The notes below the pieces were generated by a model. It saw only the letters and a list, made by a program, of their open reading frames with translations, was not told the origin of the DNA and did not search any database. From Mesotoga sp. BH458_6_3_2_1 (GTDB taxonomy: Bacteria; Thermotogota; Thermotogae; Petrotogales; Kosmotogaceae), in the NCBI RefSeq assembly GCF_003664995.1, contig NZ_JFHL01000021.1, forward strand, positions 62,001 through 126,000: a stretch of DNA of 64,000 nt. The letters are read 5' to 3'. Positions 1-64,000 of the stretch are shown here, piece by piece (within the stretch, counting starts at the first letter, position 1; every line of letters begins with the position of its first letter). The translations under genes were made by a program, and so were the position numbers.

Positions 1-1014
<1,014 letters not shown>

Positions 1015-1349
1015 TCAATCACCTCATTTTAATGATAGCAGAATCCTGATCACAATATAGAAGTTATTAAACCTAACCACATCTCTGAAGCGGGGTGATC
1101 CAGTAATTGAACTGTCAGCTCTTCTTCCCTTAGAAGAAGTCGGCATAATATCATGTTAGAATCATTTAAAGTAGTAAGAAGTTTTACAGTCTTGTCTCTT
1201 CGATCAAACTCTTTTTTTCAATACAGCGTTTTCATTAATTGTGAGCCGGGATTGTACTTCACAAACTTATTCACTAGATTGCCGAGAACCTAATTGGAAG
1301 CCGACCCAACGATGTCCGCTTCTCGGGACCATCGAGACAGGAGGAGAAT
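1015..1349. other. Intergenic region between divergent nfnA and catalase
   Basis: This stretch of 335 bases has no convincing gene. It must hold the promoters of both divergent units. An inverted repeat TTGTGA (1239-1244) / TCACAA (1259-1264) with a 14-base spacer lies about 90 bases before the catalase start. It could be an operator, but the spacing does not fit CRP and no PerR box is evident. No RNA gene was recognised. Confidence 0.4.
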
Positions 1350-2822
1350 ATGGAAAAAGATCCAAAGAAGGAAGGCAAACTTACTACTGAAGCAGGAGCT
1401 CCAGTAGTAGACAATCAGAATTCAATGACTGCCGGTCCCCGTGGACCGATGTTGCTTCAGGACGTCTGGTATCTCGAAAAACTCGCCCACTTCGACAGAG
1501 AAGTAATACCCGAACGGAGAATGCACGCAAAGGGCTCCGGTGCCTTCGGGACATTCACCGTAACCCACGACATAACGAAGTACACGAAGGCGAAGCTCTT
1601 CTCGGAAATTGGCAAGAAGACGGACATGTTTGTGAGGTTCTCCACGGTTGCAGGGGAGAGAGGCGCCGCCGATGCCGAGAGGGACATCAGAGGTTTCGCG
1701 ATGAAGTTCTATACGGAAGAAGGGAACTGGGATCTCGTCGGCAACAACACACCCGTCTTTTTCCTTAGAGACCCTCTGAAATTCCCCGATCTAAACCACG
1801 CGATCAAGAGAGATCCGAAAACAAACATGAGAAGTGCGAAGAACAACTGGGATTTCTGGACATCACTTCCAGAAGCGCTTCATCAGGTCACCATTACGAT
1901 GAGTGACAGGGGAATACCTTACTCCTACAGACACATGAACGGTTACGGTAGCCATACCTTCAGCATGATAAACGCCGAAAATGAAAGAGTCTGGGTGAAG
2001 TTCCACTTCAAGACACAGCAGGGTATCAAGAATCTAACCGATGCCGAAGCCGAGGCAATAATCGCAAAGGACCGCGAAAGCCACCAGCGCGATCTATTCG
2101 AAAGCATCGAAAGGGGCGACTTCCCAAGATGGACCATGTACATTCAGGTAATGACTCTTGAACAGGCCGAAAAGATGCCCTACAATCCCTTCGATCTTAC
2201 AAAGGTTTGGTACAAGGGAGAGTTCCCGTTGATAGAGGTTGGTTACTTCGAGCTGAACAAGAATCCCGAGAACTACTACCTCGACGTCGAACAGGCCGCG
2301 TTCAATCCGGCGCATATCGTTCCCGGCATAGGCTTCTCACCGGACAAGATGCTGCAGGGAAGGCTATTTTCCTACGGCGACGCCCAGCGATATCGACTGG
2401 GAGTCAATCACGATCAGATTCCCGTAAACAGACCACGAAATCCTTACAACAGCTATCACCGTGACGGTCAGATGAGGGTGGACGACAATGCTGGAAGCAC
2501 TCTGGGTTATGAGCCCAACAGCTACGGCGCCTGGGTAGAACAGCCGGAATTCAAGGAACCGCCTCTGAAGCTTTCCGGTGCGGCAGACAACTGGAATTTC
2601 AGAGAGGACGACGATGATTATTACACTCAGCCAGGTAAGCTTTTTAACCTGATGACTCCCGAACAGCAGCAGGTCCTCTTTGAAAACACGGCAAGAAACA
2701 TGGGCGACGCTCCTAAGGAAATAAAGATAAGACACATCGGAAACTGTCTAAAGGCCGACCCAGCTTATGGAGCAGGTGTAGCGAAGGCGCTCGGTATCTC
2801 TCTGAATGAAGTAGAGCAATAA
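1350..2822 (+). CDS. katA: Monofunctional heme catalase
   Basis: A 490-residue small-subunit (clade 3 length) catalase that converts hydrogen peroxide to water and oxygen. The active-site region [20 protein letters not shown] (residues about 49-68) carries the distal histidine. The proximal heme-ligand motif [14 protein letters not shown] (Tyr ligand) lies near residue 340. No signal peptide is seen, so it is cytoplasmic. GGAGGAG precedes the ATG. Heme catalase is unexpected in an organism that otherwise looks like a fermentative anaerobe, and acquisition by transfer is plausible. The ybaN homologue follows after 31 bases and is probably cotranscribed. Confidence 0.97.
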
Positions 2823-2853
2823 GCAACAAATTTGGTTATATGAGAGGCAACTC

Positions 2854-3294
2854 GTGAGACTGAAAAGGATTCTGCTCTTAATTGCAGGATCTCTGTCCCT
2901 CTTTCTTGGAATAACGGGAATAATTCTTCCTTTGCTGCCAACAACACCCTTTTTGCTGTTGGCGGCATTTTGCTATTTGAGGAGCTCTAAAAAGCTATAT
3001 AGATGGTTGATCAGTCACAGGCTCTTCGGCGCATATATCTACAGCTATCTCCATTTCAGAGCCGTCAGGAGGAGAGCGAGGAACCTTGCGCTTCTATTGC
3101 TTTGGTCTACTCTCACTTTGACAATGATACTGATATCCAATACTGCCGTCACGCTTATCCTCGTCGGAGTTGGCGTAGCCGTATCCATTCATCTATTGAA
3201 ACTGAAGATACTGACAGCCGAGATGCTTGAAAAAGTTAGGGAGGGCCTAAAGAATCCAGAGATTATCGACAAATACCCCGGCTCAAATGACTGA
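2854..3294 (+). CDS. YbaN family (DUF454) inner membrane protein
   Basis: A 146-residue membrane protein. The N-terminal half has two close hydrophobic segments (about residues 5-25 and 28-42) around the family signature LGITGIILPLLPTTPFLLLAAFCY. Two more hydrophobic segments lie near residues 78-112. This matches the DUF454/YbaN family, often found near heme or oxidative-stress genes, whose biochemical role is unknown. The start is GTG with a GAGGCA element before it. It follows the catalase gene by 31 bases, suggesting one operon. Confidence 0.85.
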   Translation: MRLKRILLLIAGSLSLFLGITGIILPLLPTTPFLLLAAFCYLRSSKKLYRWLISHRLFGAYIYSYLHFRAVRRRARNLALLLLWSTLTLTMILISNTAVTLILVGVGVAVSIHLLKLKILTAEMLEKVREGLKNPEIIDKYPGSND

Positions 3295-3321
3295 GGCAAC
3301 TCCAGATAGCCGTTGTTTTTT
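3279..3321 (+). terminator. Probable rho-independent terminator of katA-ybaN
   Basis: CGGCT (3279-3283) pairs with AGCCG (3308-3312), and an inner CTGAG-GCAA-CTC/CAG hairpin fills most of the loop. TTGTTTTTT follows. It overlaps the last codons of ybaN, which is common for compact terminators. The stem is short, so this is a moderate call. Confidence 0.5.
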
Positions 3322-3412
3322 CAATTTGAAAGGTCTTCGAGAGATTTGAAGACTTTTCGGGTCTTCAAGATAGGGCAGGCATATACTGTCTGATCAACTT
3401 CCAGATAACGAG

Positions 3413-3454
3413 GGTCTTTCAAATCAGCATTACGGTCTTTCAAATCAGCATTAC
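3413..3454. repeat. Perfect 21-bp tandem duplication at the 3' end of the LigD-PE gene
   Basis: The 21-base unit beginning GGTCTTTCAAATC occurs at 3413-3433 and again, identical, at 3434-3454. The second copy contains the stop codon (3451-3453, minus strand) of the phosphoesterase gene. It looks like a recent slippage duplication. Because the extra copy lies after the stop it should not change the protein. Confidence 0.9.
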
Positions 3455-4020
3455 TCTCCGGAATCACGAATCTCTTCGAGAGTTCTACCGGTCTTTACCG
3501 AATCCGGTTCGGTGGCTGTCGGATTTCTCCGCGCATCGGCCTCTTCGTCATTCATCTTCACTAGAAGCCATCTGGCTTTGCTGCCTTTACCGGTTCTTAT
3601 GAGAGCATACCCGCCTCTAAGTTTACGGCCTTCGAGCCATATCGTGATATGCCCGTCTTCTATCTGCTTCGACAGAGGATTCGATTCAGGGTCTTCCTTC
3701 AGATTTCTGTAGCTTCCCCGGTCCCATAGAAGGACCGTGCCTCCTCCATACTCGCCTTCGGGGATATTCCCTTCGAAGTCTCCGTATTCAAGGGGATGGT
3801 CTTCCGTTGGAACGGCGAGCCTCTTTTCCGATGGATCGGTTGAAGGACCTTTTGGAACGGCCCATGACTTGAGAACTCCATCGACTTCTATTCTGAAATC
3901 GTAGTGAAGCCTCGAAGCAGCATGCTTCTGAATGATGAATACTGGCCTCTCATTTGACCATTCAATAGAGGCCTCTCTTCCGTCCGGTTCCGATGTCTTG
4001 CTGAAATCTCTCTTTTCCAC
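3451..4020 (-). CDS. Stand-alone LigD-type 3'-phosphoesterase domain protein
   Basis: A 189-residue protein made up almost only of the LigD 3'-phosphoesterase domain, which removes 3'-phosphates or 3'-ribonucleotides at DNA ends before ligation. QKHAASRLHYDFRIE supplies H33, H39, D41 and R43, and EDHPLEY supplies H75 and Y79. The spacing equals that of the catalytic residues in Pseudomonas LigD (H42, H48, D50, R52, H84, Y88). Strand-like GEYGGGTVLLWDRG and a C-terminal WLLVKMND also fit. No ligase, polymerase domain or Ku gene lies nearby, so it acts alone or with proteins encoded elsewhere. Confidence 0.92.
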   Translation of the reverse strand: MEKRDFSKTSEPDGREASIEWSNERPVFIIQKHAASRLHYDFRIEVDGVLKSWAVPKGPSTDPSEKRLAVPTEDHPLEYGDFEGNIPEGEYGGGTVLLWDRGSYRNLKEDPESNPLSKQIEDGHITIWLEGRKLRGGYALIRTGKGSKARWLLVKMNDEEADARRNPTATEPDSVKTGRTLEEIRDSGE

Positions 4021-4211
4021 GTATTTATCTAGTTTCTCTTCTCTTTCTTTAACTGTTCACCTCCTGACATGGCAACGTATGTGAAAGCTGAAGTACCACA
4101 CCATTGAACAGAGGATATTCGGCTTAATTATACCAGCCGGAGATCGGCTGTTTTCCAAAAACCGAAGCTTCAACAATTCGTGCTTTTAGTATTTTCAGCC
4201 TATGATAAGGG

Positions 4212-4907
4212 TTATGGAACAAGATCTCTGATCTTCCCGTCGTCTTTCATCTTTCTGGCGAGATAGATGAACGGTGTGTCTAGAACGGCAACGACCCATT
4301 TCAGAATATAAGTGGACCAGAATATCTGCCACCAGACACCTGCCGAAAAGACTCCCGCAAAGGCTATGACAGTGAAGACAGCCGTATCTATCAATTGCGA
4401 GATCATTGTACTCGCGTTGTTCCTTATCCAGATGTGCCGTTTCTCGGGGAACCTCTTCTTCCAGAAGTCGTATGCCCAGACGTCGTGCAGCTGAGAACAC
4501 CAGTATGCGGCAAGGCTCGCAAGAGCTATACGGGGAAGGAGACCAAATGCCACAGAAAGGTGTTCTTGAGAAAAGTCCGAAGGGTGGGGCTCGAAGGCGA
4601 GCGCAATCTGCATTATCACCGTAACGGATATTAGAGAGAAGAATCCGATATAGACCGCCTTCCTGGCCTCTTTCTTTCCGTGGTTTTCCGATAGGATGTC
4701 TGTAGCGAGAAAAGAGGTCGCATATACGATATTCCCGAGCGTGGCGGCCATCCAGAAGAGAGAGACTGTCTTTATAACCTGAACGTTAGCTATTATCGCG
4801 GCAATAGCTACCCATACGTAAAGGCCCGTCTTTCCCCACCATCTGTATGCTATGGTAATCAAAGCGAAGTTCACTACCAGCATCACAAACCAGAGAATCT
4901 CATTCAT
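4212..4907 (-). CDS. yhhQ: YhhQ-like queuosine-precursor transporter (VUT family)
   Basis: A 231-residue integral membrane protein with about six hydrophobic segments. Family features are the segment around FLATDILSENHGKKEARKAVYIG and the later NNASTMISQLIDTAVFTVIAF. The family imports preQ0 or related 7-deazaguanine queuosine precursors (YhhQ/QueT2-type role). AAGGAGATAT precedes the ATG. No queuosine biosynthesis gene adjoins it and no preQ1 riboswitch was recognised upstream. Substrate assignment is therefore by family only. Confidence 0.88.
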   Translation of the reverse strand: MNEILWFVMLVVNFALITIAYRWWGKTGLYVWVAIAAIIANVQVIKTVSLFWMAATLGNIVYATSFLATDILSENHGKKEARKAVYIGFFSLISVTVIMQIALAFEPHPSDFSQEHLSVAFGLLPRIALASLAAYWCSQLHDVWAYDFWKKRFPEKRHIWIRNNASTMISQLIDTAVFTVIAFAGVFSAGVWWQIFWSTYILKWVVAVLDTPFIYLARKMKDDGKIRDLVP

Positions 4908-5177
4908 CTATATCTCCTTCTTCATATGATCTTGGAAACTTAGAAGTTCCCTTTCGCATTTTATCGTATAAAAGCCCTTCAAACCACTCCTGGATGTTTC
5001 GTTTGATCTCATATGGAATTGCATCTGATAATAGAAGAAAAAAGCACAATTAGAAGCGGAAAGAGGTCACTGCAACTAGGCCGGACGGGGCGTCAAGAAA
5101 ACACCGTTACCATGAGAATTTCGCGCTTTCCTGTATATTCCTGCTTACAGTCTATACGGAGCTTTGGGATGAGCAGT

Positions 5178-6422
5178 TCAATCGCGGCTGGCAAGATTCG
5201 TTGATCTCGGTTCGTCGGAGATCTCCTCGATCTCTTCCAGTTTTTCGTTTACCTCGGCAAGTGCTTCTATCTCCCTGACTTTTGGGAGCAGCCTGCTTTC
5301 GAAAGAGCCCACACCGTCATTGTAGGCCCTTACGGCGTTTTTGAGATGGCCCTGCAATCTGCTGTAATGGGAAAAAAAGACCCCAAATCTCTCATAAAGT
5401 TCCTTAGAGGCTTGAACGAGACGCTCGGCATTTTCTGTAAGACTGTACTGCTGCCATCCATATGCGACGGACTTTAGCAAAGCAACGAGATTTACAGGAG
5501 AGGCGATCAAAACCTTTCTTGAAACAGCATATTCGAAAAGTTCAGGATCTGCGAGAAAAGCGGCGTTGATTGCCGACTCCAGAGGAACGAACATGACAAC
5601 GAAATCGGCCGTTCTACTGAAGGCCTCAGAGTATTTCTTGCCGGCAAGCCTGTTGACCGTATCGCGGACATTCTTCGCGTAGTTACCCATGAGATGCTTT
5701 CTAAGAGATTCGTCTTCTTCTTCCAGCGCGGTCAAATAACTGTCCAGCGGCACTTTGGCATCAACGGGAATGAAGGCGTTATTGGGCAGCTTCACTATCA
5801 TGTCCGGTCTACCGTTATCGATAGACTCCTGTTCCACAAAGTCAACATGTTCGGTCATCCCACTGAGCTCAACAATGCGTCGAAGCTCTATCTCGCCCCA
5901 ACGGCCGCGTGTCGATCTGTTCCTCAAGGCGCTCTTGAGATCCGTTACGCCCTGTCTGAGGTCGGTGTTGGCTTCGGAAAGCATCTTCAGCTGTTCTTCA
6001 AGAGCTTTATAAGCTCCTTCCCTTTTCGATTCAAGCTCTTTAACATTTTTCTCGAGCTTTTCGAGATTGTCTCTTACAGGGCTGACAAGGCTCTCGAAAT
6101 CCTTTTTCTGGCTTCCCCAGTCTTCTTTCTGGAGTTTCAGAAGGCCAGAGAACTTGTCGTTTGCCTGTCGAATGAAGTTTTCAGTACTGGAATTCAAAAC
6201 GTCCGAGGAAATCGCTTTAAAAGTTGATTCAAGTTCCTCCTTCGCAGAAGTCAGCCACTCGAGCTTCTCATCTCTATCCGAGACATCCCTTTCGAGATCC
6301 TTAAGGCTTAGCTGTAGCTCCTGATTCTTCTTGATGCTCCGGGATAATCTTCTAACTGATGCAATCGCGAAGAGAAAGGAGATCAGTGTAACTATCGACA
6401 GAATTATCAGGGCGATAAGCAT
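5178..6422 (-). CDS. rmuC: RmuC family DNA recombination protein
   Basis: A 414-residue protein with an N-terminal membrane segment (IALIILSIVTLISFLFAIA), a long coiled coil (residues about 30-170) and the RmuC nuclease-like domain. That domain includes RGRWGEIELRRIVELSGM and FIPVDAKVPLDSYL, where D and K resemble a PD-(D/E)xK core. RmuC limits inversions at short inverted repeats in E. coli. GGAGGG lies before the ATG. A strong promoter sits 90-110 bases upstream (6508-6536). Confidence 0.95.
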   Translation of the reverse strand: MLIALIILSIVTLISFLFAIASVRRLSRSIKKNQELQLSLKDLERDVSDRDEKLEWLTSAKEELESTFKAISSDVLNSSTENFIRQANDKFSGLLKLQKEDWGSQKKDFESLVSPVRDNLEKLEKNVKELESKREGAYKALEEQLKMLSEANTDLRQGVTDLKSALRNRSTRGRWGEIELRRIVELSGMTEHVDFVEQESIDNGRPDMIVKLPNNAFIPVDAKVPLDSYLTALEEEDESLRKHLMGNYAKNVRDTVNRLAGKKYSEAFSRTADFVVMFVPLESAINAAFLADPELFEYAVSRKVLIASPVNLVALLKSVAYGWQQYSLTENAERLVQASKELYERFGVFFSHYSRLQGHLKNAVRAYNDGVGSFESRLLPKVREIEALAEVNEKLEEIEEISDEPRSTNLASRD

Positions 6423-6507
6423 ACTTAACCCTCCATCCGTAACGAGACGGTCTATCCGCCATCAAATAAAAACCATACAAAACAAATAAACGAATGAATA
6501 CCTAAAT

Positions 6508-6536
6508 ATTATAACAATTCGTCTCGCTGCCGTCAA
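6508..6536 (-). promoter_or_regulatory. Sigma-A type promoter of rmuC
   Basis: On the minus strand TTGACG (6536-6531) is followed after exactly 17 bases by TATAAT (6513-6508). This is one mismatch from the full consensus with ideal spacing. Transcription would start near 6500 and give a leader of about 80 bases before the rmuC ATG at 6422. Confidence 0.75.
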
Positions 6537-6644
6537 AACAGGCTATGAAGCTTGAAAGAGATTGAGCGGGAAATCATTCATGTTTTTCGTCTTCTCCAGA
6601 GGTTAAACGCCGATCCCCATCGACACAAATAACCAGTGAATCAA

Positions 6645-7277
6645 TCAAGAGACGAGTCTTCTTGCCAGTTCGACTGCTGCCGAGCTGTCTGGAGAATAGC
6701 CGTCTGCCCCGATTTCTTCGGCATAGGTCTGGCTGACAGGGGCCCCGCCTATCAAGACCTTCACATCGTCACGAATTCCTGCCTTCTTAAGTTCTTCAAT
6801 CACTCTGGGCATATTCAGCATGGTGGTTGTCAACAGGGCTGAAATCACAAGAATATCGGGCTTCGCACCCTTGGCTGCCTCAACGAACTCTTCGGGCTTC
6901 ACATCGACACCTAGATCGATTATCTCGAAGCCCGCTCCCTTGAGCATCATGCAGACGAGGTTCTTTCCAATATCATGGAGATCTCCTTCTATGGTACCGG
7001 CGACTACCTTCCCGATCTTCTTGACCCCTCCGCTTACAAGAAGCGGCTCTATAAGGTCCATACACTGGTTCATCGCTTTTGCGGCAACAAGGACCTCGGG
7101 AACGAAATACTCGCCCTCCCTGAAGAGCTTCCCGACTTCGTCCATACCCGGGATAAGCGCACCATCAAGGATTTCCTTCGCGCTGAGTCCTTCCGCGAGA
7201 GCCTCTTCAGTGGCTACCTTTGCCTCTGCCGGCATTGTCTCGATTATCGCCTTCCTTATCTTCTCCAGACTTTCCAT
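6645..7277 (-). CDS. Corrinoid (cobalamin-binding) methyltransferase protein, MtbC/MtmC-like
   Basis: A 210-residue two-domain corrinoid protein that carries the methyl group between methyltransferases. Residues 1-85 are the four-helix cap domain (MPAEAK..LIPGMDEVGKLFREGEYFVPEVLVAA). The Rossmann-like B12 domain contains EGDLHDIGKNLV, with H101 of D-x-H-x-x-G as the lower cobalt ligand. LISALLTTT-type and IGGAPVS motifs follow. The start was moved to ATG 7277, six bases after GGGAGG; an upstream TTG (7283) touches the ribosome site. The activators and UroD-type partners lie at 10,281-14,916, in the opposite orientation. Confidence 0.93.
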   Translation of the reverse strand: MESLEKIRKAIIETMPAEAKVATEEALAEGLSAKEILDGALIPGMDEVGKLFREGEYFVPEVLVAAKAMNQCMDLIEPLLVSGGVKKIGKVVAGTIEGDLHDIGKNLVCMMLKGAGFEIIDLGVDVKPEEFVEAAKGAKPDILVISALLTTTMLNMPRVIEELKKAGIRDDVKVLIGGAPVSQTYAEEIGADGYSPDSSAAVELARRLVS

Positions 7278-7347
7278 CTTCAACCTCCCGTACAGTTTTC
7301 AATATTCAAAGAGCAAGGCATAAAAAACGTAAATCCGAAAGATTTCT

Positions 7348-8406
7348 TCAACGCCTTTCTCCAAAGAGTCTATCTATTACCTTTTTCACGGTAGTGACGC
7401 CGCTTATTCTGTGGACCTCGCTTCCGCAGAAGGCGAACCCGTTTTCCAGATCTCCCTTGCAGGCATTCAATAGTGCCTCCGCAATGCAGTAAGGCGCTTC
7501 TTTATAATTACATGTCTTTATGCATTGATAGGCGCACTTGAAGGGCTTTCTTTTACCATTTTCGACATCCTCTATGAACTTGTTCCTGATTGCTCTTCCT
7601 GGCATTCCCACGGGACTCTTGATTATCGTGACATCTTCGCTGCGCGCATCGACAAATGCCTGCTTGAACCTGTAGTCTGCATCGCACTCTTCCGTGGCAA
7701 CAAAGGCCGTTCCCACTTGAACAGCAGAAGCTCCCAGCTTGAAGACTCTCTCGACATCATCTCTGTCAAATATGCCCCCGGCAGCTATAACAGGTATATT
7801 CTTCCCAGTATCAAGTTTTACTCTATCAACAAACTTTCTAATTTCAGGTAACGTCTTCTCCAGCGAACTCTCTTCGGAAAAAATCTCCTCGACTCTGTAT
7901 CCGAGGTGGCCGCCCGCCTTAGGTCCCTCCACAACGAAGCCGTCGGGGACGTATCTGTACCTGCCAAACCATCTCTTGAATATTACGGTCGCGGATTTCA
8001 GAGATGAGACCACAGGAATGATGGCCGTCTCCGATCCTTCTTCGAGATAAGAGGGAAGATCTAGAGGCAGTCCTGCGCCTGAGACGATCACGTCTATCTT
8101 CTCCTTCACGGCCGTTGCCACCATCTCTGCGTAGTTTGTGAGGGCCACCATTATGTTGACTCCCAAAACCCCTTTTGTCTTCTCCCTTGCCCTTCTTATG
8201 GTATTCCTGAGGCCATCGATGCTTGCCTGCCTGAAGTTGCTTCTGTAACCTTCAACCGTCATACCTATACCTGCCGTTCCAATGACCCCTATTCCACCTT
8301 CATTAGCAACGGAAGCGGCCAGGTTGTCCAGAGATATTCCTACGGCCATTCCTCCCTGAATTAGCGGAAGCGATGTTTCATGATTCTTTATCTTGAAGAC
8401 TTCTAT
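7348..8406 (-). CDS. Nitronate monooxygenase / NAD(P)H-dependent flavin oxidoreductase family
   Basis: A TIM-barrel FMN enzyme of the nitronate monooxygenase/FabK superfamily. LIQGGMAVGISLDNLA is the N-terminal FMN-phosphate region, AAGGIFDRDDV and GASAVQVGTAFVATEE form the C-terminal FMN-binding loops, and a cysteine-rich tail ends the protein (CAYQCIKTCNYKEAPYCIAEAL). The first ATG is 8349, but conserved homology runs upstream in frame as IEVFKIKNHETSLPLIQGG to 8406, then an in-frame TAG 27 bases further up. No ATG, GTG or TTG lies in that extension. ATA at 8404-8406 follows GGATGTGA at a normal distance and is the best start candidate. Substrate unknown. Confidence 0.88.
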   Translation of the reverse strand: MEVFKIKNHETSLPLIQGGMAVGISLDNLAASVANEGGIGVIGTAGIGMTVEGYRSNFRQASIDGLRNTIRRAREKTKGVLGVNIMVALTNYAEMVATAVKEKIDVIVSGAGLPLDLPSYLEEGSETAIIPVVSSLKSATVIFKRWFGRYRYVPDGFVVEGPKAGGHLGYRVEEIFSEESSLEKTLPEIRKFVDRVKLDTGKNIPVIAAGGIFDRDDVERVFKLGASAVQVGTAFVATEECDADYRFKQAFVDARSEDVTIIKSPVGMPGRAIRNKFIEDVENGKRKPFKCAYQCIKTCNYKEAPYCIAEALLNACKGDLENGFAFCGSEVHRISGVTTVKKVIDRLFGERR

Positions 8407-8538
8407 GTCGTCACATCCTCTCGATGCCTAAAGTGTGCATGATTCATAATAACCTAATTTGATGACCAAACTATTCTACTTTGAAAAGAATTCGATTAAG
8501 TCGTCTGCCGATTACTCTTTTATCCATTTGTACTATCC

Positions 8539-10020
8539 TTACTCCGATGAAAGATCGCAGAGAAACCCGTGAATCTCCACCATCGCCAGTGTATCCATCC
8601 TGCAGTACTCAAGCATATCTCTTCTTATTTTTTCTATCTCTGACTCTCTGTAATTTCCAAGAGCCATGTTCACGAAAACATATCTGGCATCGTCACCGTT
8701 GTGTATAAACAGTCCCTCATAACCAACACCTTTCACTAGCGCAGGAAGAAGCCTTTTGATCGAGAAGCTTCCGCCGAAGTCGGGATGATATATGTGGTTT
8801 TTCACAAGGAGTTCTGAATCTACAAACATCTCCGAGAAGGATATGAGCTGTTCTGAAAGCTCCGGAAAATCTTTGTATCTGTTAGACAGCCATCTCAGAA
8901 TATTCCTCTCGACGGAAGCATGGTGTGCCATAAGTGTTCTGCAGTCCTTGAGGTCTTCAACCAGCCTTTCGGCTAGCAGAAGACTCTCATCCCTCGAAGG
9001 ATTGTCGAAGAGAAACTCCCTGTGTTCCAGGACGTCCGAGACTTCCCTTCGAATGTGCAGTGAATACTGATAAGGAATACCCTCGTAGGGAGCCAATCCA
9101 TCGTACAGGGGGATGACTGAGGCGGCGGTCTCGAAATCGAGATAACCTATTGGATACTTGAAGCTGTTCAGTTTTTCTCGCAGTTCTTCTGGTTCGTCAA
9201 ACACAATCCTTCCTTCTTTAGCTCCGCGAAAGACCCTCTGCAAAAGGGGTTTGTCGCCGAGTGCCTCTCGCGGAAGCTCTTCTAGATAGAAGTATCCCCT
9301 TTCGATCAAAGCATCTGTCTTGTCGGCACCCAGTCTGGGAAGCTCAAAGATGCTAAGCTTCCTTTCCAGGCCGAAGCATCTTCTAAGATGCTCGCAGTCC
9401 CTGCATTTGTATCCCAGCGAACCGGAAGGGATCAATGTTGAAGTCAGGATAACTGAGGCAGGTTCGAGTTTTGCCTTTATCTCACTTTTCTGGGCAGAGA
9501 CCTCGTTTGTTACATCTATGATCTCAAAGAGCTTCCGGTCCTCGTCGCCCTTGCGATACATCCTTGAGACCATTATCAAGCAGGCTCTATTGACTCTGTG
9601 ACCCAAGCTTTCTATGACAGATACCGTGTAAGAAAGATCCCTTATGTAGTCCTTTGTGTTCGATGAACCGGCAAGGCTGGACTTGACCTCGAAGACATCC
9701 AGTGACTCGCCCTCTTTTATCACAACATCGGCCCTTGAGACGAAATCGCCGCTGATAAAGGCAGGTTCAAAAAGAGTTACGGATTCCCTATCGCCGATAA
9801 TCCGTTCGGTTATGAAGGATGCCTCAAATGGATCCAGTTCCTCTATCAGAATACCTTCGGGAAAGAGACTTCTAGCCCTTCTGCCGACATCGAGGCCTTC
9901 TTTCATCCTGAAATCTTCTGCAATGGTCGGCCTGAATTCCCGGGGCTCATTCCTCTCTATCCATCCCCTGACAGGGCAGTAATCGTACTCTAGAAAAATC
10001 TTCTTAGTAATAAGTCTCAT
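8539..10020 (-). CDS. DUF2779 protein with Cas4/RecB-like nuclease and RNase H-like domains
   Basis: A 493-residue cytoplasmic protein of the DUF2779 family. The N-terminal half resembles a PD-(D/E)xK nuclease of the Cas4/RecB type: FEVKSS supplies the E-x-K pair near residue 110, and cysteines in the CRDCEHLRRCFG segment with an N-terminal YCPVRGW could bind an iron-sulfur cluster. The C-terminal half is exonuclease-like: YLDFETA gives D-x-E, LMAHHASVERNIL the middle motif and YCRMDTLAMVEI the last aspartate. GAGGTGA precedes the ATG. There is no CRISPR or repair operon around it. The biological role is unknown. Confidence 0.88.
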   Translation of the reverse strand: MRLITKKIFLEYDYCPVRGWIERNEPREFRPTIAEDFRMKEGLDVGRRARSLFPEGILIEELDPFEASFITERIIGDRESVTLFEPAFISGDFVSRADVVIKEGESLDVFEVKSSLAGSSNTKDYIRDLSYTVSVIESLGHRVNRACLIMVSRMYRKGDEDRKLFEIIDVTNEVSAQKSEIKAKLEPASVILTSTLIPSGSLGYKCRDCEHLRRCFGLERKLSIFELPRLGADKTDALIERGYFYLEELPREALGDKPLLQRVFRGAKEGRIVFDEPEELREKLNSFKYPIGYLDFETAASVIPLYDGLAPYEGIPYQYSLHIRREVSDVLEHREFLFDNPSRDESLLLAERLVEDLKDCRTLMAHHASVERNILRWLSNRYKDFPELSEQLISFSEMFVDSELLVKNHIYHPDFGGSFSIKRLLPALVKGVGYEGLFIHNGDDARYVFVNMALGNYRESEIEKIRRDMLEYCRMDTLAMVEIHGFLCDLSSE

Positions 10021-10280
10021 CTGGCTTCACCTCGAGGCATGAAGAGAGTTGAATGCGGGACATCAGACTCATCTCATGATGATTATAACAGTACCGACAG
10101 GTCCGATTTTCAAGCCTTGTTTCGAGCCTTCATCTTTTCCACAACTGCAGGTACGCATTCGTCGAGGCTTTATTTGAGATATGGATTGATGCTAGAATGC
10201 TTTTGATGAATACCCGATACACTTGAATCTGATCGGAGCTTCCGAAGTTTTGAGCCTTTGAAAAAAATGGGGGGATCTAG

Positions 10281-11339
10281 TTGAAACCGGCACCCGATTT
10301 TTCAGTGATTCTGGACGTCTTCAGGCGTAACGGAGAACCTTGCAGAGTTCCTTTCTTTGAACTCTTTGCCGACGATGAAATAATGGAAGAAGTGATGGGC
10401 TACAAACTGGTCAAAGTAGAAGAAGATTCCGACAGGTACTTCGACCAGCTGGTCGGTTTCTACGATGAAATGGGATATGACTATGTTCCCTTCTATCAGG
10501 CTCCCCGCTTTCCCACTCCCGATTACATCCATGGTGAGGACACGGCCACTTACAGGAGAGAGAGCAGGAAGTGGATGAACGAAAAGGGTGGGCCGATTAA
10601 GACCATGAAAGACCTCCAGGAATCGGACTGGCCGAAGCCAGAGGAAGCTGTTGATTTCGACCTTTTCCGTAAGCTGGGAGACCACCTTCCGGAAGGAATG
10701 AAAGTAGTTGGAGGGGCTTCCGGTGGCCCATTTGAGCACTCCAGCTTCCTGATGGGTGTCGAGAATCTCTCTATGGCCGTTTACGAGGATCCCGAGCTGG
10801 TCAACACTCTCAACGAAAAGATCGGCAATGTTCTGGTCGGAGCCGCGAAGATAATCTCTTCGATGGAATGTGTAGGCGCCTACTGTTTTGGAGACGATCT
10901 GGGATACAAGACATCGACCATCTTCTCTCCGAGACATCTCAGAAGACTGGTCTTCCCCTGGTACAAAGAGATAGCGAGTGTGGCACATGCAAACGGTAAA
11001 CCCTTCGTCCTTCATAGTTGCGGAAACTTAACCACTGTGATGGACGATATAATAGACGCCGGAGTCGATGCAAAACACTCCTTTGAAGACCAGATAATGC
11101 CTGTTCCCGAAGTGAAGCGAAGATGGGGCAAGAGAATTTCGATCCTCGGAGGAATAGATGTTGATTTTCTATGCCATGCCTCCGTCGAGCAAGTCAGGAG
11201 TCGGACACTCGAGACTCTCGAACAATGTGCTCCGGGAGGCGGGTATGCTTTGGGTACGGGCAACACCGTCGCCAACTACATCCCGGTGAAAAACTATCTC
11301 GCAATGCTGGAGGCCGGAAATGAATTCAACTCTCGCTAG
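10281..11339 (+). CDS. Uroporphyrinogen decarboxylase-family methyltransferase, corrinoid-linked
   Basis: A 352-residue UroD-fold protein. In this setting such proteins move methyl groups from a corrinoid protein to a thiol or tetrahydrofolate-like acceptor (MtaA/MtbA/CmuA relatives) and do not make heme. VLHSCGN gives the H-x-C pair of the zinc site, but the expected distal Cys is not obvious: GGGYALGTGNTVANYIP replaces the usual G-C region. It starts at TTG after GGGGGGAT. It is the first gene of a same-strand run ending at 14,916 that also holds two corrinoid activation genes. The methyl donor and acceptor cannot be read from the sequence. Confidence 0.88.
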   Translation: MKPAPDFSVILDVFRRNGEPCRVPFFELFADDEIMEEVMGYKLVKVEEDSDRYFDQLVGFYDEMGYDYVPFYQAPRFPTPDYIHGEDTATYRRESRKWMNEKGGPIKTMKDLQESDWPKPEEAVDFDLFRKLGDHLPEGMKVVGGASGGPFEHSSFLMGVENLSMAVYEDPELVNTLNEKIGNVLVGAAKIISSMECVGAYCFGDDLGYKTSTIFSPRHLRRLVFPWYKEIASVAHANGKPFVLHSCGNLTTVMDDIIDAGVDAKHSFEDQIMPVPEVKRRWGKRISILGGIDVDFLCHASVEQVRSRTLETLEQCAPGGGYALGTGNTVANYIPVKNYLAMLEAGNEFNSR

Positions 11340-11372
11340 ATACTTTGAACCGGTTTCCGATTCGGTTGGTTC

Positions 11373-12071
11373 ATGGTAGAACGCGAGAAAAACGTCTCGG
11401 TTTTGAAAGGCATACCTTTCGAAATAAATGAGGCTTCGCTTGGTGAAAGCCTGCGTATCAGAGCCGGTTCTGAGGAAGAGGCTGCTTTCAAAGAGCTCGT
11501 CGAGAAAGCCCGTGAGACTGCAAACCCAAAGGCAATCTACAGAACCTGCTTCGTCGACAGCGTTAACGGCGACGAAGTTACGATAGACGGGGTTCGCTTC
11601 GAGAGCCGTCTCCTGTCGAAAAAACTCCATTCGGTGGGCAGAGTCTTCCCATTCGTCATAACTTCCGGACGAGAACTTTACGAGTACCCGCTCGATCGTG
11701 CAGACTTTCTCAAGATCTTTCTCTGGGATAGCTTGCTGGAGCACGTACTCCATGAGGCAGCCGGATTCATGAGAAGGGAGATTTCAAGGAACAACCTGAT
11801 CGAGAATCTAGTCTGGATGTCTCCGGGTTCGGGAGATGCGGAAATCTGGCCTTTGCAGCAGCAGAAGGAGTTGTTTTCCTTGATTGGAAATGTGAAGGAG
11901 GAAATTGGGGTCGAGCTGAAGGAATCTCTTCTCATGATTCCGACGAAGTCGATTTCGGGGATCGCCTTTCGATCCGAGAAGGATTACAGGAGCTGCATGG
12001 TTTGCAGAAGGGTTAACTGTCATTACAGAAGTGCCCCATATGATGAGAAGCTGAGAAACTCCCTTGAATAG
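11373..12071 (+). CDS. MetH activation-domain-like protein
   Basis: A 232-residue protein resembling the C-terminal S-adenosylmethionine-binding activation domain of B12-dependent methionine synthase, here as a separate polypeptide. Support comes from FVITSGRELYEY, the WMSPGSGDAEIWPLQQQ segment matching the S-P-G-Y region of the family, and the tail SMVCRR/CxxC-x4-C form (SCMVCRRVNC). Such proteins sit with corrinoid methyltransferases and probably help reductive methylation of inactive Co(II) cobalamin. No strong ribosome site precedes the ATG; it starts 33 bases after the UroD-like gene. Confidence 0.82.
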   Translation: MVEREKNVSVLKGIPFEINEASLGESLRIRAGSEEEAAFKELVEKARETANPKAIYRTCFVDSVNGDEVTIDGVRFESRLLSKKLHSVGRVFPFVITSGRELYEYPLDRADFLKIFLWDSLLEHVLHEAAGFMRREISRNNLIENLVWMSPGSGDAEIWPLQQQKELFSLIGNVKEEIGVELKESLLMIPTKSISGIAFRSEKDYRSCMVCRRVNCHYRSAPYDEKLRNSLE

Positions 12072-12177
12072 AATAGCCAAATCTCGTCGCCAGGAAAGAG
12101 CCCGCTGCAGCGGAGCTATCGAGTAAAGGGATAGACCATATGGAATCGAGGATACAGATGAGGAGAGAAGATAGACA

Positions 12178-13956
12178 ATGAAAGAAGCTGTGCATAAGGT
12201 CATATTCCTGCCTTCGCAAAGAACAGTGACGGCAAAGAGAGGCGAGCTTCTGCTCGATGTTTTGAGAAGGGAGTCGCAGCCAGTAAGTGCCGTATGCGGA
12301 GGAAGGGGAAACTGCGGAAAGTGCAAGGTCCTTTTAGATGAAGGAAGCGAGGCCTTCCCGCCGACCCTTACCGAGGCAAGACTTCTGACCCGAGACGAGA
12401 TTGCGGCCGGATACAGGCTGAGCTGCCAGTTCAAAGTCATGACCGATGTCAGAGTCAAAACGGAGGATCCGGAAGTGGATTCTGCAGTTTCCAAGCCGTC
12501 TCTTCCTAAGATCATGATACGAGAGATATCCCCACAGGTTAGGCTAGAAGAGTTTTCTCTTTCAAAGCCGGATATCCATGACCAGGTTTCAGACTACTCA
12601 AGACTGATCAGTGCTCTCGTTACAGAAAGACCACGGATTGACAGACTGAATCTTCTTAGAAACCTTCCCCGCATCATAAGGGAGATGGATTACAGAGGCC
12701 GGGCCGTCATGTACGGAAGCGAAGTAATAGACATACTACCTTTCTCTGACGAAAGTGGAATCTTCGGTGTCGCTATCGACATCGGCACGACAACTATCGC
12801 AGTTTACCTGGCGGATCTCAAGTCGGGAGAGATTCTTGCTGTTCGATCTGCCCCAAATCCCCAGTCTTCATATGGCCAGGATGTCATTTCCAGGATAGAT
12901 TACACTATGAAGAGAGATAAGGGAGTCGATGAACTGAGAGCGGCAGTTCTTACCACACTGAACAAGCTGATCGACGATCTTTGCAGAGAAAGCGAAGTAT
13001 CGAAGGAAAGGATCTACGACACTTCGATAGTGGGAAACACGACGATGATCCATATTCTTCTCGGAATAAGCCCCGAGAGAATCGCCTCATCACCTTTCAT
13101 ACCTGCATTCACCGGAGGAAAGGTATTCGAATCACGGGAACTCGACCTGGAAGAGTCCATTCCAAGTTCGAAAATCTACATAATGCCTGGAATCTCTGCC
13201 TACGTAGGCTCGGATATAACGGCCGGTATTCTCTCGTCGGGATTCGTCGAAGATTCCGGCAACGTTCTCCTCGTAGACATCGGAACCAACGGAGAGATGG
13301 CCCTCAAAAGGGGCGACCGAATCTTCACCTGCTCCACCGCGGCAGGTCCGGCATTCGAAGGAGGCAACATAAGTCAGGGGACTATTGCCAGGTCGGGAGC
13401 GGTCGATCATGTGTGGCTCAACGGAAGAGATATCGGGTTCAGTACGGTGAATGGGTCGAAGGTCTCTGGAATCTGTGGTTCGGGATTGATAGACGCGATT
13501 GCCGTGATGATAGGTGCGGGTATTCTTGGCGAATCGGGACGAATCAAAGGAGAGTACTTCGAGCTTGAAGGCCCTGCGGGCATAGTGCGTATAAACAAGA
13601 GAGACATTCGTGAAGTGCAGCTTGCAAAGGCAGCCATTCGAGCGGGAGTATCCGTTTTGATGGACCGGGCAGGCATCGAAACGCGAGACATCGACAGGAT
13701 TTTGCTGGCCGGAGCCTTCGGGAACTACATCGACCCCAAGAACGCTCTGCGAATAGGCATGCTTCCCAATGTCCCAGTCGTAAGAGTCTGGCCCGTCGGA
13801 AATGCGGCCGGTCTTGGGGCAGTTCTGGCAGTTCTGGACAGCGGAATTCGAGAGAGAGCGGAAGATCTTAGCAACAACATATATTACGTTGAACTATCTG
13901 GCAGAAAGGATTTCAACGAGATTTTCGTTGACAATCTTGCCTTGAGGGAGGGATAA
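12178..13956 (+). CDS. Reductive activator of corrinoid proteins (RACo-like 2Fe-2S, ASKHA fold)
   Basis: A 592-residue ATP-dependent activator that reduces Co(II) corrinoid to Co(I) after accidental oxidation. An N-terminal plant-type ferredoxin domain binds one 2Fe-2S cluster through C40, C46, C49 and C83. The large C-terminal domain has the ASKHA/actin-like phosphate motifs FGVAIDIGTTTIAVYL and LVDIGTNGEMAL, then AGAFGNYIDP near the end (DUF4445 region). GAGGAGAG precedes the ATG. The next methyltransferase gene starts three bases after its stop, so the two are coupled. Its target is probably the corrinoid protein at 6645-7277. Confidence 0.93.
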   Translation: MKEAVHKVIFLPSQRTVTAKRGELLLDVLRRESQPVSAVCGGRGNCGKCKVLLDEGSEAFPPTLTEARLLTRDEIAAGYRLSCQFKVMTDVRVKTEDPEVDSAVSKPSLPKIMIREISPQVRLEEFSLSKPDIHDQVSDYSRLISALVTERPRIDRLNLLRNLPRIIREMDYRGRAVMYGSEVIDILPFSDESGIFGVAIDIGTTTIAVYLADLKSGEILAVRSAPNPQSSYGQDVISRIDYTMKRDKGVDELRAAVLTTLNKLIDDLCRESEVSKERIYDTSIVGNTTMIHILLGISPERIASSPFIPAFTGGKVFESRELDLEESIPSSKIYIMPGISAYVGSDITAGILSSGFVEDSGNVLLVDIGTNGEMALKRGDRIFTCSTAAGPAFEGGNISQGTIARSGAVDHVWLNGRDIGFSTVNGSKVSGICGSGLIDAIAVMIGAGILGESGRIKGEYFELEGPAGIVRINKRDIREVQLAKAAIRAGVSVLMDRAGIETRDIDRILLAGAFGNYIDPKNALRIGMLPNVPVVRVWPVGNAAGLGAVLAVLDSGIRERAEDLSNNIYYVELSGRKDFNEIFVDNLALREG

Positions 13957-13959
13957 GCA

Positions 13960-14916
13960 ATGGCCTTCAATAGATCAATCATACCTTTGCTCGGCGCACC
14001 GGGCGCAAGACTGACGGAAACGACGCTCAAAGAGAATCTAACAAATGCGGAAATCCAGTTTAACTCTCTGGCCAAGATTATGGATGAGTTTCAGCCAGAC
14101 GGAATCTTCTTCATGATGGACCTAACGGTCGAGGCCGAGGCGTTGGGACTGGAAGTCGGTTTCCCCGAGGATGACAATCCCTACGTAAAGGAACATCCAA
14201 TAAAGGGACCGGCCGAGCTTTCCTCAGTAGTGAACTCCTGGAGGGGAGTGTCCGGGAGAATGGGGGTCTTCGCAGAAGTTGCAGAAAAAATGGCAAGAGA
14301 ATTGCCGGGAAAGAGGGGCAGCTACGTTATCGGTCCACTCAGCCTAGCAGGAGAACTCGTTGGGGTTACAGACCTCTGTATGAAACTGATAGAAGATCCG
14401 GCTTTTGCAGAGAGCGTAATAGATTTCTGCTCAAGGGTTGTAAGTGAATACTCGAGAGCGCTAATCGACCACGGCGCAGATATGATAGCAGTGCTTGAAC
14501 CGACGGCGGTACTTTTGTCTAAGAGACAGTTTAAACGTTTCGTACTTCCGTATTTTGAAAGGCTAAGATCCGACCTTTCAAAACCTTTGATTTACCACAT
14601 CTGTGGAGACACGGAACACATAGTAGAACCTATGGGCGCCAGCGGCGCCTACGGATTGAGCCTTGACAGCATGGTGGACCTGAAGGCTGCAGCGGAGAGA
14701 GTTCCCGAAGATGTTTTTCTTATAGGCAACATAGATCCGGTTAAGGTCTTTCTTCAGTCAAATGAAGAGGAAGTCGAAAGAGAGACTGCAATACTTCTCG
14801 AGAAAATGAAGGCCGTTCCCAACTTCATCTTGAGTTCAGGCTGCGACATCCCACTGGAGACCCCTCCAGAGAACATCTCCGCCTTCTTCAGAGCCGGCAG
14901 GAATTATCGTTCGTAA
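13960..14916 (+). CDS. MtaA/MtbA-like zinc methyltransferase (UroD family)
   Basis: A 318-residue UroD-fold methyltransferase with the full zinc signature of MtaA/MtbA-type enzymes: H213 and C215 in YHICGD and C295 in SSGCDIP. The N-terminal MMDLTVEAEALGLEV segment is also typical of methylcobamide:CoM-type methyltransferases. It probably moves the methyl group off the corrinoid protein onto a thiol or folate acceptor. GGGAGG precedes the ATG and the spacing to the activator gene is three bases. Coenzyme M is not expected in this group, so the acceptor is unknown. Confidence 0.9.
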   Translation: MAFNRSIIPLLGAPGARLTETTLKENLTNAEIQFNSLAKIMDEFQPDGIFFMMDLTVEAEALGLEVGFPEDDNPYVKEHPIKGPAELSSVVNSWRGVSGRMGVFAEVAEKMARELPGKRGSYVIGPLSLAGELVGVTDLCMKLIEDPAFAESVIDFCSRVVSEYSRALIDHGADMIAVLEPTAVLLSKRQFKRFVLPYFERLRSDLSKPLIYHICGDTEHIVEPMGASGAYGLSLDSMVDLKAAAERVPEDVFLIGNIDPVKVFLQSNEEEVERETAILLEKMKAVPNFILSSGCDIPLETPPENISAFFRAGRNYRS

Positions 14917-14951
14917 CAGAACGTCTCAAGTCTAGAACAAGAGCAGTTTCT

Positions 14952-16172
14952 TCAGCGGGTATTATCGGAACCGTATTCGTATGCGCACTCGAAAAGTCTG
15001 AAGATCTTCTCGGGTGGCACTTCGGCCTGAATGTTGTGGATGGGAGAAAAGACAAAGCCTCCCCCCGGAGAAAAAATGTCGATGCGGCGGCGAATATCCT
15101 CCTCAAGGTCCTTTAGTGTTCCGAAAGGCAGGACGTGCTGTGTATCGCATCCCCCTCCCCAGAAGACGATATCTCTTCCGAATTCATTCTTTAGCCTTTC
15201 CGGCTCCATATTCTTCGCGTTGGTCTGAACCGGATTCAGTATCTGAACACCGACTTCTATGAAATCTGGTATGAAGGTGTAGACTGACCCGCAGGAGTGA
15301 AGAAAGATGAAAAGATCGGGTTTCTTCCTGTGAATGAAGTCGCACAGGGTTTTAAGTCTAGGTTTGAAGATAGATCTGAAAATTCGTGGCGAAATCGCGG
15401 TGTTCTCCTGGGTGCCGTAATCGTCGCCGATCTGAATAATATCTATATCGTCTCCCAGGGCGGAGAGATACTTCTCCAGATCTACAAGATAGGTCTCGAG
15501 AAGCCGGTCAAGAAAGAACTCCATGAGAGACCGATCGGTAATGAGCCTCTCCATGAACTCCTGGTACCCGAACATTGAATGGCCGGCCTCAAGGAAGTTC
15601 CCCCCGAAAGCCCCGATCACGGCGCAGTCTGTTGATTCGCGTATTCCCGTGAGCTGAGCCTTCAAAAACTCGATTTCCTCGCCGGTCAATCTTGGCAAAA
15701 CAAGGGCCGAGATCTCCTCTTTTCTCCCGGCATGGGCCAGGGGAAAGTAACTCCTGTCGAAGTAGTGGCCGCCTCTGGGCATTGTCGCGACTTCGACACC
15801 GTCCCTCTCGATTACGAGTGAACCGTCCTCTTTCACTTTCGGGTCGAATCCATCTGGAAAGAGGTATCTCGACCCATCATCGAAGATGTCTCGCCCGTTC
15901 CAGGAATCGATTCGAGTTCCAAAGCCTCCATTCAGTCTCTTGAGTTCGATCGCATCGGAATGGACTTCTCTCCTGATCTCCTCATCTACAAAGGCAAGCA
16001 TCTGGTGAACATCAAAAACCCTTACTGGAAGATCACAGTAACCAAGATAGTCGGCGAGTTTTCTGTAAGCCTTGACATGAATGCCGGTCGACCTCATTCC
16101 TCCCAGATCGATCGGAACTCTGTCTGATTCAGAATGTCTCATTGCAGAGACTATTCTTTCCCTAGATGTCAC
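14952..16172 (-). CDS. Uroporphyrinogen decarboxylase-family protein
   Basis: A 406-residue UroD-fold protein, longer than the other two in the window and facing them tail to tail. The N-terminal MTSRERIVSAMRHSESDRVPIDLG is the typical opening of UroD-like corrinoid methyltransferases. FLHSCGS gives H-x-C and FWGGGCDTQHVLPFG a possible third zinc ligand, so metal binding is likely. The start is GTG, seven bases after AGGAG. It is not in the activator operon but belongs to the same functional group. The substrate is unknown. Confidence 0.88.
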   Translation of the reverse strand: MTSRERIVSAMRHSESDRVPIDLGGMRSTGIHVKAYRKLADYLGYCDLPVRVFDVHQMLAFVDEEIRREVHSDAIELKRLNGGFGTRIDSWNGRDIFDDGSRYLFPDGFDPKVKEDGSLVIERDGVEVATMPRGGHYFDRSYFPLAHAGRKEEISALVLPRLTGEEIEFLKAQLTGIRESTDCAVIGAFGGNFLEAGHSMFGYQEFMERLITDRSLMEFFLDRLLETYLVDLEKYLSALGDDIDIIQIGDDYGTQENTAISPRIFRSIFKPRLKTLCDFIHRKKPDLFIFLHSCGSVYTFIPDFIEVGVQILNPVQTNAKNMEPERLKNEFGRDIVFWGGGCDTQHVLPFGTLKDLEEDIRRRIDIFSPGGGFVFSPIHNIQAEVPPEKIFRLFECAYEYGSDNTR

Positions 16173-16226
16173 TTTAGTCTCCTTGGCCTCTAAGTCTACC
16201 GTTTGTCAGTTTGGTGTTGGCTGTTT

Positions 16227-16949
16227 TCACATCTCTTCCCTCTCAAGGATACGCTCATTGTAGAGGAGTTCCGTGTAGTTGTTCAAGAGTTCTCTGGAGT
16301 GGTCCACAATTTGGAAGGGATCTCCGCCTTTCCACATTCTGGTTGCCAGGACGGGATATCGTTCTGGTAACTTTCTAAACTTGAAACTCTCCTGCAGCCC
16401 TTCGAAGTAGTCATGATTAACGTGAGTACAGTTCAGAAGGCAAAGAGCGGTTTTCATTTCTAGCAGGGTCTCTATCACTGCGCAGTAAATATCCTCGTAT
16501 CTCTTCCTTGCGATGCAGGAGAAGATTCTCCCGCACGACTCGAATACGAGCTCCGAGAGATTCTCCTTCAAAGCCCTCCTGAACTTCACTTCAGGAACAC
16601 GGCAAGCGAGATCATAATACTGCTCGGGCTTCGATGCATCGCCCTCCAGTACGACAAGGTTCTTTACGAGTCCAGCATAGAATGGCCATTCAACTCCCGG
16701 TTCCTCGAGTATTCCGCAGAGTTTCTTTTCAGTTATCGAATTTGTAGTGATCGGGACCAAGCCTTCCAGAAAGGCTTTCTTGGGAACCTCTTCCCTTGTT
16801 ATCATAAGCATTTCTAGGTCGGACCAGTGAGTATCGGTCCCTCTTGAGGTGGAACCATACAGGCAGAAGCAAATCAGATTATCCTTCATCTCTCTCGAAA
16901 GCCTCCCGGAAATCTCCAGAGCCAGGTTGTACCTCTCCTCATGTGTCAA
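16227..16949 (-). CDS. Nucleotidyltransferase-domain protein (aminoglycoside nucleotidyltransferase-like)
   Basis: A 240-residue protein of the pol-beta nucleotidyltransferase superfamily. The catalytic motif is complete: YGSTSRGTDTHWSDLE supplies G32-S33 and D44-x-E46. A second acidic strand residue is likely in VEWPFYAG or nearby. The helical C-terminal half resembles the kanamycin nucleotidyltransferase type. It starts at TTG behind GGTGGAG. It is the last gene of a same-strand group with an amidohydrolase and an ATP-grasp ligase. It may modify a small molecule; antibiotic resistance is only one option. Confidence 0.8.
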   Translation of the reverse strand: MTHEERYNLALEISGRLSREMKDNLICFCLYGSTSRGTDTHWSDLEMLMITREEVPKKAFLEGLVPITTNSITEKKLCGILEEPGVEWPFYAGLVKNLVVLEGDASKPEQYYDLACRVPEVKFRRALKENLSELVFESCGRIFSCIARKRYEDIYCAVIETLLEMKTALCLLNCTHVNHDYFEGLQESFKFRKLPERYPVLATRMWKGGDPFQIVDHSRELLNNYTELLYNERILEREEM

Positions 16950-17004
16950 GTGATCTCCACCTTCTTATTCTCCAAAACCGTCCTCTCTGAGATTTCTTCA
17001 CAGA

Positions 17005-18291
17005 TCATAGACTGTTAAGGAGGATTTCTTTCGGATTGTCATGGAGAAGCCGTTCCGCGATTCTTACCGCCTGTGAAACAGTAAGAATTCTATCTCCTAT
17101 CTTCTCCGCAAGAACCCGGGCGATGTTTTCTCTCGCGATCTTTAAATGTCCGTAGATCGCGTCAACGATTGCATAGTCCCCGCCAAAACCGGATATCTTG
17201 TTGAACGGCACCAAGTCCAGAAAATTGCTCAAAGCGTTCCGTGCAGAAACTGGCGATATGATGTGAGACCAGCACATGTCGATGAAGACGTTTGGATAGG
17301 TCTTGGCAAGGGCCGCAGTTACTCCCCAGTAAGGATATCCTATGTGAAAGAGATCAAATTTCACGCGCGGATATTTTGAAAAGAGATTTTCCAGTAGTTC
17401 GGGATTAGAATTGCTCAGTATTCCACGATTGCCTTCGAGAAGCCCGGTGTGAAACTGAATGAAAATACCCCGTTCATTTGCCGCTGAAAGTATGTGATGC
17501 ATCACATAATCCTGCACTATTTCGGGAATCAAGAGGCCTCTGTTACGATCGGGACCTCTTCTTCCCCTTTCTTCAAGGGCCTTACGAAACGCAGTTGCGG
17601 CATCGTCTAGACTAACTTCTTCGAATCTAATCGGCCTGTGATAGGCCAGAACGCTCTTCAGACCGACGATGCCGTTCGAAATATTCTCGTCTAACTCCAA
17701 TTCGAAGACCTCGAGCCAGTCTTTGAGCGATCTGATTTCTACTGCATAGGTCTCCTCCAGCCAACCAACTATATCGAATTCCGGAGGCATAGGAATTATG
17801 TAGTTTTGTGGCTGCCAGACCCTTCTGAAAAGGCTCCTGTCACACTCGAATCGGCCGGTCCATGGATCAATTATCGCGAGTTCTATGTTACATAAATCCT
17901 TCAGGATCTCTTTCAAGTGTCCCGGTCTGTTTGCCTCCCCGAACTTCTTTCCTAGCTCCTCTATTGTTGAACCCCTTATTCCGTCGATCCCGTATATCTC
18001 TCTTACCGAATCATCGAGCGCCCTGCCGTAACCGGTGTGCCTGCAGAACTCCCAGTGACGTTCGATAAGTTCCCATCGCCTGACTAGATCCCTCTCACTA
18101 TCTCTAGCGACGGCCAGAACCTCCGGGTCGAGCCCCGAAGAGAGCAGGTCGGAGCTCATGTAGTGAATGAGAAACTCTTGAAGAACATCGTTGCGCCCCT
18201 GGAGCAAATCTTCCGAATGGACCAAGTGTTCATGTGTGTCGATCACCGGAACCTGCCTTATGTAATCTAGGATCTCTTTATAGTCTTCCAT
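17005..18291 (-). CDS. Amidohydrolase-family metal-dependent hydrolase
   Basis: A 428-residue TIM-barrel hydrolase of the amidohydrolase superfamily (amidohydrolase-2/uronate isomerase side). PVIDTHEHLVH gives the first H-x-H metal pair, FIQFHTGLLEG the middle histidine, KFDLFHIGYPYW a further histidine and FGGDYAIVD the terminal aspartate. The start chosen is ATG 18291 after AGGAAAG, giving a 14-base overlap with the upstream ATP-grasp gene. A longer reading from 18408 would overlap that gene by 131 bases and is unlikely. Substrate unknown; a dipeptide or uronate-like compound is possible. Confidence 0.85.
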   Translation of the reverse strand: MEDYKEILDYIRQVPVIDTHEHLVHSEDLLQGRNDVLQEFLIHYMSSDLLSSGLDPEVLAVARDSERDLVRRWELIERHWEFCRHTGYGRALDDSVREIYGIDGIRGSTIEELGKKFGEANRPGHLKEILKDLCNIELAIIDPWTGRFECDRSLFRRVWQPQNYIIPMPPEFDIVGWLEETYAVEIRSLKDWLEVFELELDENISNGIVGLKSVLAYHRPIRFEEVSLDDAATAFRKALEERGRRGPDRNRGLLIPEIVQDYVMHHILSAANERGIFIQFHTGLLEGNRGILSNSNPELLENLFSKYPRVKFDLFHIGYPYWGVTAALAKTYPNVFIDMCWSHIISPVSARNALSNFLDLVPFNKISGFGGDYAIVDAIYGHLKIARENIARVLAEKIGDRILTVSQAVRIAERLLHDNPKEILLNSL

Positions 18292-19225
18292 TTTCTTTCC
18301 TGATTCCATATCTACGGATTGCTGAAGCGACGATCCTGTTAATGAGATCTTCGTAGCTCCACCCTCTGGCTTCGGCCATCTTAACGATATCGGAGTAGTC
18401 CGGTACAAGAAGAGGAAGGGAATTGACCTCCAGGAAGTAGATCTTACCTTCGTCGTCGATCTTCAAATCGATACGACAATAGTCTTTTAGGTCAAGCACC
18501 TGGAAGACCCTCATCGAAAACTCGCTTACAACCTTTTCCTCTCTCCTTGAGATCTTTGCAGGGCAGATGTAATTCGTCTCGTCACCGTGGAACTGTTTCA
18601 CCCTGTAGGAATAGAAGGTTTCAAGGTGATCTGGCAGTGACGAAAAATCTATTTCCATGATCGGGAGGACTTCACTGTTAACAATCCCGACGGTGAACTC
18701 CCTTCCTTCAATGAATCTCTCAACAAGAGCGGCCTGTTCAAATCTCTCGTGAATACGTGAAACCGCTTTCTGCATGTCATCAACGCTTTCCACAACCGAG
18801 TCCTCCCAGATACCCTTTGCGCCGCCTTCCTTAACGGGTTTGACAATCGCCGGACTGAACGGCAGGCTGTCGGCAGTTTCTCCGGGACGTACCGAAAAGA
18901 ATTCGGGAGTGGATATTCCATAGGCCTTCATGATTAACTTTGTGAGCGTCTTGTTTATACAAAGAGCGTTGGCCGTAGTGCCCGAACCGGTGAAGGGTAT
19001 GCCCAGAAGATCCAGCACGGCCGGAAGGTGGACCTGTCTCTCTGTATCGCCCATACCGGTAGCGAGATTGAATATGAGATCGGTACCTCTAAGTCCGCCG
19101 ACAGCATCGATCTCAAATGGTTTCGAATCAACTTCGAAACTCTTCTCGAGTGAGTTCACAACACTATTGACCATCTTTTCATGATGAAGATCGAGCGGCG
19201 TGTCATGAACGACAGTAATTCTCAT
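18278..19225 (-). CDS. D-alanine--D-alanine ligase-like ATP-grasp protein
   Basis: A 315-residue ATP-grasp ligase of the Ddl family. Recognisable segments are the N-terminal domain (DLIFNLATGMG, then LDLLGIPFTGSG), ATP-binding PAIVKPVKEGGAKGI, EGREFTVGI and CRIDLKIDDEGKIYFLEVNSLPLL. The EVN motif supplies metal ligands; the usual EVNTLPG ends differently here. It may be a dipeptide or amino-acid ligase and not the cell-wall Ddl. AAGGAGG precedes the ATG. It heads a three-gene group with the amidohydrolase and nucleotidyltransferase. Confidence 0.82.
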   Translation of the reverse strand: MRITVVHDTPLDLHHEKMVNSVVNSLEKSFEVDSKPFEIDAVGGLRGTDLIFNLATGMGDTERQVHLPAVLDLLGIPFTGSGTTANALCINKTLTKLIMKAYGISTPEFFSVRPGETADSLPFSPAIVKPVKEGGAKGIWEDSVVESVDDMQKAVSRIHERFEQAALVERFIEGREFTVGIVNSEVLPIMEIDFSSLPDHLETFYSYRVKQFHGDETNYICPAKISRREEKVVSEFSMRVFQVLDLKDYCRIDLKIDDEGKIYFLEVNSLPLLVPDYSDIVKMAEARGWSYEDLINRIVASAIRRYGIRKENGRL

Positions 19226-19377
19226 AACATTCCTCCTTGGTATATCTCAGAATTATCACTACAAAAGAATTATACATACTCCAGATTTTCGACTTCTAAA
19301 TGAGTATCAGTATTAGGGAAATCCCGTCACGAAGATATGGTGGACTTCTATATGTGTTACTGATAAAGCGCATCGCC

Positions 19378-20277
19378 TTAAGTAGTAACGTTTAGTATTT
19401 CTTCCCTATCGAATTCTCTGGCAACGGCAAGCGCCCTTCCTCTGTACCAGATGGAAGATCTCCCCTGCGCCCTGTCTCTGCCGACAATTCCAATAGCCAT
19501 TGAATTTACGAGATAGCGAATCTTCTCTCTACCTGACGATGCCTTGATCGGCCCGTCACGAAACCATGTCCTCTCCTGCGTCGAGTCACTCAGTCTTCCC
19601 TTCCACAAGGCAAAGTTGCATGATGGGACAAGAACTGTATCACAGCCCGCGGCATCCAGTTTCTCTATTTCGCTATGAAAGAACATGTCGTAACAGATTG
19701 CAATACCAATCACTCCTATCTCCGTGTGCACGACGTTATGTTCTTGTTCCCCTCTGGAGAAGATAATGGAACTCTCGGCCTCAGTGAGATTGTGTTTTAA
19801 AGCCCTCGCTACAACCTTTCCCGAAGGGTTGTAGAAGTAGGCGAGGTTGTAGAGCTTGCCGTTCCGGATGAATCTCCCTTTTTCCGATTCAGTGTCGACA
19901 ACCGGCAGCAGGATCGAAGGCGCTAGAAGATAAGTACCGAACTCCTTTGCAATGCCTTCGAAGACATCATGATAGTAGGCTTCAATCTCAAGAGCATCTT
20001 TCAGAAAGGCCTTCTTGAAGGGATTGAAAGAAAGCCCCATATTCTTGATCGCATATTTGACAAGAGTCTTTGCCGTCGTCTCCTCAAAGCTCAGCTTCCT
20101 GAAGGATGGGTAGAGAAAGGTCGCAAAAAACTCCGGGAAGACCACAATGTGGTTCCTTCCCTTCCATGTCAGAGAGGCCTCGGCTATATAGTCCCTCATC
20201 TTTCTGCGAAATACCTCTTCTCCAAATGAATCCTGATCGAACCAGACCTGTATTGCAGTAAGATCAGTGTCTTTCAT
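19378..20277 (-). CDS. Carbon-nitrogen hydrolase (nitrilase superfamily)
   Basis: A 299-residue nitrilase-fold hydrolase with the Glu-Lys-Cys triad visible: FPEF near residue 48, ALKHNLTEAE near 166, and AICYDMFFHSEI near 200. It would cleave an amide or carbamoyl C-N bond in the cytoplasm. The ATG overlaps the stop of the upstream small membrane gene (ATGA at 20274-20277), so translation is coupled. The natural substrate cannot be inferred. Confidence 0.88.
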   Translation of the reverse strand: MKDTDLTAIQVWFDQDSFGEEVFRRKMRDYIAEASLTWKGRNHIVVFPEFFATFLYPSFRKLSFEETTAKTLVKYAIKNMGLSFNPFKKAFLKDALEIEAYYHDVFEGIAKEFGTYLLAPSILLPVVDTESEKGRFIRNGKLYNLAYFYNPSGKVVARALKHNLTEAESSIIFSRGEQEHNVVHTEIGVIGIAICYDMFFHSEIEKLDAAGCDTVLVPSCNFALWKGRLSDSTQERTWFRDGPIKASSGREKIRYLVNSMAIGIVGRDRAQGRSSIWYRGRALAVAREFDREEILNVTT

Positions 20278-20474
20278 GACGCGAGCTTAACAATGATCAG
20301 AATTAGACCAATAACCAATAAGATCGGCAGGAAAACAACTACCAGACCTGCTATTGCAAATATTACTATCATTATCACTCCCACGCCGGCCACAATCATT
20401 ATCAACGCAGGGAAGAACCTAATCGCAAGATAAAGCAGGAACAATGCGCCGACGATGGCTAGAAAAGTGTTCAA
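20274..20474 (-). CDS. Small two-helix membrane protein, unknown function
   Basis: A 66-residue, almost wholly hydrophobic protein with two or three membrane spans separated by short glycine turns (FFPALIMIVAGVGV and VVVFLPILLVIG). The chosen start is TTG 20474, seven bases after GGAGG; a GTG at 20492 would place the ribosome site inside the gene. Its stop overlaps the start of the nitrilase-family gene, so the two are coupled and it may anchor or regulate that enzyme. No family was recognised. Confidence 0.65.
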   Translation of the reverse strand: MNTFLAIVGALFLLYLAIRFFPALIMIVAGVGVIMIVIFAIAGLVVVFLPILLVIGLILIIVKLAS

Positions 20475-20498
20475 GAGATCACCTCCGTTCACTGGTCA

Positions 20499-20527
20499 TT
20501 GACAGTATAACGCATAGACTATATAAT
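20499..20527 (+). promoter_or_regulatory. Perfect-consensus sigma-A promoter of the antiporter gene
   Basis: TTGACA (20499-20504), a 17-base spacer, then TATAAT (20522-20527). Both hexamers and the spacing are ideal. Transcription should begin near 20534, giving a leader of about 100 bases before the ATG at 20635. Such a strong promoter ahead of a transporter suggests that control acts after initiation. Confidence 0.85.
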
Positions 20528-20550
20528 TCTCTAGGCAATGAAGCTTGCCT

Positions 20551-20630
20551 TGGAGAACAGTCCTCCAGAACCGCCACCAGCTGATAGCTTCTACCAAATT
20601 CGCAGTCTGGTTCTGCTTGACTCTGGAGGA
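20551..20630 (+). promoter_or_regulatory. Antiporter leader with mutually exclusive pairings that can hide the ribosome site
   Basis: Bases 20561-20569 (TCCTCCAGA) are perfectly complementary to 20622-20630 (TCTGGAGGA), which contains the GGAGG ribosome site. Two competing pairings free that site: TGGAG 20551-20555 with CTCCA 20563-20567, and CAGAACC 20566-20572 with GGTTCTG 20609-20615. The layout is that of a translational switch. No known riboswitch class was recognised. The pairings are seen; the regulatory role is inferred. Confidence 0.55.
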
Positions 20631-20634
20631 ACAT

Positions 20635-21804
20635 ATGATTCTAAGCATCTCCCTTATAGTGATTCTCTCGATCGCAGTACTTTCACTCTTTGAAAGAGTT
20701 CGTCTTCCCGGTCTTATAGGCCTGGTATCGCTTGGAATAGCTTTGGGACCCGGTGTAATGAATCTAATCGACGAATCATTGCTCTCAATTTCCGATGAAG
20801 TCCGGCTGCTAGCACTAATAGTCATACTTATGCGAGCCGGTCTCGGATTGAACCGGAGAATTATCAAGAAGATAGGGCCCCCGGCTCTTCGTCTTAGTTT
20901 TCTTCCCGGTCTCTTCGAAGGTTTCTCAATCATGGTAGTGGCTCACTTCCTGCTGAATCTCAGCCTCATTCAAGGCGGAATGCTAGGCTTCATAATTGCG
21001 GCGGTGTCGCCTGCGGTAGTAGTTCCCGAGATGCTAAGACTGAAAGAAAGGGACTTCGGAAAGAGAAATGAAATACCTTCTACAATTCTAGCGGCAGCTT
21101 CAATAGACGACGTCGTGGCCATTACACTCTTTACAGTGTTTTTGGGAATTGAAGGAGGACAGGACGTCAGTATCGGAATGTCCTTTCTTATGGTGCCAGT
21201 AGAGATTATTCTCGGCATATCTCTTGGCGCGATAATTGGGTTCCTCTTCAGCTTGCTGTTCAAGAGATTCCATATTAGGGACACTAAGAAGGTTCTCTTG
21301 ATCCTATCTGTTGCATTCGTTTTCCATAAACTCGAGGAAGTACTCCCGGTAGCAACTCTCCTGGGAGTGATGGCGATAGGTTTTGTACTTAGAGAGAGAC
21401 TTCCGGTAGCCGCCGACAGGATTGCGGGGAAGATGGAGCGAATCTGGGTTGTCGCAGAAATATTCTTATTCGTTCTGGTTGGCGCAAGTGTTAACGTAAG
21501 TGCGATAGGCGACTCATGGCTTATGGGACTGCTCGTAATTCTACTTGGACTCATATTTAGAAGCGCAGGAGTTCTGGCGGCCACTCTCGGTTCGAAACTG
21601 GATATCCGCGAAAGACTCTTCTGCATGATTTCCTATCTGCCCAAAGCCACTGTTCAAGCGGCGGTAGGAGGAATTCCCCTTGCCATGGGAGTCGCTTATG
21701 GAGATGTAATACTTTCAGTATCAGTTCTTTCGATTCTGGCAACGGCTCCTCTTGGTGCCATTGGCATAAGACTTGCTGCAAGAAGATTCTCGAAAGGCAG
21801 TTGA
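20635..21804 (+). CDS. Cation/proton antiporter (CPA family)
   Basis: A 389-residue polytopic membrane protein with about 12 hydrophobic segments. The pattern is that of monovalent cation:proton antiporters: VRLPGLIGLVSLGIALGP near the N terminus, AAASIDDVVAITLFTVFLG with the paired acidic residues of the transport site, and ISYLPKATVQAA with a conserved lysine late in the protein. The start is ATG 20635, just after GGAGGAACAT; a longer reading frame upstream overlaps the leader and is not supported. Na+ or K+ specificity cannot be told. Promoter and leader are described separately. Confidence 0.88.
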   Translation: MILSISLIVILSIAVLSLFERVRLPGLIGLVSLGIALGPGVMNLIDESLLSISDEVRLLALIVILMRAGLGLNRRIIKKIGPPALRLSFLPGLFEGFSIMVVAHFLLNLSLIQGGMLGFIIAAVSPAVVVPEMLRLKERDFGKRNEIPSTILAAASIDDVVAITLFTVFLGIEGGQDVSIGMSFLMVPVEIILGISLGAIIGFLFSLLFKRFHIRDTKKVLLILSVAFVFHKLEEVLPVATLLGVMAIGFVLRERLPVAADRIAGKMERIWVVAEIFLFVLVGASVNVSAIGDSWLMGLLVILLGLIFRSAGVLAATLGSKLDIRERLFCMISYLPKATVQAAVGGIPLAMGVAYGDVILSVSVLSILATAPLGAIGIRLAARRFSKGS

Positions 21805-22057
21805 GAGAACAGATTCCGTTTTCTCTTCGACTCTCTTTCTCAGTGAGTGCAAATGTTAAGGCTATTTTCGATCCAGTGAAGTCGTTTGCTACTCTTGACC
21901 TCGTTTCTGTTTCAGACCCAAAAGGAAACCTAAACGGCTGCCTCCTGTTTTCTATCCTCTGCTGCGTCCTTGTGCCGAAGTTATCTCCGTCCAAGAGAAG
22001 GTTAGCTCACAATGAGCCCCTAGTAACTGATGTGAATTTCCAGAGCGGTATTCGAAT

Positions 22058-22999
22058 TTATTGAGTGGAATTATCTTCAGAGACTCCCCTGTTCTTCCAG
22101 TTGACAACCACTATACCGGCCGAAACCAATACGAGGGCAAATGCCATGTACGAATTTAGGGCCTCTCCCGGAATAAAGGCTGCCGAGAGAAAGACACCGG
22201 CCACCGGGATCACGAAACGAAACATAGTGATCTCACCTGCTTTGTGAAAGCTGAGAATCGCGTACCATAAGGAAAAGGCTATAGCCGAAAGAAGCATAGA
22301 ATATACCAGAAGGAGATTTCCCTTCAGTGTGAAAACAAGCGAATCCTCTTTCAACCCGGGAAGGCCGGAAATCAGGAGAAGAAAGCCGCCGATCGAAAGC
22401 TGCCATCCCGACACGAGAAAGGGAGATCGGTTTGCTGACATCCATTTGGCATACATGGTGCCGAATGCACCGATAGTCGCCGCGATCAACATGAATCCGT
22501 CGCCCAGAAATACGAAGCTCAGAGTGAAGCCGACTTCAAAATTTGCAAGGAAAACACCGGCGAATCCCAGTATCATACCAAGCGTCTTTTTCCAGCTCAA
22601 GCGGTCATTCTTGTATATGTAATGGGCAAGAAGAATAACTAGAAAGTTCTCTCCGGCCATTATTATCGAAGACTTCATACCCGTTGTGTAGCTCAGCCCG
22701 TTATAGAAGAAGAAATATAGCAGAAAAGTCTGCAGTATCCCGAGCGCCAGCAAATGGAGGTAGTCTTTCTTCGCGAATCTTGTTCTACCCTTTCTACCAA
22801 GGGGTATTGAAAGCACGAGCACCATGATACCGGCCCCCAGAAATCGAATTCCCGCAAAGACAAGTTTGGCTGAAACGTCGTCCGGAGCTATAGACATTTC
22901 CTCGTAACTTAGTTTCAGCACGGGAAAAGCACTGCCCCAGAGAATAGAGCAGAATACCGCGGTCAAGGCCGCCATCCACTTCTTTTTCAAAATATCCAT
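22058..22999 (-). CDS. EamA-family (DMT superfamily) transporter
   Basis: A 313-residue membrane protein of two repeated EamA halves, each of five hydrophobic segments (ten in all). The first half opens with FCSILWGSAFPVLKLSYEE; the second contains GFAGVFLANFEVGF and RFVIPVAGVFLSAAFIPGE. It likely exports or imports a small metabolite. No good ribosome site is visible before the ATG. It stands alone between two intergenic regions. Confidence 0.9.
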   Translation of the reverse strand: MDILKKKWMAALTAVFCSILWGSAFPVLKLSYEEMSIAPDDVSAKLVFAGIRFLGAGIMVLVLSIPLGRKGRTRFAKKDYLHLLALGILQTFLLYFFFYNGLSYTTGMKSSIIMAGENFLVILLAHYIYKNDRLSWKKTLGMILGFAGVFLANFEVGFTLSFVFLGDGFMLIAATIGAFGTMYAKWMSANRSPFLVSGWQLSIGGFLLLISGLPGLKEDSLVFTLKGNLLLVYSMLLSAIAFSLWYAILSFHKAGEITMFRFVIPVAGVFLSAAFIPGEALNSYMAFALVLVSAGIVVVNWKNRGVSEDNSTQ

Positions 23000-23363
23000 G
23001 TGACTAGTCTACACTAAAAGGAGGATCACAATCGGACTATTCAGTAGATGCCTTAATGATACCTAACTGAATTATGTTGAGCAATATATTGCTTTTGGAG
23101 ACGCTAGTACCTGCAACTTCAATCTCTGAGATCTCAGAATCCAAAATAGGGACAAAGAGAGGTTCTAGATTTCGCTTCCAAAAGATGTATTATCTACAGT
23201 TATCCAAATCCTTTTTTTGAGGCCTTTCACTTTAAGCCGCATCGAAAAATACAATGCTCGCGAGAATATACATATTCTTCTCAGACAGGGCAACAAGATG
23301 CGATCACTTCGCTACACGTAGTCGTTCGATGCCTTCCTCGAATCACGTGAAGCAAATTCTGCA
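23000..23363. other. Intergenic region before the large lipoprotein's 3' end
   Basis: No convincing gene is present in these 364 bases. A 14-base perfect palindrome, AGCAATATATTGCT, occurs at 23080-23093 followed by TTTT on the plus strand. It could be a small hairpin but has no clear gene to serve. Base composition is AT-rich. Confidence 0.4.
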
Positions 23364-26162
23364 TTATTCACCCATGAGCTTGACAATCCAGAGATCGTAT
23401 TCTCCATTATTCTCTGTAAGATTTCCATCATCGGAATTCGAATAACCAAGAACGACATAGTCATTATCATCAGTCTGTATTACGGAAGTTCCATAATCAT
23501 CTGAAGTGCCTCCGAGACAGCCTTCCCATATTATCTTTCCCAAAGTTGAAAGTTTTATGAGCCATACATCGAAACCATCCTTGTGTCCTGAAACATCACC
23601 ATCGGCTGATTTTGTACTTCCCGCTACTACGTATCCTCCGTCCGCGCTCTGAAACACTGACAGAGCAGCTTCGGTGTCTGTTCCTCCTAAGGCATTCTCC
23701 CATTCGATTGAACCAGTCTGATCCAGTTTCAGAATCCATGCATCACCGTATCCGTGGTACCCGCTAACGTCACCATCATCTGATCCAGTCATTCCCGCCA
23801 CAATATAACCTCCATCCGAGGTCTGCATGCCGGAATATGCAGAATCTTCCATGCTGCCGCCAAGAGCCTTCTGCCATTCAATGGTGCCATTGCTGCTAAG
23901 CTTCACTATCCACATATCTCCATAGTAAGTGTCGTGAGTACCGGATACGTCTCCATCATCTGAATCTGTCTGACCGCAAAGTAGATATCCACCATCTGTA
24001 GTTTGATGTATCGAATTACCGTATTCATCGCCGCTGCCGCCGAGACACTCCTGCCATTCTATTTCGCCGGTCTCATCCAGCTTGACTATCCACAAGTCGC
24101 TGCCACCATTGTTGAAAGCAATGTCGCCGTCTGAGGATGACGTATTGCCTAAAACGGCAAACCCGCCGTCAACGGTCTGAATAATCGATCTGAATATATC
24201 GCCATTGTTCCCACCCAAAATCTTCTTCCAGATTATTCCGCCAGTCTTATTAATTTTTGCGATCCATGCATCTCCGTAATTCACTGCCTCTTGCTCGAAA
24301 TCATTACTGTTTATGCTGCTTGAGAAGGTATTGCCGCATAATATGAAGTTACCGTCCGATACCTCTTTAATCGATCTGCCATAGTCGAGATTACTTCCCC
24401 CGATGCAGTTCTGCCAGCTAAGCCAACCATTTGGATTGACCTTCGCAATCCATGCATCCCCGTTTCCATGATTGCCACTTACATCGATGTCATTAGAAAG
24501 TGTATGTCCCAATATAATGAAGCCTCCATCATATGTCTGACAGATCTCGTTTGAAGAGTCGTTTTTTGTACCGCCCAGACTTCTCTGCCACATCCCTGGA
24601 GGAAGAACTTCCTGGAAAGACGCATGAATCGTGTGGTCTGCCATGACATGATAGAAGACATACGAATCGATTTTCCCTACCGATGAACCATCGACAACGA
24701 CATCCTGTATCGCATAGCCTTTGCTGGGACTAATCGCAAATGACTGACCCCAGCCCTGAAATACAGTTACCTCCCCTGAGGGTGTTATTGTGCCACCGAC
24801 TCCGGCCGAGGCCGTTATCGTATACGTTTTGATGAATCTGGCAAATATCGTGTGGCCCGCCGTCACATTCTCGAATTCATAGATCGCTACCGGTCCTATA
24901 GAGAGTCCATCGACTTCAACATCTTCTATGGCGTAACCCTCGTCCGCAAATATGTTGAATACCTGGTTACCACCTTGAACCACTTCGATATCTCCAGACG
25001 GAACAATTCTACCGCCGGCTTCTGCACCAGAAGTAATTGTATGTGTAACGGGCTTGAACTCTACGTGGAGATAATGATTCCTTTCTACGTTTTCAAATGT
25101 GTACTCCGTAAGAGTTCCCGCGGATAGCCAGTCAACTATTACTTCATCTGTGTACCAGTCACTTCCCGGAATAATATCGAAAGTTATGTCCTCTCCCAGT
25201 TCGACCAGCACCTGCTCTGAATAACGTTTCTCCATCTCGAAGGTTCCCTGCTTGTAAAGGTCTCTACCTTCGCGAACCGTGTAGTTGCCCGAAATGGAAG
25301 TCTCTTCAACAGTACCGTCGAAACTGAACAGGTAGTCTTCGACTCCGGGCAGGCTCGATTCCACGGTGAAACTGAACTCTACATCGCCATCTTCATTAAC
25401 TGAACCTTTCAAAGCAATATCGTGAGGCCCATTATCGACAGCTGCTATCCCTCCAAACTTACCTTCATCCTGCATTTCTATGGCGATAACGAATCCTCTG
25501 TCTTCATTTATTCCCCATTTCATGGTTCCGTCCCAAATCCCCTTCAAATCTTCGTATGAAGAAAAACGGAAGTCTTCTGAGTCATTGACCATCTCAATAG
25601 AGTCACTAGTATTTACAGAACCATTACCGTTCCAGGAAAGAGTTATCGTGAATTCACGGGCAAAGTGTGCTGTCAGTTCTCTGTCTTCAGTAATAAGAAA
25701 GCTGTAGCTTTCGCTTTCATCAACTTTAGAAAGATCCTCTGTCCAGTACATGAATCGCCAGCCTTCATTCGGAGTTGCAACTACGGTCACCTCGCTCCCA
25801 TGGTCGAACAATCCGCCTCCACCAACTATCCCTCCGATTTCGGGCGTGGCCTCGACTGTAACTTCGTGGCTCGTTCTGACAAAATTCGCGACGAGTGTTC
25901 TATCCCTTTCGGCTAAAAACTCGTAAACCGGATTCTCGCTTTGTTCAAGACCCGACTCGGTCCAGCTGACAAACTGCCAATCCTGGTTCGGAGTAGCGAT
26001 TGCAGTAACCGGGCTTTCGTGAGAATACTTTCTACCGCCACTTACCTGTCCACCTTCTGCAGGGTTTGCAATAAGAGTTATGAGATGCTGATTCTTTTTT
26101 GCACAAGAAGATAAGGTTAGGAGTATTACCAGCAGTGTGATAATCAATACGTGCTTCGTCAT
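23364..26162 (-). CDS. Large secreted lipoprotein with bacterial beta-repeats and a seven-unit propeller-like domain
   Basis: A 932-residue lipoprotein. The signal peptide ends in the lipobox LSSC (Cys20). Residues about 30-170 hold two InlB/Flg_new-type repeats (ANPAEGGQVSGG, FVSWTE). A beta domain follows around 195-330, then two more G-G-x-I-x-P-S-G repeats (about 370-540). The C-terminal 390 residues contain seven units of roughly 55-60 residues with a consensus like LGGS-x-D-x8-T-DGGY-x4-G-T-S-DGDVSG-x3-DxWI-x-KLD-x-G-x-I-x-W. Seven units suggest a closed beta-propeller on the cell surface. GAGGAGG precedes the ATG. A relative without the N-terminal domains lies at 60,263-61,540. Confidence 0.88.
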   Translation of the reverse strand: MTKHVLIITLLVILLTLSSCAKKNQHLITLIANPAEGGQVSGGRKYSHESPVTAIATPNQDWQFVSWTESGLEQSENPVYEFLAERDRTLVANFVRTSHEVTVEATPEIGGIVGGGGLFDHGSEVTVVATPNEGWRFMYWTEDLSKVDESESYSFLITEDRELTAHFAREFTITLSWNGNGSVNTSDSIEMVNDSEDFRFSSYEDLKGIWDGTMKWGINEDRGFVIAIEMQDEGKFGGIAAVDNGPHDIALKGSVNEDGDVEFSFTVESSLPGVEDYLFSFDGTVEETSISGNYTVREGRDLYKQGTFEMEKRYSEQVLVELGEDITFDIIPGSDWYTDEVIVDWLSAGTLTEYTFENVERNHYLHVEFKPVTHTITSGAEAGGRIVPSGDIEVVQGGNQVFNIFADEGYAIEDVEVDGLSIGPVAIYEFENVTAGHTIFARFIKTYTITASAGVGGTITPSGEVTVFQGWGQSFAISPSKGYAIQDVVVDGSSVGKIDSYVFYHVMADHTIHASFQEVLPPGMWQRSLGGTKNDSSNEICQTYDGGFIILGHTLSNDIDVSGNHGNGDAWIAKVNPNGWLSWQNCIGGSNLDYGRSIKEVSDGNFILCGNTFSSSINSNDFEQEAVNYGDAWIAKINKTGGIIWKKILGGNNGDIFRSIIQTVDGGFAVLGNTSSSDGDIAFNNGGSDLWIVKLDETGEIEWQECLGGSGDEYGNSIHQTTDGGYLLCGQTDSDDGDVSGTHDTYYGDMWIVKLSSNGTIEWQKALGGSMEDSAYSGMQTSDGGYIVAGMTGSDDGDVSGYHGYGDAWILKLDQTGSIEWENALGGTDTEAALSVFQSADGGYVVAGSTKSADGDVSGHKDGFDVWLIKLSTLGKIIWEGCLGGTSDDYGTSVIQTDDNDYVVLGYSNSDDGNLTENNGEYDLWIVKLMGE

Positions 26163-26969
26163 GTTTATCCCTCCTCAAGCTTCCAGAAAGCCGCACAACA
26201 ATCTGTGTTAGATGGTTCCTGGCTATCTGGCAGACAAATGTGACCTTGAAGCTTTCAATCGAGGGATCCAAATAGAAGAACTGGAGAGAAAAAGGCCTTC
26301 CTAATAGATTTGACACCTACAGTATATCAGCAGTAAGCCTCAATACAATGGAAGTGAATCGGATTTCTCCACACCCATAGTAGTTTTATAATTTGATTCT
26401 TTACTGAAAGACTCTACAAGAAGTCCCTTTTCACATGTGTCACACAAGATAATGACTAGAAAAAAAGGACTATTGAAGAGTTGAACTTTTATGAAAATTG
26501 AGATCAACCTTAAGTGAGAACTCATCTTTCACTGATTAGAGAAGAGGATACGACGACAATACGCGCTGTTGTTTCTGAATTTCCTCTGATGGAAAAGTCA
26601 TTTGAGGTTGAAAGGCTAGGGAATACGGGCTACTTCATACAAGATAAGAGACTTGCCGACTTCCTGCAATAATCTGAGCAAGTTGCAAAGGTAAGAACTG
26701 TACTTGAAAACAAACGAACACGCATTTGACAAGATACTTTCCTTGATTGGAGCAGCCTACCTAATATCATTCTCATCGCAATGATTGCATTTCCAAGAAA
26801 GTTGAAGTGGGCAAATTTCTAATCTTTATTTTCTTCTCTTTCTTGGAAATTTCTTACATCAGCTTACAAAGAGAGCGTCGGGTCTATCACTTAAAAGCTC
26901 AGCAGATGACTGAACGCCAAATAATCTCTCTGAAAGCGCTTTACAGAGAGAATATTGTGGAGCAGAATG
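26163..26969. other. Long intergenic region, AT-rich, with one small possible ORF
   Basis: About 800 bases separate the divergently placed lipoprotein start and the 3' end of the glycerophosphodiesterase gene. The first part must hold the lipoprotein promoter, though no consensus promoter was found. Apart from the small ORF at 26,514-26,672 nothing gene-like or RNA-like was recognised. The composition suggests decayed coding sequence. Confidence 0.35.
26514..26672 (+). pseudogene. Possible gene remnant or very small ORF (52 codons)
   Basis: An uninterrupted frame from GTG 26514 to TAA 26670-26672 encodes a hydrophilic, normal-looking protein segment (for example EFPLMEKSFEVERLGNTGYF, ending DKRLADFLQ). 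There is no ribosome site. The composition looks more like real coding sequence than its surroundings do, so it may be a leftover domain of a lost gene. No family was recognised. Confidence 0.2.
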
Positions 26970-28829
26970 TTATGTCATCAAAATACTGAGCACTCTCAGC
27001 TGGAAGATCGACATTTCTGCTTCCCTGAGAAGGAGCTGAGACAAGACGTCAGGTCTGTCAGTGATTATCGAAGTGACGCCCATTGCAGAGTATCGCGACA
27101 TCTCTTCTGTATTGTTTACCGTCCATACATGGACGTCTCTTCCCATTGATTTTGCTCTCTGAATAAACCTTTCATTCAGAATCGTAGAGGGCACACAATA
27201 AGAATCAACATCGATATCCCAGACACTACTGCTCAGATGTCCTACGATAAGTCCAATGGGAATGTCTGGCGCAAGCTCTCTCACGGTTGAGAGTCTTTCG
27301 ATACTCGTTGAAGTTATCATAACCCTGTTTGAAAAATCCATCTCTTTGATTAGCTGCACTGTCGCCTCGGAAATTCCCGGCGAGAAACCATAATCCTTAA
27401 GTTCAACATTCAGTTTTACACTTGAAGGGATCTCGATCATGTATGTGATGACTTCTGCCAGAGTCGGAATTTTCTCTCCCGAGAACTGCCTTGAGAATCG
27501 GCTACCAATGTCGAGAATGGCTATCTCCTCAAAGGTTAGATTGTGAACGCGTTCTCCTACGCCTGCAACCTTTGTGAGCGATCTATCGTGATTCAGTACA
27601 AGTATTCCATCGCTTGTCATTTGAATATCGATTTCGATGATGTCCGCTCCGTCTTCAAAAGCAGCTCTGATTGCGCTCAAAGAGTTCTCCGGCGCTTTGA
27701 ATGAACTTCCCCTATGAGCGGTAACTAGGGGCAACTCGATCTCAGTATCAACAAGAAAGCGACCAAGGTATCCGAAGAAGACCCCCTGGATCGCAAGAAA
27801 TATAAGTAAGGGAAGAATCCAAGGTCTCTGCAACTTCAGTGACTTCGTTTTGGCAGGGTTCATAACCGCTGTTATCCGATAGTCCGAATTTCCTTCTTTA
27901 AGTTCATAGAACAGTCTTGTAATGAGTATCGAATAGATAATTGATATTCCAATAGACAGAGCAGTTGTTATCATAATCTCGACGGAAGCAAACAATGATA
28001 GTTTAAGGATATTCATTGATGTCGGATCGTAACTTGACCGGATAATGAAGTCTCTTGAAACTCTGAATACCAAAGAATTGACCATAATCAGCAGCACGGA
28101 TAGTGGCCAAAACGCTAGCACAGTAAGCAAAACCCTCTTTCTGCTTCCATGTACAAGGTTGGAGCTTGCCTTGAGAGAACCAACGAAGGTTTTTCCTTCA
28201 AGAACGGCGTAGTGAACTGCAAAGACCCATGAAATCAGAAGTCTGCTTATAACAAGAAAGGAGACCAAGGCCGCTATCCATCCAAACAAGCCTGTGCCTT
28301 CTGACGGATACTTTCCGACCGGGAGCTGTCTAGTGAAGGCTCTCTGTAATGCCGGAAGAGTTCTTAATGTAGGAAGAGCGCACAGCAAAAGGATTCCTGC
28401 CTTGAATGATGCTAACCCAAGCAATCTGGGAAATATCCTCAGAATTCTCATCAAGACAGATATCAATCTCTCCTTATTATTTTTCAGAGCCGCTGATGAA
28501 AACCCTACCAGCCCGCTTTGCTCAAATGAAAAACCAAGCAACCATAGGAAAGCTACTGTAAAGAAAACGGCAATTCCTGGGAAACTGTCAACAAGATTCA
28601 AGAAACCCCAGTCAAGGACCATTCTTCTTCCGGAGAAGGAGAACAATGATCCTAGCAAAAAGGCAATTAATGGAACCGTCACGAAAGAGAACACTATTTT
28701 TGTCAGAACCATAAAGGTCAATGACTTCGGCGCCATTCTATCCAAATATAGGCGAATCTCACTAAATCCTATTCTTGCTATTGGCAAAACCCCCTTCATA
28801 CGTTCACCATCGTCAGAATCACCCTGCAA
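26970..28829 (-). CDS. Glycerophosphodiester phosphodiesterase with N-terminal membrane domain
   Basis: A 619-residue protein. Residues 1-370 contain about eight membrane segments, matching the membrane domain often fused to Gram-positive-type GDPD enzymes. The C-terminal catalytic domain is complete: AHRGSSFKAPENS (H, R and E), IEIDIQMTSDGILVLNHD (E-x-D and H) and VELKDYG. It cleaves glycerophosphodiesters to glycerol-3-phosphate and an alcohol, probably outside the membrane. The start is uncertain: TTG 28829, or ATG 28799 (MKGVLPIAR). It stands alone. Confidence 0.92.
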   Translation of the reverse strand: MQGDSDDGERMKGVLPIARIGFSEIRLYLDRMAPKSLTFMVLTKIVFSFVTVPLIAFLLGSLFSFSGRRMVLDWGFLNLVDSFPGIAVFFTVAFLWLLGFSFEQSGLVGFSSAALKNNKERLISVLMRILRIFPRLLGLASFKAGILLLCALPTLRTLPALQRAFTRQLPVGKYPSEGTGLFGWIAALVSFLVISRLLISWVFAVHYAVLEGKTFVGSLKASSNLVHGSRKRVLLTVLAFWPLSVLLIMVNSLVFRVSRDFIIRSSYDPTSMNILKLSLFASVEIMITTALSIGISIIYSILITRLFYELKEGNSDYRITAVMNPAKTKSLKLQRPWILPLLIFLAIQGVFFGYLGRFLVDTEIELPLVTAHRGSSFKAPENSLSAIRAAFEDGADIIEIDIQMTSDGILVLNHDRSLTKVAGVGERVHNLTFEEIAILDIGSRFSRQFSGEKIPTLAEVITYMIEIPSSVKLNVELKDYGFSPGISEATVQLIKEMDFSNRVMITSTSIERLSTVRELAPDIPIGLIVGHLSSSVWDIDVDSYCVPSTILNERFIQRAKSMGRDVHVWTVNNTEEMSRYSAMGVTSIITDRPDVLSQLLLREAEMSIFQLRVLSILMT

Positions 28830-29363
28830 AGTTTAAGTGCAGCTGTTGCTTACTGTCTTTTTTACTATTCGTTGCCTTTTGATAGTCACAGATGCGAACA
28901 AGTTCATTTCAGTTGTCTCCATGAACTTAAGACCAATATATCTTTGTATTCATCTCTTGTGTACTTGGTAAAACTTGAGGAAGAAATGATCCTGATTCCG
29001 CAATCTGCTTTTCCAGAGTTTCTTTCCACTGTAATTCTATCGTTTTCTCACTAACCAAGTTCTTCTGGCTTCAGAATTTGTAGGAATCGCCATTGGCAAA
29101 AAGGATCTCTGCGCGAGATTACAGTTAGAAGTTCTCTGAGAATTGGAAAATAGAGTCGATTTAGCGGGCGATCTGTCTAGATGTTGATAACTCATGTTAT
29201 TACATTCGCATGATTGAGGGCGAATGATTCCAATGTAGGCTCTAATTGACTTTTGATAATCAATATTATTTGCAGTATAATGATAATGTTTTGTCAGCAT
29301 CTCAGGTACTCACAGCATCTGGATAGATGCGTTCATTGCTTTTCAGGTTTCTTGATCTGATTT
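28830..29363. other. Intergenic region with hairpins and a promoter for the 29,364 gene
   Basis: No gene is supported in these 534 bases. Two inverted repeats lie close together: ATAAC/GTTAT (29186-29190 / 29195-29199) and CATTCGC/GCGAATG (29202-29208 / 29219-29225). A good promoter follows at 29252-29280. The hairpins sit upstream of that promoter and could be operator sites or a transcription terminator on either strand. Confidence 0.4.
29252..29280 (+). promoter_or_regulatory. Sigma-A type promoter of the 29,364 membrane protein gene
   Basis: TTGATA (29252-29257), 17-base spacer, TATAAT (29275-29280). One hexamer mismatch and ideal spacing. A start near 29287 leaves a leader of about 75 bases. 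Its presence supports the reality of the otherwise anonymous gene downstream. Confidence 0.65.
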
Positions 29364-29849
29364 TTGGCTGTCTGGGTGATTGAATTGAAGAAGAGAGATC
29401 GTGGTGCAGTAAGCGTTGCTCACGTCCGTAGAAAAGAAAAGGCTTACAAATATTTGACCGGTGCGGGAATAGTTGTTGGTTTGTCGTCCACTGTTCTTAT
29501 CATCATGGCAAACCAGATGTCAACAAACATAGTACAAAACCCAGATTCCATAAGATTAGTCTTTCTTTTGGGAATATCACTGGCGCCAGTATCTTTTATG
29601 ATATTTATCTCCGCACAGATAGCCGCAATATCCGCGGGAATGAAGAACTGGAATCTTGTCCTTGGATTCCTATGTTCATTTCAGTCGATCATATCTTTGA
29701 TTTTCGCAAGAGATATTCTACTGCAAGACTCATCTTCGAGATTAAGCCTGCAGACACCAAACTGGTCGTCTTACATACTGTGGTCGATTCTTTTAGCCTC
29801 TCTCATACTTACCGTTATCGTGGGAGTCTATTCAAGGAAGAGTGTATGA
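29364..29849 (+). CDS. Hypothetical four-span membrane protein
   Basis: A 161-residue protein with a basic N terminus (RRKEKAYKYLTG) and four hydrophobic segments near residues 31-48, 65-90, 95-113 and 136-157. No family was recognised. The reading frame starts at TTG; GTG 29376 and a later TTG are possible starts and none has a clear ribosome site. A good promoter lies 85 bases upstream. Its 3' end overlaps the convergent flavin reductase gene by 18 bases. Confidence 0.6.
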   Translation: MAVWVIELKKRDRGAVSVAHVRRKEKAYKYLTGAGIVVGLSSTVLIIMANQMSTNIVQNPDSIRLVFLLGISLAPVSFMIFISAQIAAISAGMKNWNLVLGFLCSFQSIISLIFARDILLQDSSSRLSLQTPNWSSYILWSILLASLILTVIVGVYSRKSV

Positions 29850-30335
29850 ATCGGTGATTTCTCCAAATATGAGCGAATGATATGAGTTATCGCCGTAGAA
29901 AGTGCTTGCTATGCTTCCATTCAGAGCAAGAGGTGTTAATGCTTCCTTAGAAACAACGCGGCATTCCAATACTTTATCTGCCTCACCCACTACCACTATC
30001 GATGGTGACATTCCCTCTTGTGGAGTCAAACCGGTTTCCTTAAACTTGTCAAAATACTTTCCGCTTCTTGTCCCGCAGAAGTCTAGAGCCTCCTGCCACT
30101 TTTCTGACATGAAGTTAACGGAGAAGCCGTCACTACTCCTGAAGAAATTATGAGTAAATCTACTCGGTCTGATCATGGCGATGAACACTGGCCGATTCCA
30201 GGTATTGCCTAAGAAACCCCAGGCAACTGTCATCAGGTTAGTTTCCACTCCGTCGGTTACCCCAATCAGAACTTTGCCTGCCTTAAGACTTTCTAGAAGC
30301 TCTGTTGAATACTCTGGAAAGCTGAATTCAGTCAT
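29832..30335 (-). CDS. Flavin reductase-like FMN-binding split-barrel protein
   Basis: A 167-residue protein of the flavin reductase-like family. The split-barrel features are visible: LIGVTDGVETNLMTVAWGFLG, then RPVFIAMIRPSRFTHNFFRSSDGFSVNF. It binds FMN and may reduce flavin or flavoprotein partners. The start chosen is ATG 30335 after GGAGG; the TTG at 30347 lies in the ribosome site. It follows the peroxiredoxin gene by about 40 bases on the same strand, so a redox operon is likely. Confidence 0.85.
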   Translation of the reverse strand: MTEFSFPEYSTELLESLKAGKVLIGVTDGVETNLMTVAWGFLGNTWNRPVFIAMIRPSRFTHNFFRSSDGFSVNFMSEKWQEALDFCGTRSGKYFDKFKETGLTPQEGMSPSIVVVGEADKVLECRVVSKEALTPLALNGSIASTFYGDNSYHSLIFGEITDSYTLP

Positions 30336-30376
30336 GTTAACCTCCAATAACTAAGGCGATGGGATATTCCCCGTCG

Positions 30377-30844
30377 CTAAATCTTCTTCAGCTGATTTGA
30401 GATTTCTGCGTAGTCGGGTTCTACTCTCGGATCTTCCGAAACCCATGTGTAAGCTATCTTGCCATCTTTGTTCACTATGAACACAGCCCTCTTTGAGACC
30501 ATAAGGCCTTTGACACCGGAAAAATCCTCGTGCACACCACCGTATTTCCTCGACACTCCCCCTCCTATATCGGAAAGCAACTGAAAGGAAAGAGAATTCT
30601 GCTCTTTAAAGGCTTTGTTGGCAAAGGGGCTGTCCATACTTATTCCCAGGATAATGGCATTCATGGTATCGAAATTCGCCAGTGAATCTCTGAAAGTGCA
30701 GAGTTCTCTTTGACAGACACTTGTGAATGCACCGGGATAGAAAACGAGAACAACTTTCTTTCCTAGATATTCGTTTAGCTTGTACTCTTTGAGATCTGAA
30801 CCGAAGAGCGAAAAATCTTCGCTCTTTTCTCCCTTAAGCAACAT
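30377..30844 (-). CDS. Peroxiredoxin of the Bcp/PrxQ type
   Basis: A 155-residue thioredoxin-fold peroxidase. The active site FYPGAFTSVCQRELC has the peroxidatic Cys in the expected T-x2-C position and a second Cys five residues on, the atypical 2-Cys Bcp/PrxQ arrangement. It reduces hydrogen peroxide or organic peroxides at the expense of thioredoxin. AGGAGGT precedes the ATG. It is first of a two-gene group with the flavin reductase, and adds to the catalase as an oxidative-stress function in the window. Confidence 0.92.
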   Translation of the reverse strand: MLLKGEKSEDFSLFGSDLKEYKLNEYLGKKVVLVFYPGAFTSVCQRELCTFRDSLANFDTMNAIILGISMDSPFANKAFKEQNSLSFQLLSDIGGGVSRKYGGVHEDFSGVKGLMVSKRAVFIVNKDGKIAYTWVSEDPRVEPDYAEISNQLKKI

Positions 30845-30921
30845 TCTATGTACCTCCTAAAACCGTCTATAATTGTCATATTAATTCTAGCAGATGATAA
30901 GCGTGATACATAGAAGAAGAA

Positions 30922-31189
30922 ACACCATGCATCCTTAATCGACAGTGACAACCTGGCCGTATTTGCCATCCGGCTCAGACTGAGCGCCCCCACGGCACAC
31001 GAGAGTGCTCGCTTATGGCTGCTTCCTCCCGGATCTGACCAGGTTCGCAAGTTCCCGTTGCGCAGGACTCAATCCTCAACACCTTCAGACAAACCGACAC
31101 CAAACCGGCAAAGCCTCAAAAGGCATTCGGCCCCGCGTGTGGCGGATTTCGGGTACAGGGAACCGCCAGCTCCCCGCCTAGCATGGTGT
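30922..31189 (-). ncRNA. ffs: Signal recognition particle RNA, large bacterial type with Alu domain
   Basis: Read on the minus strand, the RNA starts ACACCATGCTAGGCGGGGAG and contains the conserved domain IV hairpin GTCAGATCCGGGAGGAAGCA preceded by CCTGCGCAACGGGAAC. The 3' end, GGATGCATGGTGT, closes the molecule by pairing with the 5' ACACCATGC. At 268 bases with the 5' Alu-type region it is the long form known from Bacillus and Thermotoga. A T-rich stretch follows the 3' end. A promoter at 31196-31224 predicts a start at the structural 5' end. Confidence 0.95.
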
Positions 31190-31195
31190 AACTAC

Positions 31196-31224
31196 ATTAT
31201 ATAGTTTGTCTTCGTAGCTTTCAA
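31196..31224 (-). promoter_or_regulatory. Promoter of the SRP RNA gene
   Basis: On the minus strand TTGAAA (31224-31219), 17-base spacer, TATAAT (31201-31196). The predicted start, six or seven bases after the -10 box, falls at 31189, where the closing helix of the SRP RNA begins. Confidence 0.8.
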
Positions 31225-31231
31225 GTACTAG

Positions 31232-32656
31232 TCAATTGTTGAGTCTTGTGAAGTCAATTCCAAGCACAAGAACGTTTCTATTTGAATAAGTCCTCTTAGT
31301 GCCCGGCAAAATGAGTCTCTTGACCCCGGCTGCTATGAGTTTTCTTATTAACTCGTCGCTCAAATCATTATCGCAAGCCATAACCGAATCTCTGAGATCG
31401 CGCTTTGTAAAGTCGTAGTTCATCATTTCTCCGTAACTCAATCCGCTCAGAAGAAGCAAACTCTCTCCATCTCTGAAGATCGATAAATTATTCGCCCTAT
31501 TTATACGGGAGCAGTAGAGAGCGAGCTTGTCATCAATCTCAAGTTCGTAGTCTTTCAACTTGAACGTGCGTTCTCTTACGAAGTAGTTTCCAAAGCCGGA
31601 ATATGTCTCTTCGGAAAGCGACACCGCCTCATGCACAGGAGCTGTCAGTATCATGATGTCTCTTTCTCGCGCGGCTCGTATCGCATCACGATCAAAAACG
31701 CCGCCGAAAGCCTCGATCCCACTTTCATGAAGCGTCTTGAGAGTATCTCCGTCGATGGCATAAGTAGAAGCGAACATCGTATCAGGACCGCCATCAGAAG
31801 TTTGCTCTGGCAATCTGCCTGAACAGACTTTGACTATTTTCCCTTTGTCAAGGAATACGGAGATGTTGTCACTGTAATAATAGAGTTCCATGAACACGTT
31901 CATATTCCTCAGTTGTGATTTCTTCAGCCCCACCGAAGGGTTCCCGATCTGAACCTCGTCTAGCAGTCCCGGTTCCTGTGTGAGTTTTAGCACGTTAGCG
32001 CTCTGAGAGGGATTATCACCATAGAGAAGCTGCATAACGTGTTCCATGACCGTGTAGTCGTATTTCTCGGATGCAAATATCTGAGAGAGAGCCTTATGGA
32101 TAGATGAATTGTAGAGCATGGCAGCATAGATCGCTTTAAGCGCGTATCTTCTTCTCTTGAGAAGAGGAACGTCTCCACAATCTTCCAAACTCGCGATAAC
32201 TTCTTCATAGTCCGAAGGATCTGATATCACAACAATATCCCTATGATTCTTAGCACTTGCCATCAACAGAGCAGGTCCACTTACATCAATTTCCTTCGAC
32301 AGGTTGGATTCGTCAGGCGATTCCTTTACAGCTGACTCAAAAGGCTTCAGGTTAAGAACTATCAAGTCGAAAGGAAGAATCGAGTGCTCCCTCATCTCAT
32401 AAATGTGCTCAGGAAGATCCTGAATCGCAAGTATTCCACCAATTATCTTTGGGTGAATAGCTTTCAACCTTCCGTCAAATATCGGTGGGAAACCAGTATA
32501 GTCTGCAACCTTTATTGCCTTTATACCGTGAGCTATGAGGTATTCTGCAGTATGATCAGTTGCTACTATCTCTACCGCATTTGAAGCAAGATAGCCTGCT
32601 ATTGTCTCCACTTCTGACTTGTTGTGAACACTGATAAACGCACGCTTGATGTTCAT
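31232..32656 (-). CDS. PurH-like protein with a degenerate AICAR transformylase domain
   Basis: A 474-residue homologue of bifunctional PurH (IMP cyclohydrolase plus AICAR transformylase). The N-terminal cyclohydrolase part is recognisable: FISVHNKSEVE, ATDHTAEYL, GRLKAIHPKI, NLKPFE and IDVSGPALLMASAKN. The junction YGDNPSQSA corresponds to the usual YGENPHQ. In the C-terminal half the transformylase hallmarks are missing: the K-H-x-x-P-C-G loop is replaced by KVCSGRL, and the late SDAFFPF motif by DNDLSDEL. So formyl transfer is unlikely, and cyclohydrolase activity is open. GGGAGGTG precedes the ATG. Confidence 0.85.
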   Translation of the reverse strand: MNIKRAFISVHNKSEVETIAGYLASNAVEIVATDHTAEYLIAHGIKAIKVADYTGFPPIFDGRLKAIHPKIIGGILAIQDLPEHIYEMREHSILPFDLIVLNLKPFESAVKESPDESNLSKEIDVSGPALLMASAKNHRDIVVISDPSDYEEVIASLEDCGDVPLLKRRRYALKAIYAAMLYNSSIHKALSQIFASEKYDYTVMEHVMQLLYGDNPSQSANVLKLTQEPGLLDEVQIGNPSVGLKKSQLRNMNVFMELYYYSDNISVFLDKGKIVKVCSGRLPEQTSDGGPDTMFASTYAIDGDTLKTLHESGIEAFGGVFDRDAIRAARERDIMILTAPVHEAVSLSEETYSGFGNYFVRERTFKLKDYELEIDDKLALYCSRINRANNLSIFRDGESLLLLSGLSYGEMMNYDFTKRDLRDSVMACDNDLSDELIRKLIAAGVKRLILPGTKRTYSNRNVLVLGIDFTRLNN

Positions 32657-32790
32657 CAGGCACCTCCCTGTGATTAGTTTATCATCAATTCTTGCTCGAA
32701 ATCTCTCAAGATAGTTCCCTTAATGTATAGAATTAGATATATACTAAAGTATCTCACGCCCATGGGTCGGGCAAGGATAGCGGGGGAAAC

Positions 32791-34116
32791 ATGACTGAAA
32801 AGGAACTGATTCAGAAGTGTGAATCTAGAGAAATTGGTTTTGTGAGGCTTCAGATAACCGATATAAACGGTATGCTGAAGAATGTGGAAGTCCCTGCAAG
32901 AATGCTACCTGCAATTCTGGAAAAGGGTGCGATGTTCGACGGCTCTTCAATCGATGGCTTTGTGAGAATCGAGGAGTCCGACATGTATCTACGACCGGAT
33001 CTTTCAACTTTTGCTTTCCTTCCCTGGGACAATGGTCAGGGAAAAACCATACGACTCATTTGTGATGTCTACAAACCTGATGGGACACCCTTTGAGGGAG
33101 ACCCAAGATATGTTTTGAAGAGAGTAATCCAGAAAGCTAAAAACATGGGGTTCGAGACTTACGCCGGTCCGGAACCTGAGTTCTTTATAGTCAAGAGAGA
33201 CCGTGACTGTGGAAAACCGATCGGTGCGTTTCTGGATACGGGAAGTTATTTCGACCTCCTTCCAGTTGACGGAGGCGAGGAGGTAAGGAAACAGATCGTA
33301 CTTTCTCTACAGGAAATGGGCTTTGAAGTTGAGGCGGCACATCATGAGGTAGCCCCTTCTCAACACGAAATTGACTTCAGATACACTGACATACTGAAAA
33401 CCGCAGATAACGTCCAGACGTTCAAATGGGTTGTGAAGACGATAGCTATAGCCAATGGATTTCATGCAACATTTATGCCGAAGCCCTTTTCGGGAGTCAA
33501 CGGATCAGGGATGCATGTCCATATGAGCCTCTTCTCGGACGGCAACAATGCCTTTTACGATTTCTCAAAAGATCACGGGTTAAGTGAAACCGCTCTGAGT
33601 TTCGTCGGGGGAATTATCTTACGAGCAAAAGAGATTACCGCCGTTACAAATCCAACTATAAACAGCTATAAGAGACTTACACCGGGATACGAGGCCCCCG
33701 TGAATATCTCTTGGGCGCTGGGAAACAGGAGCGCAATGATCAGAATACCCAGCACTAGGGGAGAAGGAACCAGACTTGAATTCAGAAGTCCCGATCCTAC
33801 GTGCAATCCTTACCTTGCGCTAGCATTGACTCTCGCAGCCGGTCTTGACGGTATTGAGAAAAAGATCGAGCCACCAAATCCGGTAGACGAGAATATTTTC
33901 AAGATGAAAGGCTCGAGAAGAAAAGAACTGATGATAGAAAACCTTCCCGGGACTCTAATCAATGCTCTTGAGTTTACTAGGAACAGCGAATTCGTGAAAT
34001 CGACGCTAGGTGATCACATTTTCAGTACCTTCGTCAGATCAAAAGAGGGTGAATGGAACGAATTCTGCGCTTCGGTCACCGACTGGGAGATCCGTAAATA
34101 TCTGGAACTCTACTGA
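32791..34116 (+). CDS. glnA: Glutamine synthetase type I
   Basis: A 441-residue GSI-alpha-size glutamine synthetase, making glutamine from glutamate, ammonia and ATP. Motifs seen: FDGSSIDGF, GPEPEFFIV (metal glutamates), VNGSGMHVHMSL, NPTINSYKRLTPGYEAPVNISW (ATP and glutamate binding) and RLEFRSPDPTCNPYLALA. The tyrosine adenylylation motif NLYDLP of beta-type enzymes is absent (MIENLPGTL), so control is probably by feedback or a GlnR-like route. GGGGGA precedes the ATG. It is a single-gene unit. Confidence 0.97.
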   Translation: MTEKELIQKCESREIGFVRLQITDINGMLKNVEVPARMLPAILEKGAMFDGSSIDGFVRIEESDMYLRPDLSTFAFLPWDNGQGKTIRLICDVYKPDGTPFEGDPRYVLKRVIQKAKNMGFETYAGPEPEFFIVKRDRDCGKPIGAFLDTGSYFDLLPVDGGEEVRKQIVLSLQEMGFEVEAAHHEVAPSQHEIDFRYTDILKTADNVQTFKWVVKTIAIANGFHATFMPKPFSGVNGSGMHVHMSLFSDGNNAFYDFSKDHGLSETALSFVGGIILRAKEITAVTNPTINSYKRLTPGYEAPVNISWALGNRSAMIRIPSTRGEGTRLEFRSPDPTCNPYLALALTLAAGLDGIEKKIEPPNPVDENIFKMKGSRRKELMIENLPGTLINALEFTRNSEFVKSTLGDHIFSTFVRSKEGEWNEFCASVTDWEIRKYLELY

Positions 34117-34231
34117 GAAAAATTTCGCAAATAGGTTGGAAGGATAAAAGCAGTCTGACTTTTCTCGATATGCATTCTAGGGCGAATTATCCTTAAGTCA
34201 AGTGAATTTATTCGGTCTTATCCAAACATAG

Positions 34232-34256
34232 GTGCCCGGGCAGATTATCCGGGCAC
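34232..34256. terminator. Hairpin between convergent glnA and the zinc-ribbon gene
   Basis: GTGCCCGG (34232-34239) pairs perfectly with CCGGGCAC (34249-34256) over a nine-base loop. It lies between two convergent gene ends and so probably stops transcription from both sides. There is no long T-run on either strand, which lowers confidence. Confidence 0.5.
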
Positions 34257-34273
34257 TTCGGTATATGAAAAAA

Positions 34274-34477
34274 TCAGTGTCCGCAGGTTGAGCAACTTCC
34301 ACCAGAGCATGAGCCGCAACTGTCGGAACCCGAGGATGATCCGAAACTTGAAATATTAGTTATCTGCTTTGAGAGAATACCTCCGCATTTTTCACAGGGA
34401 GGCACCGGAGCGCTCATCCCCAAAAGAAGACTCTCCTCGTGACCACATTCTTTGCAGACAAAACTGTATAAAGGCAA
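34274..34477 (-). CDS. FmdB-family zinc ribbon protein
   Basis: A 67-residue protein starting (M)PLYSFVCKECGHEE, the standard opening of FmdB-type putative regulatory zinc ribbons, with a second pair CEKCGG completing a four-Cys site. The C-terminal tail is rich in glycine, serine and cysteine (SCSGGSCSTCGH) and may bind metal. The start is TTG 34477, seven bases after GGAGG; the ATG at 34498 lies upstream of that ribosome site and overlaps the PmbA stop. It is last in the TldD-PmbA-FmdB run. Confidence 0.85.
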   Translation of the reverse strand: MPLYSFVCKECGHEESLLLGMSAPVPPCEKCGGILSKQITNISSFGSSSGSDSCGSCSGGSCSTCGH

Positions 34478-34494
34478 AAGAGTCACCTCCGTTA

Positions 34495-35838
34495 TCATTC
34501 AGAAGCCACATCTATCTCATCTACTAAGACTGAAGGAGAACTCACACGATAGATAGATGAAACAAAATCGCTGCCAACTTCGACAATGCCATTATAGACC
34601 TTCAATATATTCGAAGATATCGTAAACTGCTCTATGGGACTGCTTATCTTTCCATCCTTCACGAAAAAGCCGCTTGCTCCGAGTGAAAACTCGCCCGAAA
34701 CCTGATTCGTTCCTGAATGAAGGCCGGCAAGATCGGTTACGAAAATACCTTCACCCATAGTTTCGAGGAGTTCATCGAAACTCAAGTCTCCCGATCTAAT
34801 AACAGTATTCACTGGGGCTATTGAAGGCTTTGACCTGTAAGTACCCCTTACTGAGTTTCCCGTTGACTTCGTGCCTTCTTTCGCGGCCGTTCTCAAGTCA
34901 TACAAAAGAGTCTTCAACTCACCTCTCTCAACAAGCGCTTTTTTGCACGTCGGCACTCCTTCGTCGTCAAACGGCTTACTGTAAGGACTCTCGGGAAGAA
35001 ATGGGTCGTCGTACACCGTAAGTTTGCTCGATCCAATTACGGTCCCCATTTTCCCTTTCAAGATGGAAAGGCCCCTCTGAACGTTGTCCGCCGAGTACAT
35101 AGAGGTGAAAGTTCCGAAAAGCTGTCCGAAGACATCGTTTCTGAAAACGACTCTGTACTTTCCACTCTTCACATTTCCGGCACCGAGTTGATCTATGGCC
35201 CTCTTTGAAGCCTCTTCAGCGACTCTTTTCACATCCAGCTCTTCAGGCGTTCTGACAAGTGAGAAACTGAAGCCTGTCTTCTTAGATTTCTCGTCGCCTG
35301 CGAGACTCACTACAACGGCAAATCCACCGTCGCTCTTGTACCGCCTATTCAATCCGAGTGTATTGATTATGGTTACTTCCGACCAGGTATCGGCAGATCT
35401 GCATGTAGGAACCATAAGGATCTTCTTATCGTATTCCAGAGCCAGCTTCTCAAGAGACACAACGGTATCGATCTTCTCCTTCACGGTCTTCTTCTGGAAG
35501 ACTCCCGAGTAACCTTCAAAGTTACTGTACTCACCAGTTCCGTCATGGAAGATATACACATCTTCTCCGCTTGCTATTGAGCAGTTCTCAAAAGCCTCTT
35601 CGACCAGCAGTGTCGCTGCCTCTTCGCTTAGAATCTCTGAAAATGCCGTTCCGATCTTTCCGTTCTTGAGACCTCTGAAGTAAACTTCTATCGAACTTGC
35701 ATCCGTATATGAATCGATTTCTCCATTCAGAGAGCTTAACTGAAATTCTCCACCCCTCGAATAATAGATCTCGGCTTCATCAAAGCCCTTTTCTCTGGAG
35801 ATTTTGAAAGCCTTGTCGGCAAAGGTATTGAAATCCAT
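34495..35838 (-). CDS. TldD/PmbA-family protein, PmbA (TldE)-like partner
   Basis: A 447-residue member of the TldD/PmbA metalloprotease family. It lacks the HExxxH motif of the TldD partner, as TldE proteins do. Family features are DEAEIYYSRGGEFQLS, GTYRSKPSIAPVNTVIRSG and the C-terminal FVTDLAGLHSGTNQVSGEFSLGASGFFVKDG. TldD and TldE form a heterodimer that degrades unfolded peptides or matures peptides. GGGGGG precedes the ATG, which overlaps the tldD stop by one base. Confidence 0.9.
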   Translation of the reverse strand: MDFNTFADKAFKISREKGFDEAEIYYSRGGEFQLSSLNGEIDSYTDASSIEVYFRGLKNGKIGTAFSEILSEEAATLLVEEAFENCSIASGEDVYIFHDGTGEYSNFEGYSGVFQKKTVKEKIDTVVSLEKLALEYDKKILMVPTCRSADTWSEVTIINTLGLNRRYKSDGGFAVVVSLAGDEKSKKTGFSFSLVRTPEELDVKRVAEEASKRAIDQLGAGNVKSGKYRVVFRNDVFGQLFGTFTSMYSADNVQRGLSILKGKMGTVIGSSKLTVYDDPFLPESPYSKPFDDEGVPTCKKALVERGELKTLLYDLRTAAKEGTKSTGNSVRGTYRSKPSIAPVNTVIRSGDLSFDELLETMGEGIFVTDLAGLHSGTNQVSGEFSLGASGFFVKDGKISSPIEQFTISSNILKVYNGIVEVGSDFVSSIYRVSSPSVLVDEIDVASE

Positions 35839-37223
35839 CAATTTCGCCCCCCAACAATCAGTTCAGACACTCTTACCGTTGGCTGGCCCACATCGGCCGG
35901 GATCGAACCCGAGATCGACCCGCACATGCCCTGCCCACGTTCGAGATCGTTGCCAACCATATCAATCTTCGTAAGGACCTCATTGCCCTTTCCGATAAGT
36001 GTCGCACCCCTTACCGGTCTTGTTATCCTTCCCTTCTCTATCATGTATCCTTCCTTTACTGCGAAATTGAATTCACCCGTGGAAGGCATAACCGATCCCC
36101 CGCCGAGAGACTTCGCGTAAAGACCGTAGTCTGTGGCAGCTATTATCTCCTCGGGATAGTACTCTCCGGGAAGAAGGAACGTATTGCTCATTCTCGATGT
36201 CGGCGCAAACGTGTAATCCTGTCTTCTTGCACTTCCAGTAGGTTGCATTTTCATCTTTATTCCACCAAGCCGATCGATCATGTAGCTTTTGAGAACTCCT
36301 TTATCGATCAATAAATTTCTCCTGGTCGGAGTACCTTCATCGTCAACATTTGCCGAGCCCCAGGCATTGGGAATTGTCGGATCATCTACCGCAGAGACAC
36401 ATTCATTTGCTATCTTCTGACCGAGCTTACCGGAAAATACAGACGCGCCTTTCGCGACTCCCGTGGCCTCGAGTGCATGACCGCAGGCTTCGTGGAATAT
36501 TACTCCTCCAAACTCGTTGGAGATTATCACAGGCATACGTCCAGCAGGAGCGAATTCCGCCCTTACCATTCTGTCTGCGATTCTTGCGGCCCTTTCTCCG
36601 GCGGCTCTGGGATCGACCATATTGAAGAACTCAAAACCCATGGCTGCTCCCGGTCCGTAGAAACCGCTTTCCATTTGTCCGTCTTTTGTGGCAACCGCTG
36701 ATATCGCCAGTCGCGTTCTTACGCGGCGATCCTGAGCCTTCACACCTTCGGAATTGTAGATCCAGACATTTTGATCGTATTCGATGAAATTCACGACAAC
36801 CTGAGATATGGTCGCTGCGAAGGTCGACGCTCCTTCATGGGCAAGTTGCATAACTCTTACCTTCTCTTTCTTCGGGACATTATTCGGCGAAAAGAGAACT
36901 GGACAGACGTCAACAAACTCTTCATTTCTAAAATCAATAACTGAATCCGCCACCCTATCCTGACTTATAACGGCCTTCAGCCTTTCTGCAACTTTCATGA
37001 GACCATCGAGCGAAAGTTCGTTTGTGTAAGCATAGATACTTCTTGTACCTTTAAAGGCACGTAACCCAGCTCCGAACAATTTCCCCGAAACGCTTCCTTC
37101 TACCTCACCCTGAACCATGTTTATACTTCCCGTATATCTCTCTTCCAAAAAGATCTCTGCAAAATCCGCTCCGCCAGACAGTATCCTGTTGATAACTGCG
37201 GAGTATGCTTCATCTGAATGCAT
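35838..37223 (-). CDS. tldD: TldD-family metalloprotease
   Basis: A 461-residue TldD-type protease. The zinc motif H-E-x3-H is intact in FHEACGHALEA (H244, E245, H249), and a cysteine near the C terminus in ERGQGMCGSISGS is the expected third zinc ligand. It should form the catalytic subunit with the neighbouring PmbA-like protein. TTGGAGGTG precedes the ATG. No peptide precursor gene was recognised next to it, so it more likely serves general peptide degradation. Confidence 0.93.
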   Translation of the reverse strand: MHSDEAYSAVINRILSGGADFAEIFLEERYTGSINMVQGEVEGSVSGKLFGAGLRAFKGTRSIYAYTNELSLDGLMKVAERLKAVISQDRVADSVIDFRNEEFVDVCPVLFSPNNVPKKEKVRVMQLAHEGASTFAATISQVVVNFIEYDQNVWIYNSEGVKAQDRRVRTRLAISAVATKDGQMESGFYGPGAAMGFEFFNMVDPRAAGERAARIADRMVRAEFAPAGRMPVIISNEFGGVIFHEACGHALEATGVAKGASVFSGKLGQKIANECVSAVDDPTIPNAWGSANVDDEGTPTRRNLLIDKGVLKSYMIDRLGGIKMKMQPTGSARRQDYTFAPTSRMSNTFLLPGEYYPEEIIAATDYGLYAKSLGGGSVMPSTGEFNFAVKEGYMIEKGRITRPVRGATLIGKGNEVLTKIDMVGNDLERGQGMCGSISGSIPADVGQPTVRVSELIVGGRN

Positions 37224-37320
37224 GATGCACCTCCAATCTTGTTAGGTATTCTTACAATTTTACAACATTATCGGGATTCAGGTCTTAACAAAGGAACCGA
37301 AATCTAAAGCCAAGCGGAAT

Positions 37321-38211
37321 TCACCTTCTGGATCTCCTGGAAACCCCATATTTAAGGAGAATTGGTCTTCCTGCGAGATTTCTAAGAACAAACCTAATCG
37401 TTATGGCGCCTATTACTACGGCCCCTCCAATCATAGGAAGTCTACCGGGAATCTCTCCCATGAATAAGAAGACCCAGACGGGACTGAGAATAGGTTCAAT
37501 CATGAGAATCAAAATGGCCTCAAGAGCCGTAGAATGTTTGATTGCTTCAGAGTAGAAAACATAAGATAATCCCAGTTGTGCCACGCCCAAAATGAAGAGG
37601 TTGATCCATCCGGAAGGACTCGGCAGAGACCCCACAATGAAGGGCACTCCGATCACAGCCGTCAGTATGTTTCCAAGAAGTACTGACTCCATCGGCGAAC
37701 CATCCTTCTGAAGTCTCATGAAGATGTTGAAAAGAGCAAAGGTAACTCCGCTGGCAACCGCCAGAATATTTCCCGTCATTCCCCTGCTGTCCAGGCTTTC
37801 AAAGAAGAAGAGCGCCATACCGCCAAAGACCGCAATAATGGTGATCCAGTCGAGGAGCTTCGCCCTCTCCCTCAATATCCATGCGCTCAACAGAGCAACA
37901 TATATAGGCGCGGTTGATTGAAGCAGAATAGCATTTGCAGCCGTTGTCATCTTGTTTGCCGAAACAAAGAGAATCACCGTGGCCGAGTAAGAGAGTGCAG
38001 AGGCTATCTGCGGCGGGGACCATGTGAATTTCGGTTTTCCAAGGGCAAGGAGTATTACCAGGGATGCTATTATGCTCCTCATTCCCGATATCGCAAGAGG
38101 GTTTGAGTCGACGTTCTTGATCAAGAGACCTCCGGTGCTCCAAAGAAGACCGGTAAGAATCAATAAGATCACTGACTTTGTTCCAGAAGACTTCTCTTTA
38201 CTCCTGTTCAT
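37321..38211 (-). CDS. EamA-family (DMT superfamily) transporter
   Basis: A 296-residue polytopic membrane protein of two EamA halves with ten hydrophobic segments (GLLWSTGGLLIKNVDSNPLA near the start; LILMIEPILSPVWVFLFMGE in the second half). It has a basic C-terminal tail. GGCAGGTG precedes the ATG. It is unrelated in detail to the EamA protein at 22,058 and substrate is unknown. Its upstream side is the repeat-rich intergenic region. Confidence 0.9.
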   Translation of the reverse strand: MNRSKEKSSGTKSVILLILTGLLWSTGGLLIKNVDSNPLAISGMRSIIASLVILLALGKPKFTWSPPQIASALSYSATVILFVSANKMTTAANAILLQSTAPIYVALLSAWILRERAKLLDWITIIAVFGGMALFFFESLDSRGMTGNILAVASGVTFALFNIFMRLQKDGSPMESVLLGNILTAVIGVPFIVGSLPSPSGWINLFILGVAQLGLSYVFYSEAIKHSTALEAILILMIEPILSPVWVFLFMGEIPGRLPMIGGAVVIGAITIRFVLRNLAGRPILLKYGVSRRSRR

Positions 38212-38295
38212 AATTCACCTGCCGATTTTTCTTCAATCCCCATGGAAGAAGAATACATCAGAAGCTCAAAGTAGACAAGTATTAGACTTTCGCGG

Positions 38296-38362
38296 AGTGG
38301 GAGGTTGGGGGGTCGTAAGAGCAAGAGAAACTGGTTGACCGTTGAGCGGTTCTCCGTTCTCC
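38296..38362. repeat. 66-67-base dispersed repeat, copy 1
   Basis: This unit runs from GTGGGAGGTTGGGG to GGTTCTCCGTTCTCC and contains CGTAAGAGCAAGAGA and GTTGACCGTTGAGC. It matches 38891-38957 with only a few differences. A more diverged relative lies at about 57,985-58,058. Confidence 0.85.
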
Positions 38363-38493
38363 AACAAGAGCCGCTTCCCGCTTGCTAGGAGACGCTTAAC
38401 GCTGGAAAGAGCGGAACTGAAGTCATAAATGCAAGAACTGGATGCCACAGCAAATTCAGATACAATGTGATGTTCTCTTGATCGCCCAATATT

Positions 38494-38520
38494 GTCATCC
38501 CGGACTTGATCCGGGATCTG
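38494..38520. repeat. GTCATCCCG palindromic repeat, copy 1
   Basis: A 27-base element in which GTCATCCCGGA and TCCGGGATC form an imperfect inverted repeat around ACTTGA. Related elements lie at 38724-38756 and 38844-38870. Confidence 0.75.
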
Positions 38521-38723
38521 GTTTTGATCCTCTCAGCGGAGGACGGCGTACCGTTGACTGGCTTACGGCTTTCATCAACGTTCAGCGGGTTCTTGCTCCT
38601 AAGCGAACGGCGGCTTTTGGACAGAGATTCTGACCACGGGCATTGTCAGAATGACGGGATATGGCCTTCTCACAATAACCGTCAGTTGTCATCCCGCTGA
38701 GCCTGCCTGAATACATTCACTTC

Positions 38724-38756
38724 GTCATCCCGTGATGTATTTGCACGGGATCTCGA
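38724..38756. repeat. GTCATCCCG palindromic repeat, copy 2
   Basis: The arms GTCATCCCGTG and CACGGGATC pair around a longer centre (ATGTATTTG). It belongs to the same family as the elements at 38494 and 38844, with a diverged middle. Confidence 0.65.
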
Positions 38757-38843
38757 TTTTTTGATCCGCTGTTCGCTGAAAAGCAAAGACCCGTTGATCG
38801 CTGGAAAGAGCCGTTACTAGCCTGTGTGGGGCCTCTAATTACG

Positions 38844-38870
38844 GTCATCCCGAACTTGTTTCGGGATCTG
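38844..38870. repeat. GTCATCCCG palindromic repeat, copy 3
   Basis: The arms GTCATCCCGAA and TTTCGGGATC pair around CTTG. It lies immediately before the second 67-base unit at 38891. Confidence 0.75.
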
Positions 38871-38890
38871 CACTTTTGAAGCGTGGTTCG

Positions 38891-38957
38891 GGGTGGGAGG
38901 TTGGGGGTTCGTAAGAGCAAGAGAGACGGTTGACCGTTGAGCGGTTCTCCGTTCTCC
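38891..38957. repeat. 66-67-base dispersed repeat, copy 2
   Basis: Nearly identical to 38296-38362 along its whole length, in the same orientation, about 595 bases away. The short spacing makes homologous deletion between the copies likely over time. Confidence 0.85.
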
Positions 38958-39040
38958 GAAGAAAAAACCCGCGCTTCGTTCCGACGCTCTGCGTCCAGGT
39001 TCTTCGTTCTTGGTTGAAGTCATGAAGCAAGAGCATCAAG

Positions 39041-39152
39041 ATTCCGACCAGGAGCTTTGTCGGAATGACGGCATTTGACGTTTCTTTACTTTAGGGTTCG
39101 CAACTTGGAACAGACAACATGCAACTGCTCTTCATTAAGGACCAAGGACGGT
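39041..39152. repeat. Composite dispersed repeat, long copy
   Basis: It begins GATTCCGACCAGGAGCTTTG, continues through GGCATTTGACGTTTCTT and ends with GCAACTGCTCTTCATTAAGG. Matching segments occur at 58,085-58,117 (first part) and 58,215-58,311 (whole length, diverged). Confidence 0.75.
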
Positions 39153-39284
39153 GGGACCGCTTACGAACAACGACTTTCAATTCTAATTTCTAAAACCGGA
39201 ACTTCTCTCCTGGAGGCAAACGGCAGCATTTGATACTACTTCGGATTATAATAGTTGAATATGCAACCATCTGATAGGTGAGTT

Positions 39285-40664
39285 ATGGCAAAAGACATAC
39301 ATAAGATGCTTGGGGGGCAGAAAATCGGAAGGCTTCTTCTAAGTCTATCTTTGCCTGCTACTATCGGCATGCTCGTCCAGGCTATGTACAACTTCGTTGA
39401 CACAATCTTTGTTGGAAGAGGTGTCGGGTCGATGGGAATCGCGGGCATCTCGATTTCCTTGCCTGTTCAAATATTCGTTATGGCTTTCGCTCAAATGTTC
39501 GGAATCGGTGGCGCTTCGGTGATATCTAGGGCGCTGGGAGAGAAGAACCACGAAAAAGCGAAACGTGCCGCTGGAAACGTAATGGCTTTCTCTATTGCCT
39601 TCGGATTGGCGATGACCCTTCTGGGATACTTCTTTTTAGATCGGCTGCTTATAATGCTTGGCGCCAGCGAAGCTATCATTCCGTACGCGAGAGAATACCT
39701 GGGCATAATACTTTTCGGAAGCGTTTTCTTCTCTTTCGGAATGGCTATGAATCATGTAGTAAGGGCCGAAGGAAAACCGAAAATAGCAATGGCTGCAATG
39801 TTGATCTCCGCCGTTCTCAACATAATACTTGATCCGATTTTCATATTCTCTCTAAATATGGGAATTTGGGGCGCGGCACTGGCTACCGTTTTGTCTCAGG
39901 CTGCCACTTCAATTTATGTTCTCTTCTACTTCTTAAGTGGGAAGAGTTTACTCAGAGTCTCTTTAAGATCGCTGATCCCCGAATGGAAAATCATGAGGGA
40001 GACCGTCTCGGTAGGGCTCTCCGCCTTTTCAAGGCAGGTAGCCGGCAGTCTTCTGGCCGTGGTTCTCAACAATTCTCTGGTATTCTACGGAGGAGATATC
40101 GCAGTAGCAGTGTATGGAGTGATCAACCGACTTCTGATGGTTTTCATCATGCCCATGTTCGGTGTGAATCAGGGATTTCTTCCGATTGTTGGATACAACT
40201 ACGGCGCCAGAAAAATGAGGCGCGCAAGAGAATCTGTAAAACTGGCATCTACAGTTACCACGTTGATCGCTCTTTTCTCGGCAATAATTATGTTCCTGTT
40301 TGCGAGACAACTCATATCGATTTTCACCGATGAAACAGAACTTATCGAGCCCGCGATTTTTGCCCTCAGGATCGTTATCCTTGCCATCCCCACTATAGGA
40401 GTTCAGGTAATTGCGTCTGGAATGTTCCAAGCTCTCGGCAAGGCAGTACCCGCACTCTTCTTATCACTCCTCAGGCAAATAATCATCCTCATCCCTCTAA
40501 TTCTTGTGGTCCCGCGATTTCTGGGGATTGATGGCATCTGGATATCCTTTCCACTTGCCGATTTGATCTCTTTCGCAATCTCGGTGGTTTTCTACCTTAG
40601 AGAGCTGAAGATATTCCGTTCAAGTGAGCTCGATGTTAAGGCAGGAACAACGGATGTCGCATGA
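39285..40664 (+). CDS. MATE-family efflux transporter
   Basis: A 459-residue multidrug and toxin extrusion transporter with 12 hydrophobic segments in two similar halves. Family motifs are LLLSLSLPATIGMLVQAMYNFVDTIFVGRG near the N terminus and FGVNQGFLPIVGYNYGARK in the second half. It exports cationic drugs or metabolites in exchange for Na+ or protons. GGTGAG precedes the ATG. The MarR gene overlaps its last 11 bases, so the pair is one operon. Confidence 0.95.
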   Translation: MAKDIHKMLGGQKIGRLLLSLSLPATIGMLVQAMYNFVDTIFVGRGVGSMGIAGISISLPVQIFVMAFAQMFGIGGASVISRALGEKNHEKAKRAAGNVMAFSIAFGLAMTLLGYFFLDRLLIMLGASEAIIPYAREYLGIILFGSVFFSFGMAMNHVVRAEGKPKIAMAAMLISAVLNIILDPIFIFSLNMGIWGAALATVLSQAATSIYVLFYFLSGKSLLRVSLRSLIPEWKIMRETVSVGLSAFSRQVAGSLLAVVLNNSLVFYGGDIAVAVYGVINRLLMVFIMPMFGVNQGFLPIVGYNYGARKMRRARESVKLASTVTTLIALFSAIIMFLFARQLISIFTDETELIEPAIFALRIVILAIPTIGVQVIASGMFQALGKAVPALFLSLLRQIIILIPLILVVPRFLGIDGIWISFPLADLISFAISVVFYLRELKIFRSSELDVKAGTTDVA

Positions 40665-41100
40665 TCTTTCCTTCAATAGAGAAGGGTACATAGGTCGCTG
40701 GATATATCGCATTTCGCGTAGTGCAAACGTTTACTTCAGCAGGGAAATGCAGAAGTACGGGCTGGGCAGCGGACACTTCTTCTTTTTGAGAATCCTCATG
40801 TCAAGAGAAGGAATCAGTCAGAAAGAACTCAGCAATATTCTAGATGTTGACAAGGCGACCACTGCAAAGGCTATGAAAAAACTAGCTGAAGCGGGTTACG
40901 TTAAGAGAGAAATCGATTCTTTGGACACCCGGATTTACAGGCTTTTTCTTACCGATAACGGAAAGAAAATCGGTCAGGAACTCCGAAGACTTGGTGCGAA
41001 TTTTGAAGAGATACTGACCGAAGGCCTTTCAGAGGATGAAAAGCAGCAACTGCAATCGCTTCTTCACAGAGCAGCTACTAATGCGAAAAGAGCAAAGTGA
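40654..41100 (+). CDS. MarR-family transcriptional regulator
   Basis: A 148-residue winged-helix regulator. The DNA-binding part is GISQKELSNILDVDKATTAKAMKKLAEAGYVKREIDSLDTRIYRLFLTDNG, a textbook MarR wing. The chosen start is ATG 40654 behind AGGAACAACGG; a frame from 40624 lies further inside the MATE gene. It probably represses its own MATE-marR operon and is released by a ligand exported by the pump. Confidence 0.92.
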   Translation: MSHDLSFNREGYIGRWIYRISRSANVYFSREMQKYGLGSGHFFFLRILMSREGISQKELSNILDVDKATTAKAMKKLAEAGYVKREIDSLDTRIYRLFLTDNGKKIGQELRRLGANFEEILTEGLSEDEKQQLQSLLHRAATNAKRAK

Positions 41101-41138
41101 TCTTTTACCACTCTTTGTGTCCTTTCTCAGACGATCAT

Positions 41139-41172
41139 AAACATGGCCTAAGCAAACGCAGAGGCCATGTTT
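41139..41172. terminator. Strong hairpin between convergent marR and the ankyrin gene
   Basis: AAACATGGCCT (41139-41149) pairs perfectly with AGGCCATGTTT (41162-41172), an 11-base stem with a 12-base loop. It lies between two convergent genes and its A/T-ended arms give short U-runs on both strands. This fits a bidirectional terminator. Confidence 0.7.
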
Positions 41173-41202
41173 GTGGCACATTGCAAAAACTTGTCTGAAT
41201 CC

Positions 41203-42750
41203 TCAGTAAAGAGTCTTCAAAAACTCTTTTATTTCTTCGGAAGCGGCGTAATCCTCGGGAGTCTTATCGGAGTTGTCCTTGACATTCGCTACCAAGCCGA
41301 AGTTGCTGAGAATTGTCAACATTTCGATTCCGTCCCATTCGTCCTGAACCGCATAGTGAGCGGGTGTCATACCGGCATGGTCTTGATGATTCACGTCAGC
41401 CCCCTTCTCTCCGAGATGGGAGATAGCCTCCATATTGTAGTCCTTTACAGCATAGAAGATTGGAGTTCTGCCTTCGTCATCTTCGGCATCGATATTTGCT
41501 CCACTCTCCAGCAAGTAATCAATCATTTCCAGACTCCCATAACTGCCCACCGCAGCATGGATCGGCTGAAGACCTCCTTGTGCTCTTATCGAGATGTCCG
41601 CACCTTTCTGGATCAAGAGCTTTGCCATGTCGACTTCTCCGTACACGGCCGTAATATGTAGTGGAGAGATACCTGTTTCGACTTCATTGTTGTCTACACT
41701 GATTCCTGCCGAGAGCAACTGCTCGATGACTTCCACATCTTCTTTATAAACGGCAAGATGCAGATGGAATGGCAAATAGTTGTTGTTGTCCCTTGCCAGT
41801 ACGTCCGCTCCAAGAGAGATCAACAGCTTGACGTTATTGAAGTATTCATCTTCAGCAGCGATATGTAGAGGAGTCTTTCCTTCGTTGTTTCTAGCGTTTA
41901 TATCAATTCCGAGCTCGAAAAACATCTCGATGTTTTTTGTAGAGCCCTTTCCGGCAGCGCGATGGAGGAGAGTGTTCCCATTATCATCTACAGAAGAATA
42001 GTCCGCTCCAAACTCGATGAGCTTAATCGCGACATCGTTTTTCGACTTAGATACTGCCAGCTGAAGCGGGGTGTAGTACTCGTTTCCGACAGACACATCG
42101 GCCCCATGTTCCAGAAGAGCCTCAATACCCTCAATTGGGAGACCTTCCGATATAGCTAGATAGAGAGGGGTTCTGCCGTCTTTGGCCGGTCGATTTGGAT
42201 CGGCGCCATTTTCGAGAAGGAACTTTATGGTGTTTGTCCCCTTCGAAAAGATCGCGGCAATTAGCGGTGACCGGAAGGCATATTCAACTCTCTCAAGATC
42301 GGCTCCTTTCTCCACAAGATACTTCACAACCTCTAGAGTAGCGTCGTTCTTGGAATTGTCGCATGCGAGGATCAAAGGTGTATATCCTTCATAAAACATT
42401 GAACTGGCTGGATGAGCGTTTATGTCGGCCCCTCTTTCAAGGAGCATCTTCACAACCTCGAGGAGACCTTTTCTCGCAGCGTAATGAAGAGCGGTATAAC
42501 CGTTGTCGTCAACAATGGAGATGTCTGCCCCTGATTCAATTAGAAAAACAGCTATTTCCGAGTGGCCGTAATCTGAAGCAACCATAAGGGCTGACTTGTT
42601 TGCGTAACCCAACTCATTGATGTCACCACCGCTGTTCAAAGCTTCCTTCAGTTCCTGTAGGTTACCATTGGAGGCGCTGTTGTAGACGTTTGAAAATAGG
42701 ACTGCTGATAGCAGTAATAGTGACAAAAGCACTAACAAGAGTTTTCTCAT
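41203..42750 (-). CDS. Secreted ankyrin-repeat protein
   Basis: A 515-residue protein starting MRKLLLVLLSLLLLSAVLF, a signal peptide, followed by about a dozen ankyrin repeats filling the rest (for example DDNGYTALHYAARKGLLEVV, EGKTPLHIAAEDEYFNNVKL and AGMTPAHYAVQDEWDGIEM). The start at 42750 is supported by AGGAGGAC; the frame extends 10 codons further upstream without a ribosome site. Ankyrin repeats bind proteins, so a periplasmic or surface scaffold role is likely. A 27-base palindrome lies about 30 bases upstream. It stands alone. Confidence 0.9.
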   Translation of the reverse strand: MRKLLLVLLSLLLLSAVLFSNVYNSASNGNLQELKEALNSGGDINELGYANKSALMVASDYGHSEIAVFLIESGADISIVDDNGYTALHYAARKGLLEVVKMLLERGADINAHPASSMFYEGYTPLILACDNSKNDATLEVVKYLVEKGADLERVEYAFRSPLIAAIFSKGTNTIKFLLENGADPNRPAKDGRTPLYLAISEGLPIEGIEALLEHGADVSVGNEYYTPLQLAVSKSKNDVAIKLIEFGADYSSVDDNGNTLLHRAAGKGSTKNIEMFFELGIDINARNNEGKTPLHIAAEDEYFNNVKLLISLGADVLARDNNNYLPFHLHLAVYKEDVEVIEQLLSAGISVDNNEVETGISPLHITAVYGEVDMAKLLIQKGADISIRAQGGLQPIHAAVGSYGSLEMIDYLLESGANIDAEDDEGRTPIFYAVKDYNMEAISHLGEKGADVNHQDHAGMTPAHYAVQDEWDGIEMLTILSNFGLVANVKDNSDKTPEDYAASEEIKEFLKTLY

Positions 42751-42780
42751 ACTTGAGTCCTCCTTTCTAGATGTGAACAA

Positions 42781-42807
42781 TCATAAGCTATTTCAAATAG
42801 CTAATGA
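42781..42807. promoter_or_regulatory. 27-base palindrome upstream of the ankyrin gene
   Basis: AGCTATTT (42786-42793) and AAATAGCT (42795-42802) form a perfect palindrome around C42794, and TCAT/ATGA extend it with one mismatch per arm, so 12 of 13 positions per arm match. It lies 31 bases before the ATG, where an operator or a leader hairpin would be expected. Confidence 0.5.
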
Positions 42808-42999
42808 TCATAGTGAACGACATTATTTTGCTGGAACACTTCATTTACCTGTCGAGATTCATACAAGTGTGATCTGGAATCTCATATCAGGTTGAACTAA
42901 CTGGTTCAGAAACAGGCTGTTCTTGTTCTAAGAAGCGAGGTATCTTGAGGTGTACGTTTTCTGAATTACTGTGAACGATCTAACATTCGCTTTCTCGAA

Positions 43000-43689
43000 T
43001 CACGAAAGTGCATGTTCAACGGCCGCCCGGGCGTGAATGGCAGTCGTATCGAAAACGGGGATGTCCACGTCGGACTCCTTTATCAGAAGAGGTATTTCAG
43101 TGCAACCCAGAATTACTCCCTCTGCTCCGTTCATCTGCAGCCCACTGATTACTTCCTTATATGCCGACTTTGACTCTTCTCTGAAGACTCCTTTGCACAA
43201 TTCCTCAAAGATGATCCTATCTACTACTACCCTTTCTTCTTCCAAGGGGACGATTACATTTATGCCAAATCCCGCCAATGTATCTCTGTAGTAAGCTCTT
43301 TCCATGGTGAATCTTGTTCCGAGGAGTCCGACTGTTTTAAGTCCTCTTCGCTCGATCTCCTCGCCGACCGCAATGCCTATTTCAATAACCTCGAGTCCGG
43401 ATGCCTTTTCGATTTCCCTTGCTAGGAGGTGCATTGTGTTTGTACAGATGATCAGAAAATCTGCACCCGCTTTCTTGAGATCCCTGGCCGCCTCTGAAAG
43501 GACTCTCTCTATGTCTTTCCAGTCATTCATCTTCATCATGTCCGAAACCGGTCCGAAGTCAACGGAAGCCATTACGCATTCCGCGGAATGCAGTCCCCCG
43601 AGCCTGTTCTTGACCATCTCATTTATCAATCTGTAGTACTCTAGCGACGACTCCCAGCTCATTCCTCCGAGTAAACCCATGCGCTTCAT
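43000..43689 (-). CDS. Aspartate/glutamate racemase-family protein
   Basis: A 229-residue cofactor-independent racemase. The two catalytic cysteines are seen in FLIICTNTMHLL and VILGCTEIPLLI. MGLLGGMSWESSLEYYRLINE is the opening of the YgeA/aspartate-racemase branch. It would interconvert L- and D-aspartate or a related amino acid. The start ATG lies two bases after the stop of the upstream alpha/beta hydrolase, so translation is coupled. Confidence 0.92.
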   Translation of the reverse strand: MKRMGLLGGMSWESSLEYYRLINEMVKNRLGGLHSAECVMASVDFGPVSDMMKMNDWKDIERVLSEAARDLKKAGADFLIICTNTMHLLAREIEKASGLEVIEIGIAVGEEIERRGLKTVGLLGTRFTMERAYYRDTLAGFGINVIVPLEEERVVVDRIIFEELCKGVFREESKSAYKEVISGLQMNGAEGVILGCTEIPLLIKESDVDIPVFDTTAIHARAAVEHALS

Positions 43690-43691
43690 GT

Positions 43692-44915
43692 CTACGCTCC
43701 GAAGACCTCATCCAACCAGTCAAGAAGAACTGAATTGGACAAGGGCAGGTTTGTAACCTGACAGTGGGAATCTGCGCCTTCCTGTTTCGTAAAAATCCTC
43801 ATTTTCGACTTTCCAGAAACGGTATCAGAGGCTTTTCTTGCCTGGGATAGCGCCTCTTCTCCCTCTCCCTCACTAACCATTGCAAGGAAGGGAGCCTGGA
43901 TGTTCTTTATACTGTCACCGACCACAAAGTCCTTCATTCTCTCGAAAGCCTTGAACATTGAATGGCTTCCGTATTTAAGCATTATGTTGACGAGCTGCAG
44001 TTTTTGGGTCTTAGATAGATACTCAGGCGGCACAAGATCGACTGTCTCCAGTGTTATGTCTTCGGAGGAATTGACAACTCCTCCGGCAAATGCAGACATG
44101 TACTTGTACATATCAGTAATTGGCGAGTTAGAAATCAGGGCCCTTATCCTAGAATCGTTTGCCGCAGCCCTAAGCGAGAAGTATCCTCCGAGGCTTATGC
44201 CGTACAGTCCGAGTTTCGAGGGATCTACATCCTCCTTCGACAGGGCATAGTCGACAACTCTCGAGATCGGGACTTCGTAGTCCGGACGCAACGGTGTCTC
44301 GGGCGAGAACCTTCTCATTCCCACCTGACCGGGACCATCGAAGAGAACAACCGCGTAACCCCTTTGCAAGGCGGCCGAGCCTGCCTGGAAATACATTTCT
44401 TCCGACGTCCCGTCAAAACCACTCATCATCATTATCGTCTTCTTCTTGCCACCGGTTGTTGGAGCAATCCAGTACGCTGGAATAAAATCCTCGCCGTATG
44501 GTATCCTCTCCGCTTCAAATTGAATATCGGTGGTTCTGAAAGCATATACAAAGCAATCCCTGCTTTCCATTCCAAGGTATCTTGTTTTCGAATCCCTGGG
44601 GTCGCCAAAGTACTCGGCGGCTCTGAAATAACTTGCCGCCCTCAAGAATTCCTGTCTCGCACTCTCGTTATTGCCTTTCTGAAGAACTACGAGGGCGTGA
44701 TTCTTAAGCTTTGTTGCGAGCTCTTTGAATGACTTCACCCATGAGTCGGGATCGTCGCAATCTATATGTGGTACAAGCGAGAGGATCTCCCCAACCGTTC
44801 CCCCTTCATAGGAAACCGCACCGAGAGATCTGTAAAGTTGAAAATCGAATTCGACATCACGCAGTATTCTCACATCGAGCGACCCTCTTGAGACTCCCTT
44901 TGAATTGTCCTCCAT
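43692..44915 (-). CDS. Alpha/beta hydrolase (FrsA/dipeptidyl-peptidase-like)
   Basis: A 407-residue cytoplasmic hydrolase. The N-terminal helical part (residues 1-140) precedes an alpha/beta fold with FDGPGQVGMRRFSP (oxyanion region), the nucleophile elbow LYGISLGGYFS, and a late histidine in EGADSHCQVTN. This resembles FrsA-like or C-C hydrolases with a helical cap. AGGAGGTG precedes the ATG. It is coupled to the racemase, which hints at amino-acid-derivative metabolism, but no substrate can be named. Confidence 0.88.
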   Translation of the reverse strand: MEDNSKGVSRGSLDVRILRDVEFDFQLYRSLGAVSYEGGTVGEILSLVPHIDCDDPDSWVKSFKELATKLKNHALVVLQKGNNESARQEFLRAASYFRAAEYFGDPRDSKTRYLGMESRDCFVYAFRTTDIQFEAERIPYGEDFIPAYWIAPTTGGKKKTIMMMSGFDGTSEEMYFQAGSAALQRGYAVVLFDGPGQVGMRRFSPETPLRPDYEVPISRVVDYALSKEDVDPSKLGLYGISLGGYFSLRAAANDSRIRALISNSPITDMYKYMSAFAGGVVNSSEDITLETVDLVPPEYLSKTQKLQLVNIMLKYGSHSMFKAFERMKDFVVGDSIKNIQAPFLAMVSEGEGEEALSQARKASDTVSGKSKMRIFTKQEGADSHCQVTNLPLSNSVLLDWLDEVFGA

Positions 44916-45016
44916 TTCGCACCTCCTATAACGCCTTTTCTCAAATAATACTATCAGAAAAGAGTTCTATTACCGAAATAAAGGCGCTCTTGAGAAAGTA
45001 ATAATGCAACGTGAAA

Positions 45017-45031
45017 TCTGATATTATCAGA
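45017..45031. promoter_or_regulatory. 15-base palindrome before the ribosome site of the 45,046 gene
   Basis: TCTGATATTATCAGA is a perfect inverted repeat (7+1+7) ending three bases before GGAGGTGA. It could be an operator. It could also be a small hairpin affecting translation. Confidence 0.35.
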
Positions 45032-45045
45032 CTGGAGGTGATCAA

Positions 45046-46056
45046 ATGAAAAGAGTGATGGTGATTCTTACACTACTTTTGACCGCGTTTGCCTTTTCGT
45101 GGTCGGGGCATGACGCGCTTACTTATATTATTGTTTCTCAGTATGAGGATGATTTCGACGCGTTCGTGGAAATAACTCCTTATACTTACTCCGATGTAGA
45201 TACTCAGCAGTACAATCCGGCCATAGAGGGTTTCTACGATTATCTCGGCGAAGACTATCTGCCGGAAGAAGATCTCGATCTGTACAGCTCGATCTTCCCA
45301 AACCCCAAACCGGTTGACAATTTGGCGCCCCTGTGGCAGATCCTTTCGGTCTATTCTTACGAGCCCGATCTTGGTATGGACAAGGGGCTTGAACTTAAAG
45401 GAATAGAGACACTTCTCGGAGATAGCCAGGGGCTGAGACACATGGAATACAGAATGCTTTTCTTCATTCGAGTTGGTAAGGTGACCGACGTGGTTCAGTA
45501 TTTCAGCGATCTGGCCGAGATCGCTTATTCTAGAGGAGACCACTACTGGGCATACCGGTTTTTGGGAAGAGCACTTCACTATCTTGAAGACGTTGGTCAG
45601 CCATTTCATACATTCCCGGCTCCGTTTTTCGAGCTTCTGAAATTGCCGTTCAATATGGACAAGTGGCTGACTGTCTTTGCAAACTACCACTTCGCTTATG
45701 ACTTCTACGGTGGATACCTGCTTTGGGAAGAATACGAACCACTTGTTGAGGCGATCAAAGAGGTTTCTCCCAAAGAAATTAAGGACCCGAAGCAAGCGGC
45801 CGTTAGTTTGCGAAGGTACTCCAGAAATAGGTTGAGTTCAGTCTATTACGAGCTTAAGCGTACAATGGGAGACAAACTGGAAAATCCCGAATCAGCCTGG
45901 CCTGGAAAAGCCTATTTCGACGATCTTCAAGACGCAGGCGAAACAGCGAAGCTCGATGCGCTTTCAGTAGAGATTTTGAGAGAAACTGCCTCTTATGTAA
46001 AGGGTTACATAAACTATATGCTTGCAAGATTTGCCGAGATAGATTCCGAATCCTAG
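45046..46056 (+). CDS. Secreted zinc phospholipase C / P1-nuclease-like protein
   Basis: A 336-residue exported protein. A signal peptide ends just before the mature start WSGHDALT, and an N-terminal Trp with nearby His and Asp is the hallmark of the phospholipase C/S1-P1 nuclease zinc fold. The central ALHYLEDVGQPFHT gives the H-x3-D and H ligands, and NYHFAYDFY a further histidine and aspartate. The substrate could be phospholipid or nucleic acid. GGAGGTGA precedes the ATG and a 15-base palindrome lies just upstream. A distant paralogue lies at 56,927-57,823. Confidence 0.78.
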   Translation: MKRVMVILTLLLTAFAFSWSGHDALTYIIVSQYEDDFDAFVEITPYTYSDVDTQQYNPAIEGFYDYLGEDYLPEEDLDLYSSIFPNPKPVDNLAPLWQILSVYSYEPDLGMDKGLELKGIETLLGDSQGLRHMEYRMLFFIRVGKVTDVVQYFSDLAEIAYSRGDHYWAYRFLGRALHYLEDVGQPFHTFPAPFFELLKLPFNMDKWLTVFANYHFAYDFYGGYLLWEEYEPLVEAIKEVSPKEIKDPKQAAVSLRRYSRNRLSSVYYELKRTMGDKLENPESAWPGKAYFDDLQDAGETAKLDALSVEILRETASYVKGYINYMLARFAEIDSES

Positions 46057-46075
46057 AATAGCTGTTTTTATAATC

Positions 46076-46114
46076 AATACGGCGATAGACAGAGGCACTA
46101 TCTATCGCCGTATT
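46076..46114. terminator. Perfect bidirectional terminator between convergent genes
   Basis: AATACGGCGATAGA (46076-46089) pairs perfectly with TCTATCGCCGTATT (46101-46114), a 14-base stem with an 11-base loop. It sits between the 3' ends of the phospholipase-like gene and the Lon-like gene. A/T-rich ends supply the U-tracts on both strands. Confidence 0.8.
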
Positions 46115-46139
46115 TTGCTAGTCTAATGAAATAACCTGA

Positions 46140-48509
46140 CTAATCGACGTTCTTACCGGCTCGCTTATTTGTTCGAGAGGCAATCTCGAAGAACTTCTTG
46201 AGTCTATCAACGACAAGTCGATTGAAACTGCCCGAAGAGTACTGCCCGTTTTTTCCGATTTTCCCCGGTTTCATTCCCGTTAGTATCTCGATAGCCTCGT
46301 CCACGGTTTCAATAGTCCAGACGTTGAATCTACCTTCTTTAACCGCTCCTATTATTTCGTCATTCAGAATCACGTTATCGGAATTTGCTTCGGGCACTAT
46401 CACTCCCTGCTGGCCGTTGAAGCCCTTAATCTTGCAGAGATCATAAAAACCCTGAATCTTGTATTGGACTCCACCAACTGGCTGAACCCGTCCGCTCTGG
46501 TTTATGGAGCCTGTCACGGCTATCGACTGTTTTATTGGGACTTCAGCAACTGCAGAAAGGAAGGCGACCGTTTCGGCAACCGAAGCGCTATCACCTTCAA
46601 CTGCCGAGTAAACCTGCTCGAAACTTATCGAGCCGTTTAGGCTCAGCGGGAACTGCTGCGCGTATTTCGAGCTCATGTATCCCTGAATGGTCAGACTGGC
46701 CTTGTTGTGAATATGTCCACTGAGCTCGGACTCCTTCTGTATGTCGACGATTCCGCTGTTGCCCGGTCCGACTTTGGCGGTAATCTTCACCGGTATTCCG
46801 AAAGAAAGGTCTTCAGTCTGGATCACTGTCAACCCGTTAATTTCGCCGACAAGTTCCCCCTCTGTTTGAACCATCAAAGTGGAGTTCTGGAACATCTCTT
46901 TGATCTTGTCTTGATAGAGCGAGACCCTCGTGTGCATTTCTTCCCATGCAGTCGATACGTCATCGGCCTGTATCATCTTGTGAGCGTTGATTTCCGCTAC
47001 TGCCGAGCTTTCTAGAAGGATCTGTTCAAGTGCGCCGAATTGGGTCGAGACCTTCTTTCTACTGCCAGAAAGGAAGATCGCTCTTTTGATTACTTCTTTG
47101 ATTCCTTCCCTCTCGAGGGGCTTCAAGGAGTTCTCCTTGACAATGTTGCACGCGAGTCCGCAGAGCTTGCCGACAGTATCATTCTCTATGGTCATTTCCC
47201 AGTCGAACTCCGCCTTTATCTTGAAGAGCTTCTTGAAATCGGTGTCAAGTGTACTGAGCATACTGTATATCCAAGGCTCTCCGATCATGACGATCTTTAT
47301 GTCAAGTGGAATCGGCTCCGGTTTCAGACTCACGGTCGAAAGTAGGCCGATCTTATGTTCAAGATTCTCGATCCCCTCTAGACCCGAAAAGAGAACCTGT
47401 TTCAGTGTCTGCCAGACATACGGTTCGCTTAACACGTTTTTGGCATCAAGAACAAGGTATCCGCCGTTGGAGCTGTGTATCGCTCCGGGTCTTATCATTG
47501 TGTGATCGGTATCAAGCATTCCCATTTTCGCTACATACTCTATTCTTCCGAATAGGGAGGAGTAATTGGAGTTCGTAACCTCTACAACGGGTTTCCCCTC
47601 TATTCCCGAGTTATCGACAAACAGATTGACCGCATATCTCTTGCCGAAGAAGGCCTTCGAATCGATCTCTTGGCTGAAGAAGACTCCCAGATTATCAAGT
47701 AAGTCTTCCTTCATGCTCTCTATGAAGTCAACGACCTCTCTACTTTTGCTAAATCTGTCTTTCATCTCTTCAATATGACCTTCAATTGCAAATGAAGCAA
47801 CATTCCTGTTCAGTTCTTTGTATTTCTCACCGTACTCCTTTTCCATCTTGCTAAGCTTTAAAAGGTAGGAATTGACAAGTTCACGTACCTCTTCGCCCTT
47901 TTTGGTAATCTGCTTCTGATAATCCTCGGGCAGGGCCTCGTAGACTTCCTGTGTCAATGGTTTCCCGTTCCATAGAGGGACGGTGGCGACTCCCGTCTGA
48001 TTTATCTGAACCGTGAAGTCCTTCTCTTTTGCTTTCTCAACAAGCTCTTTCAACATATTCGAACGTTTCTCCGACTGCTCGTTCTGAATCGATGTCACTT
48101 TCTGCTGATAATCCTCGCTCTGAAAGCTTTCACTTATCGAGTTTATTGCTATTTGAACAAACTCGTTCAGCTCCTTCTGGAATACCTTTCCGGCACCTGC
48201 TCCAAGCGGTATCGAATTTGGTGTCCTGGGATCATCGAAATTATAGACGTATATCCAGTCGCCAGGGGTTTTCGTGCCTTCGACTTTCTTCTTGAGAAAA
48301 CGACTTACGAAGGTCCTTCTCCCAGTGTTGTTTGTCCCTGAGACGAAGACATTGTATCCTTTTGCATCTATATGAAGACCAGTTTCTAGAGCCCTTATGG
48401 CTCTCTCCTGACCAATGAATTCCTCAAGTTCGCTAACACAGTCCGTCGATTTTACGTTTCTTGGGAGCATGATCTTCAGATCTATGTCCTTCCAGCTGAC
48501 TTTTCTCAT
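46140..48509 (-). CDS. Lon-like ATP-dependent protease (AAA_32 type)
   Basis: A 789-residue protease of the LonB-like group with an AAA+ domain and a Lon catalytic domain but no LonA substrate-binding N domain. The phosphate loop is FVSGTNNTGRRTFV, and a coiled-coil insertion fills residues about 140-290. GGYLVLDAKNVL is the Walker B area. The C-terminal domain has catalytic Ser in AVEGDSASVAE and Lys in GGVQYKIQGFYD. It degrades damaged or regulatory proteins in the cytoplasm. A ribosome site AGGAGG precedes the ATG. Confidence 0.94.
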   Translation of the reverse strand: MRKVSWKDIDLKIMLPRNVKSTDCVSELEEFIGQERAIRALETGLHIDAKGYNVFVSGTNNTGRRTFVSRFLKKKVEGTKTPGDWIYVYNFDDPRTPNSIPLGAGAGKVFQKELNEFVQIAINSISESFQSEDYQQKVTSIQNEQSEKRSNMLKELVEKAKEKDFTVQINQTGVATVPLWNGKPLTQEVYEALPEDYQKQITKKGEEVRELVNSYLLKLSKMEKEYGEKYKELNRNVASFAIEGHIEEMKDRFSKSREVVDFIESMKEDLLDNLGVFFSQEIDSKAFFGKRYAVNLFVDNSGIEGKPVVEVTNSNYSSLFGRIEYVAKMGMLDTDHTMIRPGAIHSSNGGYLVLDAKNVLSEPYVWQTLKQVLFSGLEGIENLEHKIGLLSTVSLKPEPIPLDIKIVMIGEPWIYSMLSTLDTDFKKLFKIKAEFDWEMTIENDTVGKLCGLACNIVKENSLKPLEREGIKEVIKRAIFLSGSRKKVSTQFGALEQILLESSAVAEINAHKMIQADDVSTAWEEMHTRVSLYQDKIKEMFQNSTLMVQTEGELVGEINGLTVIQTEDLSFGIPVKITAKVGPGNSGIVDIQKESELSGHIHNKASLTIQGYMSSKYAQQFPLSLNGSISFEQVYSAVEGDSASVAETVAFLSAVAEVPIKQSIAVTGSINQSGRVQPVGGVQYKIQGFYDLCKIKGFNGQQGVIVPEANSDNVILNDEIIGAVKEGRFNVWTIETVDEAIEILTGMKPGKIGKNGQYSSGSFNRLVVDRLKKFFEIASRTNKRAGKNVD

Positions 48510-48614
48510 GCATCTACCTCCTTCTTTCGATAGATTATAACAAACCCGATATTCTGGAAGCTTGATTTATAGTTGCTTACCTTTCTAGAAGCTGCTTTAA
48601 GAGAGAGGGAGAGG

Positions 48615-49169
48615 TCAATAGTCTTCTAGCGGGCCGGCGAGCCTCAATTTTTCCCTGATAACGATCCCTTCGCCGGGGACCTCTTCAAGTATCGTCAGAT
48701 TGTCTATTGTCAACTCGTGATGAAAATCCTTGAAGGCAAGTCTTTCCATAACCGGACCGATGTTGGATCGATTAAGATCGTCTCCAAAAACAACTGTAAT
48801 ATGAGGTATCCAGTGAATTTCATTGTAAGCGATCGCTCTGTTGTCTACTGAATCGCAGAGTTCGGTCCATAAGGCATGGTGGAGAGATGCTAAGCGCGAA
48901 TTCCTTGCCAGCCCAATGAAGATCACCGGTTTCTCGCCGGAGAAGACTCCCAGATACTCCGTTCTGGCTATCAAAGGGGGCGTATTGGAAGCTATTGCCT
49001 CTATCAAAGGATCTATCTTAGTCTTCCTCTCTTCTACAATGCAGTAGGTTATATGAGGGAAAGGTGTAAGAAAAACCGAATCAAACTTAAACTCGGTCTT
49101 CAATTCATCCCATATCTCTCTGACGAAACGATCCAAATCCCTTGGGAGAAGAGAAACAAGTGCTTTCAG
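48615..49169 (-). CDS. 2'-5' RNA ligase / cyclic phosphodiesterase (2H) family protein
   Basis: A 184-residue 2H phosphoesterase-like protein. Both H-x-T motifs are present: PFPHITYC (H39, T41) and HWIPHITVV. The first usable normal start is TTG 49136, but that would cut the first beta strand. In frame upstream stands (L)KALVSLLPRDLDRFVREIW, which matches the usual family opening M-x-ALVSLL. CTG at 49167-49169 encodes the first residue, nine bases after GGAGG; an in-frame TAG lies 27 bases further up and no ATG, GTG or TTG intervenes. So a CTG start is proposed. Confidence 0.8.
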   Translation of the reverse strand: MKALVSLLPRDLDRFVREIWDELKTEFKFDSVFLTPFPHITYCIVEERKTKIDPLIEAIASNTPPLIARTEYLGVFSGEKPVIFIGLARNSRLASLHHALWTELCDSVDNRAIAYNEIHWIPHITVVFGDDLNRSNIGPVMERLAFKDFHHELTIDNLTILEEVPGEGIVIREKLRLAGPLEDY

Positions 49170-49206
49170 AACCGCGCACCTCCAGTTGATCTATACAAGA
49201 ATTATA

Positions 49207-51327
49207 TCAGCCGGAGTCTTTGGCCCCGCTCAAAAACCTTTCACTCCTCGATGCGATTTCGGGAAGAAGTATGAGAGTAAGAATCATCCCCACAGCTAGC
49301 CCACTTACCATAAGTTTCGCAACGTCCACATAAAGCAGCAGTGGTGTAAGCAGCAAAACCGAGAAACCCGCCACAAGACTCAACCCATTTGTAAGAATTG
49401 CCCTAGCCGTTTGTTCATAAGCTTTACGAGAATCGCCGAATCTTCTGAACCAGATCGTGAAATGGATGGCGTAGTCGATTACAAGTCCCATCAACATTCC
49501 TGAAATAAGAGCTGTAGAAATGCTGAGGGAAATCCTGAAAAAGGCCATAAAGACGAAGTTAAATAGTGTCGTCAGCAGAATTGGAATCGTAGCAATTATA
49601 GTTGACTTCAAGCTCCTGAATATCGATAACAGAAGAAGTATGATAAGCCCAAATGAGACTATCAGACTCTGAATCTGGTTGTTGACAACCGATGAGTTGA
49701 CGCTCTTCCATATTAGAGTTGTGCCCGCCAGAGTGAAATCGAAGTTCTTGTGCAGTTCAGGGAATTTCCCTATTGACTTTTCAACTGCGGCCTTCAATCT
49801 CTCTGCGCTCAGACTGTCACTCTCAGATGAAAAGAGATTGAAACGGATCGCATTATCGCTCACTAAAAGTGAGGTAGAATCTCCAAATACATCTGTTGAA
49901 TTGAGCGCCCTGATCATCAAAGGTAAGGGGACGTTTGTCTCCCTCGAAAGATCGAAGAGGCTCATAACCTTGGAAATTCCTTCAATCCCCTTCAGCTCCT
50001 CCTCGAGAGCTTCGAGATTCTCAAGTTGAACGGATGTCAACGAAATGCTTCCTCCCTCTGCAGGTTCGACCATGAGAGCATAATTCGTCAACCAACCAAA
50101 GGCTTCCTTCATGGTTCTTGCACTTTCTCTGATCTTTGAATCCTCCTTGAAGAAATTGTACTGATCAATCGTCATTGGTATAGTAATTATCAGTAAAGGA
50201 GAGGCAATGCTGAGGGCTATAACAACCCAAATTACCGCTCTCTTAACAACTGGATTAACGTCTCTCGGCGGCGAAACCTCTCGTTTAGTGGCTGCCTTAG
50301 ATGTAACAAGACCTGGAAGGACAGTAATTGTAAAAATCGCCGATAAAAAGATCCCGGAGCAGACGAATATTCCCATTTCCTGAAAGGCCTTCATATCAAG
50401 CAAGATGTATGAAGAGAAGCCCGCCATAGTTGTAAGAGCAGAAAAGAGAATTGGCACTCTTTCTTCGTGCACGGTTCTTCTGACAGCGTTCTTCATATGG
50501 ATGTTCTCTTCAAATCGGGAAAGGAAATGCATTCCGTAAGCACTTCCGATTATGACTATAAACGAAGGAATCATAACCGTAAGACTATTTATCGAAAGCT
50601 CCATCAGCCCCATTATTCCTACTATAACCATTACTGCGGCCAGAGGGGGTACAAGAGTTAGAAGTGATAGAGATATTCTTCTGAACTTGATCACGTAAAC
50701 CGCCATGATGGCAAGCAGTATGAAAGGCGGATACTTGAAGGTGAGATCAATGATCGACCTGAAGGTTTCGGAATTAGCAACACTCTCTCCGATCAATCTG
50801 TAGCTTTCTACGCCGGAAGAATCCAGTACCGATCGCAGTTCCGGGATCAACGCGTCACTCTTCAGCTCGTTACCATCTGCTATTGTGATCATGACCGCAT
50901 AGTACCTGCCGTCAGAAGAAATGATTAAGTTGCTGTACAGCGGATTTGAAAGCAATTCTTCATTAAGGACCAGTCGGCCCTCTTCTTCATAAACATAGCT
51001 TTCCGATGGAATACTCATCGTGAAGAGATTGAAGCTTCCCAGCTTAACGGCCTCTGTAGGAGACAAAACGGATTTTACCCATTCAAGAGAATTAATCTTT
51101 TCAGTGATGCTTTTCAAGAGATCCAAAGAGGTTTGAGAAGCTTCAAGAACCAAAACAATCGATCCGGAATCGCCGAAAACTTCCGCGATCTTGTTGAATG
51201 CCCCAAGCTCCGAATCGTCGTCGCTCAAAAAGGCAGCCGGGGAGGGGTCAAAGCTAAACCCGTTTATTCCAGACAGCAAAACCACAACTACTACGGCCAG
51301 TATGGCGAAGGATAACGCTCTTCTCAT
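49207..51327 (-). CDS. MMPL/RND-family membrane transporter
   Basis: A 706-residue exporter of the MMPL (hydrophobe/amphiphile, RND-like) class with 12 membrane segments: one at the N terminus, five around residues 200-340, one near 370, and five at 550-690. Two large extracytoplasmic loops lie at about 25-195 and 390-545. The motif GSAYGMHFLSRFEE and its second-half counterpart LVIDYAIHFTIWFRR are typical of MMPL proteins. It probably exports lipids or acts as a sterol-sensing-like transporter. No adaptor protein gene adjoins it. Confidence 0.9.
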   Translation of the reverse strand: MRRALSFAILAVVVVVLLSGINGFSFDPSPAAFLSDDDSELGAFNKIAEVFGDSGSIVLVLEASQTSLDLLKSITEKINSLEWVKSVLSPTEAVKLGSFNLFTMSIPSESYVYEEEGRLVLNEELLSNPLYSNLIISSDGRYYAVMITIADGNELKSDALIPELRSVLDSSGVESYRLIGESVANSETFRSIIDLTFKYPPFILLAIMAVYVIKFRRISLSLLTLVPPLAAVMVIVGIMGLMELSINSLTVMIPSFIVIIGSAYGMHFLSRFEENIHMKNAVRRTVHEERVPILFSALTTMAGFSSYILLDMKAFQEMGIFVCSGIFLSAIFTITVLPGLVTSKAATKREVSPPRDVNPVVKRAVIWVVIALSIASPLLIITIPMTIDQYNFFKEDSKIRESARTMKEAFGWLTNYALMVEPAEGGSISLTSVQLENLEALEEELKGIEGISKVMSLFDLSRETNVPLPLMIRALNSTDVFGDSTSLLVSDNAIRFNLFSSESDSLSAERLKAAVEKSIGKFPELHKNFDFTLAGTTLIWKSVNSSVVNNQIQSLIVSFGLIILLLLSIFRSLKSTIIATIPILLTTLFNFVFMAFFRISLSISTALISGMLMGLVIDYAIHFTIWFRRFGDSRKAYEQTARAILTNGLSLVAGFSVLLLTPLLLYVDVAKLMVSGLAVGMILTLILLPEIASRSERFLSGAKDSG

Positions 51328-51510
51328 ATTCGCACCTCATGAACTCAGCCAATTATATCATCTGACTTTACGATTCATCGCCCCTTGTGGAGATTGAACG
51401 CTTCACAGATGAATTGGTATCGTAATTTGAAATGCCATGACTCTTGTCGTAAAATTGGGGCGTGAGAACAATCTGGTAGACACTTAGCAATAGAGTCTGG
51501 AGGGATTCAA

Positions 51511-52266
51511 ATGATCAGCTGTAACAAGCTTACTAAAGTCTTCGATAAAGACCCGGTGGTCAGCGAGGTTGATCTGTCGGTTAGTTCGGGTGAGATATAC
51601 GGCTTTCTGGGGCCAAATGGTGCTGGGAAGACAACGACAATAAAAATGCTTACAGGTACCCTAAGGCCTACATCTGGAGAAGTAAGTATTCTAAACATGG
51701 ATTATCCAGGAAACGAACTTCTTATAAAAAGCAAGATAGGTGTTGTTCCGGATGAACCAAGAATCTATTCCTATTTCACTGGCGCAGAGTTTCTCGAATT
51801 CATCATGGACGTTTTTCCTGACAAGAGACAGGAGGCGAAAAAGAGAGTGGGGGAACTTTGCGAAGCATTCGGCATCGATTATCTAGGGAAGATGATTTCA
51901 GAGATGTCTCACGGAATGAAGCAGAAGATAATGGTCATATCTGTACTTATGAGAAGGCCCGAGGTCATCTTTCTGGATGAACCGACGGTTGGCCTTGATG
52001 CAAGAAGCGCTAAAATTCTGAAGATGCTTCTGGAGAAGTACAAGAATGAGGGATCTACAATTTTCATGACAACACACGTGCTTGAAATCGCGGAAAAGAT
52101 GTGTGACAGAATTGGGATTATAAACAAGGGAAGGTTGATCTCCGAAGGAACAATGGACGAGCTAAGAAAGAGGGCCGGCGCCGATGAAAGAGAGACTCTA
52201 GAAAATCTGTTCCTACAGCTTACTGGAGAGGATGAAGATATCCAGGAAATAGTAAGTGCTTTGTGA
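51511..52266 (+). CDS. ABC transporter ATP-binding protein
   Basis: A 251-residue ABC ATPase: Walker A GPNGAGKTTT, Q-loop-like VPDEPRIYS, a signature variant MSHGMKQKI in place of LSGGQ, Walker B VIFLDEP and a switch histidine in TTHVLEI. It powers the membrane protein encoded next. GGAGGGATT precedes the ATG. The MSHG signature is common in exporters of the bacitracin/ABC-2 type. Confidence 0.94.
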   Translation: MISCNKLTKVFDKDPVVSEVDLSVSSGEIYGFLGPNGAGKTTTIKMLTGTLRPTSGEVSILNMDYPGNELLIKSKIGVVPDEPRIYSYFTGAEFLEFIMDVFPDKRQEAKKRVGELCEAFGIDYLGKMISEMSHGMKQKIMVISVLMRRPEVIFLDEPTVGLDARSAKILKMLLEKYKNEGSTIFMTTHVLEIAEKMCDRIGIINKGRLISEGTMDELRKRAGADERETLENLFLQLTGEDEDIQEIVSAL

Positions 52267-52276
52267 GGTGCTAATT

Positions 52277-53779
52277 GTGAACGATCTTAAGCTGTTCTTC
52301 AAATATAAGTTGTTCATGTTCCCTGGCAAGAAAGGAACCAGAGGTGGCGTTTCAAGTCAACTATTCGTATTTGCAATTTTCACGGTCATGATAGGTTTCT
52401 TTCTTTGGGAAGTTTATGGTGCAACTGCTGGAGTGGAAGTAGAGGGAATTGCCCTTGGAAAAGTTATGGCTGGTTTTTTTCTCACAATTTCCGGACTGTT
52501 CTTTCTTATATCCTTCTCGGCCACATCATCGTATCTCTTCATGAGAAACGAAGAGATAGATATGCTTCTGGTTCTCCCCGTAAAAAGAGTCAGTATAATT
52601 GCTTACCAAATTATGATTTCGACGGTATATCAAGGCCTCACATTGTCAGTATTCCTTGGAATAGCTCTTCCTTATCATCTAAGGATCGATCCTAATCCAT
52701 GGATAGGGATACCTTCACTTGTATTGGTAGTAATCAACACTGTTCTCCTTGCCTCAATAGTTTCCGTGGCTTTCGGAAAGTTTATGTCCAGGGCTGCTGC
52801 TAGAAAAGTGATGTTTATCGTGCAAATTGTAGCAGGGTTCATGTTCTTCATAATTGTACAGTTGGTCCCGAGGAACACAGATAATATCCCTCTCTATTTG
52901 CAGAAGCTTGCCGCTGCCTGGGAAACTCTCTCAAATCCCGTGAACATATTTACATGGAGCGTCAAGGCATCTGAGCAGCCAATGTACTTTCTGTTTGCCA
53001 TTGGTGCGATCCCACTTTTGGGACTTCTGTTCTTCAAAGTCGCCTCATCTATGAGATTCGAGCCAGTTTCGTACACTAAGAGCAGATCAAGAACTTTCTC
53101 CTTTTCCGAAAGACGAGGAGGCGTCCTACTGAGGAGAGAACTGAAGATATACAGGCGTTATGAGCAGTTGATCTATTATCTCCTATATCCCGTTGTGTTT
53201 GGCTTGATTTTCGGTCTTATATCAGATGATGTCGTGACTTCAATCTTCACCATGGTGCTAATCAGTACAATATTCACTACAATACAGTCGGCATTTCTTA
53301 TGGGCAGAGAGTTCCCATTTATCGAAACAACGAAGATGCTTCCGATCTCTCTAGGCAAAATGATTGCTTTGAAAGCATCCCTGCCTGTACTGTTGGGAAC
53401 TGTTCTTTTTGTGGGAGTTCTCATCACCAGTGTCTTAGTGAGAGGTGGATCCCTCAGTTACCTTGTGGTTGTACCAATTGTATTCATACTGTACGTGACA
53501 TCTTCATTGCTTGGCATAAGGGGTGTTTTGAAGTCACCGCCAGATCAGATGGACAATCCGAACGCGTTTATGAGAACGAAGTTTGTACTTCTCAATCAGG
53601 TTATTTGTATGGCTTTGAGTTTTGGCGCAATAATGCCTCTGACAATGATTCTAAGTGGTTCTGTAGAGGGTATCGGGACAGTCTTGATGCTGCTGATCTC
53701 GCTTGCATCAGTGACAATCGCTCTCTTTGTATCTCTCTTCAACTACAGGAAAATCTCACGGACGATCAAGAGCATTTAG
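52277..53779 (+). CDS. ABC transporter permease, ABC-2 type exporter
   Basis: A 500-residue membrane protein with about 12 hydrophobic segments, partner of the ATPase just upstream. The start chosen is GTG 52277, seven bases after GAGGTG; a frame from 52256 overlaps the ATPase by 11 bases. Cytoplasmic basic loops (TKSRSRTFSFSERRGG) separate two sets of segments. Such large two-set permeases resemble the 16-segment putative ABC exporters of Firmicutes and Thermotogota. Substrate unknown. Its 3' end overlaps the convergent sensor gene by four bases. Confidence 0.88.
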   Translation: MNDLKLFFKYKLFMFPGKKGTRGGVSSQLFVFAIFTVMIGFFLWEVYGATAGVEVEGIALGKVMAGFFLTISGLFFLISFSATSSYLFMRNEEIDMLLVLPVKRVSIIAYQIMISTVYQGLTLSVFLGIALPYHLRIDPNPWIGIPSLVLVVINTVLLASIVSVAFGKFMSRAAARKVMFIVQIVAGFMFFIIVQLVPRNTDNIPLYLQKLAAAWETLSNPVNIFTWSVKASEQPMYFLFAIGAIPLLGLLFFKVASSMRFEPVSYTKSRSRTFSFSERRGGVLLRRELKIYRRYEQLIYYLLYPVVFGLIFGLISDDVVTSIFTMVLISTIFTTIQSAFLMGREFPFIETTKMLPISLGKMIALKASLPVLLGTVLFVGVLITSVLVRGGSLSYLVVVPIVFILYVTSSLLGIRGVLKSPPDQMDNPNAFMRTKFVLLNQVICMALSFGAIMPLTMILSGSVEGIGTVLMLLISLASVTIALFVSLFNYRKISRTIKSI

Positions 53780-56670
53780 GCTGAGGTATTGCTTATCAAT
53801 ATCTTGAACATTGAGACTAGTTCCGGGTCGAACTGAGTTCCGGAACATCGGCTTATTTCCTCAATAGCTTTCTGTACACTTCTGGCTTGACTATACGGCC
53901 TTTCATTTGTCATTGCATCGAAGGCATCGACGATCGATAGAATTCTACATTCAACCGGAATTTCTTCACCCTTGATACCCAGAGGATAACCTCTTCCGTC
54001 CCATCTTTCGTGATGTCTCAAAATCAAATCTGCAACTGATGAGAGATCTGGAGACGATACTGCAATTCTGTATCCTTTCTCAGGATGGAGTTTCATTACC
54101 TTCCATTCATCTTCGGATAACGGGCCGGGCTTAAAAAGAATGCTGTCAGGAATTCCCACCTTACCGAGATCGTGTACCTGAGCAAACAATGCAAGATCGC
54201 TGAGCTGTCGAGTACTGAGACCGGCCCTTTTACCAAGCTCCAAACAAAGTTTCTGAAGCCTTTTGGCATGACCACCTGAAATCTGATCCTTTTCATCCAG
54301 AGTTATCAACAGTGTGTTAACCATTTGGCTCCTAACGCTGGAGCTCCTGTAAAGCTTGTCACGGTACATAAGGTCATCAGCCAACTTTAGAGTCTCAAGA
54401 AGGTTTTGTTCTGGACCCTTGCTTGTGGCTATCCCCATCGATACACTCAAGTGAGGGCCGACGTGATCCATATTGTATTTTTCAACTGTCTTACGGACTC
54501 TTGAAGCGATCTTCTCAGTCGTCTCTTCATCCGTCCTAATTAGAATGACTGCAAATTCGTCTCCACCAAATCTCGAGACAACATCTGTCTTTCTGAAGGA
54601 TGACCTAAGAATCTGTGAAAACTCTATGAGTATTTGATCTCCCCTTGAATGACCCATTGTGTCGTTTATCAGTTTCAATCCGTCTACATCGGCCGATACA
54701 ATTGAGATAGGATAGAATCTCGACCCTTCCAGTCTCTGAAGCTCCTCCTCAAAATAGACTCTGTTGTATAGATCGGTCAGTTTATCGTGAAGAGACATAT
54801 AATTCATACGTATTTCCGTCTCGATTCGAACTATCGCTTCACGAGCATGAGACATGAGAAGCTCTGCAAGATGTAGTTCTTGTTCGCCAAATTTCGACCT
54901 ATCTGAGGACATCGCCTGGAAAACCCCAAAATCACCAACTGGAACGCTCAGGCCAGCGTGATAAAGACTGTTGGTCTTCAAAGCATTGGGAGACTCCTGG
55001 ATATCATCGATTATGTACGGCTTCTTCTCTCTGAAAGTCTTCCCGACAATTCCGACATCATTTGGCATTACAAGTGGATCCCGTGGATTCAGATTGGAAG
55101 ATGCTTTAATTACTAGATTATCCTCTTCGTTGACACAGATGAAGCATATATCAAATTCAAGGATCTCCTTAGCTGCTTCAATCACAGAGTCATATACATC
55201 TTGGAGGGTTCCACATCTTTCCAGATTGAGAGCTGCATCGTGAAGCCGTTCTATTCTGAACCTATCTCTCTTCAGAATCTCCAGACTTCTCATTCGTTCA
55301 GATATATCTCGTGCAAAAGTAAATTCATATTCACTTTCATCGTACTTGAAATAGTTTCTGTTAACCTCGACGGGAAAGACAGAGCCGTCCTTTCTCACAT
55401 GATAAGCTTCAAATGTGTCCCTACCTTTTGATTTAAGCCTTTCCCAGCTTACCCTTCTATCCATTGCCTCCATCGATTTATCGAGATCATTTACCTTAAG
55501 TCCGGAAACCTCAGCCTTTGTGTATCCGAGATTTTTACAGGCCGCGCTGTTTGCATACAGTATCGTGCCGTCAGGAGCAATCCAGAAGGCCTCATCGTTC
55601 GCATTATCCAGTCCGAACTGAATAAGCTTGATCCTCCTAAGTGCCTCTCTCTCTTCGGTCACATCATTTGCAGAACAGACAACAGACTCAATACTTCCGA
55701 ATTCATCGATATCCGGCGTCTTTGTGATCTCCAGAATTCTTAACTCCCCATTCGAATTCTCTGAATTCTGCTCAAAAGTAAGCTTCACTTTTCGAGAGAA
55801 AACCTCTTTGTTGCTTTCAACACATTTTTTCGCTTCCTCTTCCGAGAGAATCCTATAGACATTCTTTCCTTCAATCTCCTTCGGCATCCTACCAAGAAAC
55901 TCTGCAAATGACTTATTGACGATTCCGAAAGTCTCCGGATCTCTGAAATACCAGATCAGTGTCGGAATCTTATCCAGAAGCAGCGACATTTCTCTGTTCC
56001 TTCTGACGAGAAACTTCTTGCCTGCCACCCGCTGTATAGTAGCCGTGAAGATGAGTGTCAAAAGAAAGACGAAAGCGATTGCAGCATAGTTTGCTGGTAG
56101 CCATCTGCGCTCGAGAGAAACCAAGATTTCCGCTAATACAGGACTCCCCTTCTCATTGCCCAAGTTGTATCCTTCTCTTGTAAGCAGACCCATAATTCCC
56201 TCGAGATCTAGTTCCATAATTACATACGCATTCTTTGGCCTCTCTGAACCAGCGTTGTTCGTAATGGCAGAAATCGCAAAGAGGTCCTTGCCTACTGAGA
56301 AGATTCCTGAGTAGTCTCCTCCTTCAAAAGCAGGCATGTCGGCAATTTCAAACTTTTCACCTGCAGTTGCAAAAACCGCATTTTCATAGAATACCGCTAC
56401 ACCTTTCATAAGCATATTGCTGCTCATTATCTCTCTTAGATAATTGTTGATGAAGTCACTGTCATTCTTCATAACGGCTTCATAAAATGAATCCCGATGA
56501 AAGTAGCCGATGAATGTGGTCTCTGCAGCGTTTTCCGCGATCATTCTTGCAGACTTGGCAATTTGACTTTCTACTTCAGAATACCTAACTTCTGTCACCG
56601 CAAAACCTATAATGGCCCAGAAAAGCGTTGCTAGCGCAGCCAAAGAGATAGATTTAAGCCAATTCTTCAT
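53776..56670 (-). CDS. Membrane PAS-GAF-GGDEF-HD-GYP cyclic-di-GMP signalling protein
   Basis: A 964-residue sensor with both synthesis and breakdown domains for cyclic di-GMP. Order: N-terminal membrane segment (ISLAALATLFWAIIGF), extracytoplasmic sensor domain to about 195, second membrane segment, two PAS domains (about 225-335 and 345-460), GAF (about 480-620), GGDEF with intact FGGDEFA and an I-site RKTD five residues before it, then HD-GYP with VHDLGKVG, HHERWDGRGYP. Both enzyme parts look active, so net activity depends on signals. AGGAG precedes the ATG. It stands alone. Confidence 0.95.
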   Translation of the reverse strand: MKNWLKSISLAALATLFWAIIGFAVTEVRYSEVESQIAKSARMIAENAAETTFIGYFHRDSFYEAVMKNDSDFINNYLREIMSSNMLMKGVAVFYENAVFATAGEKFEIADMPAFEGGDYSGIFSVGKDLFAISAITNNAGSERPKNAYVIMELDLEGIMGLLTREGYNLGNEKGSPVLAEILVSLERRWLPANYAAIAFVFLLTLIFTATIQRVAGKKFLVRRNREMSLLLDKIPTLIWYFRDPETFGIVNKSFAEFLGRMPKEIEGKNVYRILSEEEAKKCVESNKEVFSRKVKLTFEQNSENSNGELRILEITKTPDIDEFGSIESVVCSANDVTEEREALRRIKLIQFGLDNANDEAFWIAPDGTILYANSAACKNLGYTKAEVSGLKVNDLDKSMEAMDRRVSWERLKSKGRDTFEAYHVRKDGSVFPVEVNRNYFKYDESEYEFTFARDISERMRSLEILKRDRFRIERLHDAALNLERCGTLQDVYDSVIEAAKEILEFDICFICVNEEDNLVIKASSNLNPRDPLVMPNDVGIVGKTFREKKPYIIDDIQESPNALKTNSLYHAGLSVPVGDFGVFQAMSSDRSKFGEQELHLAELLMSHAREAIVRIETEIRMNYMSLHDKLTDLYNRVYFEEELQRLEGSRFYPISIVSADVDGLKLINDTMGHSRGDQILIEFSQILRSSFRKTDVVSRFGGDEFAVILIRTDEETTEKIASRVRKTVEKYNMDHVGPHLSVSMGIATSKGPEQNLLETLKLADDLMYRDKLYRSSSVRSQMVNTLLITLDEKDQISGGHAKRLQKLCLELGKRAGLSTRQLSDLALFAQVHDLGKVGIPDSILFKPGPLSEDEWKVMKLHPEKGYRIAVSSPDLSSVADLILRHHERWDGRGYPLGIKGEEIPVECRILSIVDAFDAMTNERPYSQARSVQKAIEEISRCSGTQFDPELVSMFKILISNTSA

Positions 56671-56703
56671 GAGTACTCCTGTATGAGAAAAAACTGCCTT
56701 TGT

Positions 56704-56877
56704 TTAGTCTATCATTTTTCCTACGATGAAACCCAGAGAACTTCGCTCAATAACCAACTTGTGACCGACTGTAAGTTTTTCCTGATCCAATACTTGTGAA
56801 CTGATCGTTTGAGAGACTATGTTCTTCAAATTGAATGATCTACCATCTCCCGTTGTGAGTATTACAAAATAAATCAT
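56704..56877 (-). CDS. Possible small protein of unknown function (57 aa)
   Basis: From ATG 56877 a frame encodes 57 residues starting MIYFVILTTGDGRSFNLK and ending SLGFIVGKMID. The composition looks like a real beta-rich small protein, but there is no ribosome site, and longer frames to 56991 overlap the start of the opposite-strand phospholipase-like gene. It lies between the start of the sensor gene and that gene. No family was recognised; it may be spurious. Confidence 0.3.
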   Translation of the reverse strand: MIYFVILTTGDGRSFNLKNIVSQTISSQVLDQEKLTVGHKLVIERSSLGFIVGKMID

Positions 56878-56926
56878 GTAGAATCTGTATTGTTGTTCGC
56901 CAATATGGCTTGCGGATGGTGATGAT

Positions 56927-57823
56927 TTGAAATCCATACTTCTCTTATTTCTCTTAGCTTCATGCACAGCATGTTTTGGTTGGGGGTTCACAGCTCACTG
57001 GCAGATATCCGTAGCTGCTCTTAATCTGATCGACTCTTCAACTCTGAATTCGATTAGGGGAAACGTTCAGGAAGATGTTTTTAAGAACTGGATTGGAGTT
57101 CAAGCGTCGTGCGTGGATCTCGACAGGTATTTCGTCAAAGACCTTGTACCGGCTCATACATTCATCGCTGAAAGATACGTTAAGATCGAGTCGCTGGCTT
57201 TGCAAGAGATACTAGATATACCGGGTATGAAACGCAATGCCATGGGAGCTCTGATCGAGGCCTTTCTTGAAATCCGGGAGCATTTTCTAAAGAAGAATTT
57301 CCCCGATCTGGCCTTTGCGATTGCCCGGCTCTTCCATTTCGGAAGCGACCTGATGATGCCGCTCCATGTTGTGAGAAACAGTGACGGCCAGCTGACCGAC
57401 CAGCCGGGGATGCACTTCAGAATTGAAAGTATTGCCGGCACTGTCTTCTTCGGCATGAAACAACTGACACCCGAGAGTGCGATTTTTCTTCAGGACTTTG
57501 AGATTCCAGAATTTATTCTGAATTCAATTTCTCAATCAGCAAGTCTTGCTTCAACCTTTGAGGCTGCTGATAAAAAACGTCTATCGGACTCTATTTACGA
57601 TTACTCCGAGTTGTGGGAGGAGATTTCACCGGCATTCACAGAAGCAGTGAATAGAGCGGTATTCGTCTGCGCAAGTCTGTTGAAGAGCGCGATTCTCGGT
57701 ATCGAAGAAACGGTACCGGCAAGTGTTTTGAGTGACTTTAGTAGCCGGGGTTGGGGGTTGGTGGTGGCATCAAGATCAGAAGTGATGCTTCCTCCGGCAG
57801 GAAGTGAGTCTCGCTGGCGCTAG
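56927..57823 (+). CDS. Secreted zinc phospholipase C / P1-nuclease-like protein, C terminus altered by a repeat
   Basis: A 298-residue exported protein related to the one at 45,046. After the signal peptide the mature part begins WGFTAHWQIS, with Trp and two nearby histidines. FHFGSDLMMPLHV gives H-x3-D and His ligands, and MHFRIE a later histidine. Zinc-dependent hydrolysis of phospholipid or nucleic acid is likely. Start is TTG behind GGTGAT. The last 25 residues (GWGLVVASRSEVMLPPAGSE and on) are encoded by dispersed-repeat sequence, so the original C terminus may be lost. Confidence 0.72.
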   Translation: MKSILLLFLLASCTACFGWGFTAHWQISVAALNLIDSSTLNSIRGNVQEDVFKNWIGVQASCVDLDRYFVKDLVPAHTFIAERYVKIESLALQEILDIPGMKRNAMGALIEAFLEIREHFLKKNFPDLAFAIARLFHFGSDLMMPLHVVRNSDGQLTDQPGMHFRIESIAGTVFFGMKQLTPESAIFLQDFEIPEFILNSISQSASLASTFEAADKKRLSDSIYDYSELWEEISPAFTEAVNRAVFVCASLLKSAILGIEETVPASVLSDFSSRGWGLVVASRSEVMLPPAGSESRWR

Positions 57824-57870
57824 GAAGTGATGCCCGGAAGAGCATCCGGGGAAGTGATGCTGGCGCTTAC
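57738..57870. repeat. GGAAGTGATGC short-repeat tract
   Basis: GAAGTGATGC or close variants recur at about 57778, 57824 and 57852, with a GAAGTGAGTCTCGCTGGCGCT variant part at 57803. The tract covers the 3' end of the preceding gene, which reads through it to a stop at 57821-57823. It is preceded by CGGGGTTGGGGGTTGG, like the start of the 66-base repeat at 38,296. Confidence 0.6.
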
Positions 57871-58084
57871 GCACCAGGAGGCAAAAAGGAAAGAAGAAGA
57901 GCAAGCAAATTAAAGTAATCTGATCAGACGGACTCATTTTGTCACTGAAGCGCTCCTGTTAAGGATCTGGGCTTCGAGAAACCGGGGTAGCGGGTGCGGA
58001 TTGGTGTTAGGAAAAAGCAAAGGAACTGGTTGGTCGTTGAATGGTTCTCCGTTCGCCGACGAGAGCCGTCAAGTAATAGTATCG

Positions 58085-58117
58085 AGATTCCGACCAGGAG
58101 CTTTGTCGGAATGACGG
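58085..58117. repeat. Composite dispersed repeat, short copy
   Basis: GATTCCGACCAGGAGCTTTG followed by TCGGAATGACGGAATT matches the first third of the unit at 39041-39152 almost exactly. The inverted arms ATTCCGAC and GTCGGAAT can form a hairpin. Confidence 0.75.
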
Positions 58118-58214
58118 AATTGGGCGTATTCGGAATAACCGTTCTTAGTCAAACCATTATTCAGAGAGTAGAGAGAAGGGAAAAGCAAAGAGGGCAGGTA
58201 AGGTTCCGCGATAA

Positions 58215-58311
58215 GATTTCGACCAGGAGCTTTGTCGGACTGACAGCATTTGACGTTTCTTGACTTCAGCGCTTTCAACCTGCAACTGCTCTTCATGAAG
58301 GACCGAGGACG
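58215..58311. repeat. Composite dispersed repeat, diverged full copy
   Basis: It aligns with 39041-39152 through GACCAGGAGCTTTGTCGGA, GCATTTGACGTTTCTT and CTGCAACTGCTCTTCAT, with small indels. Copy 58085 lies 130 bases upstream. Confidence 0.65.
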
Positions 58312-58394
58312 CCTCTCTCAAGCACGACGAGATATGATGTTTGATCTCTATTTTCAGACCTCTATCCTCAACCTGTAAACTCACGGTAACGTTT

Positions 58395-59183
58395 TCAAAG
58401 AACCTTCAAGATCATCCCGCCAACTATTGCAATCATCACGCTCGCCAGCGTCCCGATTAGATAGTATTCAGCAAAGTCTTTGTTCTCGAAATTCTTAAAT
58501 CTGGCCAATGATTTGGCGGCTATTACAATTGTTATAGAGGCAACATTTCCCGTGAGGTATAGTGTGAGAATGAGAAGCCTTTCGAAGATCCCGATCACCT
58601 TCCCGGTCTTCACATTATCGAGAACCGAGCTGTCTCCTGCTATTCTCTGAAGATAGTCCGGCACATTCTTGTAGATGAGATCGAAGAGTTTTCTTATGAA
58701 GACCGCGCCGGCAAAGAGTACATATATATAGACAATTATTACCACTAGAATTCTTTGAAGCGGAAGCGACGGTAGGTCAAGCCCCGTATGTATGGAAAAC
58801 CAGCCAATGAAGCTTGAGAAGCCCCGTGAAACGGTGAAGCTGGAAATCGGTAAGAGGAAAGAGATGAGCACAAGATGCATGAATTGATCAAGAACAAACA
58901 TGATGAACTTCGTTGCCGGACCTCGCTCTCTCTCGATCTGAGCTTTGAATACATCTATAAGTATATGAAAGAGGGAAAGCACAAGGCAATACATAAGCAC
59001 ATCGGTCAGCTTGAAGGGGAGCATAAGAACCAGAAGAGTTCCAAACACAACGCACCAGTGTTTCAGAAATCCTTTCATCTTACCATTGTTCTTTTCGTTC
59101 ACCATCGCGTCTGTCTGAAACAAGAAATCGGCAACTACATGTGCCAGAATCGAAAGCGCTAAAGGTATCACTAATCCTCTCAT
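58395..59183 (-). CDS. DUF3307 membrane protein
   Basis: A 262-residue integral membrane protein with about six to seven hydrophobic segments. The N-terminal half fits DUF3307: LSILAHVVADFLFQTDAMVNEKNN, LKHWCVVFG and SLFHILIDVFKAQIERE, where histidines and aspartates recur within membrane segments and may bind metal. GGAGGCC precedes the ATG. It lies 129 bases downstream of the SatD gene, separated by a run of TAAGGC-type repeats. Function unknown. Confidence 0.85.
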   Translation of the reverse strand: MRGLVIPLALSILAHVVADFLFQTDAMVNEKNNGKMKGFLKHWCVVFGTLLVLMLPFKLTDVLMYCLVLSLFHILIDVFKAQIERERGPATKFIMFVLDQFMHLVLISFLLPISSFTVSRGFSSFIGWFSIHTGLDLPSLPLQRILVVIIVYIYVLFAGAVFIRKLFDLIYKNVPDYLQRIAGDSSVLDNVKTGKVIGIFERLLILTLYLTGNVASITIVIAAKSLARFKNFENKDFAEYYLIGTLASVMIAIVGGMILKVL

Positions 59184-59240
59184 ATTGTGGCCTCCGTCAA
59201 TATCCCGATAGATGCGCGTTTGTCGCGGAACACATTGACT

Positions 59241-59307
59241 ATAAGGTCTTAATGCCTTATTCAGCTTAAATAAGTTTAAAAAGCCTTATTTTATAAATAT
59301 AAGGCTT
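59241..59307 (-). promoter_or_regulatory. Cluster of ATAAGGC/GCCTTAT sites and hairpin between satD and the DUF3307 gene
   Basis: Four related half-sites occur in 65 bases: ATAAGG (59241-59246), GCCTTAT (59254-59260), GCCTTAT (59283-59289) and ATAAGGC (59299-59305). The last two form a perfect inverted repeat AAGCCTTAT/ATAAGGCTT (59281-59289 / 59299-59307), which on the minus strand is followed by TTTTTAAAC. It could end satD transcription, regulate the DUF3307 gene, or both. Confidence 0.5.
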
Positions 59308-59312
59308 AAAAA

Positions 59313-59936
59313 CTAATTCCCAAGCGACAAATCGATCAACTTTGCCAACCCCGTTTCGGCAGCTCTTACCACACTCCAGCTTGCCTTTTCACAGTGTTCC
59401 TGAACAGTCGGAGCTGTCACTCCCAGAACCTTAGCCGCCTTTTCGTAGGTCCCCTCGGCCTCATACGTATGAACGGCTTCCCATTGTTTTTCAGTCCAAC
59501 CCCTCTCAACAGTCTCAAGCAAAAATAAAGAGGTGTTCATGGCAATTGACAGTACCTCGTTATCATGAACGAAAAAAGTATTTGAAATCTTACTCTGTTT
59601 CGCACTATCAAGTGCCGTTCTCGCATCGTAGAAGACTATGCCACTTAAATCCCAAGAAGAACCGGCATTCTCCAGCTCTTTCTTATCAATTTCACCAATA
59701 CTCAATCCAATTCTTAGCCTGAAGGGTCGCACAATGTATCTCAACCTTCGAACAAGTATCGGTAGGGCACCCACCTCAGACAATACACCCTGAATCTCAT
59801 CTCCTCTAGATATGGCAAATGGCTTTGCGAGATACTCTGAGCCAAAACCATCAATCGAATTCCGAATACTTGCCACCGGAATCTCTTGCTTCCTTGATTG
59901 GATGATATCGGCGGTAATTATCGCATAAAGACCCAT
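59313..59936 (-). CDS. SatD-family protein: cyclase-like N-terminal domain plus helix-turn-helix
   Basis: A 207-residue SatD-family protein (name from the Streptococcus mutans sat locus). The N-terminal 115 residues have a pattern like nucleotidyl-cyclase/GGDEF palm domains: Asp10 in YAIITADIIQSR, SRGDEIQGVL (D46, E47), RLRIGLSIGEID, and GIVFYDARTALDSA. The C-terminal part holds a helix-turn-helix, GTYEKAAKVLGVTAPTVQEH. The start chosen is ATG 59936; a GTG at 59945 overlaps the ribosome site. The DUF3307 gene follows. The cyclase reading is an inference. Confidence 0.82.
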   Translation of the reverse strand: MGLYAIITADIIQSRKQEIPVASIRNSIDGFGSEYLAKPFAISRGDEIQGVLSEVGALPILVRRLRYIVRPFRLRIGLSIGEIDKKELENAGSSWDLSGIVFYDARTALDSAKQSKISNTFFVHDNEVLSIAMNTSLFLLETVERGWTEKQWEAVHTYEAEGTYEKAAKVLGVTAPTVQEHCEKASWSVVRAAETGLAKLIDLSLGN

Positions 59937-60262
59937 ACAGCTCACACTCCGTAAACAGCAGAGTCACCCCAAACTGATTGTAGCACAGATCATGTTGAGA
60001 CCATAAAGTGACGGAAATCAAATGCCGCTCCAGTCTTTACGAGATACCCACTCATCGATGTGGAGATCTATACGACATCCTCGATAGGAGGGTCGTCTAT
60101 TCAGAGGTCTTTGAAGGCCTGTTACTCAATACGAAAACTCGTGATGGAAATTCAAACAAAAGCCCATTGAAGAAGACGGGAAAACTCCCGAATACGCTGC
60201 ATCTTAGCCGAACAAAAGCTGCACTGCCCGTTATCTTCAGGAATTCAAATACTGACAGTCAG
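59937..60262. other. Intergenic region upstream of satD
   Basis: No gene is well supported in these 326 bases. A small hairpin CGGGA-AAAC-TCCCG lies at 60177-60190 and may help end the minus-strand gene that finishes at 60263. A plus-strand frame of 122 codons from 60008 runs into that gene and has no ribosome site or recognisable features. Confidence 0.4.
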
Positions 60263-61540
60263 CTAATTAGCTACTTCAAATATCCAAAGATCTTTCTCCT
60301 TCTTTTCGGCATTGCTTTCCTGATAGGACATGGAATACCCTGCGAATATGATCCTGTTCCCTTCAAGATAGGCTGAATTAACTACATCGTCCCCAGAACC
60401 GCCGAAAGATAGAGTATCAATTATCTCGCCTTCAGAATCTAGTTTCATAATCCACGCGTCATTCATACCGGAATTTTCTTTAACGTCGATGTCGTCAGAA
60501 GTTGTCTGCCCAGCGACAATCAGGTCCCCATCATCTGTAAGAACAATGCAACGCGCAACGTCTTTGAAACTCCCGCCGTAGTTCTTACTCCACAGCTCAT
60601 TACCTTCATCATCGACCGAAATAACCCAGAAATCTTTTCCGCCGAGTCCATTCGAAAAGAGTGATACCCCGGCGTCCTGTGAACCAACGGCTATGACATT
60701 GCCATCACTCTCTGCAACTATATCGAAGCCATCCTCAAACCACTGACCTCCGAACTGATCAAACCATTCGACTTCCCCAGCGGCCGAGATCTTCAAGATC
60801 GACATCTGATTGTCCACGTAGTTGCAGCTTATTCCACAGTCTCTGTACGCAAAATAGCCGACTGCATAGACTGACCCATCCTCTCCCAGGTAAAGCCTTT
60901 GCGCACAATCTTCAGATCTGTAAGCGCCAACTACCCATTGAGACACTATATTGCCTTCACAATCCAGTTCTACTATCCAGAAGTCTTCTCCCCAATCATA
61001 GCCAGAGACGTCTCCGTCAGCAGATCTTGTGTATCCTGCGACTAGAATATTGCCTGAAGGTTTCTCAAGTACATCGTATGCATGATCCTGTCCGCTGCCC
61101 CCAAGTGTTTTCTCCCAGATGAGTTCACCTTCTGTCGAAAGCCTAATCACCCAGAAATCACCAATACCGTTATTGTTGGTCACATCACCGTCTGAAGATT
61201 CAGTCAGACCTACAAGCAAATATCCCCCGTCAGCAGTTAGGGCTATTGCCTCAGCAATATCTCTCTTGCTTCCACCAAAAGTCTTCCACCACTGAAGTTC
61301 CAGGTCGCTGTCAAGTTTCATAATAAGGAAGTCTTCCTGACCATGTGTAGAAACAATCCCTCCAGAAGAAGAGTCTGTGAACCCTGAAATCGCAACGGAT
61401 CCATCTTCGAGAATCTTAATGTCGCTCACCACGTCGTTGCCGCTTCCTCCAAGAGCCAGAGATTTCACTACATTTAGCCTTGCCCCCAGAAAAACCGTAA
61501 TAAAAATCAGAAATACTATTACTGACATTCTTCTCATCAT
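60263..61540 (-). CDS. Secreted seven-unit propeller-like repeat protein
   Basis: A 425-residue exported protein with an N-terminal signal or anchor (MSVIVFLIFITVFLGARLN, no lipobox) followed by seven units of about 55-60 residues. The units carry the pattern GGSG-x-D-x-A, DGGY-x4-G-T-S-DGDV, DFWI-x-L and G-x-I-x-W, the same as in the C-terminal part of the lipoprotein at 23,364-26,162. A closed seven-bladed propeller is likely. Unit 4 is less regular (VVGAYRSEDCAQR, CGISCNY) and has several cysteines. GGAGGAATAG precedes the ATG. Confidence 0.82.
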   Translation of the reverse strand: MMRRMSVIVFLIFITVFLGARLNVVKSLALGGSGNDVVSDIKILEDGSVAISGFTDSSSGGIVSTHGQEDFLIMKLDSDLELQWWKTFGGSKRDIAEAIALTADGGYLLVGLTESSDGDVTNNNGIGDFWVIRLSTEGELIWEKTLGGSGQDHAYDVLEKPSGNILVAGYTRSADGDVSGYDWGEDFWIVELDCEGNIVSQWVVGAYRSEDCAQRLYLGEDGSVYAVGYFAYRDCGISCNYVDNQMSILKISAAGEVEWFDQFGGQWFEDGFDIVAESDGNVIAVGSQDAGVSLFSNGLGGKDFWVISVDDEGNELWSKNYGGSFKDVARCIVLTDDGDLIVAGQTTSDDIDVKENSGMNDAWIMKLDSEGEIIDTLSFGGSGDDVVNSAYLEGNRIIFAGYSMSYQESNAEKKEKDLWIFEVAN

Positions 61541-62056
61541 CTATTCCTCCATCTCATGATCAACGGCTTCTGCATCCCTTTGCGAATAATCATCGGATCA
61601 ATAGTCGTTCATATTCGTTTCATTATATTTGATTAGCTCCTATAAAGCATCGAAGAGAGGTTACTAATATGACCGTGATGAATAATCGTGATGACAAGAA
61701 CGGAAAATCGCGCAGGTGAATCCGTCATTTATGGATATTCTTTCTCAAGAGCACCTTTGCCAAATCGAAAAGCTCATTACAATTAAAAACCAACCGGGAC
61801 TTTCATTTCCAAAGCTGCAGCAGGCCTGTGAAACAGATCTTTCCATCTGAAATCAGAGGGATCTTTATTCCGTTTCTGAAACATGATCAAATTGCACGCG
61901 GCCAGTGTTACATGAAGGCTAACGTGCTATTGAGCAGACTGAATATCAATATGGAAACTAAAACCTTGTGATCCAGTTCGAGATTCTCATTACTCGATTC
62001 AGTTTATAATTTCTGCAGTTCCAGAGAAGAAAGTTTTCGAGGTTGAAGTACCCTAT
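61541..62056. other. Intergenic region before the HD-GYP genes
   Basis: No convincing gene or RNA is seen in these 516 bases. A short plus-strand frame with a GTG start near 61716 encodes 44 ordinary-looking residues but has no ribosome site and no recognised family. The 5' part must hold the promoter of the secreted repeat protein. Confidence 0.35.
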
Positions 62057-63766
62057 CTAGGTCGGCACAAACCCAGAATTGAAGAGCTCAAGACAGGCTT
62101 TCACCACTTCTTCATCATACTTCGTACCAACTCCCGACTTAATCTCTTCGAGGGCAATCTCGAGTCCCAGTGCACGTCTGTAAGGACGATGAGAGCTGAC
62201 GGCCTCGACAACATCTGCAACTGCAAGAATTCTCGCTTCAAGCATTATTTCGCCATCTTTCAGACCTCTCGGATAACCGGATCCATCGATTCTCTCGTGA
62301 TGCTGCCTGACTATTTCTGCAACGGGCAGACCGAAATGGATCTCCTTCAGGATTTTGAAGCCTTCGTCGGGATGATTCTTGATCAACGCCCATTCAATCT
62401 CGTTAAGCCTTCCGGGTTTGTTAAGTATATCTGCAGGGATGGAAAGCTTCCCTATGTCATGGAGAATAGACGCTATTCTGAGTGCTTCAAGCTTTTCGTT
62501 GGGGAGTTTGAGTCGCTCAGCAATCGCTGTCGCTATTTCTTCGACCTTTCTCTGATGATCAACCGTGTAGGGATCCTTAACCTTTAGAAGCCTGGACATT
62601 GTTAGCAGAAGATCATCTCTGCTTCTTCTGAGGGCTTCTTCGGTCTCTTTCAACTTTGTAATGTCTCGACCGATACCCACTAGACCCGTAACTAAACCCT
62701 CTTCATCGAATATCGGCGACAGATTAATACTATAGTGTTTCTGGTTGACGTCTTCGCCAAAGCTCCACTCATATGTTGTCTGTTCTCCACTGAGAGCTAT
62801 CTCGCTGTTCATCATATGTACTTCTGCTATCCCTTCAGGAAATATTTCGGCTGCGGTCTTGCCGATGAAGAAATCTGTATTGACTTCTGAACTCTCTATC
62901 CAGGCTCCAAAAATAGCAGTAAGCCTGCTCTCTCGATCCAGTTCAAAGATTATGTCGTCCGTAGACTCCACAATCGCCCTAAACTTCTCTTCCCGCTCTC
63001 TCAGTCTCGAATAGATCTCGCGTTCTCTTGTCTTGTCTTACGCCAGATCCACTACTCCCAATAGATTTCCGGAATCATCGAAGATCGGGTATGCCTTGAT
63101 GTGCCAGATGATTCCGTTCTGCTCGATCTCTTCAACAACTGTCTTCTTTTCCCTGACGGCCTTCAATACAGGACAATCGTCGCAAGGATTCTGCCTTCCG
63201 TACCAAAGGTGATAACACGTGTTGCCCTGCAAACTATCCTTGTCTACCGCCACCCTCTCTCTGAATGCTTTGTTCGCCCAGACAATACTAAGATCGGGCT
63301 TATGATACGCAACTATCTCATCGATATTGTCCAGAATGAGCTGAAGAGTCTGTTCAGATTCAATAATCCTTCTCCTGGCTTTCTTCTGCTCAGTTACGTC
63401 GATTCCAACCGACTGGTATTCAATCAGCTTCCCGGCAGTGTCATGAACAGGCTGGTTGTACCAGTGAATCCAGTGCACAGCTCCATCGGCAGCCAATACG
63501 GGATCTTCCCTTTGGAAAGGATGCTCGACTTCCGCCCTTTTGTGAAGCGTCTTCTCGAGTTCATTGCATGGGCCTTTTTCGGCAAGATCGATCCATTGCT
63601 TTCCGAGAAGTTGATCCCTTTCCATACCGTAGAATTCAGCATATGCGCGATTGACGAAAGTTAGCGTTGTGTCAGAGTTCCACCTGCAGATGAGCAGATC
63701 TGGATTGTCCGCAATAGACTCATAGAGTAAGCTGTAATGTTTGCCAATCAAGTCTCGCTTCTCCAC
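62057..63766 (-). pseudogene. PAS-PAS-PAS-HD-GYP sensor interrupted by an in-frame TAA
   Basis: One reading frame of about 570 codons is split by a single TAA at 63038-63040. The upstream part (GTG 63766, AAGGAG seven bases before) has two PAS domains, the second with the cysteine motif NPCDDCPVL, and breaks off at GVVDLA. The same frame continues as DKTREREIYSRL, then a third PAS and an HD-GYP domain with LHDIGKLSIP and HHERIDGSGYP. Restart at GTG 62971, behind AGGG, could still make a PAS-HD-GYP protein. It may be a recent nonsense mutation, a sequencing error or two polypeptides. Confidence 0.85.
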
Positions 63767-63770
63767 AGGA

Positions 63771-64000
63771 TCACTCCTTATGGGCTTCAAACGAGAAGCC
63801 GCCCTGGAACAACTCCAAACAGCTCTTCACAACCAAAGAATCATAAAGCTTTCCTGAGTTACTACTGATTTCCTCCATAGCCTCTTCAACGTCGCGCGCC
63901 CTTCTGTGTGGCCGATCTGAAAGCATCGCTTCAACTACGTCTGCCACTGCTAGTATCTTCGATGTAAGCAGTATCTCCTTATCTGTCAGTCCTTTTGGAT
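63771..64000 (-). CDS. HD-GYP domain protein, C-terminal fragment
   Basis: The C-terminal 75 or so codons of another HD-GYP protein, cut by the right window edge. Visible: PKGLTDKEILLTSKILAVAD, then VVEAMLSDRPHRRARDVEEA and KLYDSLVVKSCLELF, which are the last part of the c-di-GMP phosphodiesterase domain, directly after the GYP motif. Its stop is four bases before the GTG of the interrupted sensor gene downstream, so the two are cotranscribed. Confidence 0.85.
   Translation of the reverse strand, partial: PKGLTDKEILLTSKILAVADVVEAMLSDRPHRRARDVEEAMEEISSNSGKLYDSLVVKSCLELFQGGFSFEAHKE

What the first reader, a model, noticed from the sequence alone, without database searches (positions are those of the whole stretch)
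20499..20640. Antiporter leader with switch-like pairing that sequesters its ribosome site
A perfect TTGACA-N17-TATAAT promoter makes a leader of about 100 bases. In it a nine-base anti-SD (20561-20569) exactly complements the SD region (20622-20630). Two other pairings, 20551-20555 with 20563-20567 and 20566-20572 with 20609-20615, compete for the same bases and would free the SD. This is the design of a translational riboswitch or thermosensor on a cation/proton antiporter. It does not match a class known to me.
Basis: partly seen in the sequence, partly recalled or inferred. Interest (0 to 1): 0.6.

Follow-up and report, generated by a model that had tools for sequence, protein, structure and literature searches.

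The report
Fluoride riboswitch with built-in ribosome-site lock
The stretch before this ion-pump gene is a fluoride-sensing RNA switch of a known class, but in this group of bacteria it seems to work in an unusual way: an extra hairpin inside the sensor carries the strand that hides the ribosome's landing site.

Summary
Rfam places a fluoride (crcB) riboswitch, RF01734, at 20525-20600 (38.6 bits, cut-off 34). P1, the pseudoknot and core residues are kept.

The nine-base anti-SD sits in a 16-base insert between P1 and the AACCGC junction: a hairpin whose 5' arm (UGGAG) mimics the SD and whose 3' arm can pair with the mimic or the real SD. The leader precedes an NHA2-like Na+/H+ antiporter in 9 of 10 genomes of the genus, Mesotoga.

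In 53 other genomes the antiporter also follows an RF01734 leader; 40 of the 53 have an insert at the same place. All 53 have a T-run (terminator-like); 0 of 9 Mesotoga leaders do. So the genus appears to have exchanged terminator for translational control, reusing the insert. At equilibrium the OFF fold wins by about 11-22 kcal/mol in six of seven leaders, so switching would have to be kinetic. Ligand binding and function are inferred, not shown.

Unexpected: of 63 genomes (10 of the genus, 53 others) none has a Fluc gene over cut-off.

The parts
20499..20527 (+). sigma-70-type promoter, TTGACA-N17-TATAAT; start predicted about 20533-20535, so the transcript begins at P1 of the aptamer
   Evidence: region conserved in the genus alignment
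20525..20600 (+). fluoride (crcB) riboswitch aptamer match, RF01734
   Evidence: 38.6 bits, gathering 34, model 1-64 of 64
20534..20549 (+). aptamer stem P1 (20534-20537 with 20546-20549) and its loop; loop bases 20540-20545 are the 5' strand of the pseudoknot
20550..20568 (+). inserted hairpin between P1 and the AACCGC junction; 5' arm UGGAG 20551-20555 mimics the SD
   Evidence: alignment (16-base insert), (stem of 5; 88.6% of 35 cells paired in 7 leaders)
20561..20569 (+). anti-SD strand (shared by insert hairpin and SD helix)
20569..20581 (+). conserved junction AACC and short stem P2 (20573-20574 with 20580-20581)
20586..20591 (+). 3' strand of the aptamer pseudoknot (pairs with 20540-20545)
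   Evidence: not conserved
20622..20630 (+). Shine-Dalgarno region TCTGGAGGA
20635..21804 (+). NHA2/CPA2-like Na+/H+ antiporter gene (389 aa)
   Evidence: PF00999 E 2.5e-43; best solved relative sodium/hydrogen exchanger 9B2; DD at 158-159 and K337 in 58 of 58

Best explanation
It is a fluoride riboswitch that turns on translation of an NHA2-like Na+/H+ antiporter. As the RNA leaves the polymerase, the aptamer (P1, inserted hairpin, P2, pseudoknot) forms first. With fluoride (and Mg2+) bound, the docked aptamer keeps the anti-SD strand inside the inserted hairpin, paired to the SD mimic UGGAG, and the real SD is free. Without fluoride the aptamer opens and the anti-SD strand pairs with the SD (OFF). 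Shown by sequence: aptamer identity, the insert, the exact anti-SD, its conservation in the genus, and the absence of the terminator-like T-run that other antiporter leaders have. Inferred: that this copy binds fluoride, the direction of the switch, and kinetic (cotranscriptional) control.
For: RF01734 over its gathering score. Core residues A6, U7, G8, U38, A40, U41, C47, U48 present in 9 of 9 genus leaders; pseudoknot pair 13-42 changes type compatibly (U-A here; U-G, C-G and U-A elsewhere) in a class-wide set of 143 leaders in which 840 of 858 pseudoknot cells pair (shuffled mean 738, maximum 755). Anti-SD in the insert in the seven leaders compared (exact in 4, imperfect in 3). 53 of 53 non-Mesotoga antiporter leaders have a T-run before the start, 0 of 9 Mesotoga leaders do. 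Inserts in 40 of those 53 leaders form a stem (39 of 40 with 3 or more pairs; mean 4.35 against 2.64 shuffled), so a hairpin there is compatible with the aptamer. Leader and gene are absent together in G031; the leader is altered or truncated beside two disrupted antiporters, G028 and G029. Translational fluoride riboswitches exist elsewhere (PMC13273304, passages).
Against: Nearest-neighbour folding makes OFF about 11-22 kcal/mol better than the ligand-ready fold without pseudoknot in six of seven leaders (the seventh figure, G023 -1.4, came from a wrongly chosen helix, and the G026 helix was partly wrong). The pseudoknot duplex adds only about -3.4, so fluoride could hardly flip it at equilibrium. 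Even with P1, P2 and the pseudoknot bases held, the model still pairs the SD, so exclusion depends on the insert hairpin and on tertiary structure that was not modelled. No two-sided changes in the anti-SD helix among the 7 genus leaders. P2 has only two clear pairs here. The third disrupted antiporter (G030) still has an intact-looking leader. No probing or expression data.
Confidence: 0.78

Rival explanations
1. The leader is a fluoride riboswitch, but the switch acts mainly on transcription (or on RNA decay), and the anti-SD is secondary or accidental.
For: Terminator-like T-runs are the rule in the antiporter relatives (53 of 53). A 9-base complement arises in 0.7% of shuffles.
Against: No terminator-like site on the + strand in 20300-20700 and no T-run in 9 of 9 genus leaders; the anti-SD register is conserved in seven leaders.
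Confidence: 0.12
2. An RNA thermosensor or constitutive weak leader: the SD helix melts with heat, and the aptamer is a relic.
For: Strong SD sequestration predicted in six of seven leaders (mean unpaired probability of the SD 0.004 or less; 0.2 in G023).
Against: The aptamer core is invariant in 9 of 9 genus leaders; a relic would drift.
Confidence: 0.04
3. A Na+/Li+ or pH riboswitch such as those on nhaA genes.
For: The gene is a Na+/H+ antiporter.
Against: Only RF01734 matched 20480-20700 up to E 1 among 4227 Rfam families.
Confidence: 0.02

Closest known systems
Fluoride (crcB) riboswitch, Rfam RF01734
   Same: P1, AACCGC junction, P2, pseudoknot, core residues, position in the 5' leader; antiporters are a known target (PMC11139923, section 13 read: after exporters, Na+/H+ antiporters are the next-most common riboswitch-associated genes).
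   Different: 16-base hairpin insert between P1 and the junction; A instead of the commoner G at position 42 (A in 27 of 143 leaders); anti-SD inside the aptamer.
Thermotoga petrophila fluoride riboswitch (crystal-structure aptamer)
   Same: Same core. L023 has the coordinates that PMC13273304 gives for it (1794817-1794880; passages), which anchors the comparison.
   Different: No insert (2-base joint in L023); terminator control reported (PMC13273304, passages).
Translational fluoride riboswitches of Burkholderia pseudomallei and Pseudomonas syringae
   Same: Control of translation, as named in PMC13273304 (passages).
   Different: Where their SD-pairing strand lies was not in the passages read; their drawings are in supplements that were not open to me. 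So whether they differ in this respect is unknown.
Sodium/hydrogen exchanger 9B2 (NHA2), 7b4l
   Same: Best solved relative of the gene product (E 1.2e-39); DD motif aligned.
   Different: The window protein is bacterial, 389 aa, and under a fluoride switch.

Membership tests
Fluoride riboswitch RF01734 | Covariance-model score over gathering threshold | tested here: met
   38.6 against 34 bits
Fluoride riboswitch RF01734 | Pseudoknot between P1 loop and 3' strand | tested here: met
   six pairs 20540-20545 with 20586-20591, all standard; 100% of 42 cells in 7 leaders
Fluoride riboswitch RF01734 | Conserved core around the Mg2+/F- site (A6 U7 G8 U38 A40 U41 C47 U48; roles and numbering recalled) | tested here: met
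   all present in the window and in 9 of 9 genus leaders; position 42 is A, not G
Fluoride riboswitch RF01734 | Binds fluoride | not testable with these tools
   needs in-line probing or calorimetry
Translational expression platform | SD sequestered by an anti-SD | tested here: met
   exact 9-base helix in the window; anti-SD strand shared with the insert hairpin
Translational expression platform | Ligand-bound aptamer withholds the anti-SD | tested here: inconclusive
   the insert hairpin competes for the strand, but with P1, P2 and pseudoknot bases held the model still pairs the SD
Transcriptional expression platform | Intrinsic terminator before the gene | tested here: not met
   none on the + strand; no T-run in 9 of 9
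NhaA-type Na+/Li+ riboswitches | Match to an Rfam model | tested here: not met
   no match but RF01734 up to E 1
CPA2/NHA2-like antiporter | PF00999 family, DD motif, conserved lysine (catalytic roles recalled) | tested here: met
   transported ion and stoichiometry not tested

The most novel reading that the evidence does not exclude
In many bacteria this fluoride-controlled NHA2-type antiporter stands in for the dedicated fluoride exporters: a third bacterial solution to fluoride. It would either expel fluoride itself or, more in keeping with its intact DD/K motif, let protons in and so collapse the pH gradient that makes HF accumulate. Support: none of 10 genus genomes has a Fluc or any CLC match. 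Of 53 other genomes with a fluoride-riboswitch antiporter, none has a Fluc over cut-off (one has a sub-threshold fragment with a stop) and 35 have no CLC match. One CLC carries all three CLC-F signatures (G528) and seven more genomes have partly matching ones. A review reports an exporter in more than 85% of surveyed bacterial genomes (PMC11139923, section 11 read). Not controlled for: kinship, incomplete genomes, and the rate in the same families.
Probability: 0.3. Interest if true: 0.75.

Novelty: new variant of a known kind. Interest (0 to 1): 0.45.

Why it matters
It would show how one aptamer changes its output, from terminator to SD lock, by turning a hairpin already inserted in the sensor into the regulatory strand, with relatives in both states for comparison. 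It also gives an easily tested case of a genus in which the only gene found under a fluoride riboswitch is a Na+/H+ antiporter and neither known exporter family is found, which makes the poorly explained link between fluoride switches and antiporters testable.

Tried and rejected
Considered and rejected: nhaA-type ion riboswitch and unknown class; the third pairing as a switch element (not conserved); equilibrium switching (energies); chance anti-SD (0.7% of shuffles alone, but conserved in register). Led nowhere: covariation of the anti-SD helix inside the genus (no two-sided changes); an automatic pick of the OFF helix took a wrong helix in G023 and a partly wrong one in G026, so the G023 figure is not used and the G026 one is rough; the fixed-column pseudoknot count for G028 is disturbed by two extra loop bases. 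The tree joins Mesotoga antiporters to six insert-bearing Bacillota ones with weak support (91/63), so inheritance of the insert by transfer is only suggested.

Selection behind the counts: 143 RF01734 leaders = 9 Mesotoga-genus, 6 Bacillota found through the antiporter, 70 top-scoring (30 Thermotogota, 40; 2 of the 70 could not be parsed) and 58 picked by match length of 70 or more (35, whose list was cut, 22 from the longer list of such matches, 1). The insert/antiporter association (34 of 53 with insert, 13 of 73 without; Fisher p 1.2e-7) uses only the last two sets and ignores kinship. One antiporter row (L159) was dropped from the tree as too short, and three disrupted genus antiporters (L061-L063) were left out of it. 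Five of the 81 non-antiporter loci gave no usable reading frame and were left out of the Pfam count of 76. Three CLC proteins were first read in the wrong frame and re-read; a fragmentary CLC in G203 was not fetched. The T-run test (five or more T between aptamer and start) is a crude stand-in for a terminator.

Full report
Observation. The SD complement of nine bases is modestly unlikely by chance: 133 of 20,000 dinucleotide shuffles, 14 of 3746 window stretches, 2 of 40 SD-bearing window genes including this one.

Identity. A scan of the window with all 4227 Rfam families gives two matches over threshold: a bacterial large SRP RNA at 30925-31186 and the fluoride riboswitch at 20525-20600. 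The alignment covers the whole model and shows one insert of 16 bases between P1 and the AACCGC junction. P1 is 20534-20537/20546-20549, the pseudoknot 20540-20545/20586-20591, P2 20573-20574/20580-20581. Residues around the fluoride site are kept in 9 of 9 genus leaders (structural numbering recalled, anchored on L023, whose coordinates equal those given for T. petrophila in PMC13273304, passages). Position 42 is A, matched by U at 13, so the pair is kept.

Gene. The product is a PF00999 antiporter. Its best solved relative is sodium/hydrogen exchanger 9B2. D158, D159 and K337 are present in 58 of 58 antiporters that follow a fluoride riboswitch here (three disrupted genus copies and one short row were left out), so it looks like a working cation/proton antiporter.

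Conservation. 9 of 10 genomes of the genus have the riboswitch and, in the same 9, the antiporter; G031 has neither. In G028, G029 and G030 the antiporter has stops or is in pieces. G028 has an altered P1 loop and -35 box, and in G029 the SD and gene start are missing (my reading); the G030 leader looks intact.

The switch. The anti-SD strand is the 3' arm of the inserted hairpin; its 5' arm UGGAG copies the core of the SD. On the alignment of seven leaders (G028 and G029 left out), the ON helices pair in 96.6% of 119 cells and the anti-SD helix in 80.5% of 77. Neither shows two-sided changes, because the strands hardly vary. Leaders that lose pairs at one end of the SD helix (G023, G026, G027) gain the two pairs at the other end. 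Energies favour OFF strongly; control would therefore have to be kinetic, with the aptamer formed before the SD is made. This is inference.

Relatives. Six Bacillota-like loci found by the protein alone (41-45% identity) all have RF01734 just upstream with an insert at the same place. Across 143 collected leaders (selection told under Tried and rejected), antiporters follow 34 of 53 sampled insert-bearing leaders against 13 of 73 without insert. Of 62 antiporter leaders, the 53 outside Mesotoga all have a T-run of five or more between aptamer and start, and 0 of 9 in Mesotoga do (a crude test of a terminator). The nearest family member with an intact orthologue, G018 (51% identity), has no insert and a T-run. 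The antiporter tree puts Mesotoga in one fully supported group, weakly next to insert-bearing Bacillota. The insert thus probably came first and was reused as the anti-SD, but an independent gain is not excluded.

Known context. Antiporters are the most common class of fluoride-riboswitch gene after exporters (PMC11139923, section 13), and translational fluoride riboswitches have been used as controls (PMC13273304, passages). Searches of the held library for fluoride riboswitch with antiporter (25 listed), Shine-Dalgarno (12 listed), Mesotoga (none), expression platform (44 found, 20 listed) and ribosome binding site (24 found, 15 listed), for the crcB motif (9 listed), for crcB with riboswitch, antiporter and translation initiation (3 listed), for fluoride exporter with antiporter and CrcB (14 listed) and for Mesotoga with fluoride (3 listed) gave no title or abstract start describing an anti-SD inside this aptamer. 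I read passages of eight papers and two sections of one of them, and no supplements; Baker 2012 was not held. So absence from print is not shown.

Exporters. None of the 10 genus genomes has a Fluc (PF02537) or CLC (PF00654) match; the controls rang in 10 and 12 of 14. Of the 53 other antiporter genomes, 0 have a Fluc over cut-off and 18 have a CLC, one of them (G528) with all three CLC-F signatures and seven more (G693, G177, G108, G106, G769, G104, G552) with partly matching ones. By contrast, among 76 other genes behind fluoride riboswitches in my sample, 20 are CrcB and 6 CLC. No background for the same families was measured, genomes are related, and several are incomplete.

Verdict. A member of a known riboswitch class with an apparently unusual placement of the expression platform; function inferred, not shown.

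Noticed in passing
G000 and genus genomes; genomes of L049-L175: Genomes with a fluoride-riboswitch antiporter lack Fluc over cut-off (0 of 53 outside the genus, 0 of 10 in it), and most lack CLC; suggests that the antiporter replaces dedicated fluoride exporters.
   Followed up: partly
L049-L054, L116, L119-L175: A hairpin insert between P1 and the AACCGC junction is common in Bacillota fluoride riboswitches, some with GNRA-like loops; Rfam's model treats it as an insertion.
   Followed up: partly
L061, L062, L063 (G028, G029, G030): The antiporter is disrupted in three genus genomes while the riboswitch is still recognisable; in G029 the SD and gene start are missing.
   Followed up: partly
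fluoride-riboswitch loci, alignment A1: DUF6062 (17 of 76) and dynamin-like GTPases (7 of 76) are frequent among the non-antiporter genes downstream of fluoride riboswitches in this sample.
   Followed up: no
window 20274-20492, - strand: Gene for a 72-aa hydrophobic protein, divergent from the antiporter, GTG start; no Pfam match.
   Followed up: no
window about 30856, - strand: A second window gene with a nine-base complement to its SD region, near the SRP RNA at 30925-31186.
   Followed up: no

Follow-up and report, generated by a model that had tools for sequence, protein, structure and literature searches.

Among the described systems closest to SatD are the PucR/CdaR regulators, such as BAD_0249 (PDB 3onq) and MabR (Rv2242), in which, as in SatD, a GGDEF-like palm domain precedes a helix-turn-helix (HTH). 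They form dimers and tetramers, as SatD may do, and they are the top Foldseek matches of SatD. The palm of these regulators can lack the GGDEF motif, as in MabR, where the GGDEF-like domain has HGTWL (PMC11617747), whereas in SatD the GDE turn and D10 are both invariant. The class III cyclases, the GGDEF proteins and Cas10 have in common with SatD the palm and an acidic pair, one position in strand 1 and the other in the turn that joins strands 2 and 3; SatD differs from them in having an attached HTH, no detectable sequence homology and only a candidate activity. With regard to the Streptococcus mutans sat locus and the Pfam families SatD and DUF3307, the two proteins analyzed here are family members by the curated cut-offs. 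In the literature found, satD is linked to nothing beyond acid tolerance or essentiality, and, subscription papers aside, there is no account of the SatD fold, the operator array or the pairing with DUF3307. Autoregulators that combine tandem operators with a nucleotide-fold sensor are known; the combination found here looks like a new form of them.

The stretch of DNA analyzed, 64,000 nucleotides from Mesotoga sp. BH458_6_3_2_1 (hereafter, the window), contains the pair in the following arrangement; other satD loci are denoted by L numbers.

59977-59982, minus strand: putative -10 box of the satD-DUF3307 operon, TACAAT in TGTGCTACAAT
59313-59936, minus strand: satD, 207 aa from the ATG at 59936
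SatD parts, in residues: palm, 1 to about 125-140; linker helix, 127-145; HTH, 149-184; C-terminal helix, 187-205
58395-59183, minus strand: DUF3307 membrane protein gene, 262 aa, Pfam DUF3307 (PF11750)

The ATG at 59936 was used as the satD start; the list of open reading frames begins the gene at a GTG at 59945. SatD belongs to the Pfam family SatD (PF16264; 32.2 bits against a curated cut-off of 29), which was matched by all 26 aligned SatD homologues, and the DUF3307 protein reaches 74.6 bits for PF11750, against a cut-off of 23. No NCBIfam model matched either protein of the window. The two genes lie on the minus strand, 129 bp apart. The TACAAT at 59977-59982 may be part of the promoter of the operon; it is absent from the listing of the consensus promoter scan, and the same TGTGCTACAATCAGTTTGG recurs upstream of satD in L006 and L007. 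The pair occurs in Thermotogota, Bacillota, Fusobacteriota, one alphaproteobacterium and one haloarchaeon. Adjacency of satD and the DUF3307 gene was found in 9 of the 9 relatives that have satD, in practically every locus that could be read in the genome scan and, in both gene orders, in 30 of 33 more distant loci. The pair with precisely spaced repeated sites, described below, appears to be shared by bacteria and one archaeon at least.

The AlphaFold2 model of SatD, built with 26 homologues, has a pLDDT of 94.3 and a pTM of 0.89. The order of elements in residues 2-123 of the model is strand, helix, strand, strand, helix, strand, helix, helix, strand, and the three HTH helices lie at residues 149-161, 164-171 and 175-184, in agreement with the HTH that had been proposed at about residues 155-185. 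Foldseek ranked 3onq, a regulator in which a GGDEF-like domain is joined to an HTH, first among its PDB matches; class III cyclases, GGDEF proteins and Cas10 came next. In VIA-align, the Z-scores were 10.3 for Cmr2, 9.4 for the diguanylate cyclase SiaD, 9.2 for adenylyl cyclases and 8.8 for GTP cyclohydrolase III; Z-scores of 9-10 to several palm families span 110-128 residues of SatD. The palm families tie in Z, so that the comparison supports the fold class and singles out no family. The N-terminal domain of SatD is accordingly predicted to be a nucleotidyl-cyclase palm of the class III cyclase/GGDEF/Cas10 type (beta-alpha-beta-beta-alpha-beta). The earlier note had suggested a cyclase or GGDEF palm, and on this point the model, Foldseek and VIA-align agree, with no unrelated fold emerging.

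The palm assignment rests on the predicted structure, because sequence profiles give no link to GGDEF proteins. Homology between SatD and GGDEF proteins at the sequence level is unsupported (hhalign E 0.078), and Pfam GGDEF matched none of the 26 SatDs. Likewise, neither the PucR HTH (PF13556) nor the GGDEF-like PF17853 was among the Pfam matches of these 26 proteins. SatD profile A1 retrieved no solved structures, and the structures retrieved with profile A5 were aligned mainly over the HTH regions and in none over the palm. SatD is accordingly not placed among the GGDEF diguanylate cyclases, for which the full GG[D/E]EF motif and a family-level sequence match are required.

Palm cyclases carry metal-binding acids at two places, where strand 1 ends and where strand 2 turns into strand 3. 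In the SatD model, these places are taken by D10 and by G45-D46-E47, respectively. In 22 diverse SatDs (18-51% identity to the SatD of the window), spanning bacteria and a haloarchaeon, D10, S14, G45, D46, E47, Q49 and G99 are invariant. D10 and G45-D46-E47 are thus supported as the signature of a metal or nucleotide site. The turn motif reads RGDE[IL] in the clade of the window's SatD and LGDEF in distant SatDs. With respect to the class III cyclases, both acidic positions are invariant, and the activity itself is a candidate property. Of the motifs listed in the earlier note, Asp10, G45-D46-E47 and R75-x-GLSIGE were all found; the G, A, R, A and D residues of a late motif are also present, but the spacing at its beginning is G99-x5-A105, not G-x6-A.

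In an alignment of 23 DUF3307 partners, H15, D19, H42, H73, D77, D99, Q100 and H103, located in the first four helices, are invariant or nearly so, and a C-terminal block, AAKSxAR...EYYLxGTLxS, is also conserved. The AlphaFold2 model of the protein (pLDDT 90) is all-helical. Compared with the PDB, it gave no clear fold match, the best Z being 7.2 for a designed helical protein; this missing match is no evidence of a new fold. The His/Asp set in the four helices suggests an intramembrane metal site. The L032 partner (4369-5142) is without H15, H42, D77 and D99 and keeps the C-terminal AAKS...EYYL block, so that the functions of the metal site and of the C-terminus may be separable. The DUF3307 protein of the window matches PHROG 2470 (membrane protein, host-takeover class) with an E of 1.4e-15. 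Thus, phages carry DUF3307 relatives, though a search for phage homologues of SatD found none.

Several of these features would also fit an enzymatic role, in which SatD is an active cyclase or synthetase, its product acts on the partner protein and the DNA sites described below merely set expression levels: the acidic positions of the palm and the GDE turn do not vary, unlike in the PucR/CdaR regulator MabR, where the GGDEF-like domain is devoid of the motifs (PMC11617747), the partner is conserved next door, and its His/Asp set suits a catalytic or metal site. We nevertheless regard this alternative as unlikely, given that no known cyclase base-recognition set can be assigned in SatD, that the HTH and the operators already account for the conserved pairing, and that neither protein matched a PADLOC anti-phage defence model.

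The preferred reading, in which SatD acts as a transcription factor on its own operon, draws on repeated sites at the junction of the two genes:

59300-59316, minus strand: candidate operator copy 1, probably decayed, TTAGT TTTTAAG CCTTA, 17 bp, over the satD stop codon
59271-59288, minus strand: candidate operator copy 2, TAAGG CTTTTTAA ACTTA
59242-59259, minus strand: candidate operator copy 3, TAAGG CATTAAGA CCTTA
59281-59289 and 59299-59307, no strand: perfect 9-bp inverted repeat, AAGCCTTAT-9-ATAAGGCTT

The repeat unit is an 18-bp palindrome with 5-bp arms and an 8-bp center, and its period is 29 bp. Copies 2 and 3 are exactly 29 bp apart, and copy 3 is kept in L008 and L010. Copy 1 is intact, with 18 bp, at the same place in L008; the version in the window is one base shorter and is probably a decayed operator. 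At zero mismatch, the pair of copies 2 and 3 occurs at a single place in the window's genome, and across the genus zero-mismatch pairs are confined to satD junctions. A single TAAGG-8-CCTTA palindrome was rejected as a genome-wide regulon marker, as it is not enriched (75 occurrences versus 164 of the reversed pattern).

The earlier note had described four ATAAGGC-type half-sites, all of which are present (59241-59247, 59254-59260, 59283-59289 and 59299-59305), two of them within the perfect inverted repeat. The repeat is real, and the sites occur far more often than expected by chance, but the register did not hold, the unit being one 18-bp palindrome per 29 bp. The inverted repeat consists of the facing halves of neighboring copies, namely, the right half of copy 1 and the left half of copy 2. 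As a rigid operator, this 9-bp repeat was rejected: bases are changed in the nearest relatives, L008 and L010, where the 29-bp register is kept, and in this comparison it is perfect in the window's genome only.

The same geometry recurs in other lineages. An unbiased scan of 68 loci, with palindrome lengths of 14-24 and spacings of 18-60, had its top cell at length 18 and spacing 29 (13 loci, versus a mean of 0.23 loci per cell), followed by length 20 and spacing 29 (11 loci, with the same centers as for length 18). Among palindrome pairs near satD in 65 loci, spacing 29 was found in 21 loci and spacing 28 in 10, versus 0-1 loci for each of the other spacings from 19 to 45; these locus counts are not independent, because many of the loci are related. 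A strict pair is missing in at least 34 of the 65 loci under the criteria of the spacing count; of the loci without one, L016, L017 and L028 have weaker pairs and L034 has a pair elsewhere.

The geometry is constant while the arm sequences vary in separate lineages: the arms are TCACC in Bacillota, TAAGG or TAAAC in Mesotoga and kin, TCAAT in L002, TCAAC in L035, TTAAC or TTAAG in operons in which the DUF3307 gene comes first, and TTCGC in the haloarchaeon L078, which has two such pairs before satD. Thus, of the conservation that had been expected of the sites in relatives, the array geometry at 28/29 bp was kept, while the ATAAGGC sequence itself varies. In the 20 genomes with satD that came from the genome scan, two TCACC palindromes at 29 bp, with up to 3 mismatches allowed, were present in 17, and nearly all of the places were at satD; a few pairs with 2-3 mismatches lie elsewhere, and the reversed-pattern control gave zero pairs in the same genomes. 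The 28/29-bp signature could be used for annotating SatD modules across genomes.

The predicted recognition helix of SatD (175-184) contains residue 181, which is a His in the Mesotoga/Kosmotogaceae clade as well as in L018 and L032; almost all remaining members of this SatD subfamily have Arg. Arm position 2 is A in 10 of 10 arm pairs of His181 proteins; the single site of L032, a His181 locus, reads TAACC. For the Arg181 proteins, with the distant TTA-type group excluded, C is found on both halves in 41 of 48 arm pairs and on one half in 6 of 48. L002, which is sister to the Mesotoga group, combines Arg181 with TCAAT. On the tree, residue 181 must have changed no fewer than two times, so that residue and arm position 2 changed together at least twice independently. 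This covariation is good evidence, though from a small sample, that the sites are read by SatD itself. Among distant SatDs, the rule fails, Arg occurring with TTAAC. Altogether, the computable features of a tandem-operator autoregulator are present, that is, repeated palindromes at its own operon and a specificity that covaries with the HTH.

Repeats of this kind could also act in RNA, as terminator, attenuator or translation-control hairpins, rather than as DNA operators. The 9-bp repeat of the window, with a T-run after it, folds (z -2.1), the hairpins of L014 are strong (z -5.3), and GGTGA beside start codons resembles a Shine-Dalgarno sequence. However, for the perfect DNA palindromes of L011 the RNA stability equals that of shuffles (z -0.05), the arm mismatches include C/A, C/T and A/G without a bias towards G-U (G/T), and the Rfam search matched no family; therefore, DNA operators are favored. 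As the arms of one array are, in addition, alike in sequence and vary together with a residue of the HTH, we consider action in RNA very unlikely.

The position of the array relative to the genes varies. In seven loci (L012, L020, L029, L033, L038, L039 and L042), it begins 51-55 bp before the satD start, and in many others, including the window, it is located at the satD/DUF3307 junction, extending into the satD coding sequence where the genes abut. In the operons L088, L097 and L098, in which DUF3307 is the first gene, the array lies upstream of it, and in L080 a TATAAT is found inside the repeats. Since the arrays overlie starts, promoters or the upstream region of the partner, repression is likelier than activation. 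In Halanaerobium, the array is located just downstream of DUF3307 (L034, 5384-5459; L044, 5248-5294) and would thus be unable to block initiation at the operon, which counts against the model.

Taken together, we favor, with moderate confidence, the reading that SatD binds the sites cooperatively and regulates its own operon, and that the palm senses or makes a nucleotide. The fixed 29-bp period points to contacts between dimers on neighboring sites, because independent sites would tolerate other spacings; such contacts would in turn imply cooperative binding, local autoregulation and, presumably, a switch through the palm. The satD-DUF3307 pair would then be a self-regulated two-gene module, with SatD as a transcription factor that carries a cyclase-type palm as its ligand or metal domain before the HTH. 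SatD dimers would occupy the 18-bp palindromes, and neighboring dimers, 28 or 29 bp apart, would touch and bind cooperatively on two to three (rarely four) sites. At the junction in the window, bound SatD might block or limit transcription of the DUF3307 gene, and nucleotide binding or turnover in the palm could switch the array on or off. Local transcriptional control of this kind fits the data equally well as, or better than, the making of a nucleotide and a signal to the DUF3307 protein, as had been suggested before.

Two other readings share elements with this model. The first, which we consider improbable, sees in SatD a repressor that works like an antidote, by preventing the expression of a DUF3307 protein that would be harmful. 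In Streptococcus pyogenes, satD is reported to be the sole accessory gene (71% of genomes, absent from 29%) in the top quarter of essentiality (PMC11323703), the pattern expected of an antidote, and operators at the DUF3307 start fit; yet the essentiality in that study concerns satD, not its presumed DUF3307 neighbor (PMC11323703), and could result from polar or operon effects. The second, highly improbable in our estimate, would make SatD an active cyclase and its own DNA-bound regulator at the same time: assembly on the array would join the palms, and occupancy would control the synthesis of a nucleotide whose target is the DUF3307 protein, taken as a membrane metalloprotein.

Local autoregulation by SatD, our preferred model, gives the pair a testable mechanism, with the DNA bound, a specificity residue and a nucleotide site, and may explain how satD could be essential in a streptococcus and nevertheless an accessory gene. 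A cyclase palm with conserved metal-site residues next to an HTH also bears on the cyclase-fold origins of transcriptional sensors.

Some further features were observed at these loci. Downstream of the DUF3307 gene of the window (57990-58300) lies a dispersed repeat, with 59 whole or part matches across the genome at 75-100% identity, which accounts for spurious open reading frames such as TRSFVGLT and DKAPGRNL. In L005 and L018, short dispersed repeats (CGCCAAACTTTAGTTTGGC) have widened the satD-DUF3307 junction to about 800 bp, and no operator array was found at this expanded junction. L038 has a second array (4901-4947), 190 bp after DUF3307; next to it comes ATGAGAATAAC, just as it does at the start of satD, which suggests a remnant of a duplicated satD. 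In the Halanaerobium locus L044, a second pair (825-2882), DUF3307 followed by a 427-aa SatD-like protein, is found upstream of the satD, which is interrupted by a stop codon at about residue 136. Finally, the satD region of the window is flanked by genes for a GGDEF plus HD-GYP protein (53776-56670) and a PAS/HD-GYP protein (62057-62971), so that genes for cyclic-di-GMP turnover are located near satD.
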